From Pseudomonas chlororaphis subsp. piscium (GTDB lineage Bacteria; Pseudomonadota; Gammaproteobacteria; Pseudomonadales; Pseudomonadaceae): a stretch of DNA of 64,000 nucleotides. The stretch spans positions 2,480,001 through 2,544,000 of the forward strand of contig NZ_CP027707.1 of NCBI RefSeq assembly GCF_003850345.1, given 5' to 3'. The translations under genes were made by a program, and so were the position numbers. Shown here piece by piece: positions 1 to 64,000 of the stretch. How positions within the stretch are numbered: position 1 is the first letter of the stretch; every line of letters begins with the position of its first letter. The notes beneath the pieces were generated by a model. It saw nothing but the letters and a program-made list of their open reading frames with translations. It was not told the DNA's origin and did not search any database.

Positions 1-231
1 CCCCTCCGTCGGCCGCTCGAAGCCCGCCAGCATGCGCAGCAGGGTGGACTTGCCGGAACCCGAGCCACCGAGCAGGGCGAAGATCTCGCCCTGGTGAATG
101 TCCAGGGACACATCGTCCACGGCCACGGTTTCATCGAACTTCTTGGTCACGCGGTCGACTCTCACCAGCACCTTCTGCGGTTGCGGGTGACCTTCCAGAG
201 CCTTTCTGTACGTGCTGGAGGCGTTTGCCAT
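1..231 (-). CDS. Polyamine ABC transporter ATP-binding protein, N-terminal part (cut by window edge)
   Basis: Only the first 77 codons lie in the window. They read as the start of a PotA/PotG/SpuF-type ATPase: a basic leader of about 20 residues, a conserved first strand ([20 protein letters not shown]), then a Walker A at about residues 57-64 (GGSGSGKST) followed by [14 protein letters not shown]. This subunit would sit on the cytoplasmic face of an importer and hydrolyse ATP to drive putrescine or spermidine uptake. Polyamine specificity is inferred from the neighbouring gamma-glutamylputrescine genes and the PotG-like start; the signature motif and Walker B are outside the window. It is transcribed in the same direction as puuD but 250 bases separate them with a hairpin between. 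Confidence 0.85.
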
Positions 232-293
232 GTGGAACTCCCAACAGATGTCAGTCGTCGGGCCAAAACGGCCCGGCTTAATAGATGGATGAC

Positions 294-313
294 AAACCCG
301 CGGTGGCGGGTTT
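294..313 (-). terminator. Hairpin between puuD and the ABC ATPase gene
   Basis: AAACCCGC and GCGGGTTT form a perfect 8-bp stem with a four-base loop. Read on the minus strand it ends the puuD transcript region and precedes the ATPase gene start at 231. The run of T after the stem is short, so it may be a weak terminator or an attenuator. Confidence 0.4.
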
Positions 314-481
314 ATTCGGCGCTGCCGTCCTGGCGGCCTGACGCTGGTTATTGTTTTTCAAAAGCAGGTTTTCGTATTGCTGGGTGTGGCTTGAACCGCC
401 CCACGGGCCAAGGCGGGCGCACAAGGGCGCACCGCCGCCGGCCGGGGGCGTGGCAGTCAATTTCGCGGGTGAAGCTTTTAG

Positions 482-1243
482 TCAGTGGCCGTTGCGCTGC
501 GCCGCCCGTTGCCGGCAGGCATCGCCGAAGGCCTGGAAGATCCGCAGGTAGACCGGGTTCGACAGCACCTGCCATTCCGGATGCCACTGCACGCCCAGGG
601 CAAAGGCCGGACTGTGTTCGACCGACACCGCCTCGATCAGGCCGTCCGGCGCCAGGGCCTCGGCGCGCAGGCCGGGGGCCAGGCGGTCGATGCCCTGGCT
701 GTGGATCGAGTTGACCTGGAATTCCTGGGGCAGATCCAGGGCCTGGAACACGCCGCCCGGTTGCACCCTGACGGCATGGGCGGGGGCGTATTGCACGGCC
801 AGGTCCGGGTGGTCGGCTTCACGGTGATCGAGGTAGCCCGGCAACTCATGCACCTTCTGGTGCAGGCTGCCGCCGAAGGCCACGTTCATCTCCTGGAAGC
901 CGCGGCAGATGCCCAGCACCGGCACGCCGGCGGCAATCGCCGCGCGCAGCAGGGGCAGGGTGGTGGCATCGCGCTGGGGATCGTGGGCGGTGCCCGGTTC
1001 GCTGGCCGGGCCCTGATAGTGGAAAGGCTCCACATTCGACGGCGAGCCGGTGAACAGCAGGCCGTCCAGGTTCTGCAGCAGAGCCTCGGTATCGATGAGG
1101 TCCGCCAGGGAAGGAATGATCAGGGGCAGGCCCTCGGCCGCGCTGCTGACAGCACGCAAGTACTTGTCGCCGCTGACGTGGTAGGGGTGCAGCCCGATCT
1201 CTTTGACGCACGCAGTAACGCCGATCAATGGCTTGAATGCCAT
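482..1243 (-). CDS. puuD: Gamma-glutamyl-gamma-aminobutyrate hydrolase (PuuD/SpuA)
   Basis: A 253-residue class-I glutamine-amidotransferase-like hydrolase that cleaves gamma-glutamyl-GABA to glutamate and GABA, the last step of the gamma-glutamylated putrescine route. The nucleophile is Cys113 in GICRGFQE and the catalytic His is in GVQWHPEW near the C-terminus. The start at 1243 is chosen over an upstream ATG at 1264 because GAGGTGAT lies at the right distance before MAFKPLIG. It is divergent from puuA-puuC-puuB across a 265-base intergenic region. Length and motifs match the PuuD/SpuA family well. Confidence 0.92.
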   Translation of the reverse strand: MAFKPLIGVTACVKEIGLHPYHVSGDKYLRAVSSAAEGLPLIIPSLADLIDTEALLQNLDGLLFTGSPSNVEPFHYQGPASEPGTAHDPQRDATTLPLLRAAIAAGVPVLGICRGFQEMNVAFGGSLHQKVHELPGYLDHREADHPDLAVQYAPAHAVRVQPGGVFQALDLPQEFQVNSIHSQGIDRLAPGLRAEALAPDGLIEAVSVEHSPAFALGVQWHPEWQVLSNPVYLRIFQAFGDACRQRAAQRNGH

Positions 1244-1508
1244 TTTTATCACCTCGAAATTCACGCTGGAACGAGTTTTTCGAGAGCTTATCCTCGTTGA
1301 TTTTAATTAACAACTTCCGTGTAAAAAATTCTAAACGTTTTTCGTCTGAAACCCGTGAGCGGCACGGGTTACGGGGTAAATAAAGATCTTGAGGCGCAAA
1401 ATAATTGACGATCGGCGGCCATTTCTGGCGCTTGACTTCACTTTTCCTTTCGGATTGACTGCTCCTACGAAACCGTTTTGAACATAATAATTAACACATA
1501 GGTGCATC
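1244..1508. promoter_or_regulatory. Divergent puuD / puuA control region
   Basis: This 265-base stretch between the two starts is clearly more AT-rich than its flanks, with runs such as TTAATTAACAA near 1300 and AACATAATAATTAACACA just before puuA. It must hold the promoters of both transcription units and is the natural target of PuuR. I could not place an exact PuuR operator or -35/-10 pair by eye. Confidence 0.5.
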
Positions 1509-2885
1509 ATGTCGGTCCCACTGCGTGCCGTTCAGCTCAACGAAGCCAACGCCTTCCTGAAGAACCATCCCGAGATCCTCTACGTCGACCTGCTGATTGC
1601 GGACATGAACGGCGTGGTGCGCGGCAAGCGCATCGAGCGTACCGCCCTGCACAAGGTGTACGAGAAGGGCATCAACCTGCCGGCCTCGCTGTTTGCCCTG
1701 GACATCAACGGCTCCACCGTGGAAAGCACCGGCCTGGGCCTGGACATCGGCGACGCCGACCGCATCTGCTACCCGATCCCCTGCACCCTGAGCGTCGAGC
1801 CCTGGCAGAAGCGCCCGACCGCGCAACTGCTGATGACCATGCACGAGATCGAAGGCCAACCGTTCTTCGCCGACCCGCGGGAAGTGCTGCGGCAAGTTGT
1901 CGCCAAGTTTGATGAATTGGGCCTGACCATCTGCGCGGCCTTCGAGCTGGAGTTCTACCTGATCGACCAGGACAACGTGAACGGTCGTCCGCAGTCGCCG
2001 CGCTCGCCGATTTCCGGCAAGCGTCCGCAGTCGACCCAGGTCTACCTGATCGACGACCTCGACGAATACGTCGACTGCCTGCAAGACATCCTCGAAGGCG
2101 CGAAAGAGCAGGGCATCCCCGCTGACGCCATCGTCAAGGAAAGCGCCCCGGCGCAGTTCGAGGTCAACCTGCACCACGTCTCCGACCCGATCAAGGCCTG
2201 CGACTACGCGGTGCTGCTCAAGCGCCTGGTGAAGAACATCGCCTACGACCATGAGATGGACACCACCTTCATGGCCAAGCCGTACCCGGGCCAGGCTGGT
2301 AACGGCCTGCACGTGCATATCTCGATTCTCGACAAGCAAGGCAACAACATCTTCGCCAGCGACGACCCGGAAACCAACGACACCCTGCGCCACGCCATCG
2401 GCGGCGTGCTGGAAACCCTGCCGGCGCAGATGGCCTTCCTCTGCCCGAACGTCAACTCCTACCGCCGTTTCGGCGCGCAGTTCTACGTGCCGAACTCGCC
2501 GAGCTGGGGCATCGACAACCGCACCGTGGCCGTGCGCGTGCCGACCGGTTCGGCGGATGCGGTGCGCATCGAACACCGCGTGGCCGGCGCCGACGCCAAC
2601 CCTTATTTGCTGATGGCTTCGGTACTGGCCGGTATTCACCATGGCCTGACCAACAAGATCGAGCCCGGCGCGCCGGTGGAAGGCAACTCCTACGAGCAGA
2701 ACGAACAGAGCCTGCCGAGCAACCTGCGCGACGCCCTGCGGGTGCTGGACGACAGCGAGGTGATGGCCAAGTACATCGACCCGATGTACATCGACGTGTT
2801 TGTCGCCTGTAAGGAAAGCGAGCTGGCCGAGTTCGAAAACTCGATCTCCGACCTCGAATACAACTGGTACCTGCACACGGTCTGA
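1509..2885 (+). CDS. puuA: Gamma-glutamylputrescine synthetase (glutamine synthetase family)
   Basis: A 458-residue member of the glutamine synthetase superfamily that ligates glutamate to putrescine or related polyamines with ATP, the first step of the pathway. Visible family features are the N-terminal beta-grasp segment (YVDLLIADMNGVVRGKR), the glutamate/metal segment GNGLHVHIS and the ATP/glutamate-binding stretch NSYRRFGAQFYVPNSPSWG. The length matches PuuA/SpuB, and the neighbours puuC, puuB, puuD and puuR fix the pathway. It begins the plus-strand operon; puuC follows after 33 bases. Pseudomonas genomes carry several paralogues (PauA/SpuB/SpuI), so the preferred amine is not certain. 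Confidence 0.93.
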   Translation: MSVPLRAVQLNEANAFLKNHPEILYVDLLIADMNGVVRGKRIERTALHKVYEKGINLPASLFALDINGSTVESTGLGLDIGDADRICYPIPCTLSVEPWQKRPTAQLLMTMHEIEGQPFFADPREVLRQVVAKFDELGLTICAAFELEFYLIDQDNVNGRPQSPRSPISGKRPQSTQVYLIDDLDEYVDCLQDILEGAKEQGIPADAIVKESAPAQFEVNLHHVSDPIKACDYAVLLKRLVKNIAYDHEMDTTFMAKPYPGQAGNGLHVHISILDKQGNNIFASDDPETNDTLRHAIGGVLETLPAQMAFLCPNVNSYRRFGAQFYVPNSPSWGIDNRTVAVRVPTGSADAVRIEHRVAGADANPYLLMASVLAGIHHGLTNKIEPGAPVEGNSYEQNEQSLPSNLRDALRVLDDSEVMAKYIDPMYIDVFVACKESELAEFENSISDLEYNWYLHTV

Positions 2886-2918
2886 CGGCCGTTCCTTTTC
2901 CTGCGTTGAGTATTTGCC

Positions 2919-4409
2919 ATGACTAAATCCCGCAGCGACTGGGAGCAGCGCTTCCAGTCCTTGACCCTCGAAGGTCGCGCCTTTATCGACGGCCAGTATT
3001 GCCACGCCGCCAGCGCGGCCACCTTCGAGTGCATCAGCCCGGTGGACGGGCGTTTCCTGGCCAACGTCGCCAGCACCGACGAGGCCGACGCCAACCGGGC
3101 GGTGCAGGTGGCGCGCCAGGCGTTCGAGTCCGGCGTCTGGTCGCGCAAGGCCCCGGCCGAGCGCAAGCGCGTGCTGATCCGCTTCGCCGATTTGATCCTC
3201 GAGCACCAGGAAGAACTGGCGCTCCTGGAAACCCTGGACATGGGCAAGCCCATCGGCGACTCCCTGAGCATCGACGTGCCGGCCACCGCCAACGCGATCC
3301 GCTGGAGCGCCGAGGCTGTCGACAAAATCTACGACGAAGTGGCGGCCACGCCTCACGACCAACTGGGCCTGGTGACTCGCGAGGCCTCGGGCGTGGTGGC
3401 GGCCATCGTGCCGTGGAACTTCCCGCTGATCATGGCCAGCTGGAAATTCGCCCCGGCCCTGGCGGCGGGCAACTCCTTCATCCTCAAACCATCGGAAAAG
3501 TCGCCGCTGACCGCGATCCGCATCGCCCAGCTGGCGCTGGACGCCGGCATCCCCAAAGGCGTGTTCAACGTGCTGCCGGGCTACGGTCACACCGTGGGCA
3601 AGGCCCTGGCCCTGCATATGGACGTGGACGTGCTGGCCTTTACCGGCTCCACCGCGGTGGGCAAGCAACTGCTGGTGTATTCCGGGCAGAGCAACATGAA
3701 GCGCGTATGGCTGGAGGCGGGCGGCAAGAGCCCCAACGTGGTGTTCGCCGACGCGCCGGACCTGCGCGCCGCAGCAGAAGCGGCGGCCAGCGCCATCGCC
3801 TTCAACCAGGGCGAAGTCTGCACCGCCGGCTCGCGCCTGCTGGTGGAGCGCTCGATCCGCGAGCAGTTCATTCCGCTGCTGGTGGACGCCATCAAGGCCT
3901 GGAAACCCGGACATGCCCTCGACCCGCAGACTCGGGTTGGCGCGCTGGTGGATCAGCGTCAGCTGGACAACGTGCTGCGTTACATCGACATCGGCAAGGA
4001 GCAGGGCGGCCAACTGCTGGCCGGCGGCGCGCGGACCCTGGAAAACACCGGCGGCCTGTATGTCGAACCGACCATTTTCGACGGCGTGACCAACGCCATG
4101 ACCATCGCCCGCGAAGAGATCTTCGGCCCGGTGCTGTCGGTGATCAGCTTCGACACCGAGGAAGAGGCGCTGACGATCGCCAACGACAGCATCTTCGGCC
4201 TCGCCGCCGGGGTCTGGACCAGCAACCTCAGCCGCGCCCACCGCTTCGCCCGTGGTCTGCGCGCCGGCAGCGTGTGGGTCAACCAGTACGACGGCGGCGA
4301 CATGACCGCGCCGTTCGGCGGCTTCAAACAGTCGGGCAATGGTCGCGACAAGTCGCTGCATGCCTTCGACAAGTACACCGAGCTGAAAGCGACCTGGATC
4401 AAGCTCTGA
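2919..4409 (+). CDS. puuC: Gamma-glutamyl-gamma-aminobutyraldehyde dehydrogenase
   Basis: A 496-residue NAD(P)-dependent aldehyde dehydrogenase that oxidises gamma-glutamyl-gamma-aminobutyraldehyde to gamma-glutamyl-GABA. The Rossmann segment carries IVPWNFPLIMASWKFAPAL, the general base is Glu266 in LEAGGKSP and the catalytic nucleophile is Cys301 in FNQGEVCTAG. The C-terminal oligomerisation region (GGFKQSGNGRDKS) is intact. It sits between puuA and puuB, so the substrate follows from context. In Pseudomonas the same enzyme type is also called KauB or PauC and may act on several aminoaldehydes. Confidence 0.92.
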   Translation: MTKSRSDWEQRFQSLTLEGRAFIDGQYCHAASAATFECISPVDGRFLANVASTDEADANRAVQVARQAFESGVWSRKAPAERKRVLIRFADLILEHQEELALLETLDMGKPIGDSLSIDVPATANAIRWSAEAVDKIYDEVAATPHDQLGLVTREASGVVAAIVPWNFPLIMASWKFAPALAAGNSFILKPSEKSPLTAIRIAQLALDAGIPKGVFNVLPGYGHTVGKALALHMDVDVLAFTGSTAVGKQLLVYSGQSNMKRVWLEAGGKSPNVVFADAPDLRAAAEAAASAIAFNQGEVCTAGSRLLVERSIREQFIPLLVDAIKAWKPGHALDPQTRVGALVDQRQLDNVLRYIDIGKEQGGQLLAGGARTLENTGGLYVEPTIFDGVTNAMTIAREEIFGPVLSVISFDTEEEALTIANDSIFGLAAGVWTSNLSRAHRFARGLRAGSVWVNQYDGGDMTAPFGGFKQSGNGRDKSLHAFDKYTELKATWIKL

Positions 4410-4464
4410 CTCTTATAACAACGGCGGGGCGGGCTTCGACCCGCACCCGCTGGGGAATTCGATA

Positions 4465-5745
4465 ATGCAAACCTACGTAAACAGCTACTACGCCGCGACC
4501 CGCAACCAGACCACCGACTTTCCGGTGCTTGAGGAGCTGGTGGAATGCGACGTCTGTGTGATCGGCGCCGGTTACACCGGCCTGTCCTCGGCGCTGTTCC
4601 TCGCCGAGGCGGGCTACAGCGTCACCGTGCTCGAAGCGGCCAAGGTCGGCTTCGGCGCCAGCGGGCGCAACGGCGGGCAACTGGTCAACTCCTACAGCCG
4701 CGACGTCGACGTGATCGAGTCGCGCTACGGCGAGAAAAGCGCCGAAGTGCTGGGCAGCATGATCTTCGAAGGCGCCGACATCATTCGCCAGCGCATCCAG
4801 CACTACGACATCCAGTGCGACTACCGGCCGGGTGGCATCTTCGCCGCCATGAACAAGAAGCAGCTCAAGGGCCTGGCCGAACAGAAGGCCAGCTGGGAGC
4901 GCTACGGCAACAAGAACCTGAAGCTGCTGGACCAGGCGCAGATCGCCCAGGAAGTCGGCTCCGACGCCTACGTCGGCGGCCTGCTGGACATGCAGGGCGG
5001 GCACATCCACCCGCTGAACCTGGCCCTGGGCGAAGCCAGCGCCATCATCGGCCTGGGCGGCAAGATCTTCGAACAGTCGGCGGCGGTGGAAATCACCTAC
5101 GGCGAACCGAACATCGTGCGCACCGCCAAGGGCGTGGTCCGCGCCAAGTACCTGCTGATCGCCGGCAACGCCTACCTGCAGCAGGACCTCGACCCACGGG
5201 TGACCCGCAAGAGCATGCCGTGCGGCTCGCAGATCGTGGTCACCGAACCGCTGTCGGAGAAAATGGCCCGCAGCCTGATCCGCAACAACTACTGCGTCGA
5301 AGACTGCAACTACCTGCTGGACTACTACCGCCTCACCGCCGACAACCGCCTGCTGTACGGCGGCGGTGTGGTCTACGGCGCCCGTGAGCCGAACGACATC
5401 GAGCAACTGATCCGGCCGAAGATCCTCAAGACCTTCCCCCAGCTCAAGGACGTGAAGATCGACTACCGCTGGACCGGCAACTTCCTGCTGACCATGTCGC
5501 GCATGCCGCAATTCGGCCGCATCGAAAAGAACGCCTACTACATGCAGGGCTACAGCGGCCATGGCGTCACCTGCTCGCACCTGGCCGGCAAACTGATCGC
5601 CGAAATGATCCGCGGCGACGCCGAACGCTTCGACGCCTTCGCCTCGCTACCGCACATGCCGATGTTCGGCGGCCGCACCTTCCAGGCCCCGCTGACCGCC
5701 ATGGGCGCGGCGTACTACGCGCTACGCGACCGCTTCGGTATCTGA
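4465..5745 (+). CDS. puuB: Gamma-glutamylputrescine oxidase (FAD-dependent)
   Basis: A 426-residue DAO-family flavoprotein. The N-terminal dinucleotide-binding motif is VIGAGYTGLSSALFLAEAG at about residues 32-50, followed by the family motif FGASGRNGGQLV. It oxidises gamma-glutamylputrescine to the aldehyde taken up by PuuC, releasing ammonia and hydrogen peroxide. It is the last gene of the puuA-puuC-puuB unit, 55 bases after puuC, and is followed by a strong terminator at 5768. Confidence 0.92.
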   Translation: MQTYVNSYYAATRNQTTDFPVLEELVECDVCVIGAGYTGLSSALFLAEAGYSVTVLEAAKVGFGASGRNGGQLVNSYSRDVDVIESRYGEKSAEVLGSMIFEGADIIRQRIQHYDIQCDYRPGGIFAAMNKKQLKGLAEQKASWERYGNKNLKLLDQAQIAQEVGSDAYVGGLLDMQGGHIHPLNLALGEASAIIGLGGKIFEQSAAVEITYGEPNIVRTAKGVVRAKYLLIAGNAYLQQDLDPRVTRKSMPCGSQIVVTEPLSEKMARSLIRNNYCVEDCNYLLDYYRLTADNRLLYGGGVVYGAREPNDIEQLIRPKILKTFPQLKDVKIDYRWTGNFLLTMSRMPQFGRIEKNAYYMQGYSGHGVTCSHLAGKLIAEMIRGDAERFDAFASLPHMPMFGGRTFQAPLTAMGAAYYALRDRFGI

Positions 5746-5767
5746 TCCCGATACGCTTCCTGCGTTT

Positions 5768-5791
5768 GCCCGCGCTTGCGCGGGCTTTTTT
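5768..5791 (+). terminator. Rho-independent terminator after puuB
   Basis: GCCCGCG and CGCGGGC form a 7-bp stem with loop CTTG, followed by TTTTTT. It lies 22 bases after the puuB stop and ends the puuA-puuC-puuB transcript. Confidence 0.9.
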
Positions 5792-5823
5792 CGGCCCCGA
5801 AACCCGCCTCCGAACCCGCAAAC

Positions 5824-5951
5824 CTGTAGCCGCTGCCGCAGGCTGCGATAAGGGCCGCAGGCCCTCTCGAGGCCAGAAAGAACACCGCCGGTTTTCAACG
5901 CCTGGCACACCCTGCGGCAAGGCCAATCACCACCGTCGGCCACCGCTACAG
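5824..5951. repeat. REP-like intergenic repeat element
   Basis: The block begins with CTGTAGC and ends with the exact inverse GCTACAG. Its left arm GTAGCCGCTGCCGCAGGCTG, followed by GGGCCGCAGGCCC, is a pattern I recognise from dispersed extragenic palindromes of fluorescent pseudomonads. Only this copy was noticed in the window. Confidence 0.55.
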
Positions 5952-6011
5952 CTCCACCCACAAACGTGATTTAATAGCCGCCTTTCAGGTTCCGGGGCCA
6001 CTGGATCGGCG

Positions 6012-6037
6012 AACTTCGCAACTAAACTTCGCAACTA
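6012..6037 (+). repeat. Exact tandem 13-bp repeat upstream of puuR
   Basis: AACTTCGCAACTA occurs twice head to tail, ending about 60 bases before the puuR start. It may be a replication-slippage duplication or a paired operator in the puuR promoter; sequence alone does not decide. Confidence 0.5.
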
Positions 6038-6098
6038 AAAGTCACCGGCCGCACTCCAACTTGCAACACCCCCCACGTACACCTCACACAAGGCTGCT

Positions 6099-6647
6099 AT
6101 GGACACGGGCACTCGACTCAAACTCGTTCGCGAAAGCTACAAACTGTCCCAGCGCGAGCTGGCCCGGCGCAGCGGCGTGACCAACGCCACCATCTCCCTG
6201 ATCGAACAGAACCGCGTCAGCCCCTCGGTCAGCTCCCTGAAAAAACTCCTCGAAGGCATCCCCATGTCCTTGGCGGACTTCTTCACCTTCGACCAACCCC
6301 CGCGCGAACACCAATACGTCTTCCGCGCCAACGAACAACCCGACCTCGGCCGCGACGGCGCCCGCCTGCTGCTGATCGGCGCCGCCCTGCCAACCCGCCA
6401 GATGCGCTTTTTGCGCGAACAATACGCCCCCGGCGCCAGCTCCGGCGACGAGCCGATCGTGCATGCGGAAGGGGAGGAGTGCGGCCTCGTCACCCGTGGC
6501 ACCGTGGAGTTGACGGTGGACGGGCAGGTGAGCGTGTTGAACCCGGGGGATGGGTATTATTTTCCGACGACCTTGCCGCATAAGTTTCGCAATATTGGGC
6601 AGGATGAGGCGGAGATTATTAGTGCGAACACGCCGGCGAACTTCTGA
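6099..6647 (+). CDS. puuR: PuuR-type transcriptional regulator (HTH-XRE plus cupin)
   Basis: A 182-residue two-domain regulator. Residues about 7-60 form an XRE helix-turn-helix (LSQRELARRSGVTNATISLI), and residues about 105-178 form a small-molecule-binding cupin (GLVTRGTVELTVDGQVSVLNPGDGYYF). PuuR represses the putrescine-utilisation genes and is relieved by putrescine. Size, domain order and position directly after puuA-puuC-puuB support the assignment. It has its own promoter region, since the puuB terminator and a REP-like element precede it. Confidence 0.88.
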   Translation: MDTGTRLKLVRESYKLSQRELARRSGVTNATISLIEQNRVSPSVSSLKKLLEGIPMSLADFFTFDQPPREHQYVFRANEQPDLGRDGARLLLIGAALPTRQMRFLREQYAPGASSGDEPIVHAEGEECGLVTRGTVELTVDGQVSVLNPGDGYYFPTTLPHKFRNIGQDEAEIISANTPANF

Positions 6648-7098
6648 GTTGGGCAACTCCTGAAACGCTTTCTTGTCATGAGCGGCTATTGATCGCCGCT
6701 TATCACTGCTGTGATTTTACGGGGCGCTTTTGAGCGATCTCTCGGTTTTTGAATACTGGCGAGTAATGTAGATATCTGCTTGGTTGAGGAGCGTCTGCTA
6801 TCGGCCAGAAGCTGACATTGAGTTGCCTATGGATTGTCACCAACCCACCAATGGGGACACCTCAACAGGGCGGGTTCACCACGACCAAATAAACAATCTA
6901 CACAAATCAAGCTTTTGCTCCTGCCCTTGAGGTGAGGTGCAGACACTTGTGGCTATTCCACCGGAGAATTACAACTTTAACTCTAAGATGATTGCCACAT
7001 AAGAGTTGATCTCGAAACCATAGCTGATAGGTAGGTTCCGTGCGATCATTCACGTTTATGGCACTGCACAAAGCATTAGCTGCAAGGAAGACTAGTTG
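6648..7098. other. Gene-free stretch, 451 bases
   Basis: No coding potential is convincing here. Base composition shifts from the GC-rich puu region to a much more AT-rich stretch from about 6660 on, marking the left edge of an accessory region. I saw no tRNA gene, integrase or obvious attachment-site repeat. Confidence 0.5.
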
Positions 7099-7545
7099 AT
7101 GGAATTACCCGATACGGAACCAAGTCTCGAAAGCACCTCAGAAGATAACACATACTCTGGTACTGCAACTTTCTTGTATTCTTCGAAGATTACTGGAAAC
7201 GTGAATCTCGAAGGAATGTGCGAAATCCTTGCTGAATCTGATGCTTTTAGTTTCGCGTTAACCAGCAGTGGGAAAATCTATTTCACAGAAGACAATAGAC
7301 TTCGATCACAACAATTAAGCATTGAGCCAACAATAACCGAACAAGGTATGACTGTATCTGGACATAACGATTTTCTCAAAGCAACCCCGGAGACTCTAAT
7401 GCCTATGCTTTATCTTTGGCTTTTGATTTACTCTTGTCTGACAAACGCTTGTTCAATTCTGCGTATGGATTCCCTACAGAAAGCGCTAGAATATTCATGC
7501 GCCCGATTGCCATCAGATGCGAAGATGACGAAGCTCATGAGCTAG
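7099..7545 (+). CDS. Hypothetical protein; probable N-terminal part of a frameshifted gene
   Basis: An ORF of 148 residues starting at ATG 7099. The first hundred or so residues look like real protein (NLEGMCEILAESDAFSFALT), then the sequence turns into an unlikely run after about 7400, where the minus-one frame instead reads as good coding sequence (NAYALSLAFDLLLSDKRL) continuous with the next ORF. I therefore read this as the 5' part of one gene of about 560 codons with a one-base deletion or similar shift between about 7377 and 7416. No known domain is recognised. Base composition is markedly poorer in GC than the surrounding chromosome, suggesting acquisition. Confidence 0.55.
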   Translation: MELPDTEPSLESTSEDNTYSGTATFLYSSKITGNVNLEGMCEILAESDAFSFALTSSGKIYFTEDNRLRSQQLSIEPTITEQGMTVSGHNDFLKATPETLMPMLYLWLLIYSCLTNACSILRMDSLQKALEYSCARLPSDAKMTKLMS

Positions 7546-8786
7546 TCATTCCTTACATTAGAGTTTACACGGGCGGCATAATCAGTATTTCGTTGCCAAC
7601 CATTGCTGGCTTTGAGGAGTCTACGACTCAAAAAGTAGTGCGCAGCGAAGTAAATAAATCACGACGCAACCTTGCATCAGTATTGTGTGAAAGAGAATTA
7701 CACTTAGCATGCACCGAAGGTCAGATAGCCCAGATGTCTCGGAGGAAAAGAATTGTTCAGCGAGAAGCATTTGAAATCATCATGGTGGCAGCGCTGAACA
7801 CTCCGGGAGAAATGGAATTCGTAGATGAGCGTCTAACTGTCTACGAACTTGTACACACCGATCAACTTACCCTCACGGACATAGCGCGAAATTTATTATC
7901 GGTGGTCGCTCGCACCATTGCGGCAGGTGCCGTTCAAACCCGCATCAGATGGTATGGTAGCCAGTACAAAGACGACTCCATAGGACAACACTGGCGTGGC
8001 AAACCGATACTTTATATCAGCTCCCATACCAATCAAAAATGGAGTTCATCCGAAAACTGGTCAACCCATAAAAAGCTAGTCAACAGCGTAATGGCTCGAA
8101 CGTTTCTGTCGGACAATATAAAACATACCGACTTAGGCCATAAGGACATGAGGAACTTTGACGACTACAACAACTTTTACTCCGAGCCTGTATCATTGAT
8201 GCTAGCGTCCTCGCAGCTAGAAGCTTTTGTCAAGCAGCACGACTCTTACACTTTCAACAACTTAATCTCAGACATCCAAGTGCTCAATGAAGCATCGCAC
8301 TTTATACAAACATACTACTCCTACGCTTCCCTAGGACTAGACAAATGCAAGACAGCAATAGACGTTGCTCGCCTCGAACTCGACATACTGGGATTTGAGG
8401 AGACTCTCCTGTCTGCACATAAATATGGAGAAATCGCCAAATACATCGAGGAAGTACAGAAAGGTGACCACCTAACTACTATCTACAAGCTGCTGCACAA
8501 GAAGATTGAAACTGTTCGCAAAGCCTTAGAGCTAGACGACAAGATCAAATCAGAATCTTACGCGCGCCGAATCACAATAATATTCGGAATTATTGCTTCT
8601 GCCACGTTATCCCCAGAGCTAATGCAACCAATCGCAAAACACCTTGATGTGGCGCCCGAAAACGGCGATCTTGCAAAACTATACGGTATAGGTGCTTCAG
8701 TAATTGTTGTGGCGGGTTTACTAACTCTCAGTCATTACACTTTCAAACTGAAAGACTGGATTATCAAAACTCTGAACAGGCGTTAA
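7416..8786 (+). CDS. Uncharacterised membrane-anchored protein (main part of a probable frameshifted gene)
   Basis: An open frame of about 456 codons; the nominal start is a TTG at 7416, but the frame is open back to 7368, so translation most likely enters from the ORF at 7099 in an intact allele. The body is soluble-looking, with a long charged helical region at about residues 330-385. Two hydrophobic segments follow near the C-terminus (ITIIFGIIASATLS and YGIGASVIVVAGLLTLSHY) and a short basic tail ends the protein. This soluble-domain-then-two-helices layout is common in membrane-associated effectors of defence systems, but no family is recognised and no function is claimed. AT-rich codon use points to horizontal transfer. 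Confidence 0.6.
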   Translation: MAFDLLLSDKRLFNSAYGFPTESARIFMRPIAIRCEDDEAHELVIPYIRVYTGGIISISLPTIAGFEESTTQKVVRSEVNKSRRNLASVLCERELHLACTEGQIAQMSRRKRIVQREAFEIIMVAALNTPGEMEFVDERLTVYELVHTDQLTLTDIARNLLSVVARTIAAGAVQTRIRWYGSQYKDDSIGQHWRGKPILYISSHTNQKWSSSENWSTHKKLVNSVMARTFLSDNIKHTDLGHKDMRNFDDYNNFYSEPVSLMLASSQLEAFVKQHDSYTFNNLISDIQVLNEASHFIQTYYSYASLGLDKCKTAIDVARLELDILGFEETLLSAHKYGEIAKYIEEVQKGDHLTTIYKLLHKKIETVRKALELDDKIKSESYARRITIIFGIIASATLSPELMQPIAKHLDVAPENGDLAKLYGIGASVIVVAGLLTLSHYTFKLKDWIIKTLNRR

Positions 8787-8990
8787 TTTTTCAGAAAATC
8801 CCCCCCGTTTTTTTCAGAAGTTGCACAGGCTGGGGACGGTCTGTGGTCGGTGCTGGAAATATAAGCTGTAGCCCGCCCACACCTATGGACTGTCATCCTG
8901 CATACGTGGTTGCTGTAGGCGTGAGCGAGTGGGGGATTGTAATAGAAGCAAGATTTTGAGAGTGATTACCGGGTCGTCAAGCGGGACAGC

Positions 8991-9284
8991 TCACCCATAC
9001 ATGTATAAAAGGTCGTCGATCAGCTCAAGCTCTTGTTTTGTGTATTGCGCCTTATTGTACCGTCTAATGTCTTCGAGCATGCCCCTGATCGGGACTTGCC
9101 TTGAAGGATCTAGAACGATTTCGATCAAACGAACGTAATCGGGATCGCCACCCTTGAGGTGCTTTTCGATCAGTTCTTTGAGCGCTAAGCGGGCCTGTAC
9201 ATCGGTTAGCACTGTTGCTTCTCCGACTAGTGACTTCATCCCTCCACTTGTAACGGGTGCAGCAGCTAAAACACGACTTACCAT
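8991..9284 (-). CDS. Small hypothetical protein, second gene of DUF2026-like unit
   Basis: A 97-residue, mainly helical and charged protein (ALKELIEKHLKGGDPDYVRL) without a recognised domain. Its ATG overlaps the stop of the upstream gene by seven bases, so the two are probably translationally coupled. An internal ATG at 9239 is an alternative start. The pairing of a small acidic/charged protein with a possible cysteine-hydrolase-like partner resembles toxin/partner modules, but this is only an arrangement argument. Confidence 0.5.
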   Translation of the reverse strand: MVSRVLAAAPVTSGGMKSLVGEATVLTDVQARLALKELIEKHLKGGDPDYVRLIEIVLDPSRQVPIRGMLEDIRRYNKAQYTKQELELIDDLLYMYG

Positions 9285-9922
9285 GACCCGACGACAGAGC
9301 CGTCCTTTAGTTTCACGTTTATAACCTGGCCCTTTTCATCCGCCACAGTGAGAGTGGGACGTATCGGCTTAGGGGGCTTGATGAACCATTCCAGACAAGC
9401 ATTCAAGACATCAGACTGAAGATGACCTTGCACAAACCTTTTCGTGAGATGGTCGGTCAGCAACTCATTCGGAAAAAAAAAGAAGTCCCCATCTCTACTT
9501 AGGTCGGTGTGAGACGATGCCATGGTTTCGATCTTTCGTTGGAATGACTTGGAAGGCGCCATAAATGGATGACCTGAGGATTTACAGGTCTCCGGAAAGA
9601 TAGGGCTCATGAAATCCACAACGTAATCGCCGCACACCACCAGTGCGTGAAACGCATTATTGGAGCTACGAATTGCGTCACCTTCTAAGGTGGCGAAGCA
9701 CAACACGTTAGCGTTTTCTTCATCCACCATCAGGCACATAGCCCCTGCCACGGCATGAGCATCTTTTTTATAATACTTTCTAAGAATAGCGGCACCCGCG
9801 ACGCTGAAAAACCAGCAAGCGTGGGCTGTTTCCGCGCCGGCCATATCCAAAGTAGAGCGGATAACCCTATGAACTCTCAGGTAATCCTGTAGGGGAATCA
9901 GTGTTCCAAGGTTCTTCTTCAT
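9278..9922 (-). CDS. DUF2026-like protein with Cys-His-Asp papain/transglutaminase-like layout
   Basis: A 214-residue protein resembling the DUF2026 family as I recall it. A Cys lies at the start of a helix (ETAHACWFFSVAGAAIL, about residue 36), and later NNAFHALVVCGDYVVDFMSP supplies a His and an Asp spaced as in transglutaminase-, papain- or NAT-like folds. This suggests a cysteine-hydrolase or acyl-transfer fold, an inference from residue spacing only. First gene of a two-gene unit with the 97-residue protein that overlaps its end. Lies in the AT-richer accessory stretch. Confidence 0.55.
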   Translation of the reverse strand: MKKNLGTLIPLQDYLRVHRVIRSTLDMAGAETAHACWFFSVAGAAILRKYYKKDAHAVAGAMCLMVDEENANVLCFATLEGDAIRSSNNAFHALVVCGDYVVDFMSPIFPETCKSSGHPFMAPSKSFQRKIETMASSHTDLSRDGDFFFFPNELLTDHLTKRFVQGHLQSDVLNACLEWFIKPPKPIRPTLTVADEKGQVINVKLKDGSVVGSW

Positions 9923-10418
9923 GGGCTAGTTATCGCTGGTTGAGCACGTCAGTTTGCTTTTAGCTGGATCTGCCTTCGGCACATTCAGCGGGTGTCGGCA
10001 GGCCTCGGGGCCTCCTGACAAGGGTATCAGCAGACCCTACTGGTGTTCACGGAAAATGAGGGAGGTTGTATAGGAATAAACGGTGTAAGCAATAAGCCAG
10101 AATTGCTTTAGGTATGCAGTCGCATACTGTAAGCGCTCACTATCGGGCGACACCAGAACCGCGCTGACTGTCTGCTTTTGGTCGAAAACAGCCATTCAAA
10201 AGCTGATCACGGCATATTTTTGAAACGATAAACCGAACAACCGTTTACGTAAAAGCTGTCCTTAAGCGAATACCGCTTCTATAGTTCAGCACGTCATTGC
10301 TGACTGATGACTGGTCATCGCGGGCCAAAAACTATGTGCATAGCGCCTCATTTATCAACCGACCCTCTGTCCGGTTGGATGACGGAGGCAGGGCTTGAAT
10401 ACTCATGGAGCTTCATCA
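9923..10418. other. Gene-free stretch with an inverted repeat
   Basis: No convincing gene is seen in these 496 bases. A perfect inverted repeat, GTATGC-AGTC-GCATAC, lies at 10112-10127 and could be a regulator site or simple hairpin. The stretch should contain the promoters of the DUF2026-like gene to the left and the small gene at 10419 to the right. Confidence 0.45.
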
Positions 10419-10691
10419 ATGACCCGCACAGAAACATGCAACCTCATTCCACTCACCCGCAACGACACCGACCACCCCGTCCTCTACCTGGACGCCAACG
10501 CCTCACTCTCCGATCTCTACACCTGCGCCCAACAACGCATCGGCGCTGCCCGCAATCTGCTGGAAATCCTCGACTGTGCTTCCGGCGCTCAAGATGTTGC
10601 TCAGATCCGCTTTGCCATCGGCCTGCTGCTCAGTGACGGCTGCGATCTGCTGCGTACCTTGGGCGATAAGTCTCAGGCGCTGAACGCTTAA
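10419..10691 (+). CDS. Small hypothetical protein, DUF3077-like
   Basis: A 90-residue soluble protein starting MTRTETCNLIPL. GGAG eight bases before ATG 10419 supports this start over an upstream TTG. The central region (ASLSDLYTCAQQRIGAARNLL, then a second helix ending LLLSDGCDLLRTLGDK) resembles the two-helix small proteins that Pseudomonas carries in many copies under the DUF3077/DUF6124 labels. Function is unknown. A 9-bp hairpin follows 13 bases after the stop. Confidence 0.6.
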   Translation: MTRTETCNLIPLTRNDTDHPVLYLDANASLSDLYTCAQQRIGAARNLLEILDCASGAQDVAQIRFAIGLLLSDGCDLLRTLGDKSQALNA

Positions 10692-10704
10692 TCTCGACAA
10701 CCAA

Positions 10705-10729
10705 CGACCGGGCAGCGCAGGCCCGGTCG
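10705..10729. terminator. Hairpin, first of a near-identical pair
   Basis: CGACCGGGC pairs with GCCCGGTCG around the loop AGCGCAG, 13 bases after the stop at 10691. There is no T-run, so it is either a weak terminator or a small repeat element; the same hairpin recurs at 11253. Confidence 0.5.
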
Positions 10730-10816
10730 CCAACCAGCACTCCAACGGAGGGATAACAGCGAAGATGGTCATGGACGAAGTACTAGCAGTACCGCCAGAA
10801 AACTGGGGAGAAGGGA

Positions 10817-11239
10817 TTGACGACCACAAATGCGAGTAAGGGGCGATCTGGATGTGCTTGGCTGCTATTCATTCCGTTACTACCGGTATTGTTTTTTGTC
10901 GGGCAGACCATTCTTGAGCCGACAGTAACCGTTCACTACGCCGAAAACGGCAAGGAAGAGCTGAAGTACATCTGGAACGTGCAGAACCGGATATATAAAG
11001 GACGGATGCAACCCGGAGGCGGAACATCAGATAACGGCTTTATATTTCCAGACGAAGACTTTTTCATGCAGTTGGATTGGTGGAGCGAAAAGGGCCGCCA
11101 CCATTGCGTCAGCATCACCCCAAAATGGCCGAACACCCATATCTATCTCGACCTGAATGGGAACATCGACACAGAGAAAGGAGTTGGTACTGATGAGGAC
11201 CGATTGGATCAGTGCAAAGGAGGCTGGGCAAAGCCATAA
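10817..11239 (+). CDS. Small single-pass membrane or secreted hypothetical protein
   Basis: A 140-residue ORF with a TTG start preceded by GGGGAGAAGG. A single hydrophobic stretch near the N-terminus (CAWLLFIPLLPVLFFVGQTI) suggests an anchor or uncleaved signal, followed by a tryptophan- and charge-rich domain outside the membrane (FMQLDWWSEKGRHHC). No family is recognised. It is bracketed by two near-identical hairpins at 10705 and 11253, as though it were inserted or duplicated with its terminator. Confidence 0.55.
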   Translation: MTTTNASKGRSGCAWLLFIPLLPVLFFVGQTILEPTVTVHYAENGKEELKYIWNVQNRIYKGRMQPGGGTSDNGFIFPDEDFFMQLDWWSEKGRHHCVSITPKWPNTHIYLDLNGNIDTEKGVGTDEDRLDQCKGGWAKP

Positions 11240-11252
11240 GACGATATTCCCA

Positions 11253-11273
11253 ACCGGGCAGTGCAAGCCCGGT
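11253..11273. terminator. Hairpin, second of a near-identical pair
   Basis: ACCGGGC pairs with GCCCGGT around AGTGCAA, 13 bases after the stop at 11239. Stem and loop differ from the copy at 10705 at only two loop bases. Confidence 0.5.
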
Positions 11274-11362
11274 CGTTTATCCAGGCGGCGAAAACCAGCA
11301 GAGCCCAGCCGGCGCGCAGGGCTCTTTCTCGGTTTATCGGCAGGCGATGCGCACTGTCCGGT

Positions 11363-12115
11363 TCAGGCAATCAACTCGACTTTACCGGTGGCAAGGCGGT
11401 AGATGCCGCCTACGATTTTCAACCTGCCTTTGTCGAGCGCATCAGTGAGCAGTGGCGTGGCCCGTTTAAGGCTGGCGACCGAGTCCTTGACGTTTTGCAC
11501 CGTGGCATTTTCCATCAGAGCCCCGGGTTGCTTGAGCACTTTCTCGATAGAGGGCTTGAGTGCATCGGTCAGTTTCTGGATATGCCCAGGAAAAACGGCG
11601 TGGTCTTTTACTGCTTTTATGCCGGCCTCGATGGCGCCGCAGCTCTCATGCCCCAGTACCAGAATAAGCGGGGCGCCGAGTACCGCGACGGCGTATTCGA
11701 GGCTGGCCAGGCCTTCGCCGGTGACGAAGTTGCCCGCAACGCGTATGGCGAAAAGATCGCCTCGGGCTGTGTCGAAAGCGTATTCGGGAGCGATCCGCGA
11801 GTCGGAGCAACTGAGCACCGCCACGAACGGGTTCTGCCCGGAAACCAGGGCTTCGCGCTCGTCCTTGAAGTCGTGGGTCTTTGAGTTTCCGCTGACATAA
11901 CGCTCATTACCTTCGATCAGCCTTTGCAGGGCCTGGTCGGGGCTGATGGCGTTTTGTGGTTTGGGCGGCGCGGCGGTTTTTTCGGCGGCATGGACCAGCC
12001 TGTCTGGCAATACGCCGGCTATCAGCAGGGCGCCTGCCCCCAGTCCGGCGAAGCGAAGAAAACGACGACGATCGTGGGTGTTTGCGGCGGGTTTTGAATC
12101 ACATGATTCGCACAT
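11363..12115 (-). CDS. Beta-class carbonic anhydrase with Tat signal peptide
   Basis: A 250-residue carbonic anhydrase, interconverting CO2 and bicarbonate. Zinc ligands are visible as Cys103 with Asp105 in LSCSDSR, His156 and Cys159 in GHESCGA. The N-terminus has a twin-arginine motif (DRRRFLRFAG) and a hydrophobic segment ending near VHAA, so the enzyme should be exported folded to the periplasm; most bacterial beta enzymes are cytoplasmic. An extra Cys-rich MCESC stretch precedes the Tat motif. It stands alone, with no partner gene nearby. Confidence 0.88.
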   Translation of the reverse strand: MCESCDSKPAANTHDRRRFLRFAGLGAGALLIAGVLPDRLVHAAEKTAAPPKPQNAISPDQALQRLIEGNERYVSGNSKTHDFKDEREALVSGQNPFVAVLSCSDSRIAPEYAFDTARGDLFAIRVAGNFVTGEGLASLEYAVAVLGAPLILVLGHESCGAIEAGIKAVKDHAVFPGHIQKLTDALKPSIEKVLKQPGALMENATVQNVKDSVASLKRATPLLTDALDKGRLKIVGGIYRLATGKVELIA

Positions 12116-12344
12116 GATGTTGTGTACTCAGGTCGACTCGATGGGAATGACTGCCGTTGGGAGGGCTTTCAGAAACCTTCGGCCCTGGAATACTGGAGTC
12201 TAGACGGTCTGTAACACGATGTTTCCCGCGGCCTCGAAGGGTTGCAAAGAGTGACCTTCGGACACTGCGTGACTCGCTGAACGCTTTTGCAAGCACCCAT
12301 GAAGCGGAGGAGAGAAGAGCGGAATTGTTTTGAGGGCAACGGGT

Positions 12345-13109
12345 TCAGTCATCAGCCCCCGGCACCGCCGGGGCGTCTTGAAGCTGGGCCCGATAGGTTT
12401 TGTAGATCTGCTGGACTTGCGGGTTATCCAGGCTCTCGTAGGTGATGTCTTCTTTGTCGAGTCCATCCAGACCGCGAATGCCGCCGATCATCTGTGGCCA
12501 CTCGTCACGGCTTGTTATGGCCGTAACGAAAGGTTTCAGGTAGTTGTCGAGGTGCCCCCGGCAAGGCTCCCGAATTTCGTCGCTCAGTGCTCGCAGGTAG
12601 TCATCTTTGTTCGTTCTGGACCAATTGATGGCGAATCTGGCCCGGTAGCAGAGTTCCATGAAAACCAGTAGGAGGGTGCGTCCGTTGCCGTCCAGGAAGG
12701 GGTGGGCGAATGCCAGTTGGCCCATGACTTCCCCAGGTTTTTCCCGAAACCTGTTCTTGTCTGCCGCCAGCTCAAGTGCATAGTCGACGGACCTTTTGAT
12801 GAAGTCAGGGCGCTCGAAGGCGGTACTGCGTGGATCGTCGAATGCACCTTTGAATACGGCGAGATGCGGAACAAGCTGATTTCGATCTTTGCCAGCCCAA
12901 GGATAAAACCCGCCAAACAGGATCTTGTGAACCCTAAGGATGGCTTTGTAGTCAGGTCGCCGCTTTCGGGCCAAGTGTGAAAGCGCCTCTTCGATACTCA
13001 GTTCGAAGACAAAGTGCTCGGACTCTTTGACTTCGACAGGGTCTTTGAGGCGTTGATGATTTCGAAGATAGCCGGCCATTTCGAAATCACCGAAAGGATC
13101 GAAGCTCAT
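12345..13109 (-). CDS. Fic (Fido) domain protein, probable AMPylating toxin
   Basis: A 254-residue single-domain Fic protein. The active loop is HPFLDGNGRT at residues 136-145, with catalytic His136, Asp140 for the metal and Arg144. The family motif HxFx(D/E)GNGRxxR normally ends in Arg, but residue 147 is Leu here. Fic enzymes transfer AMP to hydroxyl side chains; P. fluorescens Fic-1 is known to modify GyrB and to be neutralised by AntF. Its ATG overlaps the stop of the upstream small gene by four bases (ATGA), the classic antitoxin-first coupling. Base composition is lower in GC than the neighbourhood. Confidence 0.85.
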   Translation of the reverse strand: MSFDPFGDFEMAGYLRNHQRLKDPVEVKESEHFVFELSIEEALSHLARKRRPDYKAILRVHKILFGGFYPWAGKDRNQLVPHLAVFKGAFDDPRSTAFERPDFIKRSVDYALELAADKNRFREKPGEVMGQLAFAHPFLDGNGRTLLLVFMELCYRARFAINWSRTNKDDYLRALSDEIREPCRGHLDNYLKPFVTAITSRDEWPQMIGGIRGLDGLDKEDITYESLDNPQVQQIYKTYRAQLQDAPAVPGADD

Positions 13110-13369
13110 GCGCTAAGTTTCTTTTTGGCCTGTCTCTTTTCCTGGAGATAGCGTTCCTGAAGTGCAAGGGTTTGCGTCTTGCTCAGCACACCTTTCTTTT
13201 TCAGATTGACCAGTAATCGCTCAATGCTATCCAACTCGACCGAGTCGCCGGCCAGGCGGGTGATGGTGACAGCCATGCAACTCATGCTGTCAGGCTCAGT
13301 GGTGACCTTGTGAGCCTTGGCAAGCTTGCGAACTTCACTGGCAACGCCAGCAGCGGCGGTTTTGCTCAT
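13106..13369 (-). CDS. Fic antitoxin (AntF/VbhA-like partner)
   Basis: An 87-residue protein, first gene of the toxin-antitoxin pair. The start at 13369 (MSKTAAAG) is preferred over ATG 13384 because GGAGG lies seven bases before it. The sequence is helical and lysine-rich at its C-terminus (RYLQEKRQAKKKLSA). Class I Fic antitoxins block the ATP site with a (S/T)xxxE(G/N) helix; I could not identify that motif with confidence, so the role rests on size, order and overlap with the Fic gene. Confidence 0.7.
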   Translation of the reverse strand: MSKTAAAGVASEVRKLAKAHKVTTEPDSMSCMAVTITRLAGDSVELDSIERLLVNLKKKGVLSKTQTLALQERYLQEKRQAKKKLSA

Positions 13370-13484
13370 CGAATAACCCTCCATTAGCCGTCAAATCATA
13401 GCATCAACGCCTACTTGTTTACGTCTGCGCCGAGCTTGCGACCGCCTCGATTTGGCGGTTAAGAGGCGTTAGGGAGGGGGAGCC

Positions 13485-13534
13485 GAGCGGGCTTACCTGG
13501 AAGCCTTGGCGGCGTGGCCGGTGGGGTTGTCGCC
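13485..13534 (+). pseudogene. Decayed fragment of an ECF sigma-factor gene
   Basis: This short stretch nearly repeats part of the sigma-factor gene located at 14217-14723. It encodes ERAYLEALAAWPVGLSP, against ERAYLEALAARPV and later VGLSS in the intact gene. The two parts are joined directly, with about 70 bases missing between two GGTGG copies, as expected from deletion by short-repeat recombination. It is too short to be functional. Confidence 0.6.
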
Positions 13535-13595
13535 GTGCAGTCGGACCTGAGATCAGGCTATGTGGAATCCCGGCAATCTACCGGCCGATCAAAAC

Positions 13596-13622
13596 AAAGG
13601 CCCCGACAAGTCGGGGCCTTTT
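13596..13622 (-). terminator. Rho-independent terminator of the lipoprotein gene
   Basis: AAAGGCCCCGA pairs with TCGGGGCCTTT around a four-base loop, 23 bases beyond the stop of the minus-strand gene at 13645. T-rich sequence follows on both sides, so it could act in both directions. Confidence 0.85.
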
Positions 13623-13644
13623 GCTTTAAGCCGCTTCCGCCAGC

Positions 13645-13947
13645 TTAGTTCGTGCAAGTAAGCCGTGAATACTTCGGTGGATCGAGCAGAATCCCCGGGG
13701 TCATGAAGGTCGAGCAGTTGAATACGCGGCCCTTGGCGGTGGTGGCCTTGAAGGTCAGTTCCGAGCCGCCGAGAAAGTCTTCCTTGCCTTTGGTGACGGG
13801 ACCCATGGTGAGTTCATCGGTGGAGGCCAGGCCGATCGTTTCCGCGGTGACCTTGTGTATTTGCAAGACATTGGGGTTGGTCGAGCAACCCGCCAAGGTA
13901 CCCGCCAGCAGCAGTAACACGGGGGCAAAGATATGGTTTTTGTTCAT
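13645..13947 (-). CDS. Small lipoprotein of unknown function
   Basis: A 100-residue protein with a typical lipoprotein signal: basic start MNKNH, hydrophobic core and lipobox LAGC with Cys21. After lipidation about 80 residues remain, with two further cysteines (FNCSTF and LTCTN) that may form a disulfide. The residue after the Cys is Ser, favouring outer-membrane sorting. No domain is recognised. It is monocistronic with its own terminator at 13596. Confidence 0.8.
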   Translation of the reverse strand: MNKNHIFAPVLLLLAGTLAGCSTNPNVLQIHKVTAETIGLASTDELTMGPVTKGKEDFLGGSELTFKATTAKGRVFNCSTFMTPGILLDPPKYSRLTCTN

Positions 13948-14180
13948 GGCATATTTTCCTTAATAGTGTTTCGCCCTTGGTTATCAGCAATCCTCGACAG
14001 GGGGCAGGTCGGAAGACGTAAATCAGGGGATTTTGGCCAATCGCCCCCTTTTGAATCTGACTCAACGGAGTGATTCATTTCAGCATGGTGCTTGGGGGGC
14101 GCCTATAGGGCATATGTGCTATGCGGTGCTCACCTCAGCCACGACATTCCCCGCGCTGTACAACTCCCATCGCAAAACTC

Positions 14181-14199
14181 TAAAATGAGAAGCATTATC
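14181..14199 (+). promoter_or_regulatory. Fur box upstream of the ECF sigma gene
   Basis: The 19 bases match the classical Fur consensus GATAATGATAATCATTATC at 15 positions, including the whole right half CATTATC. It ends 17 bases before the sigma ATG, where bound Fe-Fur would block transcription. Confidence 0.8.
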
Positions 14200-14216
14200 A
14201 TTAATGCGGATCTGAC

Positions 14217-14723
14217 ATGCACGACGACAGCTTTGCTTCGCCCGTCGCCCGGTTGTATGCGAACCATCACGGCTGGCTTCGGGGCTGGTTGCATCGACGG
14301 TTGGGGCACAGTGCCGATGCCGAGGACCTGGCTCACGACACCTTTGTCCGGGTGATGCGCTCGCAGGAGGATGTGCGCGAGTTGCGCCAGCCCATGGCGT
14401 TTCTCGCGACCATTGCCAATGGCTTGCTGATCAATCGCTGGCGGCGCCAGGCGATCGAGCGGGCTTACCTGGAGGCCCTGGCGGCGCGGCCGGTGGCCGA
14501 GGAGCCTTCGCCGGAAGAGCGGCATTTGATGATCGAAACCCTGCTGCAGCTGGATTCGCTGCTGGTGGGGTTGTCGTCGCGGGTGCGGCAGATTTTCTTT
14601 TTGTCCCAGCTCGATGGCCTGACCTACCCGCAGATCGCCGCGCGGTTGAGCTTGAGCGTGGCCCAGGTGCAGCGGGCCATGGGCAAGGCGTTCAGTGTCT
14701 GTTACGCGAGCCGTTTTGAATGA
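14217..14723 (+). CDS. FecI-type ECF sigma factor
   Basis: A 168-residue extracytoplasmic-function sigma factor with region 2 (DAEDLAHDTFVRVM) and region 4 (LDGLTYPQIAARLSLSVAQV), joined by a short linker. Such factors direct RNA polymerase to the promoter of an adjacent TonB receptor when the ligand is bound at the cell surface. A Fur box immediately upstream indicates iron control. The stop overlaps the start of the FecR gene by four bases (ATGA), and the receptor gene follows, giving the standard fecI-fecR-receptor order. A partial second copy lies about 1 kb upstream. Confidence 0.92.
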   Translation: MHDDSFASPVARLYANHHGWLRGWLHRRLGHSADAEDLAHDTFVRVMRSQEDVRELRQPMAFLATIANGLLINRWRRQAIERAYLEALAARPVAEEPSPEERHLMIETLLQLDSLLVGLSSRVRQIFFLSQLDGLTYPQIAARLSLSVAQVQRAMGKAFSVCYASRFE

Positions 14724-15685
14724 GTGGCACCGTGGTTGATCCGCGGGTGCGGGATAGCGCCATCGATTGGATGGTCCGGGCGCAGTCCGGGCTGATGAGT
14801 GATGGTGAGCACCAGGCTTTGCAGCAGTGGCGGCAGGCGAGCGCCGAGCATGAGTACGCCTGGCAGCGGGTCAGCAGTTTGCCGCTGATGTTGCAGCCCG
14901 GAGCCAATCTGTTGGCCGATGCCACGGCGCGTCGGGCACTGGAGTCGGCCGGGGCCGATCCGCAGCGGCGTCGGCAGGTGCTCAAGTGCCTGCTCGCCCT
15001 GGGGCTGCTCGGCGGGATTTCCTGGCAGGGTGCGGATTCCACTCTGGTGCGTTCGGCCCTGGCGACTTATCGCACCAGTATCGGCGAGCGTCGGCGCTGG
15101 GCCCTGGCGGACGGCGGCTCGCTGTGGCTGAACACTGCCAGTGCGGTGAACCTGGAACTGACCCAACAACAGGGCAGGGTGCAGTTGATCGAGGGCGAAA
15201 TGGCGCTGGATGCGCGGGCCGAATCACCGGCCGTGCAACTGCTGACCCCGGACGCGGTGTTGTACAGCCGTGGCGCCCATCTGCTGGTGCGCCATGATCG
15301 GCAGGGCACCCAGGTGACGGTGCTGCGCGGTCTGGTGCAGGTCAGTGCGCGGCGCCATTGGCTGCCGGTGCCGCTGGAGGCTGGTTGGCAAACCCGGGTC
15401 GACAGCCAGGGCGTGAGGGCGCCGAGCCGCGTCGATCTGTTCATGGCCCAGGCCTGGTTGCGGGGCATCTTGCCGGCCGAACGCATGCGCCTGGATAAAT
15501 TGCTGGCTGAACTCTCGCGTTATCGCCCGGGCCTTTTGCGTTGCAGCGAAGAGGTCGCGGCCTTGCGCGTCACCGGCAGTTTCCAGCTGGACGACACCGA
15601 TGCCGCGTTGGCGCTGGTGGCCAATACGCTGCCGGTGCGCATCGAGCGACGAACCCGTTATTGGGTGACTGTGGTGCCGGCCTGA
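14720..15685 (+). CDS. FecR-type anti-sigma factor
   Basis: A 321-residue FecR family protein. Residues about 10-55 form the cytoplasmic sigma-binding DUF4880-like part (AIDWMVRAQSGLMSDGEH). A hydrophobic stretch at about 90-105 follows, then the periplasmic FecR domain (RWALADGGSLWLNTASAVNL) and a C-terminal STN-like region that contacts the receptor. It relays ligand binding from the TonB receptor to the sigma factor. Translation is coupled to the sigma gene by the ATGA overlap. Confidence 0.9.
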   Translation: MSGTVVDPRVRDSAIDWMVRAQSGLMSDGEHQALQQWRQASAEHEYAWQRVSSLPLMLQPGANLLADATARRALESAGADPQRRRQVLKCLLALGLLGGISWQGADSTLVRSALATYRTSIGERRRWALADGGSLWLNTASAVNLELTQQQGRVQLIEGEMALDARAESPAVQLLTPDAVLYSRGAHLLVRHDRQGTQVTVLRGLVQVSARRHWLPVPLEAGWQTRVDSQGVRAPSRVDLFMAQAWLRGILPAERMRLDKLLAELSRYRPGLLRCSEEVAALRVTGSFQLDDTDAALALVANTLPVRIERRTRYWVTVVPA

Positions 15686-15781
15686 AACTTTTTTTCTCCG
15701 GGGCGATAGTTTTTTCGATCTGGCTTGGCCTCTGGGTATGACCCACCGGGACAGGTGGGTGCCAACCCCTAGGAGCCTTGC

Positions 15782-18619
15782 ATGATTTTCCCCGCCCGTG
15801 CCTTGTGTACCCACACCTTTGGCCTGCTTTTCCTCAGCTTGCAGCCGCTCTGCGGCGCGGCTGTGTTCGCCGCTGGCGAGCGCCAGCACTACAGCATCGA
15901 CGCCGGCCCGCTGGACCAGGCGCTGTCGCGCTTCGGCGTGCAGGCGGGCATCAATATGGCGGGCAGCGCCACGCTGACGGAAGGCAAGCGCAGCCAGGGC
16001 CTGCAAGGCGATTTCAGCACCGAGGCGGGCCTGGCGCGGTTGCTGGCGGGAACCGGCTTGAGCTATCAGCGCCAGGTGGACGGCAGCTTCGAGTTGTATC
16101 GGGCGGGCGGGGAGATGGTGCTGCCATCGCAGAAAGTCGTTGGCGAAGACCTCGAACAGAAGGAGGTGTATTCGGCACCGCGATCCTCGCTGTATATCTC
16201 CGGCGAGGACATGCAGCGTTTTGGTGTGATCTCGGTCGGCGACGTGCTCAAAGGCCAGCCTGGGGTCCAGGTCGGCGACAGCCGCAATGGCGGCGGCCTG
16301 GATGTGAATATCCGCGGCATCCAGGGCCAGAGCCGGGTGGCGGTGACCGTCGACGGCTCGCAACAGGCGCTGGATGTCTATCGCGGTTATGCCGGCACCC
16401 AGCAACGCAGCTACATCGACCCGGACCTGATCAGCGACATCGCCATCGACAAGGGCCCGAGCCTGACCTCCAGCGCCATTGGCGGCACGGTGAAGATGCG
16501 CACCCTCGGCGTCGAGGACATCCTGCAGGACGGCAAGAACATCGGCCTGCGCTTGAAGGGCGATCTGTGGAACAACGGCGTGGCTCCGGCATCGCGTGAC
16601 AGCCACTCGTTGACCGAGGAGCTGTACTCGGAACCGCACCAGAGCCGTGGCGGCCTGTTCGGTTCGAAGGCCGAGTCCGGCAGTGCCGCGTTCGCCTATA
16701 GCCATGAGTTCTTTGATGTGGTGGCGGCCTATGCCCACCGCAACCAGGGCAACTATTTCGCCGGCAAGAAGGGCCAGGACCGCTATCGCACCTACGACCG
16801 TTACGGCGGTGAAGAGATGACGGTGGCCACCACCTATAACGCCGGCGAGGAGGTGCTGAACTCCTCGGCGGAGACCGAATCCTTCCTGCTCAAGACCACC
16901 CTGCGCCCGGCGGACGGCCACAGCTTCGACCTGGGCTACCGCCGCTACGACGGACGCATCGGCGAGATCATGCCGTCGGACATTTTCCGTTTCGGCACCG
17001 GTGGCATCTACCAGTACCCGCTGGGCCATACCAAGATCGACACCTACACCGTGCGCTACCACTACCTGCCCGACGGCAACCCGCTGGTGGACCTGACGGC
17101 CAGCCTGTGGATGACCGACGCGCAGACCAGCCAGCTGACCTCGGTGGCAGCGCCGGCTTCGCAAGCCTATCGCTCGGATCGCAGCTGGAGCCGCCAGGCC
17201 GACCGCCGCATTGGTGGCGACCTGGCCAACATTTCGCACATGCAGAGCGACTATGGCGATTTCAAGCTGGACCTGGGCGGGTCGTTCCAGGTCGAGGACC
17301 TGCGGCCGCAAAAAAGCGTGGCCACCACCCAGCACGACATCAATGCCAACCGCATGCTGCGCGAAGGGGAGCGGCAGGAGTTCAGCCTGAACGGCAAGCT
17401 GGAGTACAAACCGATCGACAGCCTGACACTGTGGGGCGGCGGGCGTTACACCTACTACCGCACCCAGGATAAGGTCGCCCATGCGACGGCGCGCCGGGAG
17501 GAGCGCGACTTGCGTTACCTGAGCGTTTCCAACGAGCAAAGCTACGGCAACATGATGTGGTTCCCGGACTCGAACGGGCAGTACACCGACGCCACGGATC
17601 CGCGGTTGAACAACGGGATTGTCTTCAAGAACACCAACTATCCCTTCGAGGGCATTCGCTACAACGACTTCGGCGCGACCGACTCGAGGGTCTATCCGTC
17701 CGAGGTCGGCGAGGTGGTCAGCGGTTATGACTATTCTGGAAAGAACCGCAACAGCGGCGGCGCCTTCGCCCCGGCCTTCGGCATCAATCTCGAAGTGGCG
17801 CCGGACACCTTCGTCTATGCCTCCTACACCCAGGGCCTGCGCATGCCCTCGCTGTTTGAAACCAGCCAGGGTGTATTGCAGACCATGCCGGGCAAGGGCC
17901 TGAAGCCCGAGCGTTCCAGCAGTTGGGAAATCGGCGCCAGCACCCTGCACAAAGGCTTGCTGCTGGACAACGACTCGGCGGCGATCAAGCTGGCTTACTT
18001 CAACAACAGCATCAAGAACTACATCACTCGCTACTACGACCCGAGCCCGGGCCTGATGGGCCTGATGCGCTTCAGCAATACCGACAGCTACAAGACCAGC
18101 GGCCTGGAGCTGCAGTCGCACTATGACGCTGGACGGGTGTTCGCGGACTTTTCGTCCACCTACTACCTGAAGACCGAAACCTGCGACTCGGCCTTCGCCG
18201 CGCGGCTGCGGGCCAGCAGCAATCGCTATCGGGACCTGAGCAACACGCCGGACTGTACGCCGGGCAGCTTCATGGGCTCCTACTCCAACACCCAGAATCC
18301 GCCACGCTTCTCGGCGAACCTGACCTCGGGCCTGCGCTTCTTCGACCAAGCCCTGACCCTTGGCGGGCGCGCCACCTACAGCTCCGGCCCGACGGTCAAG
18401 GCCGACGAGAACTGGCAGACCGGTGCCACCACCCCGCAGCTGGTCTACCGCGAAGTGGCGCTGTTCGATCTGTTCCTCAACTACAAGTTGAAGGAACACA
18501 CTCAACTCAGCGTGTCGCTGCAGAACCTGACCGACCGCTATTACCTGGACCCGCTGGCGCAGAGCTTCATGCCGGCGCCGGGGCGGACGTTGCGGGTGGG
18601 GGTGTTGACGAAGTTCTAA
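15782..18619 (+). CDS. TonB-dependent outer-membrane receptor with signalling (STN) domain, haem/siderophore type
   Basis: A 945-residue receptor. A signal peptide ends near AAVFA (about residue 30), the STN signalling domain covers about 35-100, the plug about 135-230 (VGDVLKGQPGVQVGDSRNGG and DISIDKGPS-like IAIDKGPS), and the rest is the beta-barrel ending in a terminal Phe. AGGAG precedes the ATG. The STN domain plus adjacent sigma and FecR genes show that it both transports and signals. Barrel segments such as VAAYAHRNQGNYFAGKKG look like the haem/haemophore receptor branch, and LRMPS with a later GLKPERS may be variants of the FRAP and NPNL motifs; but no hasA follows, so the ligand stays open. 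A hairpin (ACCCACC/GGTGGGT, 15741-15760) lies between fecR and this gene. Confidence 0.88.
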   Translation: MIFPARALCTHTFGLLFLSLQPLCGAAVFAAGERQHYSIDAGPLDQALSRFGVQAGINMAGSATLTEGKRSQGLQGDFSTEAGLARLLAGTGLSYQRQVDGSFELYRAGGEMVLPSQKVVGEDLEQKEVYSAPRSSLYISGEDMQRFGVISVGDVLKGQPGVQVGDSRNGGGLDVNIRGIQGQSRVAVTVDGSQQALDVYRGYAGTQQRSYIDPDLISDIAIDKGPSLTSSAIGGTVKMRTLGVEDILQDGKNIGLRLKGDLWNNGVAPASRDSHSLTEELYSEPHQSRGGLFGSKAESGSAAFAYSHEFFDVVAAYAHRNQGNYFAGKKGQDRYRTYDRYGGEEMTVATTYNAGEEVLNSSAETESFLLKTTLRPADGHSFDLGYRRYDGRIGEIMPSDIFRFGTGGIYQYPLGHTKIDTYTVRYHYLPDGNPLVDLTASLWMTDAQTSQLTSVAAPASQAYRSDRSWSRQADRRIGGDLANISHMQSDYGDFKLDLGGSFQVEDLRPQKSVATTQHDINANRMLREGERQEFSLNGKLEYKPIDSLTLWGGGRYTYYRTQDKVAHATARREERDLRYLSVSNEQSYGNMMWFPDSNGQYTDATDPRLNNGIVFKNTNYPFEGIRYNDFGATDSRVYPSEVGEVVSGYDYSGKNRNSGGAFAPAFGINLEVAPDTFVYASYTQGLRMPSLFETSQGVLQTMPGKGLKPERSSSWEIGASTLHKGLLLDNDSAAIKLAYFNNSIKNYITRYYDPSPGLMGLMRFSNTDSYKTSGLELQSHYDAGRVFADFSSTYYLKTETCDSAFAARLRASSNRYRDLSNTPDCTPGSFMGSYSNTQNPPRFSANLTSGLRFFDQALTLGGRATYSSGPTVKADENWQTGATTPQLVYREVALFDLFLNYKLKEHTQLSVSLQNLTDRYYLDPLAQSFMPAPGRTLRVGVLTKF

Positions 18620-18626
18620 GGGCAGG

Positions 18627-18661
18627 GGCTATCGGTTAGCGGCAGGTGCTGACCGATAGCC
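18627..18661. terminator. Hairpin between the TonB receptor and LysR genes
   Basis: GGCTATCGGT pairs with ACCGATAGCC around a 15-base loop, seven bases after the receptor stop. It is located between converging genes and could end both transcripts. Confidence 0.6.
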
Positions 18662-18683
18662 GTTTGTCACGGGGGAGGAGCGC

Positions 18684-19607
18684 TCATCGGTCGCCGTCAT
18701 CAATCGGCGTCAGCCCCGCGACCAGTGCCTCCAGCAGGACCCTGACCTTGGGCAGCGCTTCACGGCTTTTGATCCAGGCCAGGTTGATCGGCATCCCTTC
18801 GGTTGCCCGCTGGGCAAGCACCTCCACCAAGGTCCCTTCGTCCAGTTGTTGCTGGACGAGCCATGACGGCAACTGCGCGATTCCGCAGCCCGCCATCACC
18901 GCCGTCACTATGCCTTCGCCATTGCCCACGACGAGCTGGGCGGCGACTTGTCGGCGCGTCGTTGCGCCCTGGTCGTCGGTGAAGTTCCAGGGATTGATTC
19001 TTCCATCCACCCAGCCATAGGCGATGCACTGATGCTGCTGCAGATCGTGCTCGGTCAGGGGCATGCCCTGCCTGGCCAGATAGGCGGGGGAGGCACAAAA
19101 GAGGTGTCGCTCACGGGCGAGGCAACGCTGCCCCACCGTGTCGGGCCTGGCGTCCGCGCCGCCAATGCGCACAACGATGTCCACGCCTTCCTTGAACGGG
19201 TCGACGAAACCGTCGGAGAAGGAAATGTGCGGAGTCAGGGCCGGATGATCCTGAGCAAGGCGCAGCAGGATCGGCAGTACCTGGGCGCGACCCAAAGCCC
19301 CTGGCAGGTCTATGCGAACACTGCCCCGGACCTCGCTGGCTTCGGCCTTGAGGGAAAGCTCGGCCTCTTCCAGGTCGGCCAGCACGCCAGTGCAGGTGCG
19401 ATAGAAGGTCATACCCGCGTCGGTAAGCGACAGCCGTCGTGTCGTCCGCTGGAACAGGCGAGTACCCAGCCGGCCCTCCAGGCGCGCGATGCTTTTACTG
19501 ATGGCAGAGCCTGTCAGGTTCATTTTCTCGGCGGCGGCGGTGAAGCTGCCGGACTCGGCCACGCAGACAAATACATCGATGCCCTTCAAGCGTTCGGAGG
19601 AGAACAT
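18684..19607 (-). CDS. LysR-family transcriptional regulator
   Basis: A 307-residue LysR regulator. The winged HTH is at about residues 3-60 (SGSFTAAAEKMNLTGSAISK), followed by a substrate-binding domain of the type found in the large AaeR/PecT-like group (RIDLPGALGRAQVLPILL). The start at 19607 (MFSSERLKG) is chosen because AAGGA sits at good spacing, while the ATG at 19613 is too close to it. It is divergent from an MFS gene 155 bases away, so it probably controls that transporter and itself. Confidence 0.88.
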   Translation of the reverse strand: MFSSERLKGIDVFVCVAESGSFTAAAEKMNLTGSAISKSIARLEGRLGTRLFQRTTRRLSLTDAGMTFYRTCTGVLADLEEAELSLKAEASEVRGSVRIDLPGALGRAQVLPILLRLAQDHPALTPHISFSDGFVDPFKEGVDIVVRIGGADARPDTVGQRCLARERHLFCASPAYLARQGMPLTEHDLQQHQCIAYGWVDGRINPWNFTDDQGATTRRQVAAQLVVGNGEGIVTAVMAGCGIAQLPSWLVQQQLDEGTLVEVLAQRATEGMPINLAWIKSREALPKVRVLLEALVAGLTPIDDGDR

Positions 19608-19762
19608 AAACATCCTTTATTCATGAATCTGGCTCCATGCTCGCGGTAAAAACCATCGGCAATGAGAGCTGGGTTCAGCAGTATGCTTGATCCGCACCCG
19701 CTATCGAGCGATTGCCAAAGCGCGAACCCGACAAAAATGATGGCTATAACGATGAGGCAAGG

Positions 19763-20968
19763 ATGCTGGCCACGCTAAGAAACTATCCGACGACGGTAAA
19801 CCTGCTGCTTTCAGCGTCCCTGGTCCTGACCCTCGCCCGCGCGATCACCCTGCCTTATCTGGTCATCTATTTATCGGGCAACTTCCATTTGAGCATCGCC
19901 GATATCGGCCTGGTCATCGGCAGCACGCTGATCATCGGGTCGCTGTTGAGCCTGTATGGCGGTTTCCTGGTGGACCGGATGTCCAGCTACCGGCTGATCC
20001 TGGTCTGCAGTGGCGTGTTCACCGCGGGTTTCCTCGGGACCTTTGTCGCGCGCGATCTCTGGCTGTTCTACCTGTGCCTGGTGTTGATCAACCTGGCCTA
20101 CGCGGTCATCGATATCGCCGTGAAATCAGGCTTTGGCAGCCTGCTCCCCGCCGCCGGTCGGGGCGAAGTGTTTTCGATCAAATACACCCTGACCAATATC
20201 GGCTATGCCGTCGGCCCCTTTCTCGGCGCGGGACTGGCCGGGCTGGATATCAGCCTGCCGTTTCTGTTGTCCGCGGGGCTGGGCGCAGGGTTCTTTTTTA
20301 TCTACTTCGTGTGGGGCGACAGGGGCTTGGCTGGCGTCGAGGCAAGCCAGCCCTCCGCGCCGTTCCTGGCCGTGGGCAGACTGTTGCTGCGCGATCGCCG
20401 GCTGGTGTGCTTTACCCTGGGCGGGCTGCTCAGCGCCGTGGTCTTCGGCCAGTTCACCGCCTATCTGTCGCAGTACCTGGTGGTGACCACCACAGCCGAA
20501 ACCACCTACCGGATTATCAGCAGCATCGTGGCGACCAATGCCCTGACGGTGATCAGCCTGCAATACCTCATCGGCAGAAGAATCTCCCAGCAACACTTGA
20601 GCCTGTGGCTCGCCGCTGGGCTGGCGATGTTTGTCCTGGGGTTGGCGGGCTTCGCCCTGTCGACCACTCTGGTGTTCTGGGTGATCGCCATGGCCATTTT
20701 CACGCTCGGCGAGATTGTCGTGTTCCCCGCCGAATACATGTTCATCGACAACATCGCCCCGAGCCATCTGCGGGGCATGTACTACGGGGCGCAGAACCTG
20801 AACAACCTGGGGGCGGCATTGGGGCCGGTGCTGTGCGGGATGGTATTGGCGGCGCAGCCTGCCCACTACATCTTCTACATGCTGATGCTGTTCATTATCG
20901 CGGGCGGGATGCTGTACTTCCTGGGGGCTGCTCTTGCGGGCACTGCAGCGGCAGGGAGGGGGGACTGA
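19763..20968 (+). CDS. MFS transporter
   Basis: A 401-residue major facilitator with about twelve hydrophobic segments and the cytoplasmic loop motif GGFLVDRMSSYRLIL between helices 2 and 3. It belongs to the drug/metabolite efflux side of the superfamily (MdtH/YfcJ-like appearance). The start at ATG 19763 is preferred because GAGG lies five bases upstream of the spacer; an upstream TTG at 19712 would add an unlikely polar extension. Paired with the divergent LysR gene. Substrate unknown. Confidence 0.82.
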   Translation: MLATLRNYPTTVNLLLSASLVLTLARAITLPYLVIYLSGNFHLSIADIGLVIGSTLIIGSLLSLYGGFLVDRMSSYRLILVCSGVFTAGFLGTFVARDLWLFYLCLVLINLAYAVIDIAVKSGFGSLLPAAGRGEVFSIKYTLTNIGYAVGPFLGAGLAGLDISLPFLLSAGLGAGFFFIYFVWGDRGLAGVEASQPSAPFLAVGRLLLRDRRLVCFTLGGLLSAVVFGQFTAYLSQYLVVTTTAETTYRIISSIVATNALTVISLQYLIGRRISQQHLSLWLAAGLAMFVLGLAGFALSTTLVFWVIAMAIFTLGEIVVFPAEYMFIDNIAPSHLRGMYYGAQNLNNLGAALGPVLCGMVLAAQPAHYIFYMLMLFIIAGGMLYFLGAALAGTAAAGRGD

Positions 20969-20992
20969 AGGTGTCGCTGGCGGTCAGCGGGC

Positions 20993-21688
20993 TCAGGCCA
21001 GCAGCTCGCTGATCCAGTGGATCTGTTGGGTGATGTCCCGGACCTTTTCCTCGGGCAGGGCCTGCGGCGCCCGGGCGAAGTGGCTCAGGATCTTTTGCTT
21101 CTGGCGTAGCCTGCGCTGCCATTTGTCCAGGAAGGCCGGGCTGCGAGCCTGCATCTGCAAGGGGCCGAAGTACAGTTCCTTGGCTCTGTAGCTTACGGGC
21201 CCGGCGCGCTCGGCGACGATGATTTCGTAGTCGAAGCGGTTTTCCCGCAGCAGTTCCTCACAGAGGATGCGGTAGCCGTTGTCCATCAGCCATTGGCGCA
21301 GGGGCTGTTCGCCGCCGTTGGGTTGCAGGATCAGGCGCTCCTGGCCATTCAGGCGCGCCTTGCCGCTGTGGAGTATGTCGCGGATCGTCTCGCCGCCCAT
21401 GCCGCAGAGGCTGATCGCTGTGATCCCGTCTTCCGGCTCGATCGCCGCCAGGCCATTGGCCAGGCGCACGGTGATGCTCGAGTCCAGAGCGTTTTCGCGC
21501 ACGGTGCGTTGGGCCGCGTGGAACGGCGTCAACGCCACCTCACCGGCCACCGCCGCGGTGATGACACCACGGCGTAGCAACGCCACCGGCAGGTAGCCGT
21601 GATCCGAGCCGATGTCGGCCAGGCGCGCGCCCGCTGGCACATGCGCCGCCACGCGCTCCAGGCGCAGGGACAGTGTCTGTTGGTTCAA
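20993..21688 (-). CDS. trmK: tRNA (adenine22-N1)-methyltransferase family protein
   Basis: A 231-residue SAM-dependent methyltransferase of the TrmK (DUF633) family. The SAM motif is RLADIGSDHGYLPVALL at about residues 21-37, and the family motif ISLCGMGGETIRDIL at about 92-106 is clear. In Bacillus TrmK makes m1A22 in tRNA; in Pseudomonas the same fold is present though the modification is less well studied. The stop codon faces the MFS gene and the start lies 28 bases from the YcaO gene stop, so it may be co-transcribed with that gene. Confidence 0.85.
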   Translation of the reverse strand: MNQQTLSLRLERVAAHVPAGARLADIGSDHGYLPVALLRRGVITAAVAGEVALTPFHAAQRTVRENALDSSITVRLANGLAAIEPEDGITAISLCGMGGETIRDILHSGKARLNGQERLILQPNGGEQPLRQWLMDNGYRILCEELLRENRFDYEIIVAERAGPVSYRAKELYFGPLQMQARSPAFLDKWQRRLRQKQKILSHFARAPQALPEEKVRDITQQIHWISELLA

Positions 21689-21716
21689 CGGCAGGCCCTT
21701 TTCCTTGGCTCGGTCA

Positions 21717-23918
21717 TCATCTGGAAACAGCCGCCACCTTGGCCCGCGCCGCGTGCAGCTTCTTGTAGCTGTCGATCAGGCGCAGGTGCCGGTCGATCCC
21801 TTCCAGCTTCATGCTGGTCGGGGTCAAGCCATAGAAGCGCACATCGCCATTCACCGAGCCAATCACCGCATCCATCCGCTCGTTGCCAAACATGCGACGG
21901 AAATTGGCTTCGTAATCCGCCAGGTCCAGATCTTCGTCGAGCTCCATCTCCAGCACCGCATTCATCGCCTGGTAAAACAGGCCACGCTCGGCGGTGTTGT
22001 CGTTGTACTGCAGGAACATCTCCACGCACTCCTTGGCTTCTTCATATTGCTGCAAGGCCAGGAAGATCAGCAGCTTCAACTCGAGGATGGTCAGTTGGCC
22101 CCAGGCGGTGTTGTCGTCGAACTCGATGCCGATCAGGGTGGTGATATCGGTGTAGTCGTCCAGCTCGCTTTCTATCAGGCGCTCGAGCAACGCCTGCAAC
22201 TCATCCTCGTCGAGGCTGTGCAGGTTGAGGATATCCGCGCGGAAAAACAGCGCCTTGTTGGTGTTGTCCCAGATCAGGTCTTCCACCGGGTAGATTTCCG
22301 AGTAGTCCGGCACCAGGATGCGGCAGGCGGTGGCGCCCAGGTGCTCGTACACGGCCATGTAGGACTCTTTGCCCATGCCTTCGAGAATGCCGAACAAGGT
22401 CGCGGCTTCCTGGGCATTAGAGTCTTCACCCTGGCCGGAGAAGTCCCACTCGACGAATTCATAATCCGACTGGGCGCTGAAGAAGCGCCACGACACCACG
22501 CCGCTGGAGTCGATGAAGTGTTCGACGAAGTTGTTCGGCTCGGTGACCGCCTGGCCTTCGAACGTCGGCGGCGGCAAATCGTTCAAGCCCTCGAAGCTGC
22601 GACCTTGCAGCAGTTCGGTGAGGCTGCGCTCCAGCGCCACTTCCAGGCTTGGGTGAGCGCCGAACGAGGCAAATACGCCACCGGTACGCGGGTTCATCAA
22701 GGTCACGCACATCACCGGGAACTCACCGCCCAGGGATGCGTCCTTGACCAGCACCGGAAAGCCCTGGGCTTCCAGGCCCTGAATACCGGCGAGAATCCCC
22801 GGGTATTTGGCCAAGACTTCTGCCGGTACATCCGGCAGGGCGAACTCGCCTTCGATGATTTCGCGTTTGACGGCGCGCTCGAAGATCTCCGACAGGCACT
22901 GCACCTGGGCTTCGGCCAGGGTGTTGCCGGCGCTCATGCCATTGCTGAGGTAGAGGTTCTCGATCAGGTTGGACGGGAAGTACACCACTTCGCCGTCCGA
23001 CTGGCGCACGAATGGCAGCGAAACAATGCCGCGCTCTTCATTGCCGGAATTGGTGTCGAACAGGTGCGAGCCGCGCAGTTCGCCGTCGCGGTTGTAGATT
23101 TTCAGGCAGTAGGGGTCGAGGATTTCGCTGGGCAGCTCATCCTTGGGGCCCGGCTTGAACCAGCGCTCGTCCGGGTAATGCACGAACGGCGCGTTGGCGA
23201 TCTCCTCGCCCCAGAACTGATCGTTGTAGAAGAAGTTGCAGTTCAGGCGCTCGATGAACTCGCCCAGGGCCGAGGCCAGCGCGCCTTCCTTGGTCGCGCC
23301 CTTGCCATTGGTGAAGCACATCGGCGACTGCGCATCGCGGATATGCAGCGACCACACGTTGGGCACGATATTGCGCCACGAAGCGATCTCGATCTTCATG
23401 CCCAGGCCGGCCAGGATGCCGGACATGTTGGCGATGGTCTGCTCCAGCGGCAGGTCCTTGCCGACGATATAGGTGCTGTGCGAGCCCGCGCTCGGCATCA
23501 ACAAGGCCTGGGCATCGGCGTCGAGGTTTTCCACCTCTTCAATCACAAACTCAGGCCCGGCCTGTACCACTTTCTTGACGGTGCAACGGTCGATGGAGCG
23601 CAGGATGCCCAGGCGGTCCTTGTCGGAGATATCCACCGGCAACTCGACCTGGATCTTGAAGATCTGGTTGTAGCGGTTTTCCGGATCGACAATGTTGTTC
23701 TGCGACAGGCGAATGTTATCGGTGGGGATATTGCGGGTATCGCAGTACAACTTCACGAAGTACGCCGCGCACAACGCCGATGACGCCAGGAAATAGTCGA
23801 ACGGACCCGGTGCCGAGCCATCGCCCTTGTAGCGGATGGGCTGGTCGGCCACCACCGTGAAGTCATCGAACTTGGCTTCAAGTCGGAGGTTGTCGAGAAA
23901 GTTGACCTTGATTTCCAT
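21717..23918 (-). CDS. ycaO: OsmC-YcaO fusion protein
   Basis: A 733-residue protein. The N-terminal 130 residues are an OsmC-like domain (GDGSAPGPFDYFLASSALCA), then a full YcaO domain with conserved ATP-binding acidic/Arg segments (TKEGALASALGEFIERLNCN, AEAQVQCLSEIFERAVKRE), and a helical C-terminal region ending in a tetratricopeptide-like part. YcaO enzymes use ATP to activate peptide amide bonds; E. coli YcaO is linked to RimO-dependent modification of ribosomal protein S12. The E. coli protein also contains the OsmC-like part, so the length is normal. The ATG at 23918 is chosen over a GTG at 23927; neither has a strong ribosome site. Confidence 0.87.
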   Translation of the reverse strand: MEIKVNFLDNLRLEAKFDDFTVVADQPIRYKGDGSAPGPFDYFLASSALCAAYFVKLYCDTRNIPTDNIRLSQNNIVDPENRYNQIFKIQVELPVDISDKDRLGILRSIDRCTVKKVVQAGPEFVIEEVENLDADAQALLMPSAGSHSTYIVGKDLPLEQTIANMSGILAGLGMKIEIASWRNIVPNVWSLHIRDAQSPMCFTNGKGATKEGALASALGEFIERLNCNFFYNDQFWGEEIANAPFVHYPDERWFKPGPKDELPSEILDPYCLKIYNRDGELRGSHLFDTNSGNEERGIVSLPFVRQSDGEVVYFPSNLIENLYLSNGMSAGNTLAEAQVQCLSEIFERAVKREIIEGEFALPDVPAEVLAKYPGILAGIQGLEAQGFPVLVKDASLGGEFPVMCVTLMNPRTGGVFASFGAHPSLEVALERSLTELLQGRSFEGLNDLPPPTFEGQAVTEPNNFVEHFIDSSGVVSWRFFSAQSDYEFVEWDFSGQGEDSNAQEAATLFGILEGMGKESYMAVYEHLGATACRILVPDYSEIYPVEDLIWDNTNKALFFRADILNLHSLDEDELQALLERLIESELDDYTDITTLIGIEFDDNTAWGQLTILELKLLIFLALQQYEEAKECVEMFLQYNDNTAERGLFYQAMNAVLEMELDEDLDLADYEANFRRMFGNERMDAVIGSVNGDVRFYGLTPTSMKLEGIDRHLRLIDSYKKLHAARAKVAAVSR

Positions 23919-24006
23919 GGGGAACACCGAATAACGAGCAAAACGAAATGGCGGCCATTATCCGGTTTTTCAGCGCGAAGTCTTGCGCTTTTCGGCAAGC
24001 GGGTGG

Positions 24007-24345
24007 TCACGCTTCTTTGAGTACAAACTCAAGGCCAATACCTACTTCTTTCAATACCTGCGTAGCGCGGTCTACAAAGCGCTCGCCTTGCTCTGGCAGC
24101 TCATACAGGCCGGTGATGCGGATGATGGGAGATCTGCCTTTAGCTGCCGGGTAGCTTTCCAGAATTTCACCGCTTTCGATGAAGGCGATGTAAGTGTTGA
24201 TTTTTTCTTGAAGCAACAGCAGATGCTCACCTTGTTCAGCCTTGTTGCCCCACTCCAGGTGATCGGTAATGACCAGCACCACCTTGTCTGGCTCCCAATC
24301 GGGTACAGCACAAATGTCGATGACTCGGGTATCCAGAATGGACAT
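24007..24345 (-). CDS. DUF6572-like protein, last gene of bacteriocin immunity cluster
   Basis: A 112-residue protein beginning MSILDTRVIDICAV, with AAGGA before this start. The run VVLVITDHLEWGNKAEQGEH followed by LLLLQEKINTYIAFIESGEI resembles the DUF6572 family, which is often met near polymorphic-toxin and bacteriocin loci. It lies 48 bases downstream of the preceding gene and continues the same AT-richer minus-strand run as the immunity genes, so it is probably part of that cluster. Its role (immunity to another toxin or an unrelated passenger) is not known. Confidence 0.6.
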   Translation of the reverse strand: MSILDTRVIDICAVPDWEPDKVVLVITDHLEWGNKAEQGEHLLLLQEKINTYIAFIESGEILESYPAAKGRSPIIRITGLYELPEQGERFVDRATQVLKEVGIGLEFVLKEA

Positions 24346-24392
24346 GGTTTTTCCTTCATGGAGGGCGTGCCAGGCCAGCCATATAGCGTTGG

Positions 24393-24647
24393 TCAGCAGT
24401 GGCAACTGATGTACAGCTCCAGATCTTTGGGGAGTGGGATGGCTGTAAGGCGTTCTATGGCTCTGGCTTGCTCTCGGGTGAGGAGGTAGCTATGTAGGGC
24501 GTCTGCTTCGCTCTGCCAACCCATGATCGGCATCAGTATTTCTGTAGTGAGAATCGGTAGTTTTGTCTCGAATACAGCGTCGTCACTGTTTGCAGGTGCG
24601 CCGTGTATTTCGAATTTCAGTGGGGCTTTTCCGGTGCGAAACACCAT
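24393..24647 (-). CDS. Small DUF7683-like protein in bacteriocin immunity cluster
   Basis: An 84-residue protein (start MVFRTGKAP) whose ATG overlaps the stop of the preceding immunity gene as TGATG. The second half (MGWQSEADALHSYLLTREQA) resembles small DUF7683-type proteins, which I recall mainly from bacteriocin/CDI immunity regions. It is not an Im9 homologue. Overlap with the fifth immunity gene indicates coupled translation and a shared operon. Confidence 0.55.
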   Translation of the reverse strand: MVFRTGKAPLKFEIHGAPANSDDAVFETKLPILTTEILMPIMGWQSEADALHSYLLTREQARAIERLTAIPLPKDLELYISCHC

Positions 24648-24907
24648 CACGACTTGAACCCTGGTAGCCCGTTGGCCCTGCGCCAGTTTTTTACGGTCTT
24701 GGTTATGCCCTCGGGGGAGTCATCGGCCCCATCTTCTGGATAGAAGATAAGGTCAGTACCGTCTGGGTGCTCGCTAAGCTGTCTGAATTGCATCAGCAGT
24801 TTGCCAAGGTCCTTGTCGGAACTTGCTTCGTTGATGGCAAGTATTTTATGGATGAGGCTAACGAACTCGGTCTCGGTGTAATCGGTAATGGATTTTTTAA
24901 TGGTCAT
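24647..24907 (-). CDS. Colicin E9/pyocin-type immunity protein, paralogue 5
   Basis: An 86-residue Im2/7/8/9-family protein that binds a colicin-type DNase and blocks it. The toxin-binding helix III reads [19 protein letters not shown], where Im9 has DLIYYP, so the first hot-spot Tyr is Phe. The N-terminal MTIKKSITDYTETEF matches Im9 closely, while helix II (SSDKDLGKLLMQFRQLSEH) differs from the other copies; helix II sets partner specificity in E-colicins. It overlaps the preceding copy by eleven bases and the next gene by one to three, consistent with one polycistronic transcript. Confidence 0.88.
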   Translation of the reverse strand: MTIKKSITDYTETEFVSLIHKILAINEASSDKDLGKLLMQFRQLSEHPDGTDLIFYPEDGADDSPEGITKTVKNWRRANGLPGFKS

Positions 24908-25187
24908 CGCTGTATGGGGTCTTGAACCCTGGCAGGCCGTTTGCCTTGCGCCACTCTTTGACGATTCGAGTGACTTCCTCGGGGGACCCGCTCGAACCGT
25001 TTTCGGGGTAATAAATCAAATCGGAGCCTGCCGGATGCTGGCTGATATTTTTGAAATGCAATAGAAGTGCGTCAGCACGAATATCTATTTCGGCTTCCAT
25101 ATCTTCCTTGAGAAGCTCCTCTAACAATTCGATGAATTCGGCCTCGGTGTAGTCCGAGAAGCTGTTTTTCATCAGTGTGTTTGTCAT
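24897..25187 (-). CDS. Colicin/pyocin-type immunity protein, paralogue 4
   Basis: A 96-residue Im9-family protein. It keeps the canonical hot-spot DLIYYPEN with both Tyr residues, and the family C-terminal block [12 protein letters not shown], followed by a seven-residue extension. Helix II region (IDIRADALLLHFKNISQH) is unlike the other copies. Start 25187 (MTNTLMKNSFSDYTEAEF) is chosen by family alignment; MKNSF at 25172 is possible. It begins seven bases after the previous stop and overlaps copy 5. Confidence 0.87.
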   Translation of the reverse strand: MTNTLMKNSFSDYTEAEFIELLEELLKEDMEAEIDIRADALLLHFKNISQHPAGSDLIYYPENGSSGSPEEVTRIVKEWRKANGLPGFKTPYSDDH

Positions 25188-25194
25188 GGCTGGC

Positions 25195-25467
25195 CTACTC
25201 AGCACTCGTTTTGAACCCTGGCAAGCCATTAGCCTTGCGCCACTCTTTAACGGTGTTGGTTATACCTTCGGGGGTGCATTGCGTTTCCTCCTCCGGCCAG
25301 TAGATCAGGTCGGATCCGTCTGGATGCTCGGTAAGCCGTCTGAACTCGTCCAGAAGGTCATCCAGCACTTCATCGGAAGTGCCGTTCCCATTTGCGGTAA
25401 ATATTACCTGCATGAAGCTAATGAACTCGGCTTGGGTGCATTCATTAAGACGACTTTTTGAGGCCAT
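25195..25467 (-). CDS. Colicin/pyocin-type immunity protein, paralogue 3
   Basis: A 90-residue Im9-family protein and the most diverged copy. The N-terminal block is MASKSRLNECTQAEF, and the hot-spot reads DLIYWPEEE, replacing the second Tyr by Trp and losing the DD pair that follows in Im9. AAGGAG inside the end of the preceding gene serves as ribosome site for the start at 25467. If functional it probably binds a different DNase from the one encoded at this locus. Confidence 0.86.
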   Translation of the reverse strand: MASKSRLNECTQAEFISFMQVIFTANGNGTSDEVLDDLLDEFRRLTEHPDGSDLIYWPEEETQCTPEGITNTVKEWRKANGLPGFKTSAE

Positions 25468-25471
25468 TGCT

Positions 25472-25750
25472 TTATGACTCCTTGAGTCCCGGCAAGCCAT
25501 TGGCCTTACGCCAGTCTTGGACTGTTTTCAAAATTCCCTTTGGCGAATCGTCTTCGCCATCCTCGGGATAGTAAATCCAGTCAGATGCAGCCGGGTTGCC
25601 GGTCATTTCAATAAAGTGCTCTAACAGCTGATCCTGATATTTCTCCGTGCCCACCGCATTGCATATTTCTTCAAGCAGTTTAAGAAAATCGCTTTCGGTG
25701 TACTCAAGTAGAGAGCCTGGGAACCTGGTCATCTCAGTCGTAAATCTCAT
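25472..25750 (-). CDS. Colicin/pyocin-type immunity protein, paralogue 2
   Basis: A 92-residue Im9-family protein if started at ATG 25750; ATG 25732 (MTRFPGSLLEYTESDF) fits the family length better, and neither has a clear ribosome site. Hot-spot DWIYYPEDGEDDSPKGI keeps both Tyr residues but replaces the Leu by Trp. The helix II region (TEKYQDQLLEHFIEMTGN) differs from its neighbours. It ends in GLPGLKES, four bases before copy 3. Confidence 0.86.
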   Translation of the reverse strand: MRFTTEMTRFPGSLLEYTESDFLKLLEEICNAVGTEKYQDQLLEHFIEMTGNPAASDWIYYPEDGEDDSPKGILKTVQDWRKANGLPGLKES

Positions 25751-25762
25751 CACCAAACGCCA

Positions 25763-26017
25763 TCACGATTTGAATCCTGGCAAGCCATTAGCCCTGCGCC
25801 ACTCTTTGACTGTTTTCAAGATTCCTTCTGGCGAGTCATCAGCATCGTCAGAGGGGTAAAAAATCAGATCTGAGCCTTTGGGATGCTCTGAAATTTTCCG
25901 AAAATGCTGAACTAAAGCGGAATGATCTTCCTCGCTTTGACAGTTGACCTCGCAGATATCTGTCAAAAGTTGAAGGAACTCTTTTTCTGTGTAATCAGAA
26001 ATGCTGTTTTTTAGCAT
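25763..26017 (-). CDS. Cognate colicin E9/pyocin-type immunity protein, paralogue 1
   Basis: An 84-residue Im9-family protein whose start is two bases after the toxin stop, the normal position for the cognate immunity gene. It is the copy closest to colicin Im9 by eye: [19 protein letters not shown] near the start and [18 protein letters not shown] at the toxin-binding helix. It should bind the HNH DNase of the upstream gene tightly and protect the producer. Four further homologues follow in the same direction. Confidence 0.92.
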
Positions 26018-26019
26018 GC

Positions 26020-27339
26020 TTAATTTGTTCCTCTATGAATATCAATGTGCCTTCTAGGTGTCGCTACGCTCAGGTTGTCAACATCGTAAATAGCGCCCCC
26101 TTGGGCAATTTCGACATGATGGTGTAGCTCGTACTTTTCTCGCGATCCCACTCGACCACTTTCTGGTGTGTATGGGGAAAACCCTTTATCTAGCAGCTTT
26201 TGGTTGACTGTTCTGAACTGACTTCTTAATTCTGAATCATTACCTACAGCCCTCCAAAACGCCTCCCGAAAAGCATCAAAGCTTCTGAACTCCTTCCCGC
26301 GCAACTGATCGGCAATCTCCGTGGGTATCGGAGAGCCCAACCCTGAGCCCGCCCCAGCAAGCCAGACTCCACCTATATCCTGCCCGTGACCCGTAACCGT
26401 ACCGGGCGTCTTGCGCACGCTCAGCACGATATAGAGCGGCTGAACCCCAGACCCCGGCGGGAACACCAGGATGAAGTCCTTGTACTCCGGCGGGTAGACC
26501 GGGTTGACGATGATGGTGTCCGCCTGTTCGGTGGGCGGAAAGATCCAGATGTGGGGGGCCTGGGGCGCGGCCTCCAGCGGGGGGATGCCGGAGGTGCTGG
26601 ACGGGTCGACTGCTGGGGTCCAGATCAGGGTGACGCCGTCGCCGAAGTCGGCCACCTGTTGCTGGCCTTTGGCAACGAAGCGCACCACCGGGACCATTTC
26701 CCAGCCACGCTGCTTTTGCGTGTTATAGCCGTAGCCCTTGAGCGTGCCGTCGGGCCGTTGTTCGATATGCAGGCGGACGCGGGTGCGGCCTTCCTTCAGG
26801 GCGTCGAGTTGCTCAGGCGTGTACAAGGCGCTATCGCCCAGGTTCGACGGCCAGAGCATGGCCACCAGGCCAGCCAGGGCACCCGCGACGACTCCGCCGG
26901 TTGCCGCGCCAGCCCCCGCGGACGCCATGGCCTCGCCACCCAGCGCAAGGCTGCCCAGCGCGGCGGGAAGGGCGCCGCCGCTGATTTTCTTGAGCGGGAT
27001 ATTCCCCGTCGCGTCGGCTCCACGACCACCCAGCAAGACAAGCTCGCCATAGTCCTTGATGGCGTCGGTGGGGATTGCTCCGGATGGGCTGAGGTAGTCC
27101 ATGACCCCGTCGGGCAGCTTGCAGGATTTGGTGAAGGTGCAGCCGGCAATCGCCTGTTGCTTGCGGGGTGGGCTGGCGAGGCTGTCCGCATAAGCTTGTT
27201 GGCGGGCCAGCATCCGTTCATAGGCGTTTTGCCTGGCCTCTTGCTCCGCCAGTTCGCTGGGCGTCATGTCTCTATAGGTGACGTGATGCCCGTCGCCGGA
27301 AGGGGGATTCTTGATCGGGGAGAGTCTGTTGCGGGCCAT
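26020..27339 (-). CDS. S-type pyocin-like bacteriocin with HNH DNase domain
   Basis: A 439-residue toxin. Residues about 60-175 carry the S-pyocin-type segment ([20 protein letters not shown]) followed by a Gly/Ala-rich hydrophobic stretch; about 175-335 match the pyocin-S translocation region; about 340-439 are a colicin E9-type DNase. Active-site residues are His406-His407 in ELHH, Asn422, and His431/His435 in RHIDIHRG. The long N-terminal receptor-binding part of classical S pyocins (often over 600 residues in total) is lacking, so delivery may differ. The 3' DNase part is AT-richer than the 5' part, suggesting domain swapping together with the immunity genes. No lysis gene or clear LexA/P-box was found. 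Confidence 0.9.
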
Positions 27340-27548
27340 CGAGCGTTCTGCCTGTCCATCCGTTGCGGTTTTCCAGCCGGAGGCGGGATGGCATCAACCC
27401 TATTGGGTAGGGCGGGGCATTACTGTGGGAGGAATCTGAAAGGTTTGAAGGGCGAGTCTTTACTTTTGTGGGCTGGCGGCCCATCTATGCTGCCGCACTG
27501 GGTTCCTGCTTAAATGCCAGCGCCTATCCACTCAGCGCGTCTGACACC

Positions 27549-28772
27549 ATGAATACCTTCAAGGACGAACTCGCTCTCACCGAGCCACCAGCCGACGAGG
27601 CCTCGATCCGTCGCCGGTCGTTGTTTGCCGGCTGTGGAGCCCATGCCATCCATGATGGCCTGACCGACCTGATCTATGTCTTGCTGCCCATCTGGCAAAG
27701 CCAGTTCGGCCTGAGCTTTGCCCAGGTCGGGCTGTTGCGTGGGGCCTATTCGGGGATGATGGCCGGCTTTCAGTTGTTGGCCAGCCGCGCGGCCAGGCGC
27801 TGGGGGCGCGAGCGTCTGCTGGTGGGCGGTACCGCACTGGCCGGGTTGGCCTATCTGCTGGCGGGGCAGGCCGGGGGCCTGACGGTATTGCTGTTGGCCC
27901 TGATGTTGGGTGGGCTGGGGGCAAGTACCCAGCATCCGCTGGCGTCGTCGATGATCACCGATACCCATGAGGCTGGTGGCGGCGTCAAGCAAGCGTTGGC
28001 GCAGTACAACTTTTCCGGCGATATCGGCAAGACCCTGATTCCGGGGCTGGTGGGCCTGTTGCTGACGCTGCTCAGCTGGCGCGCCAGTGTCACCCTGATG
28101 GGGCTGCTCGGGCTGGCGGCCGCCGGGTTGCTGTGGTGGTTGATTCCGGCGCAGGCGGCGGAGTCGTCCAAGCCTGCAAAGACCGCCAAGACGATCAGCG
28201 GAAAAGGCTCGGCCAGCGGGCTGCGGGCGCTGATTGTCACCGGCACCCTGGACAGCGCGGTACGCATGGGTTTCCTGACCTTCCTGCCGTTTCTGCTGAA
28301 GGCCAAGGGCGCCGGCACGGCGGGTATCGGCCTGGCCTTGACCCTGCTGTTTGTCGGCGGGGCCTTCGGCAAGTTGCTGTGCGGTTACCTGGGCGCGCGC
28401 ATCGGCATGATGAAGACCGTGTGGCTCACGGAGTTCACCACGGCGCTGCTGATCGTACTGGCGGTGTACTTACCCTATCTGGGCCTGATGGCGGTCCTGC
28501 CGCTGCTGGGGCTGGCGTTGAACGGCACCTCGTCGGTGCTTTATGGCGCGGTGCCGGATCTGGCGGGGGCGGGCAAGCGCGAGCAGGCGTTCGCGATCTT
28601 CTATACCGGCACCATCGGCGGCGGGGCGCTGGCGCCGGTGCTGTTCGGCAGCCTGGGGGACGTCACTGGCGTGCCCGTCGCGGTGATGGTGCTGGCGGCT
28701 ACCTTGCTGCTGACGTTGCCCCTGTCCTGGTCTGTACAGCGCGGCCTGGATGCGGATGCTCGGCTGGTCTGA
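27549..28772 (+). CDS. MFS transporter, Fsr (fosmidomycin resistance)-like
   Basis: A 407-residue twelve-helix transporter. The first helix region GCGAHAIHDGLTDLIYVLLP and the next segment (LSFAQVGLLRGAYSGMMAGF) are characteristic of the Fsr branch, proton-driven drug exporters in the inner membrane. The ATG at 27549 is selected because it begins the first plausible cytoplasmic N-terminus (MNTFKDELALTEPP). It is divergent from the bacteriocin gene but base composition and function suggest no link to it. Actual substrate unknown. Confidence 0.82.
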   Translation: MNTFKDELALTEPPADEASIRRRSLFAGCGAHAIHDGLTDLIYVLLPIWQSQFGLSFAQVGLLRGAYSGMMAGFQLLASRAARRWGRERLLVGGTALAGLAYLLAGQAGGLTVLLLALMLGGLGASTQHPLASSMITDTHEAGGGVKQALAQYNFSGDIGKTLIPGLVGLLLTLLSWRASVTLMGLLGLAAAGLLWWLIPAQAAESSKPAKTAKTISGKGSASGLRALIVTGTLDSAVRMGFLTFLPFLLKAKGAGTAGIGLALTLLFVGGAFGKLLCGYLGARIGMMKTVWLTEFTTALLIVLAVYLPYLGLMAVLPLLGLALNGTSSVLYGAVPDLAGAGKREQAFAIFYTGTIGGGALAPVLFGSLGDVTGVPVAVMVLAATLLLTLPLSWSVQRGLDADARLV

Positions 28773-28778
28773 GCCGGC

Positions 28779-29273
28779 TCAGGCTTCCCGTCCATGGGCC
28801 GTCGCGGCCAACTGCTCGGTATCGACCCGCACGAAGATCGAGTCGCCTACCGCCGTCAGCACATTGCCAGCGTAGACCTCGCAGATCACCCGGCTCTTGC
28901 GGCCGAGTTCGCCTTCGACCTTGGCGCGCAAGGTCAGGGGCACGCCCATCGGCGTCGGCTTGATGAATTTGATGCCGAGGTTGCCGGTCACGCAGTTGAT
29001 CCGCGGCTGGCTGTCCAGGGCGCGATTTTCGGTGCGGTAGTGGTAGGCCATGGCGGTCCAGTTCGAGTGGCAATCCACCAGCATGGCGATCAGGCCGCCG
29101 TACACCAGCTCGGGCCAGCCGCAGTATTGGCTGTCCGGCAGGTGCTCGGCCATCACATGCACCCCATCCTCATGCCAGTGGCTCTTGATGTGCAGGCCAT
29201 GGGGGTTGCTGCTGCCGCAGCCAAAACAAACGCCGTCCGGCGCGGTGCTGTCTTGCAGGGAGAGTGGGTGCAT
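28779..29273 (-). CDS. PaaI-like acyl-CoA thioesterase (hotdog fold)
   Basis: A 164-residue single hotdog domain. The helix segment around YGGLIAMLVDCHSNWTAM, with an Asp in the position of the catalytic acid, and the following strand pattern fit the PaaI/4HBT superfamily. An N-terminal FGCGSSNPHGLHI motif, typical of one PaaI subgroup, is present. It would hydrolyse an acyl-CoA of unknown identity. The stop converges on the MFS gene six bases away. Confidence 0.82.
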   Translation of the reverse strand: MHPLSLQDSTAPDGVCFGCGSSNPHGLHIKSHWHEDGVHVMAEHLPDSQYCGWPELVYGGLIAMLVDCHSNWTAMAYHYRTENRALDSQPRINCVTGNLGIKFIKPTPMGVPLTLRAKVEGELGRKSRVICEVYAGNVLTAVGDSIFVRVDTEQLAATAHGREA

Positions 29274-29316
29274 GTGTTTGTCCTTTTTATTGTTGGAGAG
29301 GGTCCGGGCGAAGCGG

Positions 29317-29748
29317 TCAGGCCGCGACCTGGGCCTGGATCTGCAGATCGCCCTCGACTTCCTTGACCAGCCCGCTGGCCAGCAACAGCGGCAGTAGGCG
29401 CTTGTGCAGTTGCGGTTCGACGAACTCCTTGACGGTGTCCAGCGCCAGGTTGCCGCTGACTTCCAGCTCGGCCTTGGTGTAGGACAGCCAGGCCTTTTTC
29501 AGCACCAGCAGGACGTCGCTGCCCGCGGTGGTGGCGAAGCGGCGGTGGGTCGTCCGGCCGTCGAAGTCGAAGCTGTGCTGGTAGGCATAACCGCTCTCGT
29601 CGCCCGCGCTGGCGACACAACGACCGCAGGTGCATTTACCGTCGCCGAAGGCCGTGCGCAGATAGGTGTTGAAGTCCACCACGGGCTTGAGCCCCAGGCG
29701 CTTGTCGACTTCGAACAGATCCCCGGTCAGTTTTTCTTCAGTGCTCAA
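29317..29748 (-). CDS. Hypothetical protein with CxCxxC motif
   Basis: A 143-residue protein if started at TTG 29748 (STEEKLTGDLFEVDKRLGLK), where GAGGAAA lies about eight bases upstream; the open frame runs further back but that extension looks non-coding. A GKCTCGRC motif could bind metal. The rest is mixed strand/helix with a helical C-terminus. No family is recognised. It precedes the PaaI-like gene on the same strand by 43 bases, so the two may form an operon. Confidence 0.6.
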   Translation of the reverse strand: MSTEEKLTGDLFEVDKRLGLKPVVDFNTYLRTAFGDGKCTCGRCVASAGDESGYAYQHSFDFDGRTTHRRFATTAGSDVLLVLKKAWLSYTKAELEVSGNLALDTVKEFVEPQLHKRLLPLLLASGLVKEVEGDLQIQAQVAA

Positions 29749-29896
29749 CGTCCATTTCCTCAAGTCATGCGGCGTGTTTTTACAGGGCCGCACGATACCA
29801 GCCGGACGCTTGCAGGGGGTACTTTTCTGCCCGGAGGGAGAGCGAGAGTGCATGTGCCAGGAGCTTTAGGACAAGGCTCCTGGCGGGTCGAGGGGG

Positions 29897-30850
29897 CTAG
29901 ATATCCTTGCCGAGAAAGCTGTCCGCATCTTCGGGTCGTGGCTTGAGCAGCCTGTTCAGCAGGCGGCCGTCGATGGCCGCCAGGCCCAGGGCGATCAGGG
30001 TCATGCCCAGGAAATGCTTGGCCTGCAGGTGCTCGTCCAGCAGCAGGCCGCTGAGGACGATGGCGCTGATGGGGATCAGGAAGGTCACCAGCATCAGGTT
30101 GGTGGCGCCGGCGCTGGAGAGAATCCGGAAGAACAGCACATAAGCCAGGGCCGTGGACAGCAGGGCGATGCCCAGCAGCGCGCCCCAGGTGGCCAGGCTC
30201 GGCACCGCCAGGGTCCAGGGGCGGTCCACCAGCAGCGCCAGGGGCATCAACAGCAGGCTGGAGGCGCTGATCTGGCCGGTGGCGCTGATCAGCGGGGCCA
30301 CGCCCATGGCCTTGAAGCGCCGGCCGAACACGCCGGCAAAGGCGTAGGACAGCGCCGCCCCCAGCACCGCCAGCTGCGCGCCGAGGTTGTCGCCCAGGCC
30401 GGCCAGGGCGTCCATGCCGATCATCAGCGCCACGCCGATAAAACCGACAATGACCCCGGCCAGCTTGTTGCCGGTGAGCTTTTCATCGGCGGTCAGCAGG
30501 TGCGCCACCAGCACCGCGAACAGAGGAGTGGTGGCATTGAGGATGGCGGCCAGGCTACTGGCGATGTGGGTCTGGCCCCAGACGATCAAGCAGAAGGGGA
30601 TCAGGTTGTTCAGCAGGCCCATGGCGAAAAAGGCCAGCCAGATGCGCCTGTCCCCGGGCAGCGACAGGCCCAGGATGCGAATCAGCGCCAACAGGGCGAG
30701 GGCGGCCAGGCACACCCGGCACATGACGATGGTCAAGGGCGGCAGCTCCTTCACCGCGATGCCGACGAAAAAGAACGACCCGCCCCAGAGGATGGACAGC
30801 GCGATCAACTGGCCCCATTCCACCACTCCCATGACTTTTTGCGTGGCCAT
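29897..30850 (-). CDS. EamA-family (DMT) transporter
   Basis: A 317-residue ten-helix protein with two EamA repeats (first ending near LLTADEKLTGNKLAGVIVGF, second near LLLDEHLQAKHFLGMTLIAL). DMT proteins export amino acids or other small metabolites across the inner membrane. It is divergent from a LysR gene 147 bases away that begins at 30998, so it is the likely target of that regulator. Substrate unknown. Confidence 0.85.
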   Translation of the reverse strand: MATQKVMGVVEWGQLIALSILWGGSFFFVGIAVKELPPLTIVMCRVCLAALALLALIRILGLSLPGDRRIWLAFFAMGLLNNLIPFCLIVWGQTHIASSLAAILNATTPLFAVLVAHLLTADEKLTGNKLAGVIVGFIGVALMIGMDALAGLGDNLGAQLAVLGAALSYAFAGVFGRRFKAMGVAPLISATGQISASSLLLMPLALLVDRPWTLAVPSLATWGALLGIALLSTALAYVLFFRILSSAGATNLMLVTFLIPISAIVLSGLLLDEHLQAKHFLGMTLIALGLAAIDGRLLNRLLKPRPEDADSFLGKDI

Positions 30851-30997
30851 GTCCGTCTCTCCTGCGTGACTGTCGATGATTGAGTTGTGCTCGTTGGCTT
30901 GCGTCAGCTTGAAACCTGGTTATGGCGAATTATTCTGAGAGTCGGAGGGCACTGACAAACGAGCATTTTTCGCTGGATGGTTGAGGAGGGCTAAACC

Positions 30998-31906
30998 TTG
31001 AATATGAACTTGCCGTCGCTGGGGGCGTTACGGGCGTTCGAAGCCACGGCGCGTCATCTGAGCGTGACCCTGGCCGCCGGGGAACTGAACGTCACTCCCG
31101 GCGCGGTCAGCCTGCAGATCAAGGAGCTGGAGGCGGCCCTGGGCATTCAGCTGTTTGTGCGCCGGCCGCGGCAGCTGATCCTGACCGCGCCCGGCGAGCA
31201 GTACTTCGCCACCTTGCGCACGGCCTTTCGCCTGATGCGCGAGGCCACGGTGGAGCTGCTGGGGCGGGCGCGCCTGGATGTGCTGGTGCTCAGTTGCACG
31301 CCGAGTTTCGCCATGCAGTGGCTGGTGCCGCGCCTGGGCGGGCTGGAGGCGCGGTTGCCCGGGGTGGACGTGCGTATCAGCGCCTCGAACCGCAAGGTCG
31401 ACCTGGCCCGAGATGGCGTGGACCTAGCGGTGCGCCACGGCTTCGGACGCTACGACGGGCTGGTCAGCGAGCGTTTGCTGGATGATGAACTGATCCCGGT
31501 GTGCAGCCCGCAACTGCTGGGCGAACGCATCCGCCTCAGCGTCGATGACCTGGCGGACCTGCGCCTGCTGCACGATGAACATCGGCATGACTGGCAGCTT
31601 TGGCTGGAGGCCGCCGGGGCCTCCCGGGTCGATGGCCGGCAGGGCACGGTGTTCGTCGACAGCAACGGCGCCATAGAGGCCGCCAAGGCCGGCCTGGGGG
31701 TGGCTCTGGTGCGCCTGTCGCTGGTCCAGCGTGAGCTGGCCGAGGGCCTGTTGCTGGCCCCAATTGCCCGGAGCGTGGCCAGTGACCTGGCCTATTACCT
31801 GGTGTATCCGGCCACGGCCCTGGAGCGATCGAATGTCGCGGCGCTGCGGCAGTGGTTGCTGTCCGAGGCCGGCCGCGGCGCGAGCAGTGAAGTAAGTGGC
31901 CATTAA
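30998..31906 (+). CDS. LysR-family regulator, GcvA-like
   Basis: A 302-residue LysR regulator beginning MNMNLPSLGALRAFEATARH. The HTH is at about residues 18-60 (LSVTLAAGELNVTPGAVSLQ), and the ligand domain contains the GcvA-subgroup pattern (DLARDGVDLAVRHGFGRYDG). Located divergently from the EamA exporter, whose expression it probably controls. Confidence 0.87.
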   Translation: MNMNLPSLGALRAFEATARHLSVTLAAGELNVTPGAVSLQIKELEAALGIQLFVRRPRQLILTAPGEQYFATLRTAFRLMREATVELLGRARLDVLVLSCTPSFAMQWLVPRLGGLEARLPGVDVRISASNRKVDLARDGVDLAVRHGFGRYDGLVSERLLDDELIPVCSPQLLGERIRLSVDDLADLRLLHDEHRHDWQLWLEAAGASRVDGRQGTVFVDSNGAIEAAKAGLGVALVRLSLVQRELAEGLLLAPIARSVASDLAYYLVYPATALERSNVAALRQWLLSEAGRGASSEVSGH

Positions 31907-32010
31907 AAGAGCGGCATATTGCCTTCTCCAACCAGGCATCGTGCTGGCCCCGCAAGCGCTAAATCACCGCCAAAATCACTTTAATTTCAGGTGGTTAGGT
32001 AGATCGAAAA

Positions 32011-32340
32011 ATGCGCAATGTGTGGATGACGCTGACCTCGTTCGCCTTGGTCAGCGTGGCTGTCGCGGCCGAGGGCAAGGAGTTGCCGGCCAATGACCGG
32101 TATGTGTGCAGTTGGGGCGCGGGGACGGCGGCGCGGGCGCAGGAGCTGAAACTGTCGGGGGTTTCGCTGTATGCCGCGCGGCAGAAGTTGCAGACCTATA
32201 AGTTCACCAAGGGCTGGATGCGCATGCTGGCCCTGGGCATTACCGAGCAGACCTACGACAGCCCCTCGCGGGCCAAGCCGGCCACGGTGCGGCAGAGTTT
32301 TTACGACGATTGCGTGCGCTACAAGCTGGCGCGCAAATAA
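32011..32340 (+). CDS. Small secreted protein of unknown function
   Basis: A 109-residue protein with an N-terminal signal peptide cleaved probably at VSVAVAA-EG. The mature part is about 90 residues, basic, with two cysteines (YVCSWG and YDDCVRY) that could form a disulfide. A helical repeat-like middle (AAKxxLQTYKF pattern) is seen but no family is recognised. It stands alone downstream of the LysR gene. Confidence 0.6.
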   Translation: MRNVWMTLTSFALVSVAVAAEGKELPANDRYVCSWGAGTAARAQELKLSGVSLYAARQKLQTYKFTKGWMRMLALGITEQTYDSPSRAKPATVRQSFYDDCVRYKLARK

Positions 32341-32634
32341 CCCAGGGGAGGCATGCGCAATTGCCGCGTTGCCCAGGCTGCCATGCTGGCGTGGGCGTCG
32401 GCGATCCTGGACCGGGGCATGACGGCTTTGCCTCCTGTCCCCGGACCTTTGGCCCCTGAGCCGGCAGAGCCCGTCGTCATCTGATCCGTATTTTTCTTCG
32501 TCACCTGCATCTGTATCGGGATCAGATCCGGCCTGACAATGACGCACCCCTCAGGCGCACCGGCCTGCCGGCTGGAGCCTGAGGCGGCGTTCTGCTTTTC
32601 GCGTTGGCGAAAACCTATTGTTCAGGAGGCCTTT

Positions 32635-32718
32635 ATGGCGAAGATGGCGATTTTCTTGTTTGGATTCTTGGCGCTGACCATTGCGATTGGTCTGCTGGCG
32701 ACCATCTCCCCGGTCTGA
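32635..32718 (+). CDS. 27-residue single-helix membrane protein
   Basis: A very short ORF, MAKMAIFLFGFLALTIAIGL plus seven residues ending ISPV. AGGAGG lies six bases before the ATG, an ideal ribosome site, and nearly the whole product is one transmembrane helix. Such proteins usually regulate a larger membrane partner; none is obvious here. It is absent from usual length-filtered gene calls, and the strong start site is the main evidence. Confidence 0.6.
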   Translation: MAKMAIFLFGFLALTIAIGLLATISPV

Positions 32719-32764
32719 GGGGAAACCTCAGGCCGGCCCAGTCTCTCTGAGGTGGGCCGAACCG

Positions 32765-33661
32765 CTATTTCGAAAACTTCCTCGCCCCGGCCACGCACAA
32801 AATCACTGCCAGGGTCACTCCCAGCATGCCCAGGCTGACCTGTTCATGCAGCAGGGTGGCGGCCAGGGCCAGGCCAAAGAAGGGTTGCAGCAATTGCAAC
32901 TGGCCGACGGCGGCGATCCCTCCCTGGGCCAGCCCGCGATACCAGAAGACAAAGCCGATCAGCATGCTGAACAGCGCGACGTACGCCAGGCTCAGCCAGG
33001 CGGGCAGGGTGATGCCGTTAAACGAAGGCGGGGCCCGCAACAGGCTCAGCACCACCATCACTGGCAACGCCAGTACCAAAGCCCAGGAGATCACCTGCCA
33101 GCCGCCCAGGGTCCGGGAGAGCTTGGCGCCTTCGGCGTAGCCCAAGCCGCACACCAGAATCGCCAGCAGCATCAGGATGTCTCCGGCCGGTGACGCGCTC
33201 AGCCCCTGGGACAGGGCAAACCCCACCACCAGCAGGCTGCCCAGCACCGAGAACAGCCAGAACACCGGCCGCGGCCGTTCGCCGCCGCGCAGCACGCCGA
33301 ACACCGCGGTGGCCAGGGGCAGCAGGCCGAGGAAGACGATGGAGTGGGCCGAGGTCACATACTGCAAGGCCAGCGCGGTCAGCAGGGGAAAGCCCAGCAC
33401 CACGCCCAGGGCGACTATCGCCAGGGGCCACAGCTGGTTTCTGCTCGGGCGTTTTTCCTGGAACAGCAGCAACAGGCACAAGGCCAGGACTCCGGCGATG
33501 CTGGCGCGGGCCACGGTCAGGAACAGCGGGTCGAACTCCAGCACGGCCATCCGGGTGACCGGCAGCGAGCCGCTGAAAATCAGCACGCCGATAAAGCCGT
33601 TGAGCCAGCCGCTCGCGGCTTTTTGGGTGCTGGGGTGTGGCAGGGATGATGTCCGTTCCAT
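32765..33661 (-). CDS. EamA-family (DMT) transporter
   Basis: A 298-residue ten-helix DMT exporter with two EamA repeats (GFIGVLIFSGSLPVTRMAVL near the start; LLHEQVSLGMLGVTLAVILC at the end). It is divergent from the MocR-type regulator starting at 33789, 127 bases away, the usual arrangement for a MocR and its target gene. Export of an amine or amino acid is plausible but not shown. Confidence 0.85.
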   Translation of the reverse strand: MERTSSLPHPSTQKAASGWLNGFIGVLIFSGSLPVTRMAVLEFDPLFLTVARASIAGVLALCLLLLFQEKRPSRNQLWPLAIVALGVVLGFPLLTALALQYVTSAHSIVFLGLLPLATAVFGVLRGGERPRPVFWLFSVLGSLLVVGFALSQGLSASPAGDILMLLAILVCGLGYAEGAKLSRTLGGWQVISWALVLALPVMVVLSLLRAPPSFNGITLPAWLSLAYVALFSMLIGFVFWYRGLAQGGIAAVGQLQLLQPFFGLALAATLLHEQVSLGMLGVTLAVILCVAGARKFSK

Positions 33662-33788
33662 TCAGGGGCTCAGCTCTGTTCAAGGGTAAGCGCCGCGCTT
33701 CAGGGCGAGATTGTGCCTGGGCTGCTCAGGCCCCATCCTAGGAGTGCTAAGCAATACAATCAAAATATTGTCATGGATACATCCCGCT

Positions 33789-35123
33789 ATGGCCCGTGCC
33801 CGCTACAAACAACTGGTCGATGGTTTTGCCGCCGATATCCGTGGCGGTGCATTGCCGCCCGGCACCCGCTTGCCCACCCACCGTGAACTGGCCGCCAGGG
33901 AAGGGCTGGCCCTGGTGACGGCATCGCGGGTCTATGCCGAACTGGAGGCCATGGGCCTGATCAGTGGCGAGACCGGGCGCGGCACCTTTGTCCGCGAGAC
34001 CGCGCTGCCACCGGGGCAGGGCATCGACCAGCAGGCGACCGCGGCGGGCACCCTGGATCTCAATTTCAACTATCCGGCGTTGCCCGGGCAGGCCGAAGTG
34101 CTGCGCGGCGGCCTGCGCCAGCTGGCGGCTGCCGGTGACCTGGAGGCGCTGCTGCGCTACCAGCCCCACAGTGGCCGCAGCCATGAGCGGGCCGCCGTGG
34201 CCCGGCACCTGGCGTGTCGCGGGTTGCAGGTGGACGCAGACCAGGTGTCGATCGTCAGCGGCGCCCAGCACGGCCTGGCGACCACGGTGATGGCGCTGCT
34301 CAAGCCCGGTGATGTGGTGGCCACCGATGCCCTGACCTACCCGGGGTTCAAGGTGGTGGCCGACGCCCACGGCGTGGAGCTGGTGTCGATTGCCCTGACC
34401 GAGCACGGCCCCGATCTGCAGGCCTTCGAGCAGCTATGCCGCAGCCGGCGGGTGCGGGCGGTGTATGCCATGCCGACCTTGCATAACCCCATGGGCTGGG
34501 TGCTGGACCTGGCGTGGCGCGAGCGTCTGGTGCACATAGCCCGGCAGCATCGGCTGCTGATTATCGAGGACGCCGCCTATGCCTTTCTCGCCGAGAATCC
34601 ACCCGCGCCTCTGGCGGCCCTGGCGCCGGAGCTGACGGTGTATGTGTCGGGGTTTTCCAAGAATGTCGCCACCGGGCTGCGGGTCGGTTTTGTCGTCGCG
34701 CCGCCGGCCTGGGTGCCGCCGATCGAACGGGTGATCCGCGCGACCACCTGGAACACCCCGGGGGTGATGACGGCGCTGGTCTGCAACTGGATCGACGACG
34801 GCACGGTGCAACGCCTGGAAGCCGAGAAACGCCAGGACGCGAGAACCCGCCAGAACCTGGCCAGGGAGGTGCTGGCCGGCCTGGCGTACATCGGGCATCC
34901 GGCGTCCTATTTCCTCTGGCTGCCGCTGCCCGAGGAGGTGCGCGCCGATCAGGTGGCGATGGCCTTGCTGCGGGAAAAGGTCTCGGTGTCCACCGCCGAG
35001 CCCTTTGTCAGCGCCGCGCCGGTGCCCCACGCCATCCGTTTGGCCTTGGGTTCGGTCGATATGGATCAATTGCGGGTGGCGTTGGAGCGGGTGCGGCAGG
35101 TGATTGGTCAATACGCCTATTGA
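33789..35123 (+). CDS. MocR-type regulator (GntR HTH plus aminotransferase domain)
   Basis: A 444-residue two-domain protein. Residues about 1-70 form a GntR winged helix (LPPGTRLPTHRELAAREGLA), and about 95-440 an aminotransferase class I/II fold with the PLP-binding Lys291 in SGFSKNVATGLRVGF. MocR proteins use PLP and an amino compound as signal and seldom catalyse transamination. Start 33789 (MARARYKQLVDG) removes an implausible hydrophobic extension. The divergent EamA exporter is the likely target gene. Ends in a 13-bp hairpin shared with the chemoreceptor gene. Confidence 0.88.
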   Translation: MARARYKQLVDGFAADIRGGALPPGTRLPTHRELAAREGLALVTASRVYAELEAMGLISGETGRGTFVRETALPPGQGIDQQATAAGTLDLNFNYPALPGQAEVLRGGLRQLAAAGDLEALLRYQPHSGRSHERAAVARHLACRGLQVDADQVSIVSGAQHGLATTVMALLKPGDVVATDALTYPGFKVVADAHGVELVSIALTEHGPDLQAFEQLCRSRRVRAVYAMPTLHNPMGWVLDLAWRERLVHIARQHRLLIIEDAAYAFLAENPPAPLAALAPELTVYVSGFSKNVATGLRVGFVVAPPAWVPPIERVIRATTWNTPGVMTALVCNWIDDGTVQRLEAEKRQDARTRQNLAREVLAGLAYIGHPASYFLWLPLPEEVRADQVAMALLREKVSVSTAEPFVSAAPVPHAIRLALGSVDMDQLRVALERVRQVIGQYAY

Positions 35124-35154
35124 AGGCTCCCGCGCGGCACGGCGCGGGAGCCTT
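35123..35154. terminator. Bidirectional hairpin between mocR-type and chemoreceptor genes
   Basis: AAGGCTCCCGCGC pairs perfectly with GCGCGGGAGCCTT, 13 bp with a six-base loop, between two converging genes. There is only a short T-run, so efficiency as a terminator is uncertain. Confidence 0.75.
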
Positions 35155-35160
35155 CGGCCG

Positions 35161-36789
35161 TCAGACCTTGAACTGGGTCACCAGGCCGTTGAGTTCCACC
35201 GCCAGGCGTGACAGGTCCTGGCTGGCGGCGTTGCTCTGGTTGGCCCCGGCCGAGGTCTGGGTCGCCAGGTCGCGGATATTCACCAGGTTGCGGTCGACCT
35301 CGCGGGCGACCTGGGCCTGCTCTTCGCTGGCGCTGGCGATCACCATGTTGCGTTCGTTGATCGAGGTGATGGCCTGGGTGATCTGGTCCAGGGCCAGGCC
35401 TGAGGCGCGGGCGGCTTCCAGGGTCAGGTGGGCGCGCTCGTTGCTGTGGCGCATGGCGCTCACCGCGCCTTCGGTGCCTTCTTCGATGGTGTTGATCATG
35501 CTTTCGATTTCCTGGGTCGACTGCTGGGTGCGATGGGCGAGGGCCCGCACCTCATCGGCGACCACGGCGAAACCCCGTCCGGCATCGCCGGCCCGGGCCG
35601 CCTCGATGGCCGCGTTGAGGGCCAGCAGGTTGGTCTGTTCGGCGATCGAGCGGATCACCTCCAGGACCTGACCGATATTGCGCACATCCACCGCCAGGTG
35701 TTCGACCTGCTCGCAGGTGCGGGTCACCTCGTCGGCCAGGTCGCCGATGGAGTCGACCGTGTGTTGCACCTGCTGCCGGCCGTGGTGGGCGGTGGTGTCG
35801 GTTTCCCGGGATGCCTCGGAGGTGCTGACGGCGTTGCGCGCCACTTCTTCCACGGCCGCGGTCATCTCGTTGACCGCGGTGGCGGCCTGTTCCAGTTCGT
35901 TGCTCTGCTGGTGCAGGGTCTTGCTGGAGTCCTCGGTCACCGCATGCAATTCCTCGGCGGCCGAGGCCAGTTGGCTGGAGGAATCGGCGATCTTCTGCAG
36001 GGTGCTGCGCAGGCTGTTCTGCATGCGTTGCAGGGCGTGCAGCAGGCGCGCCGGTTCGTCGTTGCCGGTCACGCTGATGGCATGGCACAGGTCGCCGCTG
36101 GCGATGGTCTCGGCGACTTCCACGGCCTGGCTCAGCGGCCGCACGATGCTGCGGGTCAGCACTATGGCCAAGCCGACGGTCAGCACCAGCACTATGACCA
36201 GGATCGTCAGCACCAACCTGACGGCGCTCTGGAACACATCATTGCTGCGCGCGGCCGCCGCTTCGCCACCGTGGGTATTCACCTCGACCACGGTCAGCAG
36301 CTCCTTGAGCATGGCGTCGGCATTGGCCAGGAAGGGGCCGCCGTCGACGATCGCGATCGCCTCGTCCTTGCGCCCCTGGCGCGCCAGGTCGAGGACGCGC
36401 TGCTGGTCCTTGAGGTACAGCGCCTTGACGCCAAGGAAGCGCGCGTACGCGGCCTTTTCCTCGGGGGCGATACTGAGCTTTTCGTAGACCAGTTGCTGGG
36501 CCGACAATTGCTCTTCGAGCTGATTGATCCGGTCCAGCAGGGCCTCGACGTCGCTTCTGTCGCGTACCACCAGCTGGCGCAGGGTCAGGGTGCGGATCTG
36601 GGTGCTGGTCAGGGCCATGGCGTTGGCCGCGACGATCGAGGGCAGCCAGTTCCTGTCGACCTCGAGCGACTGCTCGTTCATGCGCCGCATTTCCAGCAGG
36701 GAGAAGGTCCCGAGCGCAACCGCCAGCAGCGCGATCAGGGCAAAGCTGAGGCCTGCACGGCGGGAAATGTTCATCGATCGTAAAAGCAT
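35161..36789 (-). CDS. Methyl-accepting chemotaxis protein
   Basis: A 542-residue chemoreceptor from ATG 36789 (AAGGA upstream). One transmembrane helix at about 13-32, a periplasmic four-helix-bundle sensor to about 175, a second helix near [20 protein letters not shown], a HAMP linker ([20 protein letters not shown]), and the signalling domain with the conserved hairpin [20 protein letters not shown] and flanking methylation helices. Ligand is unknown; 4HB sensors often bind small organic acids or amino acids. A 17-bp palindrome lies about 200 bases upstream. Confidence 0.92.
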
Positions 36790-36992
36790 GACTGTGTTCC
36801 TTGTGGCGGCAAAAGGCACAACCTGCGCGGCATCCGGCAGGTTCGCAGCAGAGCGGCGCGCGCTCGGAAAGGCTCCGGGGCGTCGTCGGTTCTTGCAGGC
36901 AAGGCAGGCGGGAGGCGCATCGTGGCGCCTTCTTTTATGGGGTCTTCCGGTGTGGGCGGGGTTGCCCGGGCCCCGGCCGGAGAGGTGGCGAT

Positions 36993-37009
36993 GATATCAC
37001 AGTGATATC
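36993..37009. promoter_or_regulatory. Perfect 17-bp palindrome upstream of the chemoreceptor gene
   Basis: GATATCAC-A-GTGATATC is a perfect inverted repeat with a one-base centre, located about 200 bases upstream of the chemoreceptor start and after the end of the sulP gene. Its symmetry and AT core suggest an operator for a dimeric regulator; none was identified. Confidence 0.45.
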
Positions 37010-37020
37010 GATGGCGTCGG

Positions 37021-37047
37021 CGAGGTGGAGCGCGCGGCTCCACCTCG
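37021..37047 (-). terminator. Hairpin after the SulP transporter gene
   Basis: CGAGGTGGAGC pairs with GCTCCACCTCG around a five-base loop, seven bases past the minus-strand stop at 37054. No T-run follows, but the stem is strong. Confidence 0.65.
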
Positions 37048-37053
37048 AGGGGC

Positions 37054-38499
37054 TTAACCCTGCTGGATGCCCGCGCGTTTCAGCAACTGCTTGCAGCGTT
37101 CGGACAGGTGGGTCACCCGCAGGTGTTTGCCGGCCTTGCTGTAGCGTTCGCGCAGGGTTTTCAGGGCGGCGATGGCCGAGTAGTCGACGAAGCTCAGGTG
37201 GCGGCAGTCGAGGGTCACCTGGGCCGGGTCGCCCGCCGGGTCGAAGTGGTTGAGGAAGGGCGTGGTCGAGGCGAAGAACAGGGTGCCGTGGACCCGGTAC
37301 AGCTTGCTGCCGTCGGCTTCCTCGTGGCTGTCGGCGTAGAGTTCGCGCGAATGCTGCCAGGCGAAGTTGAGGGCGGCGATGACGATGCCGCACAGCACCG
37401 CGATGGCGAGGTCGGTGAACACGGTGATGATGGTCACCGCGACGATCACCAGCATGTCGTTCAGCGGCACTTTGTGCAGCACCCGCAGCGAGCCCCAGGC
37501 GAAGGTCTGCTGGGCCACCACGAACATCACCCCGACCAGCGCCGCCAGCGGAATGCGCTCGATCAGGGGCGAGAGGAACAGCACGAACAGCAGGATCATC
37601 ACCCCGGCGACCACCCCGGACAGCCGGCCGCGGCCGCCGGAACTGAGGTTGATCACGGTCTGGCCGATCATTGCGCAACCGCCCATGCCGCCGAACAGGC
37701 CGGAGGCGATATTGGCCGCGCCCAGGGCCACGCACTCGCGGTCCGGGAAGCTGCGGCTCTCGGTGATTTCGTCGGTGAGGTTGAGGGTCAGCAGGGTTTC
37801 CAGCAAACCGACCATGGCCATCAGGAAGGCGTAGGGGGCGATGATGCCCAGGGTTTCCAGGTTCCATGGAATCTCCGGCAGCACCAGGCTTGGCAGGCCG
37901 CCGGCGATATGGGCCATGTCGCCCAGGGTGCGGGTTGGCAGGCCCAGCAGGTGGACCAGCAGGCCGACTCCGAGGATCGCCACCAGCGCCGGCGGCACCG
38001 CGCGGCTCAGGCGCGGCAGCCAGTGGACGATCGCCATGGTCAGCGCCACCAGCCCGAGCATCAGCCACAGGGGAGTGCCGCCGAGCCAGTGTTCATCGGT
38101 CTTGAAGTGCTCCAGCTGGGCCAGGGCAATGATGATCGCCAGGCCGTTGACGAAGCCGAGCATCACCGGATACGGCACGATCCGCACCAGCTTGCCCAGG
38201 CGCAGCAGGCCGAAGGCGATCATGACCAGCCCGCCCAGCAGCACCGTGGCCAGCAGGTACTGCACGCCGTGTTGCACCACCAGCGCGACGATCACCACCG
38301 CCATCGACCCGGCGGCGCCGGAAATCATCCCCGGGCGGCCGCCGAACAGGGCGGTCAGGGTGCAGATGATAAAGGCGCCATACAGGCCCATCAGCGGGTT
38401 GAGGTGGGCGACCAGGGCGAAGGCGATGCACTCGGGCACCAGGGCGAAAGCGGTGGTGAGTCCGGCCAGGACGTCGGCGCGAAGGCGAGCGGGTTTCAT
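37054..38499 (-). CDS. SulP-family anion transporter with STAS domain
   Basis: A 481-residue inner-membrane transporter. Ten to fourteen hydrophobic segments cover about residues 15-370, with the SulP signature near GLYGAFIICTLTALFGGRPG, followed by a STAS domain at about 395-475 (VTLDCRHLSFVDYSAIAALK). Bacterial SulP proteins carry sulfate, bicarbonate or dicarboxylates; nothing here identifies the anion. A plain carbonic anhydrase partner is not adjacent (the exported one is 25 kb away). Confidence 0.88.
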   Translation of the reverse strand: MKPARLRADVLAGLTTAFALVPECIAFALVAHLNPLMGLYGAFIICTLTALFGGRPGMISGAAGSMAVVIVALVVQHGVQYLLATVLLGGLVMIAFGLLRLGKLVRIVPYPVMLGFVNGLAIIIALAQLEHFKTDEHWLGGTPLWLMLGLVALTMAIVHWLPRLSRAVPPALVAILGVGLLVHLLGLPTRTLGDMAHIAGGLPSLVLPEIPWNLETLGIIAPYAFLMAMVGLLETLLTLNLTDEITESRSFPDRECVALGAANIASGLFGGMGGCAMIGQTVINLSSGGRGRLSGVVAGVMILLFVLFLSPLIERIPLAALVGVMFVVAQQTFAWGSLRVLHKVPLNDMLVIVAVTIITVFTDLAIAVLCGIVIAALNFAWQHSRELYADSHEEADGSKLYRVHGTLFFASTTPFLNHFDPAGDPAQVTLDCRHLSFVDYSAIAALKTLRERYSKAGKHLRVTHLSERCKQLLKRAGIQQG

Positions 38500-38662
38500 G
38501 GTTTACCTGAAAGGGTGGCCAGCAGTGGCCGGGGATTGTGGAGAAGGCGGCGGATGTTACGGAATAGCTGTCGTGCCGGCCACCCGGGGCTTGTATTGAC
38601 GGGCGAGCGCGGCAAGACTGCGCGCCCGCAGCAGCACAACCCCGGCCAGCCAAGGAGCCTCC

Positions 38663-39022
38663 ATGCCATCAAGCAAACGCGAGCAGGCGCGTCTCGAACG
38701 CCGCCTGGTCGCCAGCCTCACCGACGCCTGCGAAACCGCCAAGGCGCAAATCGTCGGCTTCTCCTGACTGACCCATGTGCTCGATTACGCGGCGTTTCCC
38801 GCCAGCCTGAGGGTGGTGTGGGTCTTCGACACCCAGGCCAGCAAGACCCAGGCCCTGGCCAGCGGGCAGGGCGAACGCATGCTCGAACTGACGGCCATGG
38901 CCCTGCATGAAGCCGGCGTGGAGTTGCGGGCGCTGGCGGCCCATGTGCGGTACGACAGCGAAGAGCAATGCCAGCGCATCAATGGCGGCAACTGGCAAAA
39001 ACGCCTGGCGCGGCTGGGCTGA
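38663..39022 (+). pseudogene. Conserved small 'Fis-like' protein gene interrupted by in-frame TGA
   Basis: Starting at ATG 38663, with AAGGAG before it, the frame reads RLVASLTDACETAKAQIVGF, then Ser and TGA at 38765-38767, then continues in the same frame for 84 codons (THVLDYAAFPASLRVVWVF through NGGNWQKRLARLG). As I recall the Pseudomonas homologues, often labelled Fis-family regulator although they lack a Fis HTH, the stop position is Trp (TGG). So this is a TGG-to-TGA nonsense change, readthrough, or a sequencing error. Both halves otherwise look intact and recently functional. Confidence 0.7.
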
Positions 39023-39190
39023 GAGCCGCTGAAAAGCGCGGCTAAACGCCGCACCCGACCATGGTCGCACACAACCTGTCATCCATTTGGCAGGAAGAGG
39101 GCCGCCGCGTTTTGCTACCATGCGTGGCTTTTACGGATGAGCCGCCCGGCGGGTCATCTGGATTTTCGGCTCCTCAAAGGGCGGTAACGA

Positions 39191-39796
39191 ATGAGTGTTT
39201 TGTTGAGTCGCCGCGAGGTGATTGCAGGTATGGGGGTGTTGGGTCTCGGTCTCCTGGCCGGCTGCGATACCCGGGGTCAGTTGTCGTACAAATATGGCAA
39301 GGATCTGAGCGACAAGATCATGGGCCGTACCTTCAAGCTGAAGGACACCGAGGGCAACGTCAGGACGCTCTCGAGCTATAGTGGCCTGATGCCGATGGTG
39401 TTCTTCGGTTTCACCCAGTGCCCGGCCATCTGCCCCACGACGCTGGCCCGCGCGGCCCAGGCCAAGAAACTGATGGGCCGGGACGGCGACCGCCTGCAGG
39501 TGATCTTCATCACCCTGGACCCCGAGCGGGATACCCCGGAGGTCCTCGACGCCTACGTCAAGGCCTTCGACCCGTCGTTCGTCGCGCTGTACGGCACGCT
39601 GGAGCAGACCGCGGCCACGGCCAAGGAATTCGACGTGTTCTACGAGAAGATCCCCAGCGGTTCGACCTACACCCTGTCCCACACCGCCACCAGTTTTGTC
39701 TACGACTCCCGGGGCACGTTGCGCCTTGGCTTGTCCCAATCGCTTACCGCGCAAGAGTGCGCGGAAGATCTACTGACCGTCATGGAGGTCTGCTGA
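39191..39796 (+). CDS. Sco1/SenC/PrrC-family copper protein
   Basis: A 201-residue thioredoxin-fold lipoprotein. A signal with lipobox LLAGC (Cys25) anchors it, and the copper ligands are Cys77 and Cys81 in TQCPAICP and His163 in TLSHTA. Sco proteins deliver or reduce copper for assembly of the cytochrome oxidase CuA centre or serve in redox defence. The next gene, a PCuAC chaperone, overlaps its stop (TGATG), giving the usual Sco-PCuAC pair. Confidence 0.9.
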   Translation: MSVLLSRREVIAGMGVLGLGLLAGCDTRGQLSYKYGKDLSDKIMGRTFKLKDTEGNVRTLSSYSGLMPMVFFGFTQCPAICPTTLARAAQAKKLMGRDGDRLQVIFITLDPERDTPEVLDAYVKAFDPSFVALYGTLEQTAATAKEFDVFYEKIPSGSTYTLSHTATSFVYDSRGTLRLGLSQSLTAQECAEDLLTVMEVC

Positions 39797-40287
39797 TGTA
39801 CCCGGCCCTGAATAAAACCGCTATCGCCCAACGCGCCAAACGCATCCTGATCGGCCTGTCCCTGCTGGGCCTGGCTGGCCAGGCCGGGGCCCAGACCCAG
39901 GTCGACGACGCCTGGGTACGCGCCACCGTCGCCGGGCAACAGGCGACCGGGGCCTTCATGACCCTGACCGCCAGCGATGACAGCAAGCTGCTCAGCGTCG
40001 AGTCGCCGGTGGCCAAGATCGTGCAGATTCACCAGTCGAGCATGCACAACGATGTGATGAGCATGCGCCCGGCGGACTTCGTTGCCTTGCCGGCCGGCAA
40101 GGCCGTGGCCCTGGACCCCCATGGTTATCACGTGATGCTGATCGACCTGGTGGCCCAGGTGAAGGAAGGCGACAAGGTGCCGCTGACCCTGGTGGTGGAA
40201 AATGCCAAGGGCGAGAAAGAGTCGATCAAGGTCGAGGCCCAGGCCCGCGCGCTGAACATGCCCGACCACAGCAAGATGCAGCATTGA
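39796..40287 (+). CDS. PCu(A)C-family periplasmic copper chaperone
   Basis: A 163-residue exported protein. Its signal peptide ends near GQAGAQ. The copper site pattern is visible as a His/Met-rich loop (VQIHQSSMHNDVMSMRP) and a later HGYHVML, the H(M)x10Mx21HxM-type arrangement of PCuAC. It loads copper on cytochrome c oxidase together with Sco. Start 39796 overlaps the sco stop, with GGAGG eight bases upstream. A Met/His C-terminal tail (PDHSKMQH) may bind extra copper. Confidence 0.9.
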   Translation: MYPALNKTAIAQRAKRILIGLSLLGLAGQAGAQTQVDDAWVRATVAGQQATGAFMTLTASDDSKLLSVESPVAKIVQIHQSSMHNDVMSMRPADFVALPAGKAVALDPHGYHVMLIDLVAQVKEGDKVPLTLVVENAKGEKESIKVEAQARALNMPDHSKMQH

Positions 40288-40328
40288 TGGTCAGTGGCAC
40301 CTGCGACGACCGACAGCCAGGCTGAAGC

Positions 40329-40523
40329 ATGGCCAAGGAAATCGACAACCCCTGTATCGCCGTTTGCCAGTTGAGCGGCGACCTGTGCCTGAGTTGCGGG
40401 CGCAGCAAGGACGACATCCGCCAATGGAAGCGCATGAAACGCCCGGAAAAGATGGCGGCGGTGCAGCGGGCGAGCCAGCGCTTGAAGGCGTTGCGCAAGA
40501 AAGGCGGCGGCGCCAGCCGCTGA
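40329..40523 (+). CDS. DUF1289 small protein
   Basis: A 64-residue DUF1289 protein with its four-cysteine pattern, CIAVCQLSGDLCLSCGRS, expected to bind a metal, and a basic C-terminal half (KALRKKGGGASR). The family is widespread and uncharacterised. It follows the PCuAC gene by 42 bases on the same strand and may share its transcript. Confidence 0.88.
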   Translation: MAKEIDNPCIAVCQLSGDLCLSCGRSKDDIRQWKRMKRPEKMAAVQRASQRLKALRKKGGGASR

Positions 40524-40554
40524 TTTTCCCCGGCCGGCCATTGCGTGCCGGCGT

Positions 40555-41502
40555 TCAGACTCCCGGCGTTTGCGCCGCACACTCCTGCAACCAGGCGATA
40601 CAGGCCGAGACCCGTCGCGGCATGGCCTCCAGTGTCGGATGGACGATGTAGTAGTCGTATTCGCCGCTGCGGGTAAACCCGGTGAACGGCAGCACCAGCC
40701 TGCCTTGCCCGATTGCCTCGCTGACCAGGTGCTCGCGCCCGATCGCCACGCCGGCATGGTGGATGGCGGCGGTGACGCAAAGGTCCGAGCGATCGAAAGT
40801 CACCCCGCGTTTCGGCATGGGCACGCCGTTGCCATGCTGGCGAATCCACAGCGCCCATTCGGAGTCGAAGGTGGCGTGGTCCCAGGCCAGCGAATCATGC
40901 AGCAGGGTGCACTGCTGCAGTTGCTCGACCGCCCCGATCAAACCATGGCGCTCGGCGTATTGCGGGCTGCACACCGGCGCGACCCGCTCCTGCATCAGCT
41001 TGTGCGCCACCAGCCCATGGAACTCACCATTGCCGTAGTACAGCGCCAGGTCGATCTGCCGGGTACGGAAGTCGATGCGGTCGTTGCCCACCCGCAGGTC
41101 CAGCCTGACCCCGGGAAAGCGCAGGCCGAACTCGGCCAGGCGCGGCACCAGCCAGGAATGGGCGATGGACGGGTGGGCGTACAGGGTCAGCGGCCCGGCC
41201 AGGTCGGCGTCGACCGGCTGGGCCAGGATTTCGGACAGGTCGCCCAGGGTTTGCTGGAGAATCTCGAAAATCCGTTCGCCAGCCTCGGTCAGTTCAACCC
41301 GCCGGGTCAGCCGGCGGAACAGCTGGATCGACAGCTCCGCCTCCAGCCGGGCGATGCGATGGCTGACCGCGCTGGCGGTCAGGCACAACTCATCGGCGGC
41401 CTTGCTGAAGCTCAGGTGGCGGGCCGCGACCTGGAAGGTGAACAGGTTCGAGAACTGGCTGCTGTTGAGCTTGGCATCCAGTCGGGGCGGTAGGTTGTAC
41501 AA
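40555..41502 (-). CDS. dsdC: LysR-family D-serine regulator
   Basis: A 315-residue LysR activator resembling E. coli DsdC along its length: HTH block FQVAARHLSFSKAADELCLT, then ASAVSHRIARLEAELSIQLF, and the ligand domain with SIAHSWLVPRLAEFGLRFPG and CTLLHDSLAWDHAT. DsdC activates dsdX-dsdA on sensing D-serine. Unlike E. coli, where dsdC is divergent, here it is the last gene in the same direction, 24 bases after dsdA. Confidence 0.88.
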   Translation of the reverse strand: MYNLPPRLDAKLNSSQFSNLFTFQVAARHLSFSKAADELCLTASAVSHRIARLEAELSIQLFRRLTRRVELTEAGERIFEILQQTLGDLSEILAQPVDADLAGPLTLYAHPSIAHSWLVPRLAEFGLRFPGVRLDLRVGNDRIDFRTRQIDLALYYGNGEFHGLVAHKLMQERVAPVCSPQYAERHGLIGAVEQLQQCTLLHDSLAWDHATFDSEWALWIRQHGNGVPMPKRGVTFDRSDLCVTAAIHHAGVAIGREHLVSEAIGQGRLVLPFTGFTRSGEYDYYIVHPTLEAMPRRVSACIAWLQECAAQTPGV

Positions 41503-41526
41503 GCCGGCGCTTCTCCTGTCGGTCTG

Positions 41527-42879
41527 TTATGAGCCTTGCAGCACCCGGGCGCCTTGCGCCAGATAGGCCTGCATCTCGGTGTCCGGAACCATGCTGCCGC
41601 CCGTGGCCCAGACCAGGTGGGTGGCCCGGGCGTAAGCCTCGGCGCTCATGCCGCTGCGCCGCAGGTACTGGTCACGTTGTGCCTGCACGCGGGCGATACC
41701 CGGGACACCGGCCACCGCCGAAGGCTCCAGGTGCAGCTGTTGGTGCTTGCCCATCAGCCAGACCAGGGCATGCAGTTCGTCATCGCTGACCGTGTAGTAC
41801 CCCTCGATCAGCCGCTGCATGGCGCGGCCGACAAAACCCGAGGCGCGCCCGACGGCCAGGCCGTCGGCGGCGGTGAGGTTGTCGATGCCGAAGTCCTGCA
41901 CTGACACCTCGTCATGCAGCCCGGTGTGCACCCCGAGCAGCATGCACGGCGAATGGGTGGGCTCGGCAAATATACAGTGAACGGAGTCGCCGAACGCCAG
42001 CTTCAAGCCGAACGCCACGCCGCCAGGACCGCCGCCGACGCCGCAGGGCAGGTAGACGAACAGCGGGTGCTGGGCATCGACCCGGACCCCGGCCTGTTGC
42101 AGTTGCCGGCTCAGGCGCTCGGCAGCCACGGCGTAGCCGAGGAACAGATCGGTGGAGTTCTCGTCATCGACGAAATGACAGGCCGGATCGGCGCAGGCCT
42201 GTTGCCGCCCCTGGGCCACGGCGATGCTGTAGTCGCTCTGGTATTCCATGACATTCACCCCATGGGCGCGCAGCTTGTCTTTCTTCCATTGGCGGGCGTC
42301 GGCGGACATGTGCACCGTGACCTGGAACCCCAGCCGGGCGCCCATCAGGCCGATGGACAGGCCCAGGTTGCCGGTGGAGCCCACGGCGATTCGGTAGTGG
42401 CTGAAGAGCGCTCGGGCCTCGGGCGAGTCGAGCACGCTGTAGTCCTGGTCCAGGCGCAACAGGCCGGCTTCCAGGGCCAGGCGTTCGGCATGCTTGAGTA
42501 CTTCATAGATACCGCCGCGGGCTTTGATCGACCCGGAGATCGGCAGGTGGCTGTCCTGCTTGATCCACAGCGCGCCGGGCAGGGCTTGGCCGTAACGACT
42601 GGCCAGCACCGCCTGCAAGGCCGGCAGCGGCTGGATCGGCGATTCGAGAATGCCGTTGTTGGCCAAGGTCTCGGGAAAGGCCACGCGAAAGTAGGCGGCG
42701 AAACGCCCGAGACGCGCGCTGGCGTCGGCCACGTCGGCGGCTGTCAGCGCAAGATCGCTCAGGCCATCGGCCAGGGGCGCGCGGGTGGGGGTGAACCAAG
42801 TGGTTTCGCGCAATGCCATCAGCTCTTCGAGCAGCGGGTAGCGGCGGGTCCAGGTAGCGAGTGGCTGGCCTGCGATCAT
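41527..42879 (-). CDS. dsdA: D-serine ammonia-lyase (D-serine dehydratase)
   Basis: A 450-residue fold-type II PLP enzyme converting D-serine to pyruvate and ammonia. Lys119 in SGSIKARGG forms the Schiff base, [13 protein letters not shown] is the substrate/phosphate loop region, and a Gly-rich phosphate-binding loop ([13 protein letters not shown]) follows. Length matches DsdA. Between the dsdX and dsdC genes, so D-serine detoxification or use is well supported. Confidence 0.93.
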
Positions 42880-42904
42880 GGGGATGACTCCTGTGGCAAA
42901 GGTT

Positions 42905-44245
42905 TTAAATGAAATGAGCGAGGCCCAGGGTCAGCAGCAGGGCCACCACCGAAGCCAGGACCGTGGCGCTGGTGAAGGTCTTGAGCGCGTCGGCCAGCGA
43001 CACCCCGAGGTATTCCTTGACCACCCAGAAGGCCGAGTCGGTGACGTGGGTCCAGCCGATGGCCCCGGCGCCGATGGCGACCACGATGATCTCCTTGCTG
43101 TAGCCGGAGTCGACGCCCAGGGTTGGCAGCACGATGGCGGCGGCGCTCATCATGGCCACGGTGGCCGAGCCCACCGCGAAGTGCATCAGGCCGGCCACCA
43201 GCCAGGCCAGCACCACCGGGTTGATGTCCAGCCGGGTCAGGGAGTCGGCCAGCACCTTGCCCACGCCGCTGTCGATCAGGATGCCGTTGAAGGCGCCGCC
43301 GGCACCGATGATCAGCAGGATGCTGGCCAGCGGCGGCAGGCTTTTCTGGGTGTGCCCCAGCAGGTCCAACATGGACAAGCCACGGCGCAGGCCCAGGGAC
43401 CAGTAGGCGAAGGCCACGGCGATCAGCAGCGCCACCAGCGGGTTGCCGAAGAACGACAGCAGCACGGACAGGGTCGAGCCGGCGGGCAGGGCGCTGGCGA
43501 AGGTTTTGCCGATCATCAGCAGCAGCGGCAGCAGGATGGTCAGCAGGGTCAGCCAGAAGCCCGGCAGCACTCGCGCGCCACGGGCCTCGCAACGTTCTTC
43601 GAGGAAGGCCGCCTGCCAGGGTTCGGCCCGGCTGCGCGCCACCAGGCGGATCCACAGCGGCCCGGCGACTATGGCGGTGGGCAGGCCGACGATCAGGCCG
43701 TAGAGGATCACCTTGCCAACGTCGGCCCCCAGCAAGTGGGTAATGGCCATGGCCGCGGGGTGGGGCGGCAGCATGCAGTGCACGCACATCAGCGACACCG
43801 CCAGCGGCACGCCGAGGTACAGCAGGTTGAGCCGGGTTTCCTTGGCCACCACGTACACCAGGGGAATCAGCAGGATATAGCCGACCTCGAAGAACACCGG
43901 GATGCCGGCGATGAACCCCACCAGCATCATCACCCAGGACGCGCGCTGCTCGCCCAGGGTGTCGAGCAAGGTCTGGGCGATGCGTTCGGCGCCTCCCGAT
44001 TCCTCGAGCATCTTGCCCAGGATGCTGCCCAGCCCGATGATCGCGGCGAGAAACCCCAGGGTATCGCCCAGGCCCTTCTGGAAGGATTCGAGCATGGCAT
44101 TCAAGGGCATCCCCGAGCCCATCCCGACCAGGCCGCAGGCGGCGATCAGCGCCAGAAAGGCATGCACCCGGAACCTGACAATCAACACCACGATCATCAC
44201 GATCGCGGCCAACAACACCCACAGCAACGCGCCACTGCTTTGCAT
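42905..44245 (-). CDS. dsdX: GntP-family transporter, D-serine permease
   Basis: A 446-residue GntP-family permease with about twelve membrane helices. Family segments include [20 protein letters not shown], the conserved [18 protein letters not shown] and a C-terminal [20 protein letters not shown]. GntP members carry gluconate or D-serine with protons; the adjacent dsdA and dsdC favour D-serine (DsdX). First gene of the three-gene operon, 25 bases before dsdA. Confidence 0.88.
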
Positions 44246-44426
44246 CGGCCAACCCTCTTATTGATTTTGTGACGGGGTCCGTCAAAGGACTTCGCGGGGC
44301 GAGAGTTAACTATCGGGCGCGCGGGGCTGACAAAAGATCATTGGTCAGCAGATGGGTGATGCTGGGTCAGGCGTGGGCACGGGTGTGGGAATGGGGGGCA
44401 AGGCCGGTCTGCCCGCCCGTGGAAGC

Positions 44427-44448
44427 CCGGGTCACGGACGTGACCCGG
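44427..44448 (-). terminator. 22-bp near-perfect palindrome after the RidA-like gene
   Basis: CCGGGTCACG-GA-CGTGACCCGG lies 14 bases downstream of the minus-strand RidA-like stop at 44463. It can fold as a 10-bp hairpin with a tight turn; a T-run is lacking, so an operator role toward the dsdX promoter is an alternative. Confidence 0.45.
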
Positions 44449-44462
44449 TCGAGGGTTGTGAA

Positions 44463-44867
44463 TCAGCCGGCGGTGCTTTCCGGCAGTTTGGCGATGACCT
44501 TGATCTCGAAGTCGAAGCCATACAGCCAGGTCACGCCCACGGCGGTCAGCGTCGGGTGCGGCGCCTGGCCCCAGAATTCCGGCACCACCTTCCAGATGGT
44601 TTCGAAGCGGGTTTCGGGATCGACGATAAACACGGTGACGTCGATCACCTCGTCGAAGGAGCTGCCGGCGGCCGCCAGGATTGCGTTGAGGTTGGTGAAC
44701 GCGAGGCGCACCTGGGCCTCCAGGTCCGGCTCGGGCGAGCCATCGCTGGTGCTGCCGACCTGCCCCGAAACGAACAGGAAACCATTGGCGCGGATCGCTG
44801 GCGAGTAGCGGTTGCGCTGGTAAAGCGCCTGGCGTCCGGGTGGAAAAACCACGTCGCGCTGAGTCAT
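44463..44867 (-). CDS. RidA-family protein lacking the canonical active-site Arg
   Basis: A 134-residue Rid/YjgF-superfamily protein. The fold is clear (RANGFLFVSGQVG near residue 30; NLNAILAAAGSSFDEVIDVT in the middle), yet the segment that carries the catalytic Arg105 in RidA reads HPTLTAVGV here, with Leu107 at the aligned place. Enamine/imine deaminase activity is thus doubtful, and it probably belongs to a Rid subfamily with another chemistry. Divergent from the LysR gene that starts at 45014. Confidence 0.83.
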   Translation of the reverse strand: MTQRDVVFPPGRQALYQRNRYSPAIRANGFLFVSGQVGSTSDGSPEPDLEAQVRLAFTNLNAILAAAGSSFDEVIDVTVFIVDPETRFETIWKVVPEFWGQAPHPTLTAVGVTWLYGFDFEIKVIAKLPESTAG

Positions 44868-45013
44868 GTGTTGCCTCCATCGATAAGGGTCGAAATCGAC
44901 CTGGAATGAACGATGAAGCCGACTCTAGGCACTTGCGCCTGGCCGATAAACGAGCAACCGTAGCCATCACTGTTTGTAGAATCCAAACAATCCGATGGTT
45001 AGCCGGGGTGGAA

Positions 45014-45940
45014 ATGGACCGATTTGACGCGATGCAGGCCTTTGCCCGGGTGGTGGAGGCGGGCAGCTTCACCAAGGCCGCCGACACGCTGCACATGAGC
45101 AAGACCAGCGTGACGCAACTGGTGCAGCAACTGGAGGCACGCTTGCGGGTCAAGTTGCTCAACCGCACCACGCGCCGGGTCCACCTGACGGCCGACGGCG
45201 CAGTGTATTACGAACGCGTGGTGCGCCTGCTGGCCGACCTCGACGATGCCGAGACCAGCCTGTCCAGCGCCTCGGCGGTGCCCAGGGGACGCTTGCGGGT
45301 GGATGTGCCCAGCCCGCTGGCCAGCATGATCCTGGTGCCGGCGCTGCCCGGGTTTCACGCCCGCTACCCGGACATCCAGATTGACCTGGGCGTCAGCGAC
45401 CGCATCGTCGATGTGCTCGGCGAGAATGTGGATTGCGTGGTGCGCGGCGGCGAGCTGACGGACCAGTCGCTAATGGCACGGCGGATCGGCGATCTCCAGC
45501 TGGGTGTGTATGCGGCGCCCAGCTACCTGGAGCGCCTCGGCACCCCCGCGCATCCGCGCGAGCTGGAGGATTCCTTGCATCGCATCGTCGGCTTTCTCTG
45601 GGCGCGCACCGGCAAGGCCTTGCCGTATGCCATGCGCGGCCACGGCGAGAGTCTGCAGATCAAGGGCCGCTACGTGCTGGCGGTCGACGATGGCAATGCC
45701 TACCTCGCCGCCGGCCTGGCGGGCCTGGGCATACTTTGGCTGCCGGACTACATGGCCAGGGCGCACCAGGAACGGGGCGAGCTGGTGCGTCTGTTCGAGG
45801 ACTGGCAGCTCGATCCGATGCCGATCTATGTGGCGTTTCCGCCCAACCGGCACATCAGCATCAAGCTGCGAGTGTTCATCGACTGGGTCGCGGAACTGAT
45901 GGCCCGGCATGCGCCGGTCGCCAGCCGAGCGGGGGCGTGA
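45014..45940 (+). CDS. LysR-family regulator
   Basis: A 308-residue LysR regulator. HTH at about residues 4-60 (AGSFTKAADTLHMSKTSVTQ); effector domain typical of the AaeR/DmlR group (GRLRVDVPSPLASMILVPAL). The start at 45014 (MDRFDAMQAFARV) follows GGGGTGG and fits the family, whereas the open frame upstream is non-coding. The divergent RidA-like gene is the probable target. Confidence 0.87.
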   Translation: MDRFDAMQAFARVVEAGSFTKAADTLHMSKTSVTQLVQQLEARLRVKLLNRTTRRVHLTADGAVYYERVVRLLADLDDAETSLSSASAVPRGRLRVDVPSPLASMILVPALPGFHARYPDIQIDLGVSDRIVDVLGENVDCVVRGGELTDQSLMARRIGDLQLGVYAAPSYLERLGTPAHPRELEDSLHRIVGFLWARTGKALPYAMRGHGESLQIKGRYVLAVDDGNAYLAAGLAGLGILWLPDYMARAHQERGELVRLFEDWQLDPMPIYVAFPPNRHISIKLRVFIDWVAELMARHAPVASRAGA

Positions 45941-46227
45941 GGCGGTCGGCTGGATGAATTTTTTAGCCGGCCCCCCGAAACCCGCCAGAGCAGCTTTACT
46001 TGTGCAGGCAAGTCGCGCCTGTAGATGGCCGTTCGGCCGCCGCATTCTGCCCGGGACCGGCATTGCGAGAAGGACAGGGAATGTCGTTCACCCCCTTACA
46101 CAACCCTTGTCGCCCCCCTGACATGAGCGCCTGCTGGAGCAGTCGTTTGCTGGCCAGTACCTCAGCGCAGTCTGGTCGCGCCCGCGCCATCGCAGCCCGG
46201 GCGCCGCCTCTTTAAAGGAGTAAAGAA

Positions 46228-47646
46228 ATGACTCAGTACGACAAGCAACTCAACCACCCCAAACAGCCTTCGCGGCAGGCTCGCCTGGAAAGCACCGGCG
46301 CCGAGCGCCTCACGCTGGCCAACGCCGGGCCGATCCAGATGGGCTTCTGGGTGCCCAACCGGGTATGGGCCACGGCCAAGTTCCTGGTGCCGCTGCGCGA
46401 CCTGATCGCCGAGAAGAAAAAGGCCGGCACCCTGACGCCGATGCGCAAGGAAATCATCGAGTTCAAGACCTGGGTCACCCACAACAGCGTGTACCGCATG
46501 TGGATCAATTCGATGATCGAACAGTCGAATGCCTACGTGGCGACCCTGGACGAGGCGACCCAGGAACAGATCAAGGACTCGGACGGCGATGTGCTGTGGA
46601 TCGCCAGCTATGACAGCTTTTTCGAGATCCTCAACGAGATCATCAGCACCTCCCCGTCGTTCAACGCCACGGCCCAGGTCGGCACGCCGATGAACGCCTT
46701 CCTGGCGGTGTCGATGGGCACCGAGGCGGGTGTGGCAGTGTTCCATGACACGACCTTCAACCAGCAGTTCAAGAAGGTGCTCAACGCCTGGAATACTTTC
46801 CTCAAGAGCAGCGCTTCCCTCGACAAACTGGATATCAACGACCCGGAAAAAGCAGGCTCGTGGATCTCCAAGGCGGCCTACGAGGCCGGGGTCTGGACGC
46901 AGATGGAGTATGACCCGAACCTGCCCGGCTACGGCTTCGATTCCTGGAACGCGTTCTTCATCCGCAAGTTCGTGCCCGGTGCGCGGCCGTTCAAGGGCCT
47001 CCCGGCCACCCAGGTCGATATCGGCTGCGAGACCACGCCCTGGCAGTACGAAAACGACCTGGCGTTCGAGACCGAGTTCTGGATCAAGGACGTCAATTAC
47101 TCGCTGCTCGACCTGTTTGCCGGCCAGGATAAGTGGGCCAGCCTGTTCCAGGGCGGGCAGGCCTACCAGGGCTTTTTGTCGGCGACCCACTACCACCGCT
47201 GGAACGCTCCGCTCGATGGCAAGCTGGTGCGTTCCTGGGTGCAGCCGGGCACCTATTTCGCCCAGCGTCCGGGGCAGGGCGAAGGCGAGGGCACCTGGGA
47301 GGGCACCGAGTCGCAGCCGTACCTGGGGCATGTCGCCGCCCGGGCGATCTTTGTCTTCGAGCACCCGGCCTGCGGGTATGTCGCGCTGATCTGCATCGGC
47401 ATGGTCGAAGTCTCGACCTGTGTGATCGAGCCGCCGTTCATCGTCGACGAAGGCGCCGCCCCGGTGAATATCACCCGCGGTACCGAGATCGGCCATTTCG
47501 AGTTCGGCGGTTCGACCCACATGATGATCTTCCAGAAGGACCGGGTGCAGCTGGAGGACTGGGCGGTGAATGCGGTGGCACATCAGAACGACCCGATACC
47601 GACGCCCTTGGGTAGCATTATCGCCACGGCGTTGCCGAAGGAGTGA
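46228..47646 (+). CDS. PsiD-like phosphatidylserine decarboxylase family enzyme
   Basis: A 472-residue pyruvoyl-type decarboxylase. The N-terminal half (about 40-180) matches the extra helical domain found in fungal L-tryptophan decarboxylase PsiD and relatives; the C-terminal half is the PSD catalytic domain with the His segment THYHRWNAPLDG and the self-cleavage site GGST at 427-430 (cut expected at Gly428-Ser429 to form the pyruvoyl group). No membrane segment is seen, unlike true bacterial PSD. It probably decarboxylates an amino acid, perhaps aromatic, rather than phospholipid. AAAGGAG precedes the ATG. It appears monocistronic. Confidence 0.82.
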   Translation: MTQYDKQLNHPKQPSRQARLESTGAERLTLANAGPIQMGFWVPNRVWATAKFLVPLRDLIAEKKKAGTLTPMRKEIIEFKTWVTHNSVYRMWINSMIEQSNAYVATLDEATQEQIKDSDGDVLWIASYDSFFEILNEIISTSPSFNATAQVGTPMNAFLAVSMGTEAGVAVFHDTTFNQQFKKVLNAWNTFLKSSASLDKLDINDPEKAGSWISKAAYEAGVWTQMEYDPNLPGYGFDSWNAFFIRKFVPGARPFKGLPATQVDIGCETTPWQYENDLAFETEFWIKDVNYSLLDLFAGQDKWASLFQGGQAYQGFLSATHYHRWNAPLDGKLVRSWVQPGTYFAQRPGQGEGEGTWEGTESQPYLGHVAARAIFVFEHPACGYVALICIGMVEVSTCVIEPPFIVDEGAAPVNITRGTEIGHFEFGGSTHMMIFQKDRVQLEDWAVNAVAHQNDPIPTPLGSIIATALPKE

Positions 47647-47660
47647 GCCGCTGAGTACAA

Positions 47661-47684
47661 GCGACGGCGCGCTCGCGCCGTCGC
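47661..47684. terminator. Hairpin between converging decarboxylase and hydrolase genes
   Basis: GCGACGGCGC pairs perfectly with GCGCCGTCGC around a four-base loop, located between the stops at 47646 and 47698. No T-run, so termination is presumed from stem strength and position. Confidence 0.65.
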
Positions 47685-47697
47685 CCTCATCTCCGTG

Positions 47698-48597
47698 TCA
47701 GCCGCTGGCCTGGACCAGATGCTTGCGAAACCACGCCAGCGTCCGGTCCCAGGCCAGGTTGGCCGCCGCCTCGTCGTAGCGCGGGGTCGAGTCGTTGTGA
47801 AAACCGTGGTTCACCCCGGGATAGATATAGGCCTCGTAAGTCTTGCCCGCGGCTTTCAGCGCCTGCTCGTAGGCTGGCCAGCCTTCGTTGATGCGCGTGT
47901 CCAGTTCGGCGTAGTGCAGCAGCAGCGGGGCCTGGATCCGTTCGACTTCCGCGCTGTCCGGCTGGCGCCCGTAGAAGGGCACGGCCGCCGCCAGTTCCGG
48001 GTAGGCCACGGCCGCGGCATTGGCCACCCCACCGCCATAACAGAAGCCAGTGATGCCGACCTTGCCGGTGCTGGCGTCGTGCTCGAGCAGCCATTGGATG
48101 GCGGCGAAAAAGTCGTTCATCAGCTTTTCCGGATTGACCTTCTGTTGCAGCTCGCGGCCCTTGTCGTCGTTGCCGGGGTAGCCGCCGAGCGACGTCAGGC
48201 CGTCGGGGGCCAGGGCGATGAAGCCGGCCTTGGCCAGGCGCCGCGCGACGTCCTCGATATAGGGGTTGAGCCCGCGGTTTTCGTGGGCCACCACCACCGC
48301 CGGCAGCTTGCCTTCGGCTTTCGCCGGGCGCACCAGGTAACCCCGGACCTGTTCGTGGCCCTTGGGCGAGGGGTAGGTGATGTATTCGGCGACGATCTCC
48401 GGGTCGGTGAACGACACCTGTTCGGCCAGGGCGTAGTTCGGCGTCAGGGCGGCGAGGGTGGCGCTGGCGGTCAGCCCGACCAGGGTGAAGGCCGCCGCCC
48501 GGTCGAGAAACTCGCGGCGGCTGATCTTGCCGTGGGCGTAGTAGTCGTAGAGTTCGAGCAGTTCGGGGGCGAAGTCTTTGGCACTGAGACGTTCCAT
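47698..48597 (-). CDS. Dienelactone hydrolase family protein, Tat-type leader
   Basis: A 299-residue alpha/beta hydrolase. The Cys-His-Asp triad is Cys186 in GFCYGGG, Asp233 in AELDTRI and His264 in GVNHGFHND. Before the domain is an N-terminal segment with [17 protein letters not shown], a twin-arginine-like motif in a helical context seen in YghX-type relatives, indicating export. Substrate unknown; the natural reaction is hydrolysis of a lactone or ester. Divergent from the DeoR gene. Confidence 0.85.
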
Positions 48598-48782
48598 CGC
48601 ACGCTACCTCTTCAATCATGGGGGGCGTCCTGGTGCCGCACGGCCTGTGGGCGGGGCAGGTTCGACCTGGGATTGAATCAGTAAAGCAAGCCTGGGCCCC
48701 AGTAGCCAATGCGCAGGGCGAGCGTTGTGTTTGGGCGGGGTCTTGGCTAATCTCGCATAAACACGCAAGAATAGGCATAACC

Positions 48783-49571
48783 ATGCAAAGCCAGCATTCA
48801 ATCGCCGAGCTGCCCCATGTGCGCCGGCAGAAGATCCTGTTGTTGCTCGAACGCGACGGCAAGGTCATGGCGTCCGAGCTTGGCCAGCATTTCGCAGTCT
48901 CGGAAGACACCATCCGCCGCGACCTGGCGGAACTGGCCGATGCCGGGCTGCTGCAGCGGGTCCACGGCGGCGCGCTGCCACGGCCCAAGGATACCGGCAA
49001 GGACGTGTTCACCCGCCTGGGCGAAAGCAGCGAGGTCAAGCGCCACCTGGCCAGGCTCGGCGCGCAGCGGGTGCAGGAAGGGCAGATCGTGATGTTCGAC
49101 TCGGGCTCGACCACGCTGCTGATCGCCCAGTCGCTACCTGCCGATATCGGCATCACCGCGGTCACCGCTTCGCCGCTGATCGCCATCGCCCTGGCCGAAT
49201 ACCCGCGCAGCCAGGTGATTCTCGCCGGCGGTCGGCTCAACCCGGCGACCCTGTCTGCCGGCGGCCACGAGGCGGTACGCCTGATCCAGGGCATCCGCGC
49301 CGATCTGCTGTTCACCGGGGTGTGCGCGATTCACCCGGAAGTTGGCATCACCTCGCAGCACTTCGACGAGGTGCCGGTGAAGCAGGCCTTGCTCGACAGC
49401 GCTTCCCAGGTGATCGCGGTCACCACCGCCGACAAGCTCGGCGCGGTGGAGCCCTTTGCCGTGGCGCCGTGCAATCGCCTGCATACGCTGATCACCGAGC
49501 AGCACCTGGCCTCGGGCAGCATCGACGACTACCGGCGCCTGGGCATCGAGGTGGTGCAGGCGCCGGTGTGA
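48783..49571 (+). CDS. DeoR-family transcriptional regulator
   Basis: A 262-residue DeoR regulator. N-terminal HTH (VMASELGQHFAVSEDTIRRD) and C-terminal sugar-phosphate-sensing DeoRC domain (IVMFDSGSTTLLIAQSLPAD). Start 48783 (MQSQHSIAELPHVRRQ) fits the family. Divergent from the dienelactone-hydrolase-like gene with 185 bases between; followed 64 bases later by an AraC gene. Effector not deducible. Confidence 0.88.
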   Translation: MQSQHSIAELPHVRRQKILLLLERDGKVMASELGQHFAVSEDTIRRDLAELADAGLLQRVHGGALPRPKDTGKDVFTRLGESSEVKRHLARLGAQRVQEGQIVMFDSGSTTLLIAQSLPADIGITAVTASPLIAIALAEYPRSQVILAGGRLNPATLSAGGHEAVRLIQGIRADLLFTGVCAIHPEVGITSQHFDEVPVKQALLDSASQVIAVTTADKLGAVEPFAVAPCNRLHTLITEQHLASGSIDDYRRLGIEVVQAPV

Positions 49572-49635
49572 CGGCGGCGCCGCTTCAGCGTACTTTCCCT
49601 GGCCATGAGCCTCGCCAACAGGACAGCGTGTCGCC

Positions 49636-50502
49636 ATGAAACCGAGCTTCGAGCAGATCCCCACCACGGCCACCGCTTCCTGGTCGATGCTCGATCGACG
49701 CCTGGCCGAGGCAATCCCCTTCGAATGGCACCACCACCCGGAATACGAACTGACTCTGACCCTCAACAGTCGCGGGCAGCGTTATATCAGCGGCGATGTG
49801 CGTGCCTATGACGACTGCGACCTGGTTCTGCTGGGGCCGAACGTGCCCCACAGCTGGAGTTCGCAGCAGCGGATCGATCCGCGCCAGCCCCATGTCGCCC
49901 TGGTGATCTGGTTTTCCGAAGCCTGGGCGACGTCCCTGGTCGAGCTGTTTCCAGAAATGGCCGGCCTGCGTCCCATGCTGGCCGCGGCCCGGGGGGCCGT
50001 GCAGTTCAGCGGCGAGGCTGCGTGGGAGTCGCGCCCGCTGATCGAGGCCATGGTCGCCCAGGATGAGCCGACGCGGCTGGTGTCGCTGCTGGCCTTGCTG
50101 ACTCGCCTGAGTCGCGACCCTGGCGCCGAGAAGATCCTGCCGGCCGCCGCCGGGCCGGCGGTGATCGAGGACGGGCGCCTGCAGCGGGTGCTGGAGCATA
50201 TTCACGCTCATTACTGCGAAGCACTGACCATCGCCGAGCTGGCGCGGCTGGCCTGTGTCAGCGTCTCGGCGTTTCACCGGATGTTCCGTCGCCATGCCCG
50301 GGCCACGCCCCTGGAGTACATCGCCCGCCTGCGTATCGGCCGCGCCTGCGAGTTGCTGGTGCAAGGGCCGCAGACCCCGGTGACTCAGGTCGCCGAGGCG
50401 GTGGGCTATGGCTCGCTGGCCTTGTTCAATCGCCAGTTCAAGGCCCGGCAGGGCATGACGCCTTCGGCCTTTCGCCAGCGCCACCGCGCGCACTTTCGCT
50501 GA
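49636..50502 (+). CDS. AraC-family regulator with N-terminal cupin
   Basis: A 288-residue protein. The cupin domain is at about residues 20-110 (HHHPEYELTLTLNSRGQRYI), and the double HTH of the AraC type at about 190-285 (LTIAELARLACVSVSAFHRM; PVTQVAEAVGYGSLALFNRQ). Such regulators usually control sugar or aromatic catabolism and bind the ligand in the cupin. The DUF1479 gene 150 bases downstream is the closest possible target. Confidence 0.87.
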   Translation: MKPSFEQIPTTATASWSMLDRRLAEAIPFEWHHHPEYELTLTLNSRGQRYISGDVRAYDDCDLVLLGPNVPHSWSSQQRIDPRQPHVALVIWFSEAWATSLVELFPEMAGLRPMLAAARGAVQFSGEAAWESRPLIEAMVAQDEPTRLVSLLALLTRLSRDPGAEKILPAAAGPAVIEDGRLQRVLEHIHAHYCEALTIAELARLACVSVSAFHRMFRRHARATPLEYIARLRIGRACELLVQGPQTPVTQVAEAVGYGSLALFNRQFKARQGMTPSAFRQRHRAHFR

Positions 50503-50654
50503 CAGCATCCTGCTGTCAGGCGCGATAGAGACGCCACAATCGTACCGGTCGACGCGCCAAACCCTACTGCCCGCGGCCAGGGCCCTGGGGTTTCATGGCG
50601 GCAGTGCGGCGCCATGCCCGCGCAGCGCTTCTCCCGACCAGAACAACACAGGCC

Positions 50655-51920
50655 ATGACGATGAATCCTTCCGCTGCCTTCCACTGCAAAACCCTGCCCG
50701 ACAATTACCTTGAGCACATAGTGCGGATGAAGCGCGCCTTGCGCGCGCGGATCGGCGACGTGCAGTCGCTGTTCGCCGAGGTCAGCGCTTTTATCGAGCA
50801 GGAGATCGCCTCGATCGATGCCCACGGCGGCCATGCCTGGCCGGAGCTGGACTATGAGCAGATCGCCGCCGGCCAGGTCAGCGCCGAACAGCGCGCGGCG
50901 ATCCACCGACGCGGTTGCGTGGTGGTGCGCGGGCACTTTGCCCGGGACACCGTCAGCGCTTGGGATCAGGACCTGCTGGGCTATCTTGCGCAGAATGACT
51001 TCGAGCGGATCTACCGTGGCCCGGTCGACCGTTTTTTCGGCAACCTGGAAGCCTCGCGGCCGCAGATTTTCCCGATCTACTGGTCGCGGGCGCAGATGCA
51101 GTTGCGCCAGCACGAGCGCATGGCCCGGGTGCAGGGTTTTCTCAACCGGCTGTGGAAGAGCGAGTCCCAGGACCGGCAATGGTTCGACCCTAAGGTGAAT
51201 GCGCTGTACCCCGACCGGGTCCGGCGCCGGCCGCCGGGTACCCGTTCCTCGGGCCTGGGCCCGCACACCGATTCCGGCGCCCTGGAGCGCTGGCTGCACC
51301 CGGCCTACCTGAAGGTCTTCGACAGCCTTTACCGCAATGACTTCGCGGCCTATGACCCCTGGGACGCGGCGCATCGCACCGAGGTCGACGAGTACGCCTA
51401 CCGCGACACGGTGACCTGCTCGGTGTTCAGGACCTTCCAGGGCTGGACCGCGCTGTCGGACATGCGCGCCGACCAGGGCGTGCTGCACTGCGTGCCGATT
51501 CCCAAGGCCATGGCCTATCTGCTGTTGCGCCCGTTGCTCGACGACGTGCCGGAAGACCAGCTGTGCGGCGTGGCGCCGGGCCAGGTGTTGCCGGTCTCGA
51601 CGCAATGGCATCCGTTGTTGATGCGGGCCCTGAGGCCGATCCCCGAGGTTCGCGCCGGTGACTCGGTGTGGTGGCATTGCGACCTGATCCACAGCGTGGC
51701 CGCGGTGGAGAACCAGCAGGGCTGGGGCAATGTGATGTACGTGCCGGCGGCGCCCATGTGCGCGAAAAACCAGCGTTACGCCAAGGCGGTGTATGGCGCT
51801 TTCGAGCGGGGCCTGTCGCCGCCGGACTTTCCCCGGGAGGACTATGAAAGCACCTGGCGGGGCCGGTTCAGTCCGCAGGAACTGAACGCCATCGGCCGGC
51901 GCGGATTGGGGCTGGAGTGA
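50655..51920 (+). CDS. DUF1479 protein (YbiU-like, Fe/2OG-oxygenase fold)
   Basis: A 421-residue protein of the DUF1479 family, which includes E. coli YbiU. The dioxygenase-type metal residues are suggested by GLGPHTDSGALERW (His and Asp) and, near the C-terminus, SVWWHCDLIHSVAAVEN with a second His. The fold uses Fe(II) and probably 2-oxoglutarate to oxidise an unknown small molecule. Start 50655 (MTMNPSAAF) has only a weak ribosome site; 50661 is an alternative. Downstream of, and probably regulated by, the AraC gene. Confidence 0.82.
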   Translation: MTMNPSAAFHCKTLPDNYLEHIVRMKRALRARIGDVQSLFAEVSAFIEQEIASIDAHGGHAWPELDYEQIAAGQVSAEQRAAIHRRGCVVVRGHFARDTVSAWDQDLLGYLAQNDFERIYRGPVDRFFGNLEASRPQIFPIYWSRAQMQLRQHERMARVQGFLNRLWKSESQDRQWFDPKVNALYPDRVRRRPPGTRSSGLGPHTDSGALERWLHPAYLKVFDSLYRNDFAAYDPWDAAHRTEVDEYAYRDTVTCSVFRTFQGWTALSDMRADQGVLHCVPIPKAMAYLLLRPLLDDVPEDQLCGVAPGQVLPVSTQWHPLLMRALRPIPEVRAGDSVWWHCDLIHSVAAVENQQGWGNVMYVPAAPMCAKNQRYAKAVYGAFERGLSPPDFPREDYESTWRGRFSPQELNAIGRRGLGLE

Positions 51921-51938
51921 GCCGTGGGCTGCCGGTGC

Positions 51939-52394
51939 TCAGGCCGAGGGCGGCGGTGTCTGCTGCTGAACGGCCCGATAACGCTCTTCAAAGTCCTCGG
52001 CCAGCTGCGCCAGGGTGATTTTGCCCAGGCGCTCGACGAGCAAGGCCTGGGCGGCGTCGAAGACTTCGCTGAGGGCGGTATTGACGGCCTGTTCCACCAG
52101 GCATTGCGGGTGGTCGGTGGACAGGCCGATGGCGAAGATCGAACTGCTTCCCAGGGCCTGGTGAATGTCCAGCAGGGTCATCTCCGACAAGGCCCGGGCC
52201 AGGCTCCAGCCTCCGCGATGACCCTTTTCCGAACGCACGTAGCCCTGCTCCTTGAGCAGCGCCATGGTGCGCCGCACCACCACCGGGTTGGTGCCCAGCA
52301 TCTGGGCGATGGTCTCCGAGGTGGCGGGGCTGTCATGCCGGTCCATATGGATCAGCACATGCAGCATGCGCGATAGCCGGGTGTCGTTTCTCAT
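51939..52394 (-). CDS. Rrf2-family regulator
   Basis: A 151-residue winged-helix Rrf2 protein (SETIAQMLGTNPVVVRRTMA; GYVRSEKGHRGGWSLARALS). The three cysteines that hold an Fe-S cluster in IscR are absent; only one Cys (PQCLV) is present, so it belongs to the redox/thiol-sensing YwnA-like branch. It is divergent from a thioredoxin-reductase-like flavoprotein gene that is its probable target. Confidence 0.87.
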   Translation of the reverse strand: MRNDTRLSRMLHVLIHMDRHDSPATSETIAQMLGTNPVVVRRTMALLKEQGYVRSEKGHRGGWSLARALSEMTLLDIHQALGSSSIFAIGLSTDHPQCLVEQAVNTALSEVFDAAQALLVERLGKITLAQLAEDFEERYRAVQQQTPPPSA

Positions 52395-52544
52395 CGGGCG
52401 CTCAGGGTTCCTGGAGGGGAGGTGAGGGCGGAGTATCGCTTGTAATGATAAAAGTTACGAGATCATTGACCTTGTGCTTTCAAGAAACTTACGATGTGAC
52501 GAGATATTTTTCTTCGTCCCGTACCTTGCCTGGGAGTGCCCACC

Positions 52545-53444
52545 ATGGACTATCACGTGATCATCGTCGGCGGCAGCTACGCCGGTCTTTCCGCGGGGCT
52601 GCAACTGGCCCGGGCGCGCCGCCGGGTGCTGGTGATCGATGCAGCCGAGCGGCGCAACCGCTTTGCCGAAACCTCCCACGGTTTTCTCGGGCAGGACGGT
52701 CGCTCTCCCGCGGATATTGCCGACGAGGCTCGGGAACAGCTGCTGGCCTACCCGACAGTGGAGTGGCTGGCGGACACCGCGATCGACGCCGGCCAGGACG
52801 CCGAGGGTTTCTGGCTGAGCACCCGCGGTGGCCAGCGCCACAGGGCCCAGCGGCTGATCCTGGCCACCGGGGTGATCGATGAGCTGCCGGAGGTCGAAGG
52901 TCTGGCCGCGCGCTGGGGCAAAAGCGTGTTCCATTGCCCGTACTGCCACGGTTATGAGTTGGCCGGTGGGCCCATCGGCGTGCTGGCGACTTCGGAACTC
53001 TCGATGCACCAGGCGCTGATGCTGCCGGACTGGGGCCCGACCACCTTGTTCATCAATGACGCCTTTGCGCCGGACGCCGAGCAACTGGCGAGCCTTGAAC
53101 GACGTGGCGTGCGGGTGGAACGCGAGCCTGTGCGGCGCATCGCCGGCGACAAGACCGAGGTGATCCTGGCCGATGGCCGGGCGATCGCGGTCGAGGGTTT
53201 GTTTGTCGTGCCACGTACCCGCATGGCCAGCCCGCTGGCCGGGGTGCTGGGCTGTGAGTTCGAGGAGGGGCCGCTTGGCGCCTTTATCAAGACCGACGCG
53301 ACCCGCGAGACCAGCGTGCCTGGGGTATTCGCCTGTGGCGACGCCGCGGCGGCATTCAGCTCGGTGGCCATCGCCGTGGGCGACGGGGCCAAGACCGGTG
53401 CGGGTACGCATCGCTCGCTGATATTCGGCCTGGCCCCGGTGTAA
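52545..53444 (+). CDS. Thioredoxin-reductase-like FAD/NAD(P) oxidoreductase
   Basis: A 299-residue flavoprotein. FAD-binding HVIIVGGSYAGLSAGLQLAR at the N-terminus, redox disulfide CPYC at 131-134 (FHCPYCHGYEL), NAD(P)-binding region following, and the C-terminal GVFACGDAAAAFSSVAIAVG. It is shorter and simpler than TrxB and resembles the class of small oxidoreductases used with Rrf2 regulators. GGGAG about eight bases before ATG 52545 supports the start. Electron acceptor unknown. Confidence 0.86.
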   Translation: MDYHVIIVGGSYAGLSAGLQLARARRRVLVIDAAERRNRFAETSHGFLGQDGRSPADIADEAREQLLAYPTVEWLADTAIDAGQDAEGFWLSTRGGQRHRAQRLILATGVIDELPEVEGLAARWGKSVFHCPYCHGYELAGGPIGVLATSELSMHQALMLPDWGPTTLFINDAFAPDAEQLASLERRGVRVEREPVRRIAGDKTEVILADGRAIAVEGLFVVPRTRMASPLAGVLGCEFEEGPLGAFIKTDATRETSVPGVFACGDAAAAFSSVAIAVGDGAKTGAGTHRSLIFGLAPV

Positions 53445-53468
53445 AGGGCCGAGCGAGAGGCGCCGGGT

Positions 53469-54410
53469 TTACTCGACCCGGCGGAACACCAGGGCCTTCA
53501 AGCCGCTTTCGATATCGGTATCGGGAAACTCCGGTGGGTTGTCCAGGCGTTGCTCGAAGCGCAGGCCCGGGGCCTCGCGGGTGACGCCGTCGATCAGGAA
53601 GTCCGAGGCGACGGCCGGGTCGTTCATGCAGGCCAGCACGTAGCCGTCGGCGGTGAGCAGTTCCGGCAGGCGGCGCAGCACCCGGGCGTAGTCCTTGGTC
53701 AGCAGGAAGCTGCCTTTCTGGAAGGAGGGCGGGTCGATGATCACCAGGTCGTAGGGGCCGGCGTTCTTCACCTTGCTCCAGGACTTGAACAGGTCGTGGC
53801 CGAGAAAGCTCACCTGGCTCAGGTCATGGCCGTTGAGCCGGTGATTGTCGCGGCCACGGCTTAGGGCCGGGCGTGACATGTCGAGGTTGACCACATGAGT
53901 CGCGCCGCCTTCGATAGCGGCCACCGAGAAGCCGCAGGTGTAGGCGAACAGGTTCAGCACGCGCTTGCCCCGGGTATTGGCGCGCACCCAGTTGCGACCG
54001 TAGCGCATGTCGAGAAACAGGCCATTGTTCTGCTTCTTGCCCAGGTCCACCCGATACCGCAGGCCTTCCTCGACCAGGGTCCATTCATCGATAGGTTCGC
54101 CCACCAGCCAGTCCACCGGACTTTGCAGCTGATAGCGGTGTTGCAGCAGCAGGGTATGGGCGCCACAGGCCTGCCACTCCGGCGAGGTGCTGATTGCCAG
54201 CAACAGTTGCTTGAGCGCATCCAGCTGTTCCGGCTCCGGCTCCTTGAACAGCGCCACCAGCACCACGCCCTGCAGCCAGTCGACGGTCAGTTGCTCCAGC
54301 CCCGGCCAGCAACGCCCACGGCCATGGAACAGGCGCCGGGTTTCCGCGGGAGCGCAGGCCAGGGCTGTCAGCAGGTGGTGGTGGAGGATGGAGAGGGCGT
54401 CGGGGTTCAT
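53469..54410 (-). CDS. Class I SAM-dependent methyltransferase, RlmI/RlmK-like
   Basis: A 313-residue Rossmann methyltransferase. The SAM motif is VLNLFAYTCGFSVAAIEGGA, the preceding GLFLDMRYGRNWVR is typical of rRNA m5C/m7G methyltransferases of the RlmI/RlmK group, and the catalytic-type motif is IIDPPSFQKGSF. The PUA domain found in RlmI is missing; the N-terminal 110 residues are different. An RNA substrate is likely but unproven. Convergent with the flavoprotein gene. Confidence 0.8.
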   Translation of the reverse strand: MNPDALSILHHHLLTALACAPAETRRLFHGRGRCWPGLEQLTVDWLQGVVLVALFKEPEPEQLDALKQLLLAISTSPEWQACGAHTLLLQHRYQLQSPVDWLVGEPIDEWTLVEEGLRYRVDLGKKQNNGLFLDMRYGRNWVRANTRGKRVLNLFAYTCGFSVAAIEGGATHVVNLDMSRPALSRGRDNHRLNGHDLSQVSFLGHDLFKSWSKVKNAGPYDLVIIDPPSFQKGSFLLTKDYARVLRRLPELLTADGYVLACMNDPAVASDFLIDGVTREAPGLRFEQRLDNPPEFPDTDIESGLKALVFRRVE

Positions 54411-54682
54411 CGAAGGAGGGCCGGCAATAAAAGGGCGGGCATTTTAAACACAACTGACCCTGAGGACTTACAAAACCAAGGTCTAGCCGATTTTAAAGAG
54501 GTGCTACGCCTCAAAAGGTCATGGCAGGTGCTTCAGCCAAGTGCTTGTATCCACCTGGATGAGCATGCGGGGGCAGGCCTCTAAACGTCTGGGTATGGGG
54601 GGCTTGAGGTTCAGTCAGTGGCGATGTTTTTCGTCAGTTCACGAAAGCCTACTTCAACAAACCAAGGTTTGGTGTCTCTTGG

Positions 54683-55069
54683 TTACTCTGGTTGGCACTG
54701 TTTGTTCAATAAGCCAGGAAAGAGTTTTGGCGCGATTTTATTGTCAACAGCGATTGTTAAGTTGCTGGTGTTTAATTCGTTGCGGATAGTCGTGGTGCTG
54801 ATTTTTATATTGTTTATGTAGGTGGCTAGCGTCTTGCCCAGGTACTTTCGTGAGACCTGCAATAGTTGTTCGGTTGCGTCTGGCTGCAGTTTTACTTCCA
54901 GTTTGATGAGGCCAGGGTTGATGTTAGCCTCGTCTTTAACGGCTATTTTCAGCTCTTTGAAGTCGCAGGAAGAGTTGAACCTGATTTCGGCTTCCGATGT
55001 CGAGGCCATGCTTTGTGAAGCCAGGGAAAGTGTAAGTAGTAATGTCGAGATACGAACTGTCGAGAACAT
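54683..55069 (-). CDS. Small exported protein with SecD P1-head-like domain
   Basis: A 128-residue protein with a signal peptide (LLLTLSLASQSMA). The mature part contains LEVKLQPDATEQLLQVSRKY followed by LGKTLATYINNIKIS, closely like the P1 head subdomain of SecD (periplasmic part that handles exported proteins), here on its own. Two cysteines may pair (SSCDF and NKQCQ). AT-richer than its neighbours. Function unknown. Confidence 0.6.
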   Translation of the reverse strand: MFSTVRISTLLLTLSLASQSMASTSEAEIRFNSSCDFKELKIAVKDEANINPGLIKLEVKLQPDATEQLLQVSRKYLGKTLATYINNIKISTTTIRNELNTSNLTIAVDNKIAPKLFPGLLNKQCQPE

Positions 55070-55622
55070 GAATACCTCTTTTCAGTCGGAGTGATGGTAT
55101 TTGGGATTGTCGTCTGCGCAGCAGCTTACTCTAAATCATGAGTGGGTTGTCAGCCTCTGGAATAAGCAGCCGAATAAAAATGGTGTGAGCTTATTCGCCC
55201 AGGGTTGAGGCTTGGTTGCCGGAGTTTTTACGGAGTTGAGCCCAACAGGCAGGTGTCCGGTTTCCTTAGACCACTACAGATATGTTTATAGGTGTCGAGG
55301 CTTGGGAGGGAGAGTTGTTAGAGAATCGACAAAGAGCCGGCATGATGGTCCTTGAGATCCCTTCAACAAATACCGCGTGGGGAGCGCGGCAAGTCAGTGG
55401 CCTGCACCCGTGCCGATGGCCGGGTGCCATATCGAGCGGGGCTGCCGATCAGGTGTGGAGCAGGGCGATGGCAAAGGAAACCACGATCATGCAGGCGACC
55501 GCAAAATTGATATTCATGACGTACTTGTCCGAGGGTTTAAAAGTGGCGCCATTTTGCCGACATCGGGCGCAAATGAAAAATTCGCTTTCATGATTTGTAT
55601 GATCGACAGGAGTGATGACTGA
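55070..55622. other. Mostly non-coding stretch
   Basis: Between the small exported protein and the transporter remnant I see no ordinary gene. A tiny minus-strand ORF at 55449-55517 is the only candidate. The sequence is of mixed composition and next to pseudogene debris, so much of it may be degraded. Confidence 0.45.
55449..55517 (-). CDS. Possible 22-residue membrane peptide
   Basis: MNINFAVACMIVVSFAIALL plus His-Thr would be a single short transmembrane helix. The ribosome site is weak (GGAC about ten bases upstream). It resembles in style the 27-residue helix at 32635 but is much less secure. Confidence 0.3.
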   Translation of the reverse strand: MNINFAVACMIVVSFAIALLHT

Positions 55623-55748
55623 GGGCGTCGTGCCACCGGGGATATCTACTACGGGCTTTGGTACCCGATCGTTATCGCGGTGATGACGGCGATCCTGGGC
55701 ACCTTGTTCCTGCCGGAAACCAAGGACCGGGACATTCACCACACCTGA
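55623..55748 (+). pseudogene. C-terminal remnant of an MHS-family MFS transporter gene
   Basis: The frame ATGDIYYGLWYPIVIAVMTA ILGTLFLPETKD (split here only for length) to the TGA at 55746 is unmistakably the last helix and tail of a metabolite:H+ symporter of the ShiA/KgtP type. The other 400 or so residues are missing and an in-frame stop at 55620 closes the frame, so it is a deletion remnant. Confidence 0.7.
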
Positions 55749-55880
55749 AGGCGCTTACCCGTCCTCTCCCGGGGGGAGAGAACGTATTGCCAACGTCATG
55801 CCCTAAAAGCGCACCACAGGCATCCGGTCCAGGATTTTAAGTTGGTATCATTCAAGGGCTTAAAAACCGGGTAGAAGAAC

Positions 55881-56042
55881 ATGAATCGTCGTAAAAAAAT
55901 CAAGCAGCTATTAGAGGCTCACGCCAAAAAGGCCAGTGCCAAACTGGCACCGAAAAACAAGCCTAAATACATCAGCAAAGCTGACCGATTGAAGCTGGCT
56001 GCCGAGTCCAGTCCTGACTCGGTCATTTCTTCCGAGCGTTGA
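55881..56042 (+). CDS. DUF2986 small basic protein
   Basis: A 53-residue protein, MNRRKKIKQLLEAHAKKASA then KLAPKNKPKYISKADRLKL, matching the DUF2986 family, which is short, highly basic and of unknown function. It is too short for many gene finders. No strong ribosome site, but the product is clearly conserved. Possibly an RNA- or ribosome-associated protein, by charge only. Confidence 0.85.
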   Translation: MNRRKKIKQLLEAHAKKASAKLAPKNKPKYISKADRLKLAAESSPDSVISSER

Positions 56043-56122
56043 TCTACGTGGGTTAAGTGCCAGCGTTATCCGCCGTGGAGGGGCCAGTGTATTACCTGTT
56101 CCGGGTTATGCGCCCTGCGGTA

Positions 56123-56932
56123 CTAGCGACGGTTGCGATAGCGTTCGGTCAAGGACTGCACGAGGGTGACGTAGGATTGCGTCTCGGCGTAGGGAGGCAC
56201 CCCGTTGTACTCGACCACGGACGCTTCGCCGGCGTTGTAACCTGCCAACGCCAGCATCTGGTTGCCGTTGAAGCGCTTGAGCAGCCAGGCCAGGTAGCGC
56301 ACGCCGCCACGAATGTTCTGTCGTGCGTCGAACGGATCGTCCACAGCGAAGCGCTCGGCGGTGGCGGGCATCAACTGCATCAGCCCCTGGGCGCCTGCTT
56401 CGGAAATAGCGTTGGGGCGAAACGCCGATTCGGCATGTATCACTGCGCGGACCAGTGCCCTGTCGACACCATAATGATCCGAAGCGGCTTCGATCTCCCG
56501 TCGATAGGACTGAGTGTCCAGGCGCAGTGAGGCGACCTTGAAGTCCTTTGGCGCCATGCACAGATAGCAGCCCTTGATGTAATAGAGCTCAAGGACATCG
56601 ACCCGCGCGGAAATCCCGACGGGGCGCCGGCTCACATATTGACGAATACCCCTGTGAATGAAGGTGTACACCAGAATCCGCACCGCGCCTGAGTCGTTCT
56701 CTCGCACAAGTCGTGGCCGGGCCAATGCCTTGGCGCCGACACCGGTGTTCGCCATGCCATTCAGGCGAGTGCAGCGGGCGCTGGGGATGGCTTGGCTGGT
56801 GTAGCTGACGGCTCCGTCCCTGGCTTGGCACTTGAACATGGCGCTGGCGCACAGTGGAGCGACCAGCAAGGCCAGCCCGATGCCGCCAAGAAGGCTCTTG
56901 CGAGCCCATCGCCATGCTCTGGAACTCATCAC
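56123..56932 (-). CDS. Lytic transglycosylase (SLT domain)
   Basis: A 269-residue exported peptidoglycan lyase. Signal peptide to about residue 31, an N-terminal part with cysteines (AMFKCQARDG, GCYLCMAPKD), then the SLT domain with catalytic Glu168 in AVIHAESAF, the GLMQLMPATAERF motif and GYNAGEASV. It cleaves the MurNAc-GlcNAc bond forming 1,6-anhydroMurNAc. The N-terminal DUF4124-like start is common in Pseudomonas. Not part of an evident secretion cluster. Confidence 0.88.
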   Translation of the reverse strand: MMSSRAWRWARKSLLGGIGLALLVAPLCASAMFKCQARDGAVSYTSQAIPSARCTRLNGMANTGVGAKALARPRLVRENDSGAVRILVYTFIHRGIRQYVSRRPVGISARVDVLELYYIKGCYLCMAPKDFKVASLRLDTQSYRREIEAASDHYGVDRALVRAVIHAESAFRPNAISEAGAQGLMQLMPATAERFAVDDPFDARQNIRGGVRYLAWLLKRFNGNQMLALAGYNAGEASVVEYNGVPPYAETQSYVTLVQSLTERYRNRR

Positions 56933-57631
56933 ATCGCTCCGCGCTGCAGGCGCCGATTAGGCCTGGGGAAGCCTGGCCCGGGAGCTGTCTTTGGAGGGCC
57001 TACTCTGGGTGACCCGCCTTTTGTTCTGATAGTTATACCCCTTGTAACCGGCCTTGGAACTTGCGTTGACGTACGGGCTGCTCAAGCAGCCTCACAGCTC
57101 CGCCCGTCAAACTGTCCGCCTCATGTCCGCCTGGCAATGGACCCTGCAGGCAATGCTCGGTCCGTCTCCAGCGCAGTCAGTTGTTCAATGATCCGATCAC
57201 ACTCATTCTTAGAAGTCTCTCGGTCGGTGATCGAGCAGGGTTGGGCGTTAAGCCCACACTCTTATCAGCTCAAGCGAAGATGGCTCACCAGGGCTACGGT
57301 GAAGCTGCTGAAGAAGAAAACCCGCCTGGGTCCATTTGGGCATCAGTTCAAGGAGTGTCTGGCGTCGAGAGGGTGACAGCGTTACTGGGGCTCTGCGCAA
57401 TCATCAGGGTGGATGTGTTGTCAGCTTGGCCAGGCACTTCGAAAGCTTAGGCGCTTTGGCTGGCGCAGGAGGAGTCGCGGTTGCTTGTGAGTGGCAGCAA
57501 TCGACCCAGGGCCGTCGCTCGCTGCTAGCGCAAGCCAACCCTATCTGATGATTGCGCACGATCAGCTCTGCGCGAAGCAAACCTACAAAGCTTGCGACAG
57601 CGAGAGTGGCGGGGGGCAAACGGAGGGTGCG
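56933..57631. other. Gene-free stretch, about 700 bases
   Basis: Several open frames cross this region but none has a ribosome site, typical codon use or a recognisable product. I see no RNA gene or clear repeat. It may hold degraded sequence. Confidence 0.45.
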
Positions 57632-57922
57632 CTACTTGATCTGCACAATGACCGGTCCTTCCGTCACGATCGGCGGGTCGGCGTGGATATTCGAGGCATT
57701 TTTCTGAATCCAGTCGCGTGCGACTTTCAAGCTCGCATCGGTACCGGTCTTGTCCGTGCAAACCGTCACGGATGTACCGCCATCACCCGTATTCAGCAGT
57801 GTGTAGCTGATGAGGCCAGGCACCGTCCGCAGGGCCGCTTCGACGTCGGCGTTGCGCTCTTCCAGAAGCTTGAAAAGCTGCTTTGCTCCAGTACCCAGGT
57901 AGGTTCGTATAACCGCATACAT
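57632..57922 (-). CDS. Antibiotic biosynthesis monooxygenase-like (ABM fold) protein
   Basis: A 96-residue protein with the dimeric ferredoxin-like pattern of the ABM superfamily (YAVIRTYLGTGAKQLFKLLE; LRTVPGLISYTLLNTGDGG), then a C-terminal helix and strand. AAGGAG precedes the ATG. Members range from monooxygenases to haem-degrading and uncharacterised stress proteins; active-site residues are not diagnostic here. Confidence 0.72.
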   Translation of the reverse strand: MYAVIRTYLGTGAKQLFKLLEERNADVEAALRTVPGLISYTLLNTGDGGTSVTVCTDKTGTDASLKVARDWIQKNASNIHADPPIVTEGPVIVQIK

Positions 57923-58328
57923 GGTCGTCTCCTTGGGGAGTACGTCTTGATGTCAATCCAGATCCGCTGATAGCCGTTATCACTCAGGTTTCAGTCCGCC
58001 CTGATTTATTAAGCTTAGCCACGCGTCGGCGCCAGGCGAAAGGCAACGACCACTGGCCACTTTTGGCCGTTTGCGGCCCATTGGAAAAGACCAATCATCG
58101 ACCTGCCCCAGTCGTTCGCAGGGAGCGTTAACCGTTCGATGACGCGCCTGCCATGGCGCGTTTACCGGGTGTCTGGCGGTCGAGGAGGCGGACCTTTTTA
58201 CACAGTGGGCACAGGTGGTTTTCCCGCCGATTCGCCCACGTCCGGCGCCGGGCCTGTAGACTGGCGCACCAAAGCCGTTGCCCTGCGAGGCGCCGGCCAT
58301 CCTTTATCACCCCGAACAAGAGAGCCCC
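57923..58328. other. Gene-free stretch, about 400 bases
   Basis: Intergenic sequence between divergently arranged small genes. It includes the promoter of the RidA gene and a self-complementary stretch near 58135-58165. No coding region is convincing. Confidence 0.4.
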
Positions 58329-58709
58329 ATGGCCAACCACGATATCGACTTCATTCCCGATCCCGACGCGGACTCCATCTCCTCCGACGTTGCCGGTTTC
58401 GCTGGCATCCTGGTTTCCACCCAGATTCCCACCCGCGCCGACGGCAGCCTGGAACTGGGTGGCATCACCGAGCAGAGCGAGTGCACCCTGCAGGCGCTCA
58501 AGGTGGCCCTGGAAAAGGCCGGCAGCTCCATGGACCGGGTCCTGCACCTGACCATCTACCTCACAGACATGGCCGACCGCGCCGCCTTCAACCAGGTCTA
58601 CCAGCGCTTCTTCGCCAAGCCCTGGCCGGTGCGCGCCGCCGTTGGCGTGGCGTCCCTGGCGGTCGAAGGCATGCGCGTGGAAGTCACCGCGATGGCGGCC
58701 AAGGCCTGA
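58329..58709 (+). CDS. RidA-family protein
   Basis: A 126-residue Rid-superfamily protein beginning MANHDIDFIPDPDADSIS. It retains the catalytic-type Arg102 in WPVRAAVGV and the family core SMDRVLHLTIYLTDMADRAA, so deaminase activity on reactive enamines/imines is feasible. It differs clearly from the RidA-like protein at 44463, which lacks this Arg. rlhA follows 124 bases downstream. Confidence 0.86.
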   Translation: MANHDIDFIPDPDADSISSDVAGFAGILVSTQIPTRADGSLELGGITEQSECTLQALKVALEKAGSSMDRVLHLTIYLTDMADRAAFNQVYQRFFAKPWPVRAAVGVASLAVEGMRVEVTAMAAKA

Positions 58710-58833
58710 GTTCCAGCCTTTGGCCGGTGGCGCCGCTCGGCGAGTGGGCGCCATCGGGCAGTACACGGGTGCCGGTCAGGCGTTTCGCCGCTACAATGCG
58801 CGCCTCGACCGTGACAAGCCTGACTAAAAAAAT

Positions 58834-60822
58834 ATGTCCTTGCCCAAGCATCACCTGGAATTGCTCAGCCCTGCCCGCGATGTAGCCATCGCCCGCGAGG
58901 CCATCCTGCATGGCGCCGACGCCGTGTACATCGGCGGCCCGAGCTTCGGCGCGCGCCACAACGCCTGCAACGAGGTGAGTGAAATCGCCGAGCTGGTGGA
59001 GTTCGCCCGGCGCTACCACGCGCGGATTTTCACCACTATCAACACCATCCTCCACGACAACGAACTGGAGCCGGCGCGCAAGCTGATCCACCAGCTGTAC
59101 GACGCCGGCGTCGATGCGCTGATCGTCCAGGACCTGGGCGTGATGGAACTGGACATTCCGCCGATCGAGCTGCACGCCAGCACCCAGACCGACATCCGCA
59201 CCCTGGCGCGAGCCAAGTTCCTCGACCAGGCCGGCTTCTCGCAACTGGTCCTGGCCCGTGAGCTGAACCTCCAGGAAATCCGCGCCATCGCCGACGAAAC
59301 CGACGCGGCGATCGAGTTCTTCATCCACGGCGCGCTGTGCGTGGCCTTCTCCGGCCAGTGCAACATTTCCCACGCGCAGACCGGCCGCAGCGCCAACCGT
59401 GGCGACTGCTCCCAGGCCTGCCGCCTGCCGTACACCCTCAAGGACGAAAAGGGCGGGGTGATCGCCTACGAGAAGCACCTACTGTCGATGAAGGACAACA
59501 ACCAGAGCGCCAACATCCGCGCCCTGGTGGAGGCCGGCGTGCGTTCGTTCAAGATCGAAGGGCGCTACAAGGACATGGGCTATGTGAAGAACATCACCGC
59601 CTACTACCGCCAGCGCCTGGACGACGTGCTCGAAGACCGTATCGACCTGGCTCGCGCTTCCAGTGGCCGCACCGCGCACTTCTTCCTGCCCGACCCGGAA
59701 AAGACCTTCCACCGCGGCAGCACCGATTATTTCGTCACCGATCGCAAGATCGACATCGGCGCCTTCGACTCGCCGACTTTCACCGGCCTGCCGGTAGGCG
59801 TGGTGGAGAAAGTCGCCAAGCGCGACCTGCAAGTGGTAACTCACGAGCCGCTGTCCAACGGTGACGGCCTCAACGTGCTGGTCAAGCGCGAAGTGGTGGG
59901 TTTCCGCGCCAACATCGCCGAGCCCAAGGGCGAGTTCGAAGAGGATGGCGAGAAACGCTATCGCTATCGCGTCGAGCCCAACGAGATGCCGGAAGGCCTT
60001 TACAAGCTGCGGCCGAACCACCCGCTGAACCGCAACCTCGACCACAACTGGCAACAGGCGCTGCAGAAGACTTCCGCCGAACGTCGCGTGGCCCTGAGCT
60101 GGGTCGCGCGTCTGCGTGAAGAGCAGCTGGAAGTGACCGCGACCAGTGAAGAGGGGATCAGCGCCAGCGTGACCCTGAACGGCCCGTTCGGCGTCGCCAA
60201 CAAGCCGGAACAGGCGCTGGAGCAACTGCAGGACCTGCTCGGCCAGCTCGGCACCACGCAGTACCACGCCATCGACATCAAGCTCGATGCGCCGCAGGCT
60301 TACTTCATCCCCAACTCCCAGCTCAAGGCGTTGCGCCGGGAAGTGATCGAAGCCTTGACCGCAGCGCGGATCGCCGCCCACCCGCGGGGCAGCCGCAAGG
60401 CCGAGACCACGCCACCGCCGGTGTACCCGGAATCGCACCTGTCGTTCCTGGCCAACGTCTACAACCAGAAGGCCCGCGACTTCTATCACCGTCATGGCGT
60501 GAAGCTGATCGATGCTGCCTACGAGGCGCACGAAGAGGCCGGTGAAGTGCCGGTGATGATCACCAAGCACTGCCTGCGTTTCTCCTTCAACCTGTGCCCG
60601 AAACAGGCCAAGGGCGTGACCGGCGTGCGCACCAAGGTGGCCCCGATGCAGCTGATTCACGGTGACGAAGTGCTGACCCTGAAGTTCGACTGCAAGCCGT
60701 GCGAGATGCACATCATCGGCAAGATGAAAGGCCACATCCTCAACATGCCGCAACCGGGCAGCGTGGTCGGCCATATCAGCCCCGAAGACCTGCTCAAGAC
60801 CATCCCCCGCGCTCCGCACTGA
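58834..60822 (+). CDS. rlhA: U32 peptidase-family 23S rRNA hydroxylase RlhA (YdcP)
   Basis: A 662-residue U32-family protein, the length of E. coli RlhA/YdcP. Family signature segments are ELLSPARDVAIAREAILHGA at the start, FFIHGALCVAFSGQCNIS, and the Cys-rich NRGDCSQACRLPYTL. A C-terminal part contains Fe-S-type cysteines (HCLRFSFNLCP; FDCKPCEMHI). RlhA introduces 5-hydroxycytidine at C2501 of 23S rRNA, with prephenate-derived chemistry. Followed by a hairpin at 60892. Confidence 0.9.
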   Translation: MSLPKHHLELLSPARDVAIAREAILHGADAVYIGGPSFGARHNACNEVSEIAELVEFARRYHARIFTTINTILHDNELEPARKLIHQLYDAGVDALIVQDLGVMELDIPPIELHASTQTDIRTLARAKFLDQAGFSQLVLARELNLQEIRAIADETDAAIEFFIHGALCVAFSGQCNISHAQTGRSANRGDCSQACRLPYTLKDEKGGVIAYEKHLLSMKDNNQSANIRALVEAGVRSFKIEGRYKDMGYVKNITAYYRQRLDDVLEDRIDLARASSGRTAHFFLPDPEKTFHRGSTDYFVTDRKIDIGAFDSPTFTGLPVGVVEKVAKRDLQVVTHEPLSNGDGLNVLVKREVVGFRANIAEPKGEFEEDGEKRYRYRVEPNEMPEGLYKLRPNHPLNRNLDHNWQQALQKTSAERRVALSWVARLREEQLEVTATSEEGISASVTLNGPFGVANKPEQALEQLQDLLGQLGTTQYHAIDIKLDAPQAYFIPNSQLKALRREVIEALTAARIAAHPRGSRKAETTPPPVYPESHLSFLANVYNQKARDFYHRHGVKLIDAAYEAHEEAGEVPVMITKHCLRFSFNLCPKQAKGVTGVRTKVAPMQLIHGDEVLTLKFDCKPCEMHIIGKMKGHILNMPQPGSVVGHISPEDLLKTIPRAPH

Positions 60823-60891
60823 GTGAATGGGCAGGCGCGTCGCCACGGCGTCGCGCTTGCCCGCTCGGTCACACGCTGGCTGTCGCGCATC

Positions 60892-60925
60892 AACGCCATT
60901 GTCGACCTGGGTCGGCAATGGCGTT
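60892..60925. terminator. Hairpin between rlhA and the thioesterase gene
   Basis: AACGCCATTG pairs perfectly with CAATGGCGTT, with further pairing in the loop. It lies between the converging stops at 60822 and 60954, followed by CTTGT on the plus strand. Confidence 0.7.
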
Positions 60926-60953
60926 CTTGTCTCGGGTTATGTTCCGGCTGGTT

Positions 60954-61499
60954 TCAACGCGCCGCAGCTTCCTCGGCACGCAACTGAATGCTCATGTCGT
61001 CGCAGCTTTGCGACCAGTCCTTCAGCCACTGTGGCAGCTCGGGCGACAGGTCCAGGCCCAGCTCGTGGACGAACTCGCCGGGGGCGATGGTGCCTTTGGC
61101 CGAGCGGAACAGCCCGCGCATCACCACCACGCCGGTGACTCGGCCTTTGCTCACGAAGCGGTGTTCCATAAAGCTCCATTTCTCGTCCCAGCCGAGGATC
61201 CGGCTGTGGACCTCGAAGGCTTCGAACAGCTTCAGTTCACGGCGGAACTTGCCCCACACATCACCGACGATCGGCACCGCCCTGTGGCGCAGGGCCACGC
61301 GGTAGGCGCCGCTGCGCAGGACGAAGTCCATGCGCCCGAGGTCGGCCAGGGTGAAGTAGCGGCCATTGGTGACGTGTAGGTTGAGGTCGAGGTCGAGCGG
61401 CCAGACGCGCATGCGCACGACGGTGGTGGCCAGGCCTTCGACCGGCTTGCGCCACGGACGACGAAACAGCATGAGCAGCATGCGGAACCAGAGATTCAT
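60954..61499 (-). CDS. Hotdog-fold thioesterase
   Basis: A 181-residue protein of the 4HBT-like thioesterase group (FcoT/YbgC relatives): the segment VWPLDLDLNLHVTNGRYFTL has the Asp-x-x-x-His-Val-x-N pattern, with the usual Asp replaced within the motif DLNLHVTNG. It should hydrolyse acyl-CoA or acyl-ACP. N-terminus has a hydrophobic/basic segment (MNLWFRMLLMLFRRPWRKP) that may be a membrane anchor. Divergent from the GlxA-type regulator. Confidence 0.82.
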   Translation of the reverse strand: MNLWFRMLLMLFRRPWRKPVEGLATTVVRMRVWPLDLDLNLHVTNGRYFTLADLGRMDFVLRSGAYRVALRHRAVPIVGDVWGKFRRELKLFEAFEVHSRILGWDEKWSFMEHRFVSKGRVTGVVVMRGLFRSAKGTIAPGEFVHELGLDLSPELPQWLKDWSQSCDDMSIQLRAEEAAAR

Positions 61500-61605
61500 G
61501 AATACACCGATGATTGAAAGGATGGCCGCACTTTAGGGGAGGGGAATCGGCTAAGGTAGGTGCGCAAATGACTTTTTTCATGCGAAAAGCGCAACGGAAT
61601 CCACT

Positions 61606-62568
61606 ATGCACGTCACCTTGCTCCTGGCCGATCACTGTTCCGCCGCCAGCGCCACCCTGGCCCTGGAAGTACTGAGCGCCGCCAACCTGTTCGCCGACAC
61701 CGCCAGCGCGCCGTTCGAGGTGGTGGTCGCCTCGCTGGATGGCGCCGATGTCGATGCCTGGGGCGGGCAGGCGCTGCGGGTGCAGCAGTCCGTGGCCGAG
61801 ATCGCCCGGACCGACCTGGTGCTGATCCCCGGCTTTCTCTTCACCTTGAATGAAGCCTTGCCGGCATTTGCCGGCTATGGGCCCTGGCTGCGACAACAGC
61901 ACGCCCGGGGCGCGGTGCTGGCATCGATGTGCACGGCCACCTTCCTGTTGGCCGAAGCCGGCCTGCTGAAGGGCGCCCGCGCCACCACCCACTGGGCCTT
62001 TGCCGAGCTGTTCCGGCGGCGTTACGCCGGGGTCGAACTGGACGAGGGGCAGCTTCTCTGCGAAGACGATCGCCTGATCACCAGCGGTGGCGCGAGCGCG
62101 GCCATGGACCTGCTGCTGCACCTGGTGCGGCGCTTCGCTTCCCTGGAGCTGGCGCAGAAGTGCGGCAAGTATCTGCTGATCGACAAGGTGCGCAGCGAGC
62201 AGTCGGTGTATGTCATGTGGTCATTGCCGAAGAGCCATGGGGATGGCGAGATCCTGCGGGTGCAGGACTGGCTGGAGGAACACTTCGACCAGCCGCTGCT
62301 GATCGACGACACGGCCCGCCGTTTCGGCTTCGGCGTGAGGAACTTCAAGCGCCGTTTCAAGGACGCCACCGGCTACACGCCCCTGGCCTATCTGCAGACG
62401 TTGCGCCTGGAGAAGGCCAAGGAACTGCTGGAGTCCACGCGCATGACCCTGGACAGCATCACCTACAAGGTGGGCTACGAAGACAGCAACTCGTTTCGCC
62501 GGCTGTTCCAGCAACGGGTCGGCCTGCTGCCGGCGGCTTACCGCAAGAAGTTCCAGGCCGCCGGCTGA
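61606..62568 (+). CDS. GlxA-type AraC-family regulator (DJ-1/PfpI domain plus HTH)
   Basis: A 320-residue regulator. The N-terminal DJ-1/PfpI-like domain (about 5-175) includes the nucleophile-elbow-like LASMCTATFLLAEAGLL, and the C-terminal AraC HTH pair spans about 215-315 (LIDDTARRFGFGVRNFKRRF; DSITYKVGYEDSNSFRRLFQ). GlxA-like regulators in Pseudomonas control arginine, carnitine, choline or related catabolism. Target is not deducible; the thioesterase is divergent. Confidence 0.88.
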   Translation: MHVTLLLADHCSAASATLALEVLSAANLFADTASAPFEVVVASLDGADVDAWGGQALRVQQSVAEIARTDLVLIPGFLFTLNEALPAFAGYGPWLRQQHARGAVLASMCTATFLLAEAGLLKGARATTHWAFAELFRRRYAGVELDEGQLLCEDDRLITSGGASAAMDLLLHLVRRFASLELAQKCGKYLLIDKVRSEQSVYVMWSLPKSHGDGEILRVQDWLEEHFDQPLLIDDTARRFGFGVRNFKRRFKDATGYTPLAYLQTLRLEKAKELLESTRMTLDSITYKVGYEDSNSFRRLFQQRVGLLPAAYRKKFQAAG

Positions 62569-62595
62569 GTGCCGATGACCAGCGCCGGTCAGCGC

Positions 62596-62637
62596 AAAAA
62601 AGGCAGGGTAGTGGGCTTGCCTGCCCGCTACCCTGCC
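62596..62637 (-). terminator. Rho-independent terminator of the efflux lipoprotein gene
   Basis: GGCAGGGTAGTGGGC pairs with GCCCGCTACCCTGCC (one G-T wobble), followed on the minus strand by TTTTTT. It lies 19 bases past the stop at 62656. Confidence 0.9.
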
Positions 62638-62655
62638 CGGATTTACCGCACAACT

Positions 62656-64000
62656 CTAGAGCGGCTGTTTGTCCCAGCCACCGCCCATGGCCCGGAACAG
62701 GTCCACCAGGGCGATCTGCCGCTGGGTGCTGATGCGGATCAGCGTGGACTGGTCGTTGAAGGCACTGCGCTGGGCGTCCAGGTAGCGCAGGTGATCGTCC
62801 AGGCCGCTGTCGTAGCGGGCCTTGGCCAGCTCCAGGGTGGCCTGGCTGGTGCGCGACAGACCCTGGCGCGCCGCCTCCTCGCGGCGCAGGGTGTCGCTGG
62901 CGGCGAGGGCGTCGGCGACTTCGCGGAACGCCTGTTGCAGCGTGCCTTCGTAGGCGGCCACGGCGCTGTCCTTGCGCACCTCGGCCAGGTCCAGGCTGGC
63001 CCGGTTGCGCCCGCCGGCGAAGATCGGGATCGACACCGAAGGCAGGAACGACCAGGACCGCGAACCGCCGTCGAACAGCCCGGACATCTCGCTGCTGGAA
63101 GTGCCCAGGCTGCCGCTCAGGGTGATCCGCGGAAAGAACGCCGCCCGCGCCGCGCCGATATCTGCATGGCGGGCCTTGAGCCGATGCTCGCTGGCCAGCA
63201 CGTCCGGACGCCGGGCGAGCAGCTCGGACGGCGCCCCGGGCAGCATGTCCTGCACCAGCAACAGTTCGTCACGTGGTTGGGCGGGCAGGGCGCGCAGCGC
63301 GTCCGGCGTGCCCACCAGTAGGGTCAGGGCATTGCGCGCCAGGCGCAGCTGGCGGTCGGTGTTTTCCAGATCGGCCCGGGATTGCTCCACCAGGCCCTGG
63401 GCCTCCTGATAATCCAGGGCCGTGGCGGTGCCGATGGTGCGCCGCTGGCCGATCAGTCCCAGGGACTGTTCGCGGCTGCGCAGGGTGTCTCGGGTCAGGG
63501 CCAACTGGCGCTGGGCGCCATCCCAGGTCAGGTAGGCCTGGATCACCTCGGAGATCAGCGCCAGCTGGCTGGCGCGGGTGGCTTCCTCGGTGGCCAGGTA
63601 TTGCTCCAGGGCGGCGTCCGACAGGTTGCGCACGCGGCCGAACAGGTCGATCTCGTACTCCGGCAGGCTCAGCCCCACCTGGTAGGTGCTGGATACCCCG
63701 GCCGTCTGGCTGGACGACAGGTCGGCCGGCAGGCGCTGGCGGTTGCCCGAACCGCTGGCGTTCAGCCCCGGCAGGCGGTCGGCGCGCTGGATGCGGTATT
63801 GCGCCCGGGCCGCCTCGATATCCAGCAGCGCCTGGCGCAGCGAGCGGTTGTTGGCCAGGGCGCTGTCCACCAGCACCCGCAGGTCGGGATCGAGGACGAA
63901 GGCTTGCCACTGCGGCAGCTCCTTCGGCGTCGCGGCCTGGCCTTCCCAGGTCGCGGCGATCGGCGCCGGCGGACGCTCGTAGCGCGGCGCCAGGGAACAG
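62656..64000 (-). CDS. RND/MFS efflux outer-membrane factor (NodT/OprM family), cut by window edge
   Basis: About 448 codons lie in the window; the signal peptide is outside. The first visible residues are CSLAPRYERPPAP, so the lipidated Cys of the mature lipoprotein is almost exactly at the edge. Two repeats of the outer-membrane efflux protein family follow (RQALLDIEAARAQYRIQRAD; YQVGLSLPEYEIDLFGRVRN; second with RPDVLASEHRLKARHADIGA). It forms the trimeric TolC-like exit duct of a tripartite pump whose other genes lie to the right. Ends in a strong terminator. Confidence 0.9.
   Translation of the reverse strand, partial: CSLAPRYERPPAPIAATWEGQAATPKELPQWQAFVLDPDLRVLVDSALANNRSLRQALLDIEAARAQYRIQRADRLPGLNASGSGNRQRLPADLSSSQTAGVSSTYQVGLSLPEYEIDLFGRVRNLSDAALEQYLATEEATRASQLALISEVIQAYLTWDGAQRQLALTRDTLRSREQSLGLIGQRRTIGTATALDYQEAQGLVEQSRADLENTDRQLRLARNALTLLVGTPDALRALPAQPRDELLLVQDMLPGAPSELLARRPDVLASEHRLKARHADIGAARAAFFPRITLSGSLGTSSSEMSGLFDGGSRSWSFLPSVSIPIFAGGRNRASLDLAEVRKDSAVAAYEGTLQQAFREVADALAASDTLRREEAARQGLSRTSQATLELAKARYDSGLDDHLRYLDAQRSAFNDQSTLIRISTQRQIALVDLFRAMGGGWDKQPL

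Follow-up and report, generated by a model that had tools for sequence, protein, structure and literature searches.

The window analysed here is a 64 000-nt stretch of Pseudomonas chlororaphis subsp. piscium DNA (contig NZ_CP027707.1). It contains a chromosomal toxin gene followed by a row of immunity-type genes on the same strand, with a flanking gene at either end. The features, in window coordinates and in the order of transcription of the toxin, are as follows:

27468–28772, plus strand: MFS transporter gene, the divergent flank on the toxin side, also found at the orthologous locus of Pseudomonas sp. NFIX28
26020–27339, minus strand: toxin, 439 aa, with Pyocin_S and colicin-type HNH DNase domains (Pfam)
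26425–26817, minus strand: Pyocin_S (PF06958) part of the toxin, residues 175–305 (Pfam)
26032–26403, minus strand: Col-Pyo_DNase (PF21431) part of the toxin, residues 313–436 (Pfam, 177 bits)
25763–26226, minus strand: putative exchangeable head cassette, comprising the toxin 3′ end (residues 372–439, Im-binding exosite and HNH) plus c1
25763–26017, minus strand: c1, Im9-family, 84 aa, at the head position, presumed cognate
25472–25732, minus strand: c2, Im9-family (PF01320), 86 aa
25195–25467, minus strand: c3, Im9-family (PF01320), 90 aa
24897–25187, minus strand: c4, Im9-family (PF01320), 96 aa
24647–24907, minus strand: c5, Im9-family (PF01320), 86 aa
24393–24650, minus strand: sixth gene, 85 aa, pyocin S6-type (rRNase) immunity family (NF040643 / DUF7683)
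24007–24345, minus strand: seventh gene, 112 aa, DUF6572 (PF20212)
21717–23927, minus strand: YcaO/OsmC-domain gene, the conserved array-side flank

The five Im9-family genes match PF01320 at 89–132 bits (Pfam cut-off 21.2), lack internal stops and all encode the helix III motif D-x-I-[YF]-[YW]-P. A preliminary description of this DNA had reported a toxin at 26020–27339 followed by five intact, same-direction, tightly packed Im9-family genes; the coordinates, strand and PF01320 matches agree, and the hot-spot strings it gave (DLIFYP, DWIYYP, DLIYWP, DLIYYP, DLIFYP) are all correct. The bank is longer than the five genes described, however, as two further immunity-type genes had been missed. 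The sixth scores 34.7 bits against NF040643 (cut-off 30) and 27.2 bits against DUF7683 (cut-off 27), and the seventh scores 114.6 bits against DUF6572. Spacing is 2 nt between toxin and c1, 30 nt between c1 and c2, 4 nt between c2 and c3, and 7 nt between c3 and c4, while c4 and c5 overlap by 11 nt; the most likely start of c2 is the ATG at 25732 (giving 86 aa), with a TTG at 25756 also possible. With seven open, co-directional immunity-type genes, gaps of at most 47 nt and no toxin gene in between, this is a polyimmunity locus by the definition of at least four tandem genes. No toxin remnants were seen between the copies, either by HMM or in the translated 90 nt upstream of c2–c5 and of genes six and seven. 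Five of the nine PF01320 genes of the 7.07-Mb genome fall within 1.4 kb here, so their clustering is not due to chance.

In the toxin, the HNH residues ELHH...N...H...H are all found in the PF21431 domain, which places it among the colicin/pyocin HNH DNase toxins. The Pyocin_S domain has been described as an inner-membrane translocation domain (PMC9040868). A receptor-binding domain was sought in residues 1–174, which have no Pfam match; a structure prediction built from 28 sequences was too poor for use (mean pLDDT 37). Calling the toxin a bacteriocin, as was done earlier, is uncertain, as no receptor-binding domain is recognized. Assignment of the N-terminal part to T6SS delivery or to receptor binding was considered and dropped, as Pfam, NCBIfam and a homologue search with residues 1–170 yielded no delivery marker. 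The VPA1263 model NF047924 aligns to toxin residues 91–435 at 244 bits, far under its cut-off of 900. PAAR, VgrG, Hcp, MIX and T6SS genes were absent from the 10 proteins scanned (8 window neighbours and 2 genes of the NFIX28 locus), and T6SS fusion domains from the Pfam lists of the best 120 of 649 homologues, a search in which only similar-length proteins were candidates. The genome has two VipB genes, away from the locus. The 250 nt upstream of the toxin hold no match, exact or loosened, to the P-box consensus of PMC4905994 for PrtN regulation. A scan of 23900–27600 for sigma-70-like promoters, which we judge not informative, gave none. SOS-box-like sites upstream of the toxin, with two mismatches, were judged weak.

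For specificity comparisons we take the relevant positions to be Im9 30, 33, 34, 37, 38, 41, 42, 50, 51, 54 and 55, and the toxin exosite to correspond to E9 68–99; these Im9/E9 positions were transferred by alignment to c1 and the window toxin. The specificity helices differ among c1–c5 in the alignment, and a tree of 142 Im proteins puts the copies in five separate places. Partners can be suggested for several of them. At the orthologous locus of Pseudomonas sp. NFIX28 (L255), the head immunity gene belonging to a D-type DNase allele shares 87% identity with c2, whose specificity residues agree at 11 of 11 positions with those of the cognate at another locus (L165). The neighbouring c3 has a 78% counterpart at the orthologous locus of P. 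chlororaphis PCL1601 (L256), where it stands at the head behind an E2-type DNase allele; the second Im gene there is a 79% relative of c1. For c4, identities of 70–78% were found to the cognates of L152, L087, L113 and L159; comparison of toxin end types identified no partner allele in P. chlororaphis. The fifth copy shares a clade with the cognates of L163 and L078. A relative of the sixth gene lies directly behind a Pyocin_S plus rRNase toxin (L236); none of its best relatives (L229, 54%; L233 and L234, 47%) has an rRNase toxin immediately before it. In 4 of 8 inspected loci, the relative of the DUF6572 gene immediately follows a Pyocin_S-type toxin whose C-terminal end is of a third type (GKGKPG), and in the other 4 it is not directly behind a GKGKPG-end protein.

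That c1 alone is cognate to the local DNase is presumed mainly from its head position. Its nearest cognates in the genus set fail to confirm it as the partner, because the exosites of their toxins are only 28–34% identical to the local one. The exosite of the toxin at another locus (L130) shares 47% identity with that of the window toxin, and the Im protein there is 59% identical to c2; c2 might therefore cross-react with the local toxin. The genome has only two DNase toxins of this family; since the second has its own, different immunity gene (36–51% identical to c1–c5), c2–c5 are without an evident partner at home.

The array was looked for in related strains, and its gene content varies: the orthologous locus has one Im gene in L255, two in L256, and five plus two genes of other families in the window. 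Behind the D-type toxin of L255 comes directly the c2 relative; behind the E2-type toxin of L256 come the c3 relative and then the c1 relative; in both, the same YcaO flank follows (94% DNA identity to the window in each). Window and L255 DNA are 93% identical up to about toxin residue 371, beyond which the toxin 3′ end is unmatched (blastn) and GC falls from 64% in the remaining toxin to 45% in the toxin end and 43% in c1. This toxin end has no blastn match in L255 or L256, and global alignment gives 56% and 61%, respectively. The blastn match of c1 to L255 DNA is limited to 83 bp at the 3′ end that the Im genes share; in L256 its match is to the second Im gene, with 78% identity across 248 bp. 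For c2, identity to L255 DNA is 86%. Among toxins of the P. chlororaphis group sharing at least 90% of residues 1–305, there are seven C-terminal types, including rRNase and GKGKPG. Allele C is the commonest, with 17 of 48 toxin entries of the group, and allele A accounts for 16.

We consider it probable that cassette displacement at a single chromosomal toxin locus gave rise to this polyimmunity array. The conserved 5′ part of the toxin would stay in place, while the 3′ end, with exosite and nuclease core, would be swapped together with its linked immunity gene as one unit. Each incoming cassette would land at the head, the old toxin end being lost and the old immunity gene kept downstream, although the order of events is itself our reconstruction. 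The first copy would then be the immunity gene of the present DNase, and c2–c5 would stem from cassettes of older or foreign DNase alleles; gene six would go with an rRNase toxin and gene seven with a toxin of a third type. All are probably co-expressed from one transcript. The extra genes probably shield the cell from strains still delivering those toxins, a role suggested by sequence comparison, and the row can be seen as an archive of rival toxins. The earlier proposal that c2–c5 form a library against foreign nuclease bacteriocins is partly borne out, by the distinct specificity helices, by clades shared with cognates of other DNase toxins, and by the finding that relatives of c2 and c3 occupy the head position behind other toxin alleles in orthologous loci; the likely origin by cassette displacement had been missed.

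Genus-wide comparison bears on how such copies arise and whether they last. The genus loci come from the score-ranked matches listed, with clusters preferred, and are not a random sample; how often arrays occur in this set should not be read as a prevalence, and loci that are related do not count as independent. Overlapping loci (L022, L025, L028, L035, L041 and L044) were left out of the counts. Tandem duplication of a single cognate gene, for a higher dose or as a buffer against the same toxin, would fit the run of five PF01320 genes after a single toxin, and also the 63% identity of c1 and c5 (the range among the five being 40–63%), c5 being the second-best match of c1 in the genus set. Yet the closest known relative of each copy sits in another strain or locus, the specificity helices differ, and genes six and seven are from other families; on the tree of 142 Im proteins we reject this strongly disfavoured explanation, which we regard as very improbable. 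Across 164 genus loci, the nearest neighbour lies in the same locus for just 13 of 127 secondary copies, and 80 of 87 resemble a foreign cognate more closely than the head gene of their own locus. In the Im-binding region, foreign and local toxins have a median identity of 34% (n = 52), near background, versus 78% (n = 92) for the head-gene control. Of the 127 secondary copies, 48 full-length ones come after a toxin 3′ remnant, in line with displacement. The preliminary description had also taken one cognate immunity gene as the rule for such loci, which is overstated: at least two full-length copies occur in 67 of 165 loci of this array-enriched set.

The genes behind c1 could instead be inert relics, immunity genes of displaced toxins that are now irrelevant and merely not yet decayed. 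Decay of secondary copies is seen in the genus set, where 26 of 105 ‘array’ pieces are partial or split, compared with 1 of 129 head pieces (one broken gene may yield two pieces), and the predicted failure of the bank to cover a common sibling allele, A, points the same way. Against this, every one of the seven genes in the window is open. Where a toxin has been cut down to its tail, the Im piece behind it is still full-length in 48 of 52 cases. In addition, c4 has five relatives in the P. chlororaphis group (84–90% identity) that all keep the helix II core D-[IV]-RADALLLHF, three of them probably in genomes with other head toxins (A-, E1- and C-type). We find the relic explanation unlikely. 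Less likely still is that the extra genes serve chiefly as a reservoir that makes the locus safe for incoming toxin cassettes, not as a guard against attackers; different toxin ends do occur at the same locus in related strains, but in L255 and L256 the toxin end arrives with its own head immunity gene. A reservoir role is compatible with cassette displacement, and the two are not exclusive.

Under cassette displacement, the array may further be an allele-matched memory of its own locus, in which most of the seven genes pair one-to-one with cassettes circulating in the P. chlororaphis group: c1 with B, c2 with D, c3 with E2, c5 with C, the sixth gene with rRNase and the seventh with GKGKPG, c4 being left without an assignment. 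We give this extension even chances. The c2–D and c3–E2 pairs come from direct adjacency at the locus, c1–B from position, and those of c5, six and seven from relatives; alleles A, C, rRNase and GKGKPG would occupy this same locus, judging by the shared toxin 5′ part. The likely allele A immunity protein (P0307) shares no more than 62% identity with its nearest counterpart in the bank, which would therefore miss allele A. If the pairing is correct, a strain could change cassettes and yet remain protected from the strains it had left, and gaps in the list, predicted here for allele A, would show which kin can kill it. The locus yields a testable prediction of who kills whom, and bears on how far immunity arrays restrict the use of nuclease bacteriocins. 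DNase–Im pairs are a standard model for the evolution of protein-binding specificity, and five naturally diverged Im genes at one locus, together with matching toxin alleles in sister strains, offer cognate and non-cognate pairs ready for comparison.

Immunity arrays are already known, and that of the window is a variant headed by a Pyocin_S DNase toxin; no row of five Im9-type genes following a single toxin is reported in the titles and abstract openings of the open-access literature matches listed. The T6SS arrays of Vibrio cholerae (Kirchberger et al. 2017, PMC5361080) are described as having one head effector and, behind it, orphan immunity genes resembling the cognates of other strains, as in the window, and the displacement mechanism proposed for them is the one proposed here, which would thereby apply to Pyocin_S toxins of Pseudomonas as well as to the T6SS clusters of Vibrio. 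They hold remnants of displaced effectors, also found in related Pseudomonas loci and absent from the window array, and they lie within T6SS clusters, in contrast to this stand-alone chromosomal locus, where a Pyocin_S plus DNase toxin is followed by genes mainly of the Im9 family. Polyimmunity loci (Zhang et al. 2012, PMC3482391) are likewise tandem, co-directional and tightly spaced, with diverged genes and a content that varies among relatives; the window array differs in its toxin at the head and its mixture of three immunity-type families, and PF01320 is not among the families of homogeneous polyimmunity loci named in main-text portions of that article.

At the pyocin S2 locus of P. aeruginosa PAO1, as described in PMC4905994, a DNase pyocin and its cognate immunity gene are also followed by an S6-type immunity gene, an orphan shown to protect the strain, in line with the role proposed for the extra genes here. 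That gene is preceded by a toxin 3′ remnant, whereas the sixth gene of the window has no recognizable one, and the PAO1 locus has one DNase immunity gene and two orphans (S6-type and tRNase-type), as compared to five DNase-type genes and two others here. We infer that the window toxin belongs to the N1 group of the P. fluorescens group, in which a PF06958 domain is joined to an active domain that can be exchanged, of DNase or colicin-E3-like type (Loper et al. 2012, PMC3390384); the portions of that article on N1 bacteriocins do not describe immunity arrays such as that of the window. The T6SS DNase effectors of VPA1263 type (PMC9602870) and YPK_0952 (PMC11237486) also combine a pyocin-like DNase with a downstream immunity gene, but the window toxin carries no recognized MIX or other known T6SS marker. 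Elsewhere in the same genome are a toxin-less array of three Im genes, with a toxin 3′ remnant before the first, and a second DUF6572 gene that is likewise preceded by a toxin 3′ remnant.

The run of genes behind the window's toxin is longer than in the preliminary description, whose coordinates for the toxin and the five immunity genes proved correct when we re-checked the sequence. All five genes do belong to the Im9 family (PF01320), but two more genes follow them in the same direction, one matching NF040643 and one DUF6572:

26020-27339, minus strand: toxin, 439 aa, with Pyocin_S (PF06958) and colicin/pyocin DNase (PF21431) domains
directly after the toxin, minus strand: c1-c5, PF01320 immunity genes, each far over the Pfam cut-off
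24393-24650, minus strand: gene six, NF040643 'pyocin S6 family toxin immunity protein', 34.7 bits against a cut-off of 30
24007-24345, minus strand: gene seven, DUF6572, after a 47-nt gap to gene six

Gene six, which overlaps c5 by 4 nt in the same orientation, also passes the DUF7683 threshold, barely. A YcaO gene closes the array side of the run, a divergent MFS gene adjoins the toxin on its upstream side, and on the gene strand a single terminator-like site was found, within the toxin gene. Domain scans for the toxin's mode of delivery recognized neither a receptor-binding nor a T6SS marker. The window holds a real, well-preserved immunity array that mixes families, a fresh variation on known polyimmunity and displacement arrays.

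The preliminary description had called the Im copies different, and this is borne out: c1-c5 share 40-63% pairwise identity and take five separate positions when 142 Im proteins are placed in one tree, whose deep forks are unsure because the columns are few. In this tree c1 groups with a copy from the sibling locus L256, c2 with the head gene (the one directly behind the toxin) of the sibling locus L255 and the cognate of L165, c3 with the L256 head gene, and c5 with the L078 and L163 cognates, while c4 groups with other P. chlororaphis proteins and one gene of the L010 array, in a clade that also holds the cognates of L087, L152, L113, L159 and others. The five are not duplicates of one another. 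At what we take to be the specificity positions, set in Im9 numbering, c2 is like the L165 cognate at 11 of 11, c4 like that of L152 at 10 of 11 and c5 like that of L163 at 9 of 11; c3 has no comparable match among the cognates listed. The exosites (Im-binding regions) of the toxins paired with these three cognates are 28-34% identical to that of the local toxin, close to the median for unrelated exosite pairs (31%). By its position, c1 would be the sole cognate of the local toxin; the genus-set cognates closest to it come from toxins whose exosites are unlike the local one. Judging from locus L130, c2 may show cross-reactivity with the local toxin.

A PF01320 gene is present in 178 of 398 genus genomes, the highest count, nine per genome, being common to five of them. 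Survey loci were drawn from the matches listed in these genomes, with clusters preferred, as 140 fetched stretches plus 29 further loci. Im genes and DNase domains were extracted by HMM from 175 loci (171 with an Im match). Without six overlapping loci, the set comprises 164 loci with 274 Im genes of full length; an intact DNase precedes 128 of these genes, a toxin 3′ remnant 48 and another Im gene 79, and 19 stand in other contexts. For secondary copies, those behind a remnant or another Im gene, the nearest neighbour lies inside the same locus in 13 of 127 cases, and 66 of the 127 have a foreign cognate at at least 70% identity. Where the head toxin is intact, a foreign cognate is nearer than the copy's own head gene for 80 of 87 secondary copies (medians 73% versus 46%). 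For the 52 whose foreign cognate reaches at least 70%, the median identity between foreign and local head exosites is 34%, reaching at least 60% in two; by the same measure head genes give 78%, with at least 60% in 78/92 (Mann-Whitney p ~4e-20, with kinship among loci uncorrected). Because of this difference in exosites, secondary copies appear to carry specificities other than that of the toxin ahead of them. At least two full-length Im copies occur in 67 of 165 loci of this array-enriched set and at least five in four (the window, L056, L061 and L065). L065 (positions 5635-9834; genome G278) contains eight Im genes of full length, separated only by toxin fragments, and lacks an intact DNase.

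Looking for the array in related strains, as had been suggested, yielded relatives of c1, c2 and c3 at the same locus, but not the full bank: L255 has a single Im gene and L256 a head gene and a second one. These were the two loci with shared flanks when one genome per species was scanned (79 loci kept). The L255 toxin (Pseudomonas sp. NFIX28) ends in another DNase type, D, and is followed by a head immunity gene with 87% identity to c2; the L256 toxin (P. chlororaphis PCL1601) ends in type E2, and the head and second immunity genes there are 78% and 79% identical to c3 and c1, respectively. Flanks and the toxin 5′ part align at 84-94% in DNA, whereas the 3′ end of the window toxin has no blastn match in either locus; for c1 the L255 match is confined to 83 bp of the common Im 3′ end, and in L256 the second Im gene aligns with c1 at 78% in DNA. 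The alignment breaks within the DNase gene, shortly ahead of the exosite, where GC falls from 64% to 45%, and since loss of match and GC drop coincide, the exchanged unit appears to be exosite, nuclease core and immunity gene. In L255 the single Im gene is followed by two other genes (5636-6642), of which one has no Pfam match and the other belongs to DUF7079; both are possibly further immunity genes.

The value of the window's array lies in the partial but striking match between its bank and the toxin ends of sister strains. We typed the ends of 48 entries, namely 45 homologues among the matches listed, the window, L255 and L256; P0044 and L256 are apparently one gene counted twice. Of the 36 listed homologues that carry an organism name and reach at least 87% identity over the aligned part of residues 1-170, 30 come from P. 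chlororaphis. Types C (17) and A (16) prevail, followed by D (5, plus L255), B (2, including the window), E2 (2), rRNase (2), E1 (1) and GKGKPG (1), and one protein fits no type. Residues 1-305 keep 90-100% identity in all types except E2 (80%). The same-locus position is shown for the L255 and L256 toxins; the others probably sit there too, because they share the 5′ part. The link of c5 to allele C runs through L163 (exosite 69%, Im 68%). Gene six may be linked to rRNase toxins through relatives: in L236 one (43%) overlaps a Pyocin_S plus Cytotoxic (PF09000) toxin at its end, and for those in L268, L278, L280 and L297 (40-42%) the spacing would fit a place behind such a toxin, but the closest relatives (L229, 54%; L233 and L234, 47%) do not directly follow an rRNase toxin. 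Gene seven may likewise be linked to the GKGKPG-type toxin, as DUF6572 stands directly behind a GKGKPG-end protein in four of eight inspected loci (L241, L243, L244 and L248, but not L246, L247, L249 or L250). DUF6572, whose Pfam entry gives no function, looks like an immunity family of a Pyocin_S toxin; the GKGKPG-type end bears a D...ECK motif, to us reminiscent of PD-(D/E)xK nucleases. No partner for c4 was found among the C, A, D, B, E1, E2, rRNase and GKGKPG ends of the 48 entries, and P0307, the likely immunity protein of allele A, is absent from the window array.

The array shows the pattern expected of sequential displacement. An incoming toxin end and its immunity gene would take the head of the locus, in a cassette anchored in the toxin's conserved 5′ part; the old end would disappear and the old immunity gene remain. 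The same mechanism has been proposed for V. cholerae T6SS clusters (PMC5361080), and compared with those arrays the window has the same pattern with a Pyocin_S plus DNase toxin. No toxin remnants are left within the window array, unlike the L010 array of the same genome (L010:4940-5891 = C1:4710940-4711890), where the final 18-20 DNase codons precede the first gene of a toxin-less trio from the Im9 family; one of the three is 76% identical to c4. The extra immunity genes probably serve defence, because in PAO1 an orphan immunity gene of the S6 type, located behind a DNase pyocin, gave protection (PMC4905994) and because immunity genes stay intact while toxins erode: 48 of 52 immunity pieces behind toxin remnants are full-length in the genus set. 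Secondary copies in the genus also erode, 26 of 105 'array' pieces being partial.

The whole genome has nine PF01320 genes: five in the window, three in L010 and one, in L011, adjoining the second of its two PF21431 toxins. It also has six Pyocin_S matches, two DUF6572 genes and two VipB (T6SS sheath) genes. To the S6-type immunity family it has seven matches, of which six exceed the cut-off, a number that none of the 298 genus genomes surpasses. Its locus L223 (1085-3702) is a displacement fossil, in which an rRNase toxin and an S6-type immunity gene are followed by a GKGKPG-type toxin remnant and a DUF6572 gene; before this second DUF6572 gene we found the 3′ remnant alone and no longer copy of the toxin. 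Three tandem S6-type immunity genes lie upstream of a PAAR-domain protein (L222:2622-3488; C1:2902621-2903484). In L225 (1676-5549) a 477-aa Pyocin_S protein precedes a tandem run of five genes (~155-190 aa) that resemble one another; both of the two scanned match DUF6392, and the five are possibly another immunity array, of a little-studied family.
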